Under the pieces are notes generated by a model, which made no database searches, was not told where the DNA came from, and saw nothing but the letters and a program-made list of their open reading frames with translations. A stretch of DNA of 10,614 nucleotides from the NCBI GenBank assembly GCA_902796785.1, contig CADBQJ010000206.1, forward strand, positions 1-10,614. Direction: 5' to 3'. Source of the stretch: Fibrobacter succinogenes (lineage in GTDB: Bacteria; Fibrobacterota; Fibrobacteria; Fibrobacterales; CADBQJ01). How positions within the stretch are numbered: the stretch's first letter is position 1; each line of letters opens with the position of its first letter. The translations under genes were made by a program, and so were the position numbers. Shown piece by piece: positions 1-10,614 of the stretch.

Positions 1-28
1 AAAAAAGCCCCCCGCCGAAGCGGGGGGC
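1..28 (-). terminator. Rho-independent terminator after ftsZ
   Basis: Read on the minus strand this is a perfect 9-base-pair GC stem (GCCCCCCGC / GCGGGGGGC) closed by a TTCG tetraloop and followed directly by six T residues. The loop-closing pair makes a C(UUCG)G tetraloop, a known extra-stable RNA hairpin. It begins 43 bases past the ftsZ stop codon, so it should end the dcw transcript. On the plus strand the hairpin is followed by only three T residues after a GC, so it should work mainly in one direction. Confidence 0.95.
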
Positions 29-71
29 GCTTTGTATCGAGGGAGACAAAAGTTCTTCTGGCGGCCGGTTC
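29..71. other. Short intergenic 3' region of ftsZ
   Basis: These 43 bases lie between the ftsZ stop codon and the terminator hairpin. I see no gene, promoter or repeat here. The plus strand contains a GAGGGAGA run that resembles a ribosome binding site, but no start codon follows it at a useful distance. Confidence 0.6.
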
Positions 72-1391
72 CTAGCGGTCCCTGTTGCGGAGGAACGCGG
101 GGATTTCGCGGTCGTTCATGTTCATCTGGTAGCCCGCGAACCGTTCGAGGCCGGAGGCCGGGGCGGGTTCGGGGGCGGCGGCGGCGGTTCCCTCTTCGCT
201 GAAGCCCTCTTCGGAGACGAAGCGGGGTTCGACGGCGGGGAACATCGCGCTCGGGGTGGTTTCGGCGGCGGGTTCGGCCGCGACCAGGTCCTGGGCGGAT
301 TCGGAGAAGGCTTCGGCGACGCAGCCGGCGGAGCAGGCGACCTCTTCGGCCGCGCCCTTGCCGATTTCCATCAGGACGGGCAGCGATTCCTCGGTCTTCC
401 GTTCCTCGCGGCGGCGTTCGCGGTTGCCCGATTCGAAGCCGGTGGCGATGATGGTCACCGAGATGCGGTCGCCCATGGAGGGGTCGATCACGGCGCCGAA
501 GATGGTGTTGGTGGAGACCGTCTCGCCGATCTGGCCCTGGATGTAGTTCATCGCCTCGCTCACGTCGACCATGCTCATTTCGTCGGAGCCGCAGATGTTC
601 ACCAGGAGCCCGGTGGCGCCGCAGACCGAGACGTTGTTGAGCAGCGGGCATTCGAGGGCCATCTGGGCCGCCCGTTCGGCGCGTCCTTCGCCGGAGGCCT
701 CGCCCATGCCCATCAGGGCGTCGCCGCCCTGCTCCATCACGGTGCGGACGTCGTTGAAGTCCACGTTGATGTAGCCGGACTTGACGATGATGTTGGTCAC
801 GCCGCGCACGGCGTTGCCCAGCACGTCGTCGACCTTGGCGAAGGAGTCCTTGATCGAGGACTTCTTGTCGATGATCGAGAGGAGGTTCTGGTTGCTGATG
901 GTGATGAGGGTGTCGACGGCGCCCGCGAGGTTCTCGATCCCCTCGATGGCGTTGCGCTTGCGGACGGGCCCTTCCCAGATGAAGGGCTTGGTGACCACGG
1001 CCACCGAGAGGATCCCGAGTTCGCGGCAGATCTCCGCCACGACCGGGGCCGCGCCGGTGCCCGTGCCGCCGCCCATGCCCGCGGCGATGAAGACCATGTC
1101 GGCGCCTTCGAGGAGCGCCTTCACTTCCTCGCGCTGCGAGTTGATGGCCTCGGCGCCCTTCTCGGGCTTGCCGCCGGCGCCCAGCGCGCGTTCGCCGATC
1201 GCGAGCTTCTTGGCCGCGAGCGAGCGCTCCAGCGCCTGCGCGTCGGTGTTGATGGCGATGAACTCCACTCCCTCCATGCCGCTTTCGGCCATGTGGTTGA
1301 GCGTGTTCCCGCCGGCTCCGCCGACGCCGACCACCTTGATCTTCGCGCGGTTGCCCGCGTTTCCGGCTTCGTCGAGTTCGATGATTCCCAT
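72..1391 (-). CDS. ftsZ: Cell division protein FtsZ
   Basis: Tubulin-like GTPase of 439 residues that polymerises into the cytoplasmic Z-ring and recruits the divisome. The glycine-rich GVGGAGGN loop is at residues 22-29, NTDAQAL at 48-54 and the tubulin signature GGGTGTG at 107-113. The T7 catalytic loop NVDFNDV is at 209-215, with the aspartates that hydrolyse GTP in the neighbouring subunit. After about residue 322 comes an Arg/Glu-rich stretch, then an Ala/Glu-rich disordered linker. The chain ends in the conserved IPAFLRN peptide (430-436) that binds FtsA and other partners, plus a basic RDR tail. The length is typical of long-linker FtsZ proteins. The ATG is set by a GGGAGA ribosome site five bases upstream. 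It is the last gene of the operon, 29 bases after ftsA. The linker has an unusual CSAGC pair (353-357). Confidence 0.98.
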   Translation of the reverse strand: MGIIELDEAGNAGNRAKIKVVGVGGAGGNTLNHMAESGMEGVEFIAINTDAQALERSLAAKKLAIGERALGAGGKPEKGAEAINSQREEVKALLEGADMVFIAAGMGGGTGTGAAPVVAEICRELGILSVAVVTKPFIWEGPVRKRNAIEGIENLAGAVDTLITISNQNLLSIIDKKSSIKDSFAKVDDVLGNAVRGVTNIIVKSGYINVDFNDVRTVMEQGGDALMGMGEASGEGRAERAAQMALECPLLNNVSVCGATGLLVNICGSDEMSMVDVSEAMNYIQGQIGETVSTNTIFGAVIDPSMGDRISVTIIATGFESGNRERRREERKTEESLPVLMEIGKGAAEEVACSAGCVAEAFSESAQDLVAAEPAAETTPSAMFPAVEPRFVSEEGFSEEGTAAAAPEPAPASGLERFAGYQMNMNDREIPAFLRNRDR

Positions 1392-1420
1392 GGTTGTCTC
1401 CCTGTTGAGGTTTGTTGTTG
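1392..1420 (-). promoter_or_regulatory. ftsZ translation leader with strong RBS
   Basis: This is the only real spacer inside the operon. On the minus strand it is A/C-rich, with an AACAACAACAAAC run, then the Shine-Dalgarno sequence GGGAGA (1397-1402) five bases before the ftsZ ATG. The composition contrasts sharply with the surrounding high-GC DNA and should leave the ribosome site unpaired in the mRNA. Its role in raising FtsZ output over the upstream genes is inference; I see no promoter in it. Confidence 0.65.
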
Positions 1421-2692
1421 TTAAAAGAGCTTGCGCAGCACGGCGGCGATTCCGCCGGCGACCGTCTTGACGAACCCGGCGGATCCGGCGCCGGGGCGCG
1501 ATTCCCCGGCGTGGATGCGGTTCGCGGCGTAGTCCACGAGTCCGACGCAGGTGGCGAGACCGGGCGTGGCGGCCACGCGGCTGAGGCCGGTGGCGCTGGT
1601 GCGGGGATAGCCGATCGCGACGGGGAGGTCGCCGAAGACGTCGGCGGCCACCTTCTCGATTCCGTTGATCTGGCAGCCGCCGCCCGTCAGGACGACGCCC
1701 GCCACGAGGAGCTTGGTCAGGTTGTTGCGGACCAGGAGCTCCTGCGCGTCCTGGAGGATCTCGCGCACGCGGGGCTCGATGTACTCCGCGATCCGCGACC
1801 GCTTCTCCTGGCGTTCGGCGCGGTTGCCCAGCCCCCTGAGCGACACGTCGCAGTCCGCGACCTCCGGAACGCTGCAGGCGCCGTAGCGGCACTTGATCTC
1901 CTCGGCCTGCTTGTCGTCGATGTGGAGGCACTTGGTGAGGTCGCTGGTGACCATCTCGCAGCCGATGGAGGTGGAGGCGGCGAAGTGGAGCGACCCGCGG
2001 CAGTAGACGGCCACGTTCGTGGTGCCCGCGCCGAGGTCGATCACGGCCACGCCCATCTGCTTCTCCTCCTCGGTGAGGACCGACTCGCAGGCGGCGAGGC
2101 TCCCCAGGACGATCTCCTCGACCTGCAGCCCGGCGCGCTCCACGGCCGCCCGCAGGTTGTCGCAGTCGCGGGAGTTGGCCAGGATCAGCTGGACGGTCGC
2201 CTCGAGGCGGACGCCGGTGCAGCCGCACGGGTCGGGGATCGGCTGCCCGTCGACGGTGAATTCGTTCGGGATCACGTGGATGATCTGCGTGTCGGCCGGG
2301 CGCGAGATCGAGGAGGACTGGTCGATGACCGCGTCCACGTCGCGCCCGTTGATCTCGCGGTTGCCCGCCTTGGAGACGGTGTACTGGCCCGTGGAGGAGA
2401 GCGACCAGGTGTTCTTGCCGGAGATGCTCACGTAGACGCGCTTGACGTCGATGCCCGTGAACTGCTCGGCGGCCTCCACGGCGCGCCTGACCGCGTCGGC
2501 GGCCTGGTTGACGTTCATCACGTGCCCGCTGGCGACGCCCTTGGACTCCGCCTCGCCGAGGCCGTTGATGATCGGCAGGCCGCCGTTGGGGTCGGGCTCG
2601 GCGATGACGAGCTTCACCTTCGACGTGCCGATGTCGAGTCCGACGATCGCGGACGAACTGGTCTTCAATGCTGCGGTGCGGTCACGAGACAT
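1421..2692 (-). CDS. ftsA: Cell division protein FtsA
   Basis: Actin-like ATPase of 423 residues that tethers FtsZ filaments to the inner membrane and links them to the divisome. The phosphate-1 motif VGLDIGTSKVK is at residues 17-27, the phosphate-2 motif DLGAGTTNVAVY at 219-230 and the adenosine motif VVLTGGGCQINGI at 333-345. The C-terminal segment from about 405 to 423 (ending AAVLRKLF) is amphipathic and matches the membrane-targeting helix of the family. Length is close to the usual 420 residues. The ATG overlaps the end of ftsQ by 11 bases and follows a GGGGG ribosome site within ftsQ, so translation of the two is probably coupled. It is rich in cysteine (12 residues), for example PCGC at 155-158. 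Identity is secure from the ordered nucleotide motifs and its place before ftsZ. Confidence 0.97.
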   Translation of the reverse strand: MSRDRTAALKTSSSAIVGLDIGTSKVKLVIAEPDPNGGLPIINGLGEAESKGVASGHVMNVNQAADAVRRAVEAAEQFTGIDVKRVYVSISGKNTWSLSSTGQYTVSKAGNREINGRDVDAVIDQSSSISRPADTQIIHVIPNEFTVDGQPIPDPCGCTGVRLEATVQLILANSRDCDNLRAAVERAGLQVEEIVLGSLAACESVLTEEEKQMGVAVIDLGAGTTNVAVYCRGSLHFAASTSIGCEMVTSDLTKCLHIDDKQAEEIKCRYGACSVPEVADCDVSLRGLGNRAERQEKRSRIAEYIEPRVREILQDAQELLVRNNLTKLLVAGVVLTGGGCQINGIEKVAADVFGDLPVAIGYPRTSATGLSRVAATPGLATCVGLVDYAANRIHAGESRPGAGSAGFVKTVAGGIAAVLRKLF

Positions 2693-3503
2693 ACGCGAAT
2701 CCCCCGAATCTCAAGTCGATTGTCCTTTTGTTCTGCAGTTCCGGCCTGTTCCTCAGATAGCGGTAGTAGCGGCCGAGTCCGACGATGCCCTCGTCGTCCA
2801 GCCGGATGACCAGCCTGTGGGCGCAGGAGACGAGCCAGGCGTCGGCGAACCCGCCTCCCTTCGAGATCTTCAGCTCCGACAGCTCGTTCCAGAGCGTGGA
2901 GTCGGCGCGCAGCGCCTCGAGGAAGCCCGCGACGGCGCGCCAGTCGACGCGGCCCTCCGCCTCCACGATCGGAAGCTCGGTGCTCTCGCGGTAGCCGATC
3001 CGGGCGGCGCGCGCCTCGAGGGGCTCGACCATGCCGCCGGAGGAGAGGACCCACCAGGTGCCGGTGCCCGCGGGGCGGAACCGCGCGAGGAGGGGCCGGC
3101 GCTCCACCTCGAGCACAAGCTTGCCGCTGCCGAACTCGCGGGCCACGGAGACGCGGCCGCCGCGTTCGTCGTCGAGGACGCGGGCGCGCACGGCGGCGAG
3201 CTTCAGGTCCTCCATCGGCATGCCCAGCTCCAGGCCGAGCTCGTTCATCAGGGCGCCTCCGCGGCAGCCCTCGCCGCGGCATTCCACGGCGCGCAGGACG
3301 CCGCCGCCGGTGTGGTGCCACCACGCGAGGACGCCCCAGCCGCACGTCGCGGCGAGCGCGAGAGCGACGAGGCCGGCCATCCCGATCTTGCTCGCGCGCA
3401 GGGTGCGGCGGAGCCACGCGAGGAGGGAGTTCGCCCTCTCGCGGCGGCGGGCCTCGATGAGCGCCCGCTCGTTCACGCCGATCCTGCGCTTCGAGAAGTT
3501 CAT
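2682..3503 (-). CDS. ftsQ: Cell division protein FtsQ/DivIB family
   Basis: Bitopic divisome protein of 273 residues that bridges cytoplasmic and periplasmic division proteins (FtsB/FtsL complex in known cases). It has an Arg-rich cytoplasmic tail of about 38 residues, one transmembrane helix at about 41-62 and then a POTRA-like domain at about 68-140. The pattern VxRxxxxGKLVLEVERRPLLARF (ends near 142) fits the POTRA end found in FtsQ. The downstream WWVLSSGGMVEP segment (150-161) resembles the start of the FtsQ beta domain. Sequence conservation is low, as is usual for FtsQ, so the call rests on topology, these short motifs and position between murC and ftsA. The ATG overlaps the murC stop in an ATGA; a GGAGG lies ten bases upstream. 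Two cysteines (75 and 80) sit close together at the start of POTRA and would be periplasmic. Confidence 0.88.
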   Translation of the reverse strand: MNFSKRRIGVNERALIEARRRERANSLLAWLRRTLRASKIGMAGLVALALAATCGWGVLAWWHHTGGGVLRAVECRGEGCRGGALMNELGLELGMPMEDLKLAAVRARVLDDERGGRVSVAREFGSGKLVLEVERRPLLARFRPAGTGTWWVLSSGGMVEPLEARAARIGYRESTELPIVEAEGRVDWRAVAGFLEALRADSTLWNELSELKISKGGGFADAWLVSCAHRLVIRLDDEGIVGLGRYYRYLRNRPELQNKRTIDLRFGGFAYVS

Positions 3504-4888
3504 TTTCCGAGGGCCTCCACGATGGGCATGCTCATCCTGCCGACGTCGCCGGCGCCCATGACGATCACCAGGTCGCCGGGCTTCGTCTTTTCCTTCAGGA
3601 CCGCGACGGCCTCCTCCTTGGAGGAGAGCTCCACGACCTGGCGGTGGCCGCGGCGGCGGGCGGCGTCGGCCACCAGCGCGCTGGTCACTCCGGGGATGGG
3701 CGCTTCGCGCGCGGGATAGACCGGGGCCAGCAGCAGCAGGTCGCACCCGAGGAAGACCGAGCCGAAGGCGTCGGCCTGGTCGCGCGTGCGGGTGAAGAGG
3801 TGCGGCTGGAAGAGGACGACGATGCGCCGCCCGGGCCAGTTGTCGCGGGCCGCGGCCAGCGTGGCCTCGGCTTCCTTGGGATGGTGCGCGTAGTCCTCGA
3901 AGACCTCGACGCCGTTCGCGCTCCCCTTGCGCTCGAACCGCCTGCGCACGCCGGCGAACTGCGCGAGCGCGGTCCGGACGGTCTCGAGCGCCACGCCCTC
4001 CTCCGTCGAGACGGCGACGGCGGCCAGCGCGTTCAGCACGTTGTGGCGCCCGGGGACGCCCAGGACGATCTCCCCGCGGGCTTCGCCGCGGACGACGAGC
4101 CCGAAGGAGGTCTTCTCCCCTTCCGGCCGGATGTCGACGGCGCGGTATTCCGCCTGGGGCGACACGCCGTAGGTGACGACGCGGCGGCGCAGCTTCGGCA
4201 CCACCTCGCGCACGCCGGGGTCGTCGATGCAGGCGGCCGCGTAGCCGTAGAAGGGGATCTTGTTCGCGAAGGTCACGAAGGCCTTGCGGATCTCGGAGAT
4301 GTCGCCGTAGCAGTCCAGGTGGTCGGCGTCGACGTTGGTCAGCACCGCCACGGAGGGGTTCATCTCGAGGAAGGAGCGGTCGTATTCGTCCGCCTCGGCG
4401 ATGAGGAAGTCGCTGTCGCCGTACTGCGCGCCGCCGCCCAGGCGGTCGACGATGCCGCCCACGATGATGGTGGGGCGCAGCTCGGCCTGGTTCCAGATCT
4501 GGCCGATCATCGAGGTGGTGGTGGTCTTGCCGTGCGTGCCCGCGACGGCGATGGAGTACTTGAGCCGCATCAGCTCGCCCAGCATCTCGGCGCGGCGGAT
4601 GACGGGAATCCCCCGCTCCATGCCGGCGAGCCGCTCGGGGTTGTCCTTCGGGACGGCCGAGGAGTAGACCACCAGGTCCACGTCCTTCACCCACTCGGCG
4701 CTGTGGCCCACGTGCACGGTGATTCCGAGCCCGGCCAGGCGGTTCAGGGTCTCGCTCTCCCTGGCGTCGGAGCCGGAGACGACGAACCCGTGGGCGTGGA
4801 GCACCTCGGCGATGCCGTTCATGCCGGCGCCGCCGATCCCCACGAAGTGGATCTTCCGGAAACGGGACGCGGCCACTCCGCCGATCAT
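3500..4888 (-). CDS. murC: UDP-N-acetylmuramate--L-alanine ligase MurC
   Basis: Cytoplasmic ATP-dependent ligase that adds L-alanine to UDP-MurNAc, the first amino acid of the peptide stem. Its 462 residues show the full Mur ligase order. The N-terminal UDP-binding Rossmann motif GIGGAGMNGIAE is at 17-28 and the ATP loop GTHGKTTTT at 117-125. EADEYDRSF is at 165-173, NVDADHLD at 185-192 and GRHNVLNALAA at 280-290. The C-terminal domain has DYAHHP (332-337), FQPHLFTRT (360-368) and MGAGDV (444-449). EADEYD and DYAHHP are typical of MurC rather than the other Mur ligases. No fusion to MurB or Ddl is present. The start is fixed by an ATGA overlap with the murG stop and a GGAGGTG ribosome site just upstream. 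Confidence 0.98.
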   Translation of the reverse strand: MIGGVAASRFRKIHFVGIGGAGMNGIAEVLHAHGFVVSGSDARESETLNRLAGLGITVHVGHSAEWVKDVDLVVYSSAVPKDNPERLAGMERGIPVIRRAEMLGELMRLKYSIAVAGTHGKTTTTSMIGQIWNQAELRPTIIVGGIVDRLGGGAQYGDSDFLIAEADEYDRSFLEMNPSVAVLTNVDADHLDCYGDISEIRKAFVTFANKIPFYGYAAACIDDPGVREVVPKLRRRVVTYGVSPQAEYRAVDIRPEGEKTSFGLVVRGEARGEIVLGVPGRHNVLNALAAVAVSTEEGVALETVRTALAQFAGVRRRFERKGSANGVEVFEDYAHHPKEAEATLAAARDNWPGRRIVVLFQPHLFTRTRDQADAFGSVFLGCDLLLLAPVYPAREAPIPGVTSALVADAARRRGHRQVVELSSKEEAVAVLKEKTKPGDLVIVMGAGDVGRMSMPIVEALGK

Positions 4889-5952
4889 TCCGACACCTCC
4901 GCGTGGAGCTTCTTCGCGATTTCCATGGCGCTGTCGGGGTGGCCGAGCTTCCGGGCCGCCTCGCCCATCGCGCGCAGGCGTTCGGGGTCGTCGAGCAGCG
5001 ACGAGATCTTGTTCCAGAGGTCGTCGGGCTCCGACTCCAGCTCCACCAGCGCGGCGCCGGCGCGTTCCAGCGTGCGGGCGTTGTATTCCTGGTGGTTCGC
5101 CGTGGCGAAGGGGAAGGGGACGAGGATCGTCGGCTTCCCGAAGGCGGTGATCTCGGCCAGCGTGGAGGCGCCGGCGCGGCAGACGACCAGGTCGGCGGTC
5201 TGCATGTAGGGATAGACCTGCGAGACGAAGGCCGCGGGATGGACGTTCGGGAACTCCTTGACCGCGGCGGTCACCTCGTCGATCTGGGCGGGGCCGGTCT
5301 GCCAGACGAAGGCGAGCCCCCTGCGCGCGCCGATCTTCTCGCGGCAGGCGAGCAGGCGGTCGTTGAGCCCCTTGGCGCCCTGCGAGCCGCCCAGCACGAG
5401 CACGCGCCGCTCGGCGCCGGCGAATTCGGCGGGGACGGCGGGCTTTTCCTTCACGGGGAGCGGACGCACCGGGTTCCCGGTCAGCTCCCACGGGCAGCGC
5501 AGCGCCTTGGCGGCGGCGGCGTCGGCCAGGTAGACCTTGCGGGCGAAGCGGCTGGCCACGCGGTTGGCCACGCCGGCGACGGCGTTCTGCTCCTGGAGGA
5601 AGACGGGGACGCCGAGGATCCTGGCGGCCGCGACCACGGGGAGCGAGACGTAGCCGCCCGTGCCCACCACCAGGTCGGGGCGCTCGGCCCGGACGACCTT
5701 CAGCGCCGAGAGCAGCGAGCGGACCAGGCGGAACGGCAGCAGCAGGTTGGCCGCGACGCTTCCGCGCCTGAGCGGCCACGCGAGCACGGGGCAGAAGCGC
5801 CACTTGTCGCCGATCAGGCGGTATTCCATGCCCGCGGTCCTTCCCGCGAAGCAGACTTCGCCGAACCCGGCGCTGCGCCAGGATTCGGCCAGCGCGACCG
5901 CCGGATAGACGTGGCCGCCGGTGCCGCCGCACGCGAACATCACCTTTTTCAT
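4885..5952 (-). CDS. murG: Lipid II synthase MurG (GlcNAc transferase)
   Basis: Peripheral inner-membrane glycosyltransferase that moves GlcNAc from UDP-GlcNAc onto lipid I to make lipid II, which FtsW then uses. The 355-residue length is normal. The first glycine loop GGTGGHVYPA is at 9-18 and holds the family histidine (14). The second glycine loop GTGGYVSLP is at 97-105, and EQNAVAG at 121-127 corresponds to the acceptor-side EQN motif. In the C-terminal donor domain LGGSQGA is at 187-193, RAGASTLAEI at 259-268 and PFPFATANHQEYNA at 279-292. The basic/hydrophobic patch around residues 61-85 may serve membrane association, as in the family. Its ATG overlaps the ftsW stop in an ATGA; GGGAG lies seven to eight bases upstream. 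Confidence 0.98.
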   Translation of the reverse strand: MKKVMFACGGTGGHVYPAVALAESWRSAGFGEVCFAGRTAGMEYRLIGDKWRFCPVLAWPLRRGSVAANLLLPFRLVRSLLSALKVVRAERPDLVVGTGGYVSLPVVAAARILGVPVFLQEQNAVAGVANRVASRFARKVYLADAAAAKALRCPWELTGNPVRPLPVKEKPAVPAEFAGAERRVLVLGGSQGAKGLNDRLLACREKIGARRGLAFVWQTGPAQIDEVTAAVKEFPNVHPAAFVSQVYPYMQTADLVVCRAGASTLAEITAFGKPTILVPFPFATANHQEYNARTLERAGAALVELESEPDDLWNKISSLLDDPERLRAMGEAARKLGHPDSAMEIAKKLHAEVSE

Positions 5953-7070
5953 GCTGCTTCTCCCGTGGATGCCGCCCTGCGCGAGAGTCCGAGGAGGATC
6001 CCGCAGGCGAAAAGCGAAACGATCATGCTGGTGCCGCCGTAGCTGATCAGCGGCAGCGGCTGCCCCGTGGCGGGTCCCATCTGGACGCAGACGCCGACGT
6101 GGATGAAGACGTTGAAGGCGATCAGCAGCGTCATGCCGAACGCCACGAGGAACGCGAAGGTGTCGTCCTGCTCGTCGGCGATCCGGATGCCGCGCCAGAT
6201 GAGCACGCCGAAGCAGACGAGGACGAGGGCCGACCCCAGGAAGCCCAGCTGCTCGCCGAGCATGGAGAAGATCGCGTCGGTGAAGGGCTCCGAGACCTGG
6301 CCGTTCCCCAGCACGCCCTTGCCGATGCCGGTGCCGAAGAGCTGGCCGTTGCCCAGGGCCTTGAGCATGTCGCTCTGGTGCGTGGCGGCGTTGACGGCCA
6401 GGGTCCCCTGCTCGCCCAGCCCGAAGAGCGCCGCGATGCGCGCCCGCGAGTGCGCCTGCCCGAGGAGGACGGCCGCGGCGAGGGGGAGGGCGCCCGCCGC
6501 CAGCAGGCCGAGGTGCCAGAGGTTGCAGCCCCACGCGAAGAGCATGCCGACGCCGATCCCGGTGACGATGAGCGCCATGGAGTTGCTGGGCTCCAGCACC
6601 AGGAGGAACGCCACCATGCCGATGACCATGAGCGGCGGGAGGAGCCCTTCCCTGAAGGACTTGCGCAGGTGCTCCGTGGCCTTGAGCTTGAAGGCGAGGA
6701 AGAAGACGATGGCGATCTTGGCGAACTCGGAGGGCTGGATGCCGAAGGGGCCGCGGAGCCAGCGCTGCGCGCCGTTGATGTTCTTGCCGATCCCGGGGAC
6801 GAGCACGAGGACCAGCAGCGCGACCGCGACGAAGAAGAACAAGCGCGCGCGGCGCTCCCACGCCTTCGCGGGGACGAAGATCGCGAAGGCCATCGCCCCG
6901 AGGCCCAGGACGACGTTGAGCAGGTGGAGCCGCATGTAGTAGGTCGGGGCGTAGCCCTTGACCAGCGCGATGTGCGTGCTGGAGCTGAAGACGATCGCGA
7001 TGCCGAGCGCCAGAAGCGCGAGCACGCTTCCGAGCAGCAGCCAGTCGATCGCCCAGCCCTTCTTCGTCAT
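5949..7070 (-). CDS. ftsW: Septal peptidoglycan glycosyltransferase FtsW (SEDS)
   Basis: Polytopic SEDS-family membrane protein of 373 residues that polymerises lipid II at the septum with its partner FtsI. Many hydrophobic segments span the chain, the first at about 9-30. SEDS landmarks include QRWLRGPFGIQPSEFAK (102-118), EPFTDAIFSMLGEQLGFLG (261-279) and GQPLPLISYGGTSM (336-349). Asp265 in FTDAIF corresponds to the catalytic aspartate of FtsW/RodA. FtsW is preferred over RodA because of its position before murG in a dcw cluster; motifs alone do not exclude RodA. The normally conserved QPDxG motif reads LEPSNSMAL here (159-167), lacking the aspartate. The start is set by an ATGA overlap with the preceding gene and a GGAGAGG ribosome site. 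Confidence 0.95.
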   Translation of the reverse strand: MTKKGWAIDWLLLGSVLALLALGIAIVFSSSTHIALVKGYAPTYYMRLHLLNVVLGLGAMAFAIFVPAKAWERRARLFFFVAVALLVLVLVPGIGKNINGAQRWLRGPFGIQPSEFAKIAIVFFLAFKLKATEHLRKSFREGLLPPLMVIGMVAFLLVLEPSNSMALIVTGIGVGMLFAWGCNLWHLGLLAAGALPLAAAVLLGQAHSRARIAALFGLGEQGTLAVNAATHQSDMLKALGNGQLFGTGIGKGVLGNGQVSEPFTDAIFSMLGEQLGFLGSALVLVCFGVLIWRGIRIADEQDDTFAFLVAFGMTLLIAFNVFIHVGVCVQMGPATGQPLPLISYGGTSMIVSLFACGILLGLSRRAASTGEAA

Positions 7071-7960
7071 TTCCTCTCCGTCACCGCGGCGGCCCACTTG
7101 GAGCCGAGTTTGAGCGCTTCGACCTCGCCGCATCCGATCGCCGGGAAGCAGATCACGGTCTTCTCGCCTTCGGAGAGGGCGAGGACCTTGCGGAGCGCGG
7201 CCTCCATCGACGGGACGGCGTAGACGTCCACGTAGCGGCGGAGGATGCCTCGCTGCGAGCGGGGAAGGTCCATCAGGTGGATCAGGGTGGAGCCGCCGGC
7301 GATCAGCGTCTCCTCGAGGCGCGAGTCCAGGAGGATGAAGCCGCCGCCCAGCACCACCAGCGCGGGCTCGGCGCTCCAGCGGAGCGCGCGGTTCGCCTCC
7401 TGCTGCGAGCGGAAGCCGTAGCCGTTCAGGAAGCGCAGGCCGCCGCGTTCGCCGATCTCCTCGAACTGTCCCGGGCCGAGGCAGCAGCGCATCAGCCCGT
7501 CGCGCATCTCCTCGGGCTCGGCGCCCTGCCAGGCGGCCCACTGCAGCGCGCAGACCACCACGTCGAGCCAGCCGGGGTCGAGCAGCTTCAGCTCGTCCAC
7601 GACGGCGATCACGTGCGAGCAGCGGCGCCGGACCAGCGAGATCATCCCGTCGGCCACGCGGACGCGGCCGTCCTCGACGCCGGGCTCGCGCGCCATCTCC
7701 AGGGCGGCGGCGGTCGTCTCGCGGTCCACCCGCAGCGACGAGAAGTCGTCGCGGATCTCGAGCGCGTCGGACGGGCCGAGCGGCGCGCCCACGCGCAGCC
7801 GCGTCTTCCCGGGGAAGTCGATCGCCTCCCAGAGGTCGGCGAAAAAGGCCTGCCACCCCAGCGCGGGGCGGGCTTCCATCGTGGATTCGCGGAGCAGCCA
7901 CAGCTGCTCGCGGCGCGCCAGGAGCTCTTCGGCGGCGGTCGCTGCCATCGTTTCCGTCAT
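7067..7960 (-). CDS. Degenerate MurD-like protein (probable pseudoenzyme)
   Basis: A 297-residue protein in the usual murD slot. Residues about 121-297 can be aligned by eye, with no gap across the first 70 or so residues, to the end of the MurD central domain and its C-terminal domain. VDELKL (121-126) matches the strand before the HN motif, LGPGQFEEI (161-169) matches GLPHRFE, and GLRFLNG (174-180) matches GVRWIND. LVVLGG (201-206) matches the LLLGG strand and TVICFPAIGC (268-277) matches VLLSPACAS. There is no UDP-binding Rossmann region, no GxxGKT/S P-loop and no carbamylated-lysine region. HN is GW (130-131), HR is GQ (164-165) and NDSK is NGYG (179-182). Ligase activity is therefore very unlikely. 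Residues 1-95 resemble nothing I recognise; there is no transmembrane helix or signal peptide. It is an intact frame with a GGAGGAG ribosome site and ATGA overlaps at both ends, so it appears maintained. An alternative start four codons downstream is possible. Function unknown. Confidence 0.8.
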   Translation of the reverse strand: MTETMAATAAEELLARREQLWLLRESTMEARPALGWQAFFADLWEAIDFPGKTRLRVGAPLGPSDALEIRDDFSSLRVDRETTAAALEMAREPGVEDGRVRVADGMISLVRRRCSHVIAVVDELKLLDPGWLDVVVCALQWAAWQGAEPEEMRDGLMRCCLGPGQFEEIGERGGLRFLNGYGFRSQQEANRALRWSAEPALVVLGGGFILLDSRLEETLIAGGSTLIHLMDLPRSQRGILRRYVDVYAVPSMEAALRKVLALSEGEKTVICFPAIGCGEVEALKLGSKWAAAVTERK

Positions 7961-9348
7961 CGTCTCTCCTCCTTCGTTCCCAGGGCCTCCACCACGCGCT
8001 CCAGGTGCATGGAGTGCGAGGCCTTCACCAGCACGAGGTCCCCGGGGTTCACGGTCTTTTCGAGCGCGGCGATCGCCTCCGCGGCGTCGGCGCAGCGGGT
8101 CCACCGCTCGGCGGGCAGCCCGCGGCGGACGGCGGCCTCCCCGATCGCCTCGGAGAGGGAGCCGACGGTGACCAGGCGGTCGAATCCGTTGGCGGCCACC
8201 AGCTCGCCCATCTCGGCGTGCATCCCGCGCGCCCCCTCGCCCAGCTCGAGCATGTCGCCCAGCACCGCCACGCGGTCGCCGGCGGCGCGCATCCGGCCGA
8301 CGGTGGCCAGGGCCGCGCGCATCGAGGTGGGGTTGGCGTTGTAGCAGTCGGCGGCCACGCGCACGCCGTTGCATTCGCGCAGCTGCATCCGCAGGTCCGC
8401 GCCGCGGAACCCGCGCAGGGCCGCGGCCATCTCGCCCTTGGGGATCTTGAAGAGCGTCCCGACCGCGATCGCGCCCAGCGCGTCGTAGAGGCAGTGCATG
8501 CCGGGGACGCCCAGGCGGAACTCCGTGCGGCCGATGGTGAACCGGGCGCAGGCGTCGTCGTCCCAGGTCAGGTTCTTGGGGCGCACCTGCCCGCGCTCCA
8601 CGCCGAAGGTCATCAGCTTGTGGCGCGAGGTGGAGCGCAGCCTGCAGAGCATGTCGTCGTCGGCGTTGACCACCAGCCAGCCGCCGGGCCGCAGCCCCTG
8701 GGCGATGCTGCTCTTCTCGCGGAACACGCCCGCGCGGTCGCCGAAGAACTCCAGGTGCGAGTCCCCCACCATCGTGATCAGCGCCACGTCGGGCTGCACG
8801 GCGTTCGAGAGCGGCGCGATCTCGCCGGGATGGTTCGTCCCCATCTCCACGACGGCGTAGCGGTGCTCGTGGCGCAGGCGGAAGAGCGTGAGCGGCACGC
8901 CCACCTGGTTGTTGTAGTTGCCCTCGGTGGCGATGCCGTTCCAGCGGCGGGAGAGGATCGCGTCGATCATCTCCTTCGTGGTGGTCTTGCCGTTGGAGCC
9001 GGTGACGGCGATCCTGCGGACGGAGAAGCGCTTCGCGTATCCGGCGGCCAGGCGCAGCAGCGCCTCGCCCGTGTCCTTCACGGGGACGTAGGCCCCGATC
9101 TCGCCCTTCTGCGCCGCCACCCATTTCTCGTCGACAATCGCCATGACAGCTCCTTTCGCCAGAACCTGGCGGACGAAATCGTGCCCGTCGAAACGTTCGC
9201 CGCGCAGCGCGAGGAAGACCGACCCCTCGCCGGCCAGCCTCGAGTCGAGGCAGAGGTCCACGTCGCGGTCGAGCGCGTCGGACGGGGCGCCGCAGAGCGG
9301 GGCTCCGAGAAGCGAAGGCAGTTCCGCGATCTTCAGTTTCAGTTCCAC
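7957..9348 (-). CDS. murF: UDP-MurNAc-tripeptide--D-Ala-D-Ala ligase MurF
   Basis: Cytoplasmic ATP-dependent ligase that joins D-Ala-D-Ala to UDP-MurNAc-tripeptide, giving the pentapeptide precursor. With the GTG start it has 463 residues, close to the family length. The N-terminal substrate-binding domain has DSR (35-37) and FLALRGERFDGHDF (45-58). The ATP loop is VTGSNGKTTTK (115-125), followed by GNYNNQVGVPLTL (143-155), VVEMGTNHPGEI (166-177), NADDD (228-232), CYNANPTSM (335-343) and GDMLELG (364-370). Two usual motifs are altered: GxHNxxNAL reads GMHCLYDAL (283-291) and KGSR reads KASH (442-445). The GTG at 9348 is chosen because GGAGGA sits six bases upstream and the chain then matches the normal MurF beginning. 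An ATG at 9363 is the alternative and would add five residues. It overlaps murE by ten bases and the next gene by ATGA. Confidence 0.96.
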   Translation of the reverse strand: MELKLKIAELPSLLGAPLCGAPSDALDRDVDLCLDSRLAGEGSVFLALRGERFDGHDFVRQVLAKGAVMAIVDEKWVAAQKGEIGAYVPVKDTGEALLRLAAGYAKRFSVRRIAVTGSNGKTTTKEMIDAILSRRWNGIATEGNYNNQVGVPLTLFRLRHEHRYAVVEMGTNHPGEIAPLSNAVQPDVALITMVGDSHLEFFGDRAGVFREKSSIAQGLRPGGWLVVNADDDMLCRLRSTSRHKLMTFGVERGQVRPKNLTWDDDACARFTIGRTEFRLGVPGMHCLYDALGAIAVGTLFKIPKGEMAAALRGFRGADLRMQLRECNGVRVAADCYNANPTSMRAALATVGRMRAAGDRVAVLGDMLELGEGARGMHAEMGELVAANGFDRLVTVGSLSEAIGEAAVRRGLPAERWTRCADAAEAIAALEKTVNPGDLVLVKASHSMHLERVVEALGTKEERR

Positions 9349-10614
9349 CGGCGTTCCTCCCATGCGCGGCGCGCCTCGACGGCGTCGTCGAAGGGGACCT
9401 TCTCGTCCCCGAAGATCTGGTAGTCCTCGTGCCCCTTCCCCGCGAGCAGCAGCGCGTCGCCCTCGCGGAGCTCCGACACGGCCAGGGCGATCGCCTTGCG
9501 GCGGTCGGGCTCCTCGACGAAGTCGGTTCCGGCGGGGATCCCCGCGCGGACGTCCGCCAGGATGGCCAGCGGGTCCTCGTGGCGGGGGTTGTCGGAGGTG
9601 AGCACGACGCGGTCGGCGAGACGGGCCGCCGCGGCGGCCATCTTCGGCCGCTTGGTCCTGTCGCGGTCGCCGCCGCATCCGAAGAGGACGACGAGGCGCC
9701 CCCTGACGTTCGGGCGGAGACCCCGGAGGACGCGTTCCACGGCGTCGGGGGTGTGCGCGTAGTCCACCACGACCGTGGCGGGACCGTCGCAGACCACCTG
9801 CATCCGCCCGGGCACGCGCACGGAGGCGAAGCCCTCCTCGATCGCCCCGAGCGGGACTCCCGCGGCGACGGCCCAGCCGGCCGCGCCCAGGAGGTTTTCC
9901 TGGTTGAAGGCGCCCGGCAGCCCGCTTTCGATCCGGAGCGTCCCGGCGGGGGTGCGGACGGTCATCCTCTGGAGGAAGCCGGACGAGCGGTCCTCGACGA
10001 GCGCGACGTCGGCGTTCCCGTCGACGCGCGAGACGCGCCAGGCGGTCTTCCCGAGCTCGTCGGCCAGGCGCGCGCCGTAGGCGTTGTCGACGTTGACGAC
10101 CGCGCGGCCGCCCGGGACGAGGAAGTCGGAGAAGAGGCGCTTCTTGGCGCGGAAGTAGCTCTCCATGTCGCCGTGGTAGTCCAGGTGGTCCTGCGTGAGG
10201 TTCGTGAACGCGGCGGCGCGGACGCGCAGGTTGCCGAGGCGGCCCTGGTCGAGCGCGTGCGAGGAGGCCTCGAAGACCAGGTCGCGGATCCCCTCGTCGC
10301 GCACGGAGGCGGCGAAGCGGTGGAAGTCGAGCATGCCCGGCGTCGTCAGCCGCGCGCGGACGGCCTGCGCCCCCACGCGGTTCGAGACCGTGCCGAGCAG
10401 GCCGCAGGGGCGGCCGGCGGCCCGGAGCGCCGATTCGAGGAGGAAGGTCGAGGTGGTCTTGCCGTTGGTGCCGGTCACGGCCCAGAGCGAGAGGTCGTCG
10501 GAGGGAAGGCCCCACATGCGCGAGGCGAGGTCGGCCATCTTCGCGGCGACGTTTTCGCAGCGCGCCGCGCGCTCGCCTTCTCCGTCTTCGGAAAGGACCG
10601 CCACGGCGCCCGCG
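9339..10614 (-). CDS. murE: UDP-MurNAc-dipeptide--meso-DAP ligase MurE (5' truncated by window)
   Basis: Cytoplasmic ATP-dependent ligase that adds the third stem residue. The frame stays open to the window edge, giving about 424 visible residues; comparison with typical MurE suggests roughly 70 N-terminal residues, part of the UDP-binding domain, lie outside. Counting from the Met at 10604, the ATP loop TGTNGKTT is at 44-51. FEASSHALDQGR is at 111-122 and TNLTQDHLDYHG at 134-145. The lysine expected to be carbamylated is in FRAKKRL (151-157). DYAHTPDA is at 281-288, FGCGGDRDRTKRP at 308-320 and GKGHEDYQI at 389-397. The DNPR motif (338-341) is the signature of enzymes selecting meso-diaminopimelate rather than lysine, so the wall is probably DAP-type. 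The Met at 10604 is internal, not the true start. The gene overlaps murF. Confidence 0.97.
   Translation of the reverse strand, partial: AGAVAVLSEDGEGERAARCENVAAKMADLASRMWGLPSDDLSLWAVTGTNGKTTSTFLLESALRAAGRPCGLLGTVSNRVGAQAVRARLTTPGMLDFHRFAASVRDEGIRDLVFEASSHALDQGRLGNLRVRAAAFTNLTQDHLDYHGDMESYFRAKKRLFSDFLVPGGRAVVNVDNAYGARLADELGKTAWRVSRVDGNADVALVEDRSSGFLQRMTVRTPAGTLRIESGLPGAFNQENLLGAAGWAVAAGVPLGAIEEGFASVRVPGRMQVVCDGPATVVVDYAHTPDAVERVLRGLRPNVRGRLVVLFGCGGDRDRTKRPKMAAAAARLADRVVLTSDNPRHEDPLAILADVRAGIPAGTDFVEEPDRRKAIALAVSELREGDALLLAGKGHEDYQIFGDEKVPFDDAVEARRAWEERRWN
9355..9360 (-). promoter_or_regulatory. Shine-Dalgarno site deciding the murF start
   Basis: GGAGGA on the minus strand, six bases before a GTG codon at 9348-9346. 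The site lies immediately after an in-frame ATG (9363-9361), which itself has only a weak GAGG ten bases upstream. This favours GTG as the murF start, with the site embedded in the last codons of murE. Confidence 0.6.

Follow-up and report, generated by a model that had tools for sequence, protein, structure and literature searches.

A presumed MurD-derived pseudoenzyme kept between murF and ftsW in the dcw cluster of a gut Fibrobacterales bacterium

Introduction

What can be the role of a gene which stands where murD is expected, resembles murD over part of its length, and encodes a protein of 297 instead of about 440 amino acids? This question is raised by a window of 10,614 nt (contig CADBQJ010000206.1, assembly GCA_902796785.1), the whole stretch of DNA analysed here, which belongs to the genome of a gut Fibrobacterales bacterium (G000). 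The gene, hereafter X, occupies positions 7067..7960 of the minus strand (297 codons plus the stop), and its product in the window is referred to as P0001. The preliminary description of this DNA had proposed that X is a catalytically dead derivative of MurD (UDP-N-acetylmuramoyl-L-alanine:D-glutamate ligase, TIGR01087), that it replaces murD in the operon, and that it is maintained for another job. We use "class Fibrobacteria" as our own label for the same-class group, consisting of families f1 to f5; the genome of the window belongs to f1.

Results

Position, neighbours and relatives of X

With names assigned by homology and order, the cluster in this genome reads murE, murF, X, ftsW, murG, murC, ftsQ, ftsA, ftsZ. 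By homology, murF lies directly upstream of X (7957..9345, minus strand, start provisional) and ftsW directly downstream (5949..7070, minus strand). The stop of murF overlaps the start of X in an ATGA (7957..7960, minus strand), the stop of X overlaps the start of ftsW in a second ATGA (7067..7070, minus strand), and an AGGAGG resembling a ribosome site (7968..7973, minus strand) is found 7 bases before the ATG of X, within the 3′ end of murF. The good ribosome site and the exact coupling on both sides that had been described can therefore be read directly in the window.

Only one other genome of this genus and family (G001) is present among the 167 phylum genomes searched. Its gene order is identical across the murE-ftsZ cluster and its copy of X, like that of G000, has no stop codon in frame; the overlap with ftsW is absent, the X stop ending at L007:8894 and ftsW starting at 8898. 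The length of the protein is 297–299 amino acids in four full-length close relatives (P0002 and P0004–P0006). A further metagenome protein of 223 amino acids (P0003) is a mosaic, its first half being G001-like and its second half like the X of the window, which points to recombination or misassembly. In both f1 genomes mraY lies outside the dcw cluster (L032 on G000:C260 and L033 on G001:C48).

A scan of genome contigs returned one relative, on G001's own contig. When an alignment of eight X rows was run against the 167 phylum genomes, six matched at E up to 0.1, including G000 and G001; the other four were partial matches (E 0.017–0.059), one of which (L047) was read, and all four were judged to be due to chance. 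This search is insensitive to distant forms, because it left both f5 genes described below unreported. Plasmid records contained no match to X at E up to 0.01.

X derives from MurD

The MurD-pattern motifs listed in the preliminary description are all found where they had been placed, namely VDELKL at residue 121, LGPGQFEE at 161, GLRFLNG at 174, VVLGG at 202 and VICFPA at 269. A profile-profile comparison of six X rows with 15 canonical MurDs from sister classes gave a score of 65.9, the maximum in 100 column-shuffled controls being 31.0; the near-copy P0002 and the mosaic P0003 were left out of the profile tests. The NCBIfam murD model was matched by 5 of the 8 X-family rows (best E 1.3e-5). 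P0001 by itself matched neither this model nor any Pfam family, and the curated TIGR01087 cut-off (211.95 bits) was not reached, the best X row scoring 24.5 bits. Searching the PDB with the sequence of P0001 found nothing at E up to 10, and the X profile matched a single MurD in the PDB (3lk7, E 0.86). The first profile comparison, of X with own-class MurD (11 close rows), was likewise weak (probability 17.9%, E 0.0014).

Structure prediction followed by structure alignment indicates that the predicted fold of X matches solved Mur-ligase C-terminal domains. The best model has a pLDDT of 90.1 (76–80 for the other four), its input alignment having contained MurD rows. A chance likeness between X and MurD is ruled out by the shuffled controls and by the X-only model. 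Two other identities suggested by database matches, an aldolase (NCBIfam PRK05718, E 0.15) and TrbD (E 0.029), were judged to be chance. Overall, profile scores, NCBIfam matches and fold establish that X is a derivative of MurD.

The murF-ftsW slot in other families and a second short MurD-like gene

The interval between murF and ftsW was examined in 27 loci drawn from the 167 phylum genomes. In 3 of 3 sister-class loci it is occupied by murD, which means that X sits where murD stood ancestrally. In one of these sister-class loci (L103 of G092, about 3593–6310) murF and murD form one continuous frame; such frames comprise 940 and 958 amino acids in G092 and G091, respectively. Within the class, X is present in 2/2 loci of f1, and in 2/2 loci of f5 the interval measures 913 and 916 bases. 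A gene of this size is absent from f2 (9/9 loci, 8 genera), f4 (9/9 readable loci, L109 being unreadable for this interval) and f3 (1/1), with gaps of up to 282 bases. The slot gene is thus dispensable in the class, since 19 of 19 readable loci of these three families do without it. A murF tree places f1 and f2 as sisters (89/84) and leaves f3, f4 and f5 unresolved; given this tree, the presence of the gene in f1 and f5 implies either several losses or two parallel shrinkages.

The interval in f5 contains, in both genomes, a gene for a protein of 305 amino acids, ATGA-coupled on both sides to murF and ftsW. Its product matches the NCBIfam murD model with E 1.4e-16 and 1.4e-14 (60.7 and 54 bits, below the cut-off of 211.95) and, among PDB entries, P. 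aeruginosa MurD with E 1.3e-12. A protein search with the f5 sequence, in which 7998 candidates were scored, yielded 32 matches at E up to 1e-12, consisting of 31 proteins of 185–310 amino acids and one full MurD of 461; some of these f5-type proteins are automatically named MurD in databases. For the f5 alignment 28 of the 31 were used, the shorter pieces P0025, P0029 and P0038 being left out. The f5 protein lacks the same UDP-binding domain and P-loop as X, and both f5 genomes also encode a full-length MurD elsewhere. Thus, X and its f5 counterpart are alike in slot, coupling, length and missing parts, whereas they are only 16–20% identical, and the f5 family retains more MurD signal and is under stronger constraint.

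Domains and catalytic motifs lost or kept

The model of X can be aligned to MurD only from MurD residue 101–127 onwards in 28 of 30 MurD rows, and from a later residue in the other two; the UDP-binding domain is therefore gone. By structure alignment, residues ~25–161 (7478..7888, minus strand) correspond to a shrunken Mur central domain without a P-loop, and no GxxGK motif occurs anywhere in the sequence of X. The expected site of the P-loop is ALGWQA at residues 33–38 (7847..7864, minus strand), which contains no lysine; residue 40 of the model falls at MurD 118 in several rows, the register being uncertain. The remaining residues 162–297 (7070..7477, minus strand) form a Mur-ligase C-terminal domain whose catalytic loops are altered. 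Compared with MurD, then, X shares the fold of the C-terminal domain and of part of the central one, and the slot that murD occupies in sister classes, but it has neither the UDP-binding domain nor the P-loop, as had been described, and it is without most catalytic motifs.

The roles of the MurD residues which hold ATP and D-Glu are general knowledge on this enzyme, and their fate was followed in 10 canonical MurD, 28 f5 and 5 X rows. The P-loop lysine is absent from 33/33 f5 and X rows, its column holding R in 28/28 f5 rows and E or R in 5/5 X rows (with uncertain register in X). The column of the carbamate lysine is a gap in all 33, and the asparagine of the HN motif and the lysine of NDSK are likewise missing in 33/33. 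Some residues survive: the HR histidine and the D of NDSK in 28/28 f5 rows, and the HR arginine in 3/5 X rows, so that the loss claimed for the HN, HR and NDSK motifs applies to most of these residues. New conserved motifs have appeared at the old catalytic loops, namely the F and R of GHAFR in 5/5 X rows and FDD and CT in 28/28 f5 rows. Since X has neither an ATP site nor a UDP site, catalysis by X is unlikely.

These new motifs would suit a protein that binds a ligand (D-Glu, a nucleotide or a muropeptide) as a sensor, or one that has acquired a new catalytic activity. We consider such a function improbable, as the UDP-binding domain and the P-loop are missing and most residues by which MurD holds ATP and D-Glu are gone. 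In particular, with the UDP-binding domain lost, sensing of a UDP-MurNAc-peptide becomes less likely than docking.

The working MurD is encoded elsewhere

A full-length MurD is encoded in G001 on contig C84 (321.7 bits, profile positions 2–439 of 441), directly downstream of a gene that we read as an M16-type peptidase; no other dcw gene was seen on this contig. The contigs of G000 yielded no complete murD. A murD match at E 1e-40 is absent also from 11 other genomes of the 167, and missing murD matches are common in draft assemblies. Contig C91 of G000 carries the same end of the peptidase gene (59% identical to G001), followed by an ATG and 26 murD codons, 15 of 26 identical to G001, at which point the contig ends; shuffles of this 26-residue peptide gave at most 8 identities. 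On the other flank the synteny is broken, because contig C264 of G000, on which an OmpA-like gene followed by murD was expected as in G001, carries other genes instead. The murD profile also hit contigs C241 and C278 of G000; these hits are not murD but a MurC/Mpl-like protein (our naming) in two parts, at the end of C241 and the start of C278, perhaps one gene cut by a contig break. A search of the genomes for a second murD thus finds the complete gene in G001, and in G000 its first 26 codons. The full MurD elsewhere in G001 and the orthologous start on C91 rule out a functional replacement of murD by X, and this part of the preliminary description has to be abandoned.

The 11–13 kb read around the relocated murD in f3 and f4 gave no match to any other dcw gene. 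The relocated MurD of the class (including L048:7625-8965, minus strand) has an unusual consensus, with a P-loop GKG[ST] and NDSYATRP instead of NDSKAT, the NDSYATRP form being present in 25/25 own-class full-length MurDs of families f1 to f5; the relocated MurDs of f1 and f2 are also without the HR histidine.

Origin of X and of the f5 gene

Two sources of X can be envisaged, the MurD once encoded in the operon and the relocated MurD of its own class. With the X profile, operon-type MurD scores 65.9, the f5 family 48.7 and own-class MurD 40.9, a gap which may partly reflect the different diversities of the templates (3.4, 2.4 and 3.0, respectively). The best X row reaches 23.7 bits with the operon-type HMM and 4.1 with the own-class HMM (4.4 and 1.8 for P0001), and the 28 f5 proteins (28/28) score 61–85 and 19–43 bits with the same two models.

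A tree was built from the C-terminal regions of 41 rows, including 10 of the 28 f5 proteins and 5 X rows; 10 of the 15 canonical MurDs were used in the joint alignment. Own-class MurD forms one group (100/100) that includes neither X nor f5. X and f5 lie on one side of a branch with support 82/88, which is not starred and carries a long-branch warning, and the stem of X amounts to 5.3 changes per column, indicating strong divergence. AU tests rejected none of the placements examined, neither X with own-class MurD (p 0.058), nor f5 with own-class MurD (p 0.262), nor X with canonical MurD (p 0.263). Since the tree alone is indecisive on the origin of X, the argument rests on the profile scores and on the slot, from which it is quite likely that X descends from the operon murD.

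The opposite origin, in which X would be a lineage-specific duplicate of the relocated own-class MurD that landed in the dcw cluster and decayed there, unrelated to the f5 gene, appears distinctly unlikely. It draws on the AU result for X with own-class MurD and on the sampling of X from two f1 genomes only; it is opposed by the lower profile and HMM scores of X against own-class MurD, by the exclusion of X from the own-class group, and by the coincidence that landing precisely in the ancestral murD slot would represent.

Whether X and the f5 gene go back to a single short form is a separate matter. A common origin is rather probable to us: slot, coupling, length (297 and 305 amino acids) and missing parts are all shared, the profile score of 48.7 between the two exceeds the shuffle maximum of 29.0, and both lie on one side of the unstarred 82/88 branch. 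These same points speak against two operon-murD remnants that shrank independently and do not constitute one conserved family, a course of events that we regard as rather unlikely even though the families f1 and f5 are not sisters, three families of the class are gene-less, and the identity between the two proteins is so low.

Selection on X and on the f5 gene

From Nei-Gojobori counts on one genome pair each for X and f5, X has a dN/dS of 0.556 (interval 0.40–0.77) between G000 and G001, with 0.70 for residues 1–120 and 0.48 for residues 121–297. Its neighbours are lower (murE 0.267, murF 0.294, ftsW 0.327, murG 0.266, murC 0.290), and among the division genes ftsQ (0.564) is similar to X, ftsZ giving 0.484. 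Between the two genomes no gene of the cluster has diverged more than ftsA (1421–2692 of the window, minus strand), which is 48% identical and has a dN/dS of 0.765, higher than that of X. The f5 gene has a dN/dS of 0.086 (0.05–0.13), like its murF (0.106); with a dS of 1.59 between the two f5 genomes, this ratio is rough. Purifying selection acts on both X and the f5 gene.

The persistence of X could still be explained if it were a decaying pseudogene, or a spacer for murF-ftsW translational coupling whose protein is functionless. Its dN/dS is the highest of the compared genes bar ftsQ and ftsA, particularly over the first 120 residues, f2, f3 and f4 manage without the gene, and stop codons seldom arise at a GC3 of 0.95. 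However, the dN/dS interval excludes 1, GC2 is 0.48 at that GC3, the f5 gene is far more constrained, no stop is found in either f1 genome, the length is kept in the four full-length relatives, and in other families murF and ftsW are neighbours without this gene. Decay is therefore an unlikely account, and the earlier view that X is kept holds, as does the expectation of an intact copy in a close relative, G001 being the one available.

Discussion

The data support the view that X is a Mur-ligase-derived pseudoenzyme and that a second, better constrained family occupies the same slot in f5. On balance, the explanation we favour is that X is a remnant of the ancestral operon murD, kept without catalysis, perhaps for docking. 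The match in slot and ATGA coupling with f5, the profile scores, the tree and the dN/dS values are the points counted for descent from the operon murD and for retention; the divergence of X, the unstarred branch, the AU tests, the absence of the gene from f2 to f4, the residues that are kept and the MurD rows in the input of the model count against.

According to this explanation, the working MurD of the class, which is encoded elsewhere, would be of a different type, and the displaced ancestral dcw murD would have persisted in the operon as a pseudoenzyme. The old operon copy would have lost its UDP-binding domain, P-loop and most catalytic motifs and vanished from most of the families examined, and a coupled version of ~300 amino acids would have stayed in f1 and f5. 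X, whose synthesis would be in step with that of MurF and FtsW, would keep a binding face of MurD and serve for docking or spacing; the partner of its retained Mur C-terminal domain would be a further Mur enzyme, MurG or the complex around FtsW. We put forward such a non-catalytic docking role in a Mur/MurG/FtsW assembly tentatively. More speculative still is the wider scenario, in which the class may have swapped its type of D-Glu ligase and the evicted operon enzyme may survive, in two lineages or more, as a stripped, dead subunit organising the Mur/MurG/FtsW assembly.

An inactive homologue in cell-wall synthesis has a parallel in mycobacterial CwlM, an inactive amidase homologue which is said to regulate the cell-wall pathway without catalysis. 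Both CwlM and X are homologues of cell-wall enzymes, but CwlM has another fold and acts at another step of the pathway, and we claim no sequence relation. MurT is described as a component of an active amidotransferase, the MurT/GatD lipid II amidase, and as able to bind ATP analogues, whereas X has no ATP site and lies in the dcw cluster. The history of this cluster is described, in the excerpted part of the source, as mainly gene loss or delocalisation, likely with no gain (PMC8871954); a displaced murD that stays at its old site in dead form would be compatible with that part of the reconstruction, which does not describe such a case. In a search of the full-text literature, the titles and abstract beginnings among the matches listed mention neither a dead MurD in the dcw cluster nor a relocated murD of Fibrobacteria.

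Here a presumably dead copy stays under selection next to ftsW, and the complete MurD has a locus of its own. Occupying the murD slot does not by itself make a gene product the MurD enzyme, and this matters for the reconstruction of pathways from metagenomes. Structural roles of Mur ligases are hard to test because these enzymes are essential; here evolution has apparently separated catalysis from operon position, which makes the question of a structural role testable. If the wider scenario is true, MurD would fulfil a structural task in the dcw complex, one that can be separated from its catalysis.
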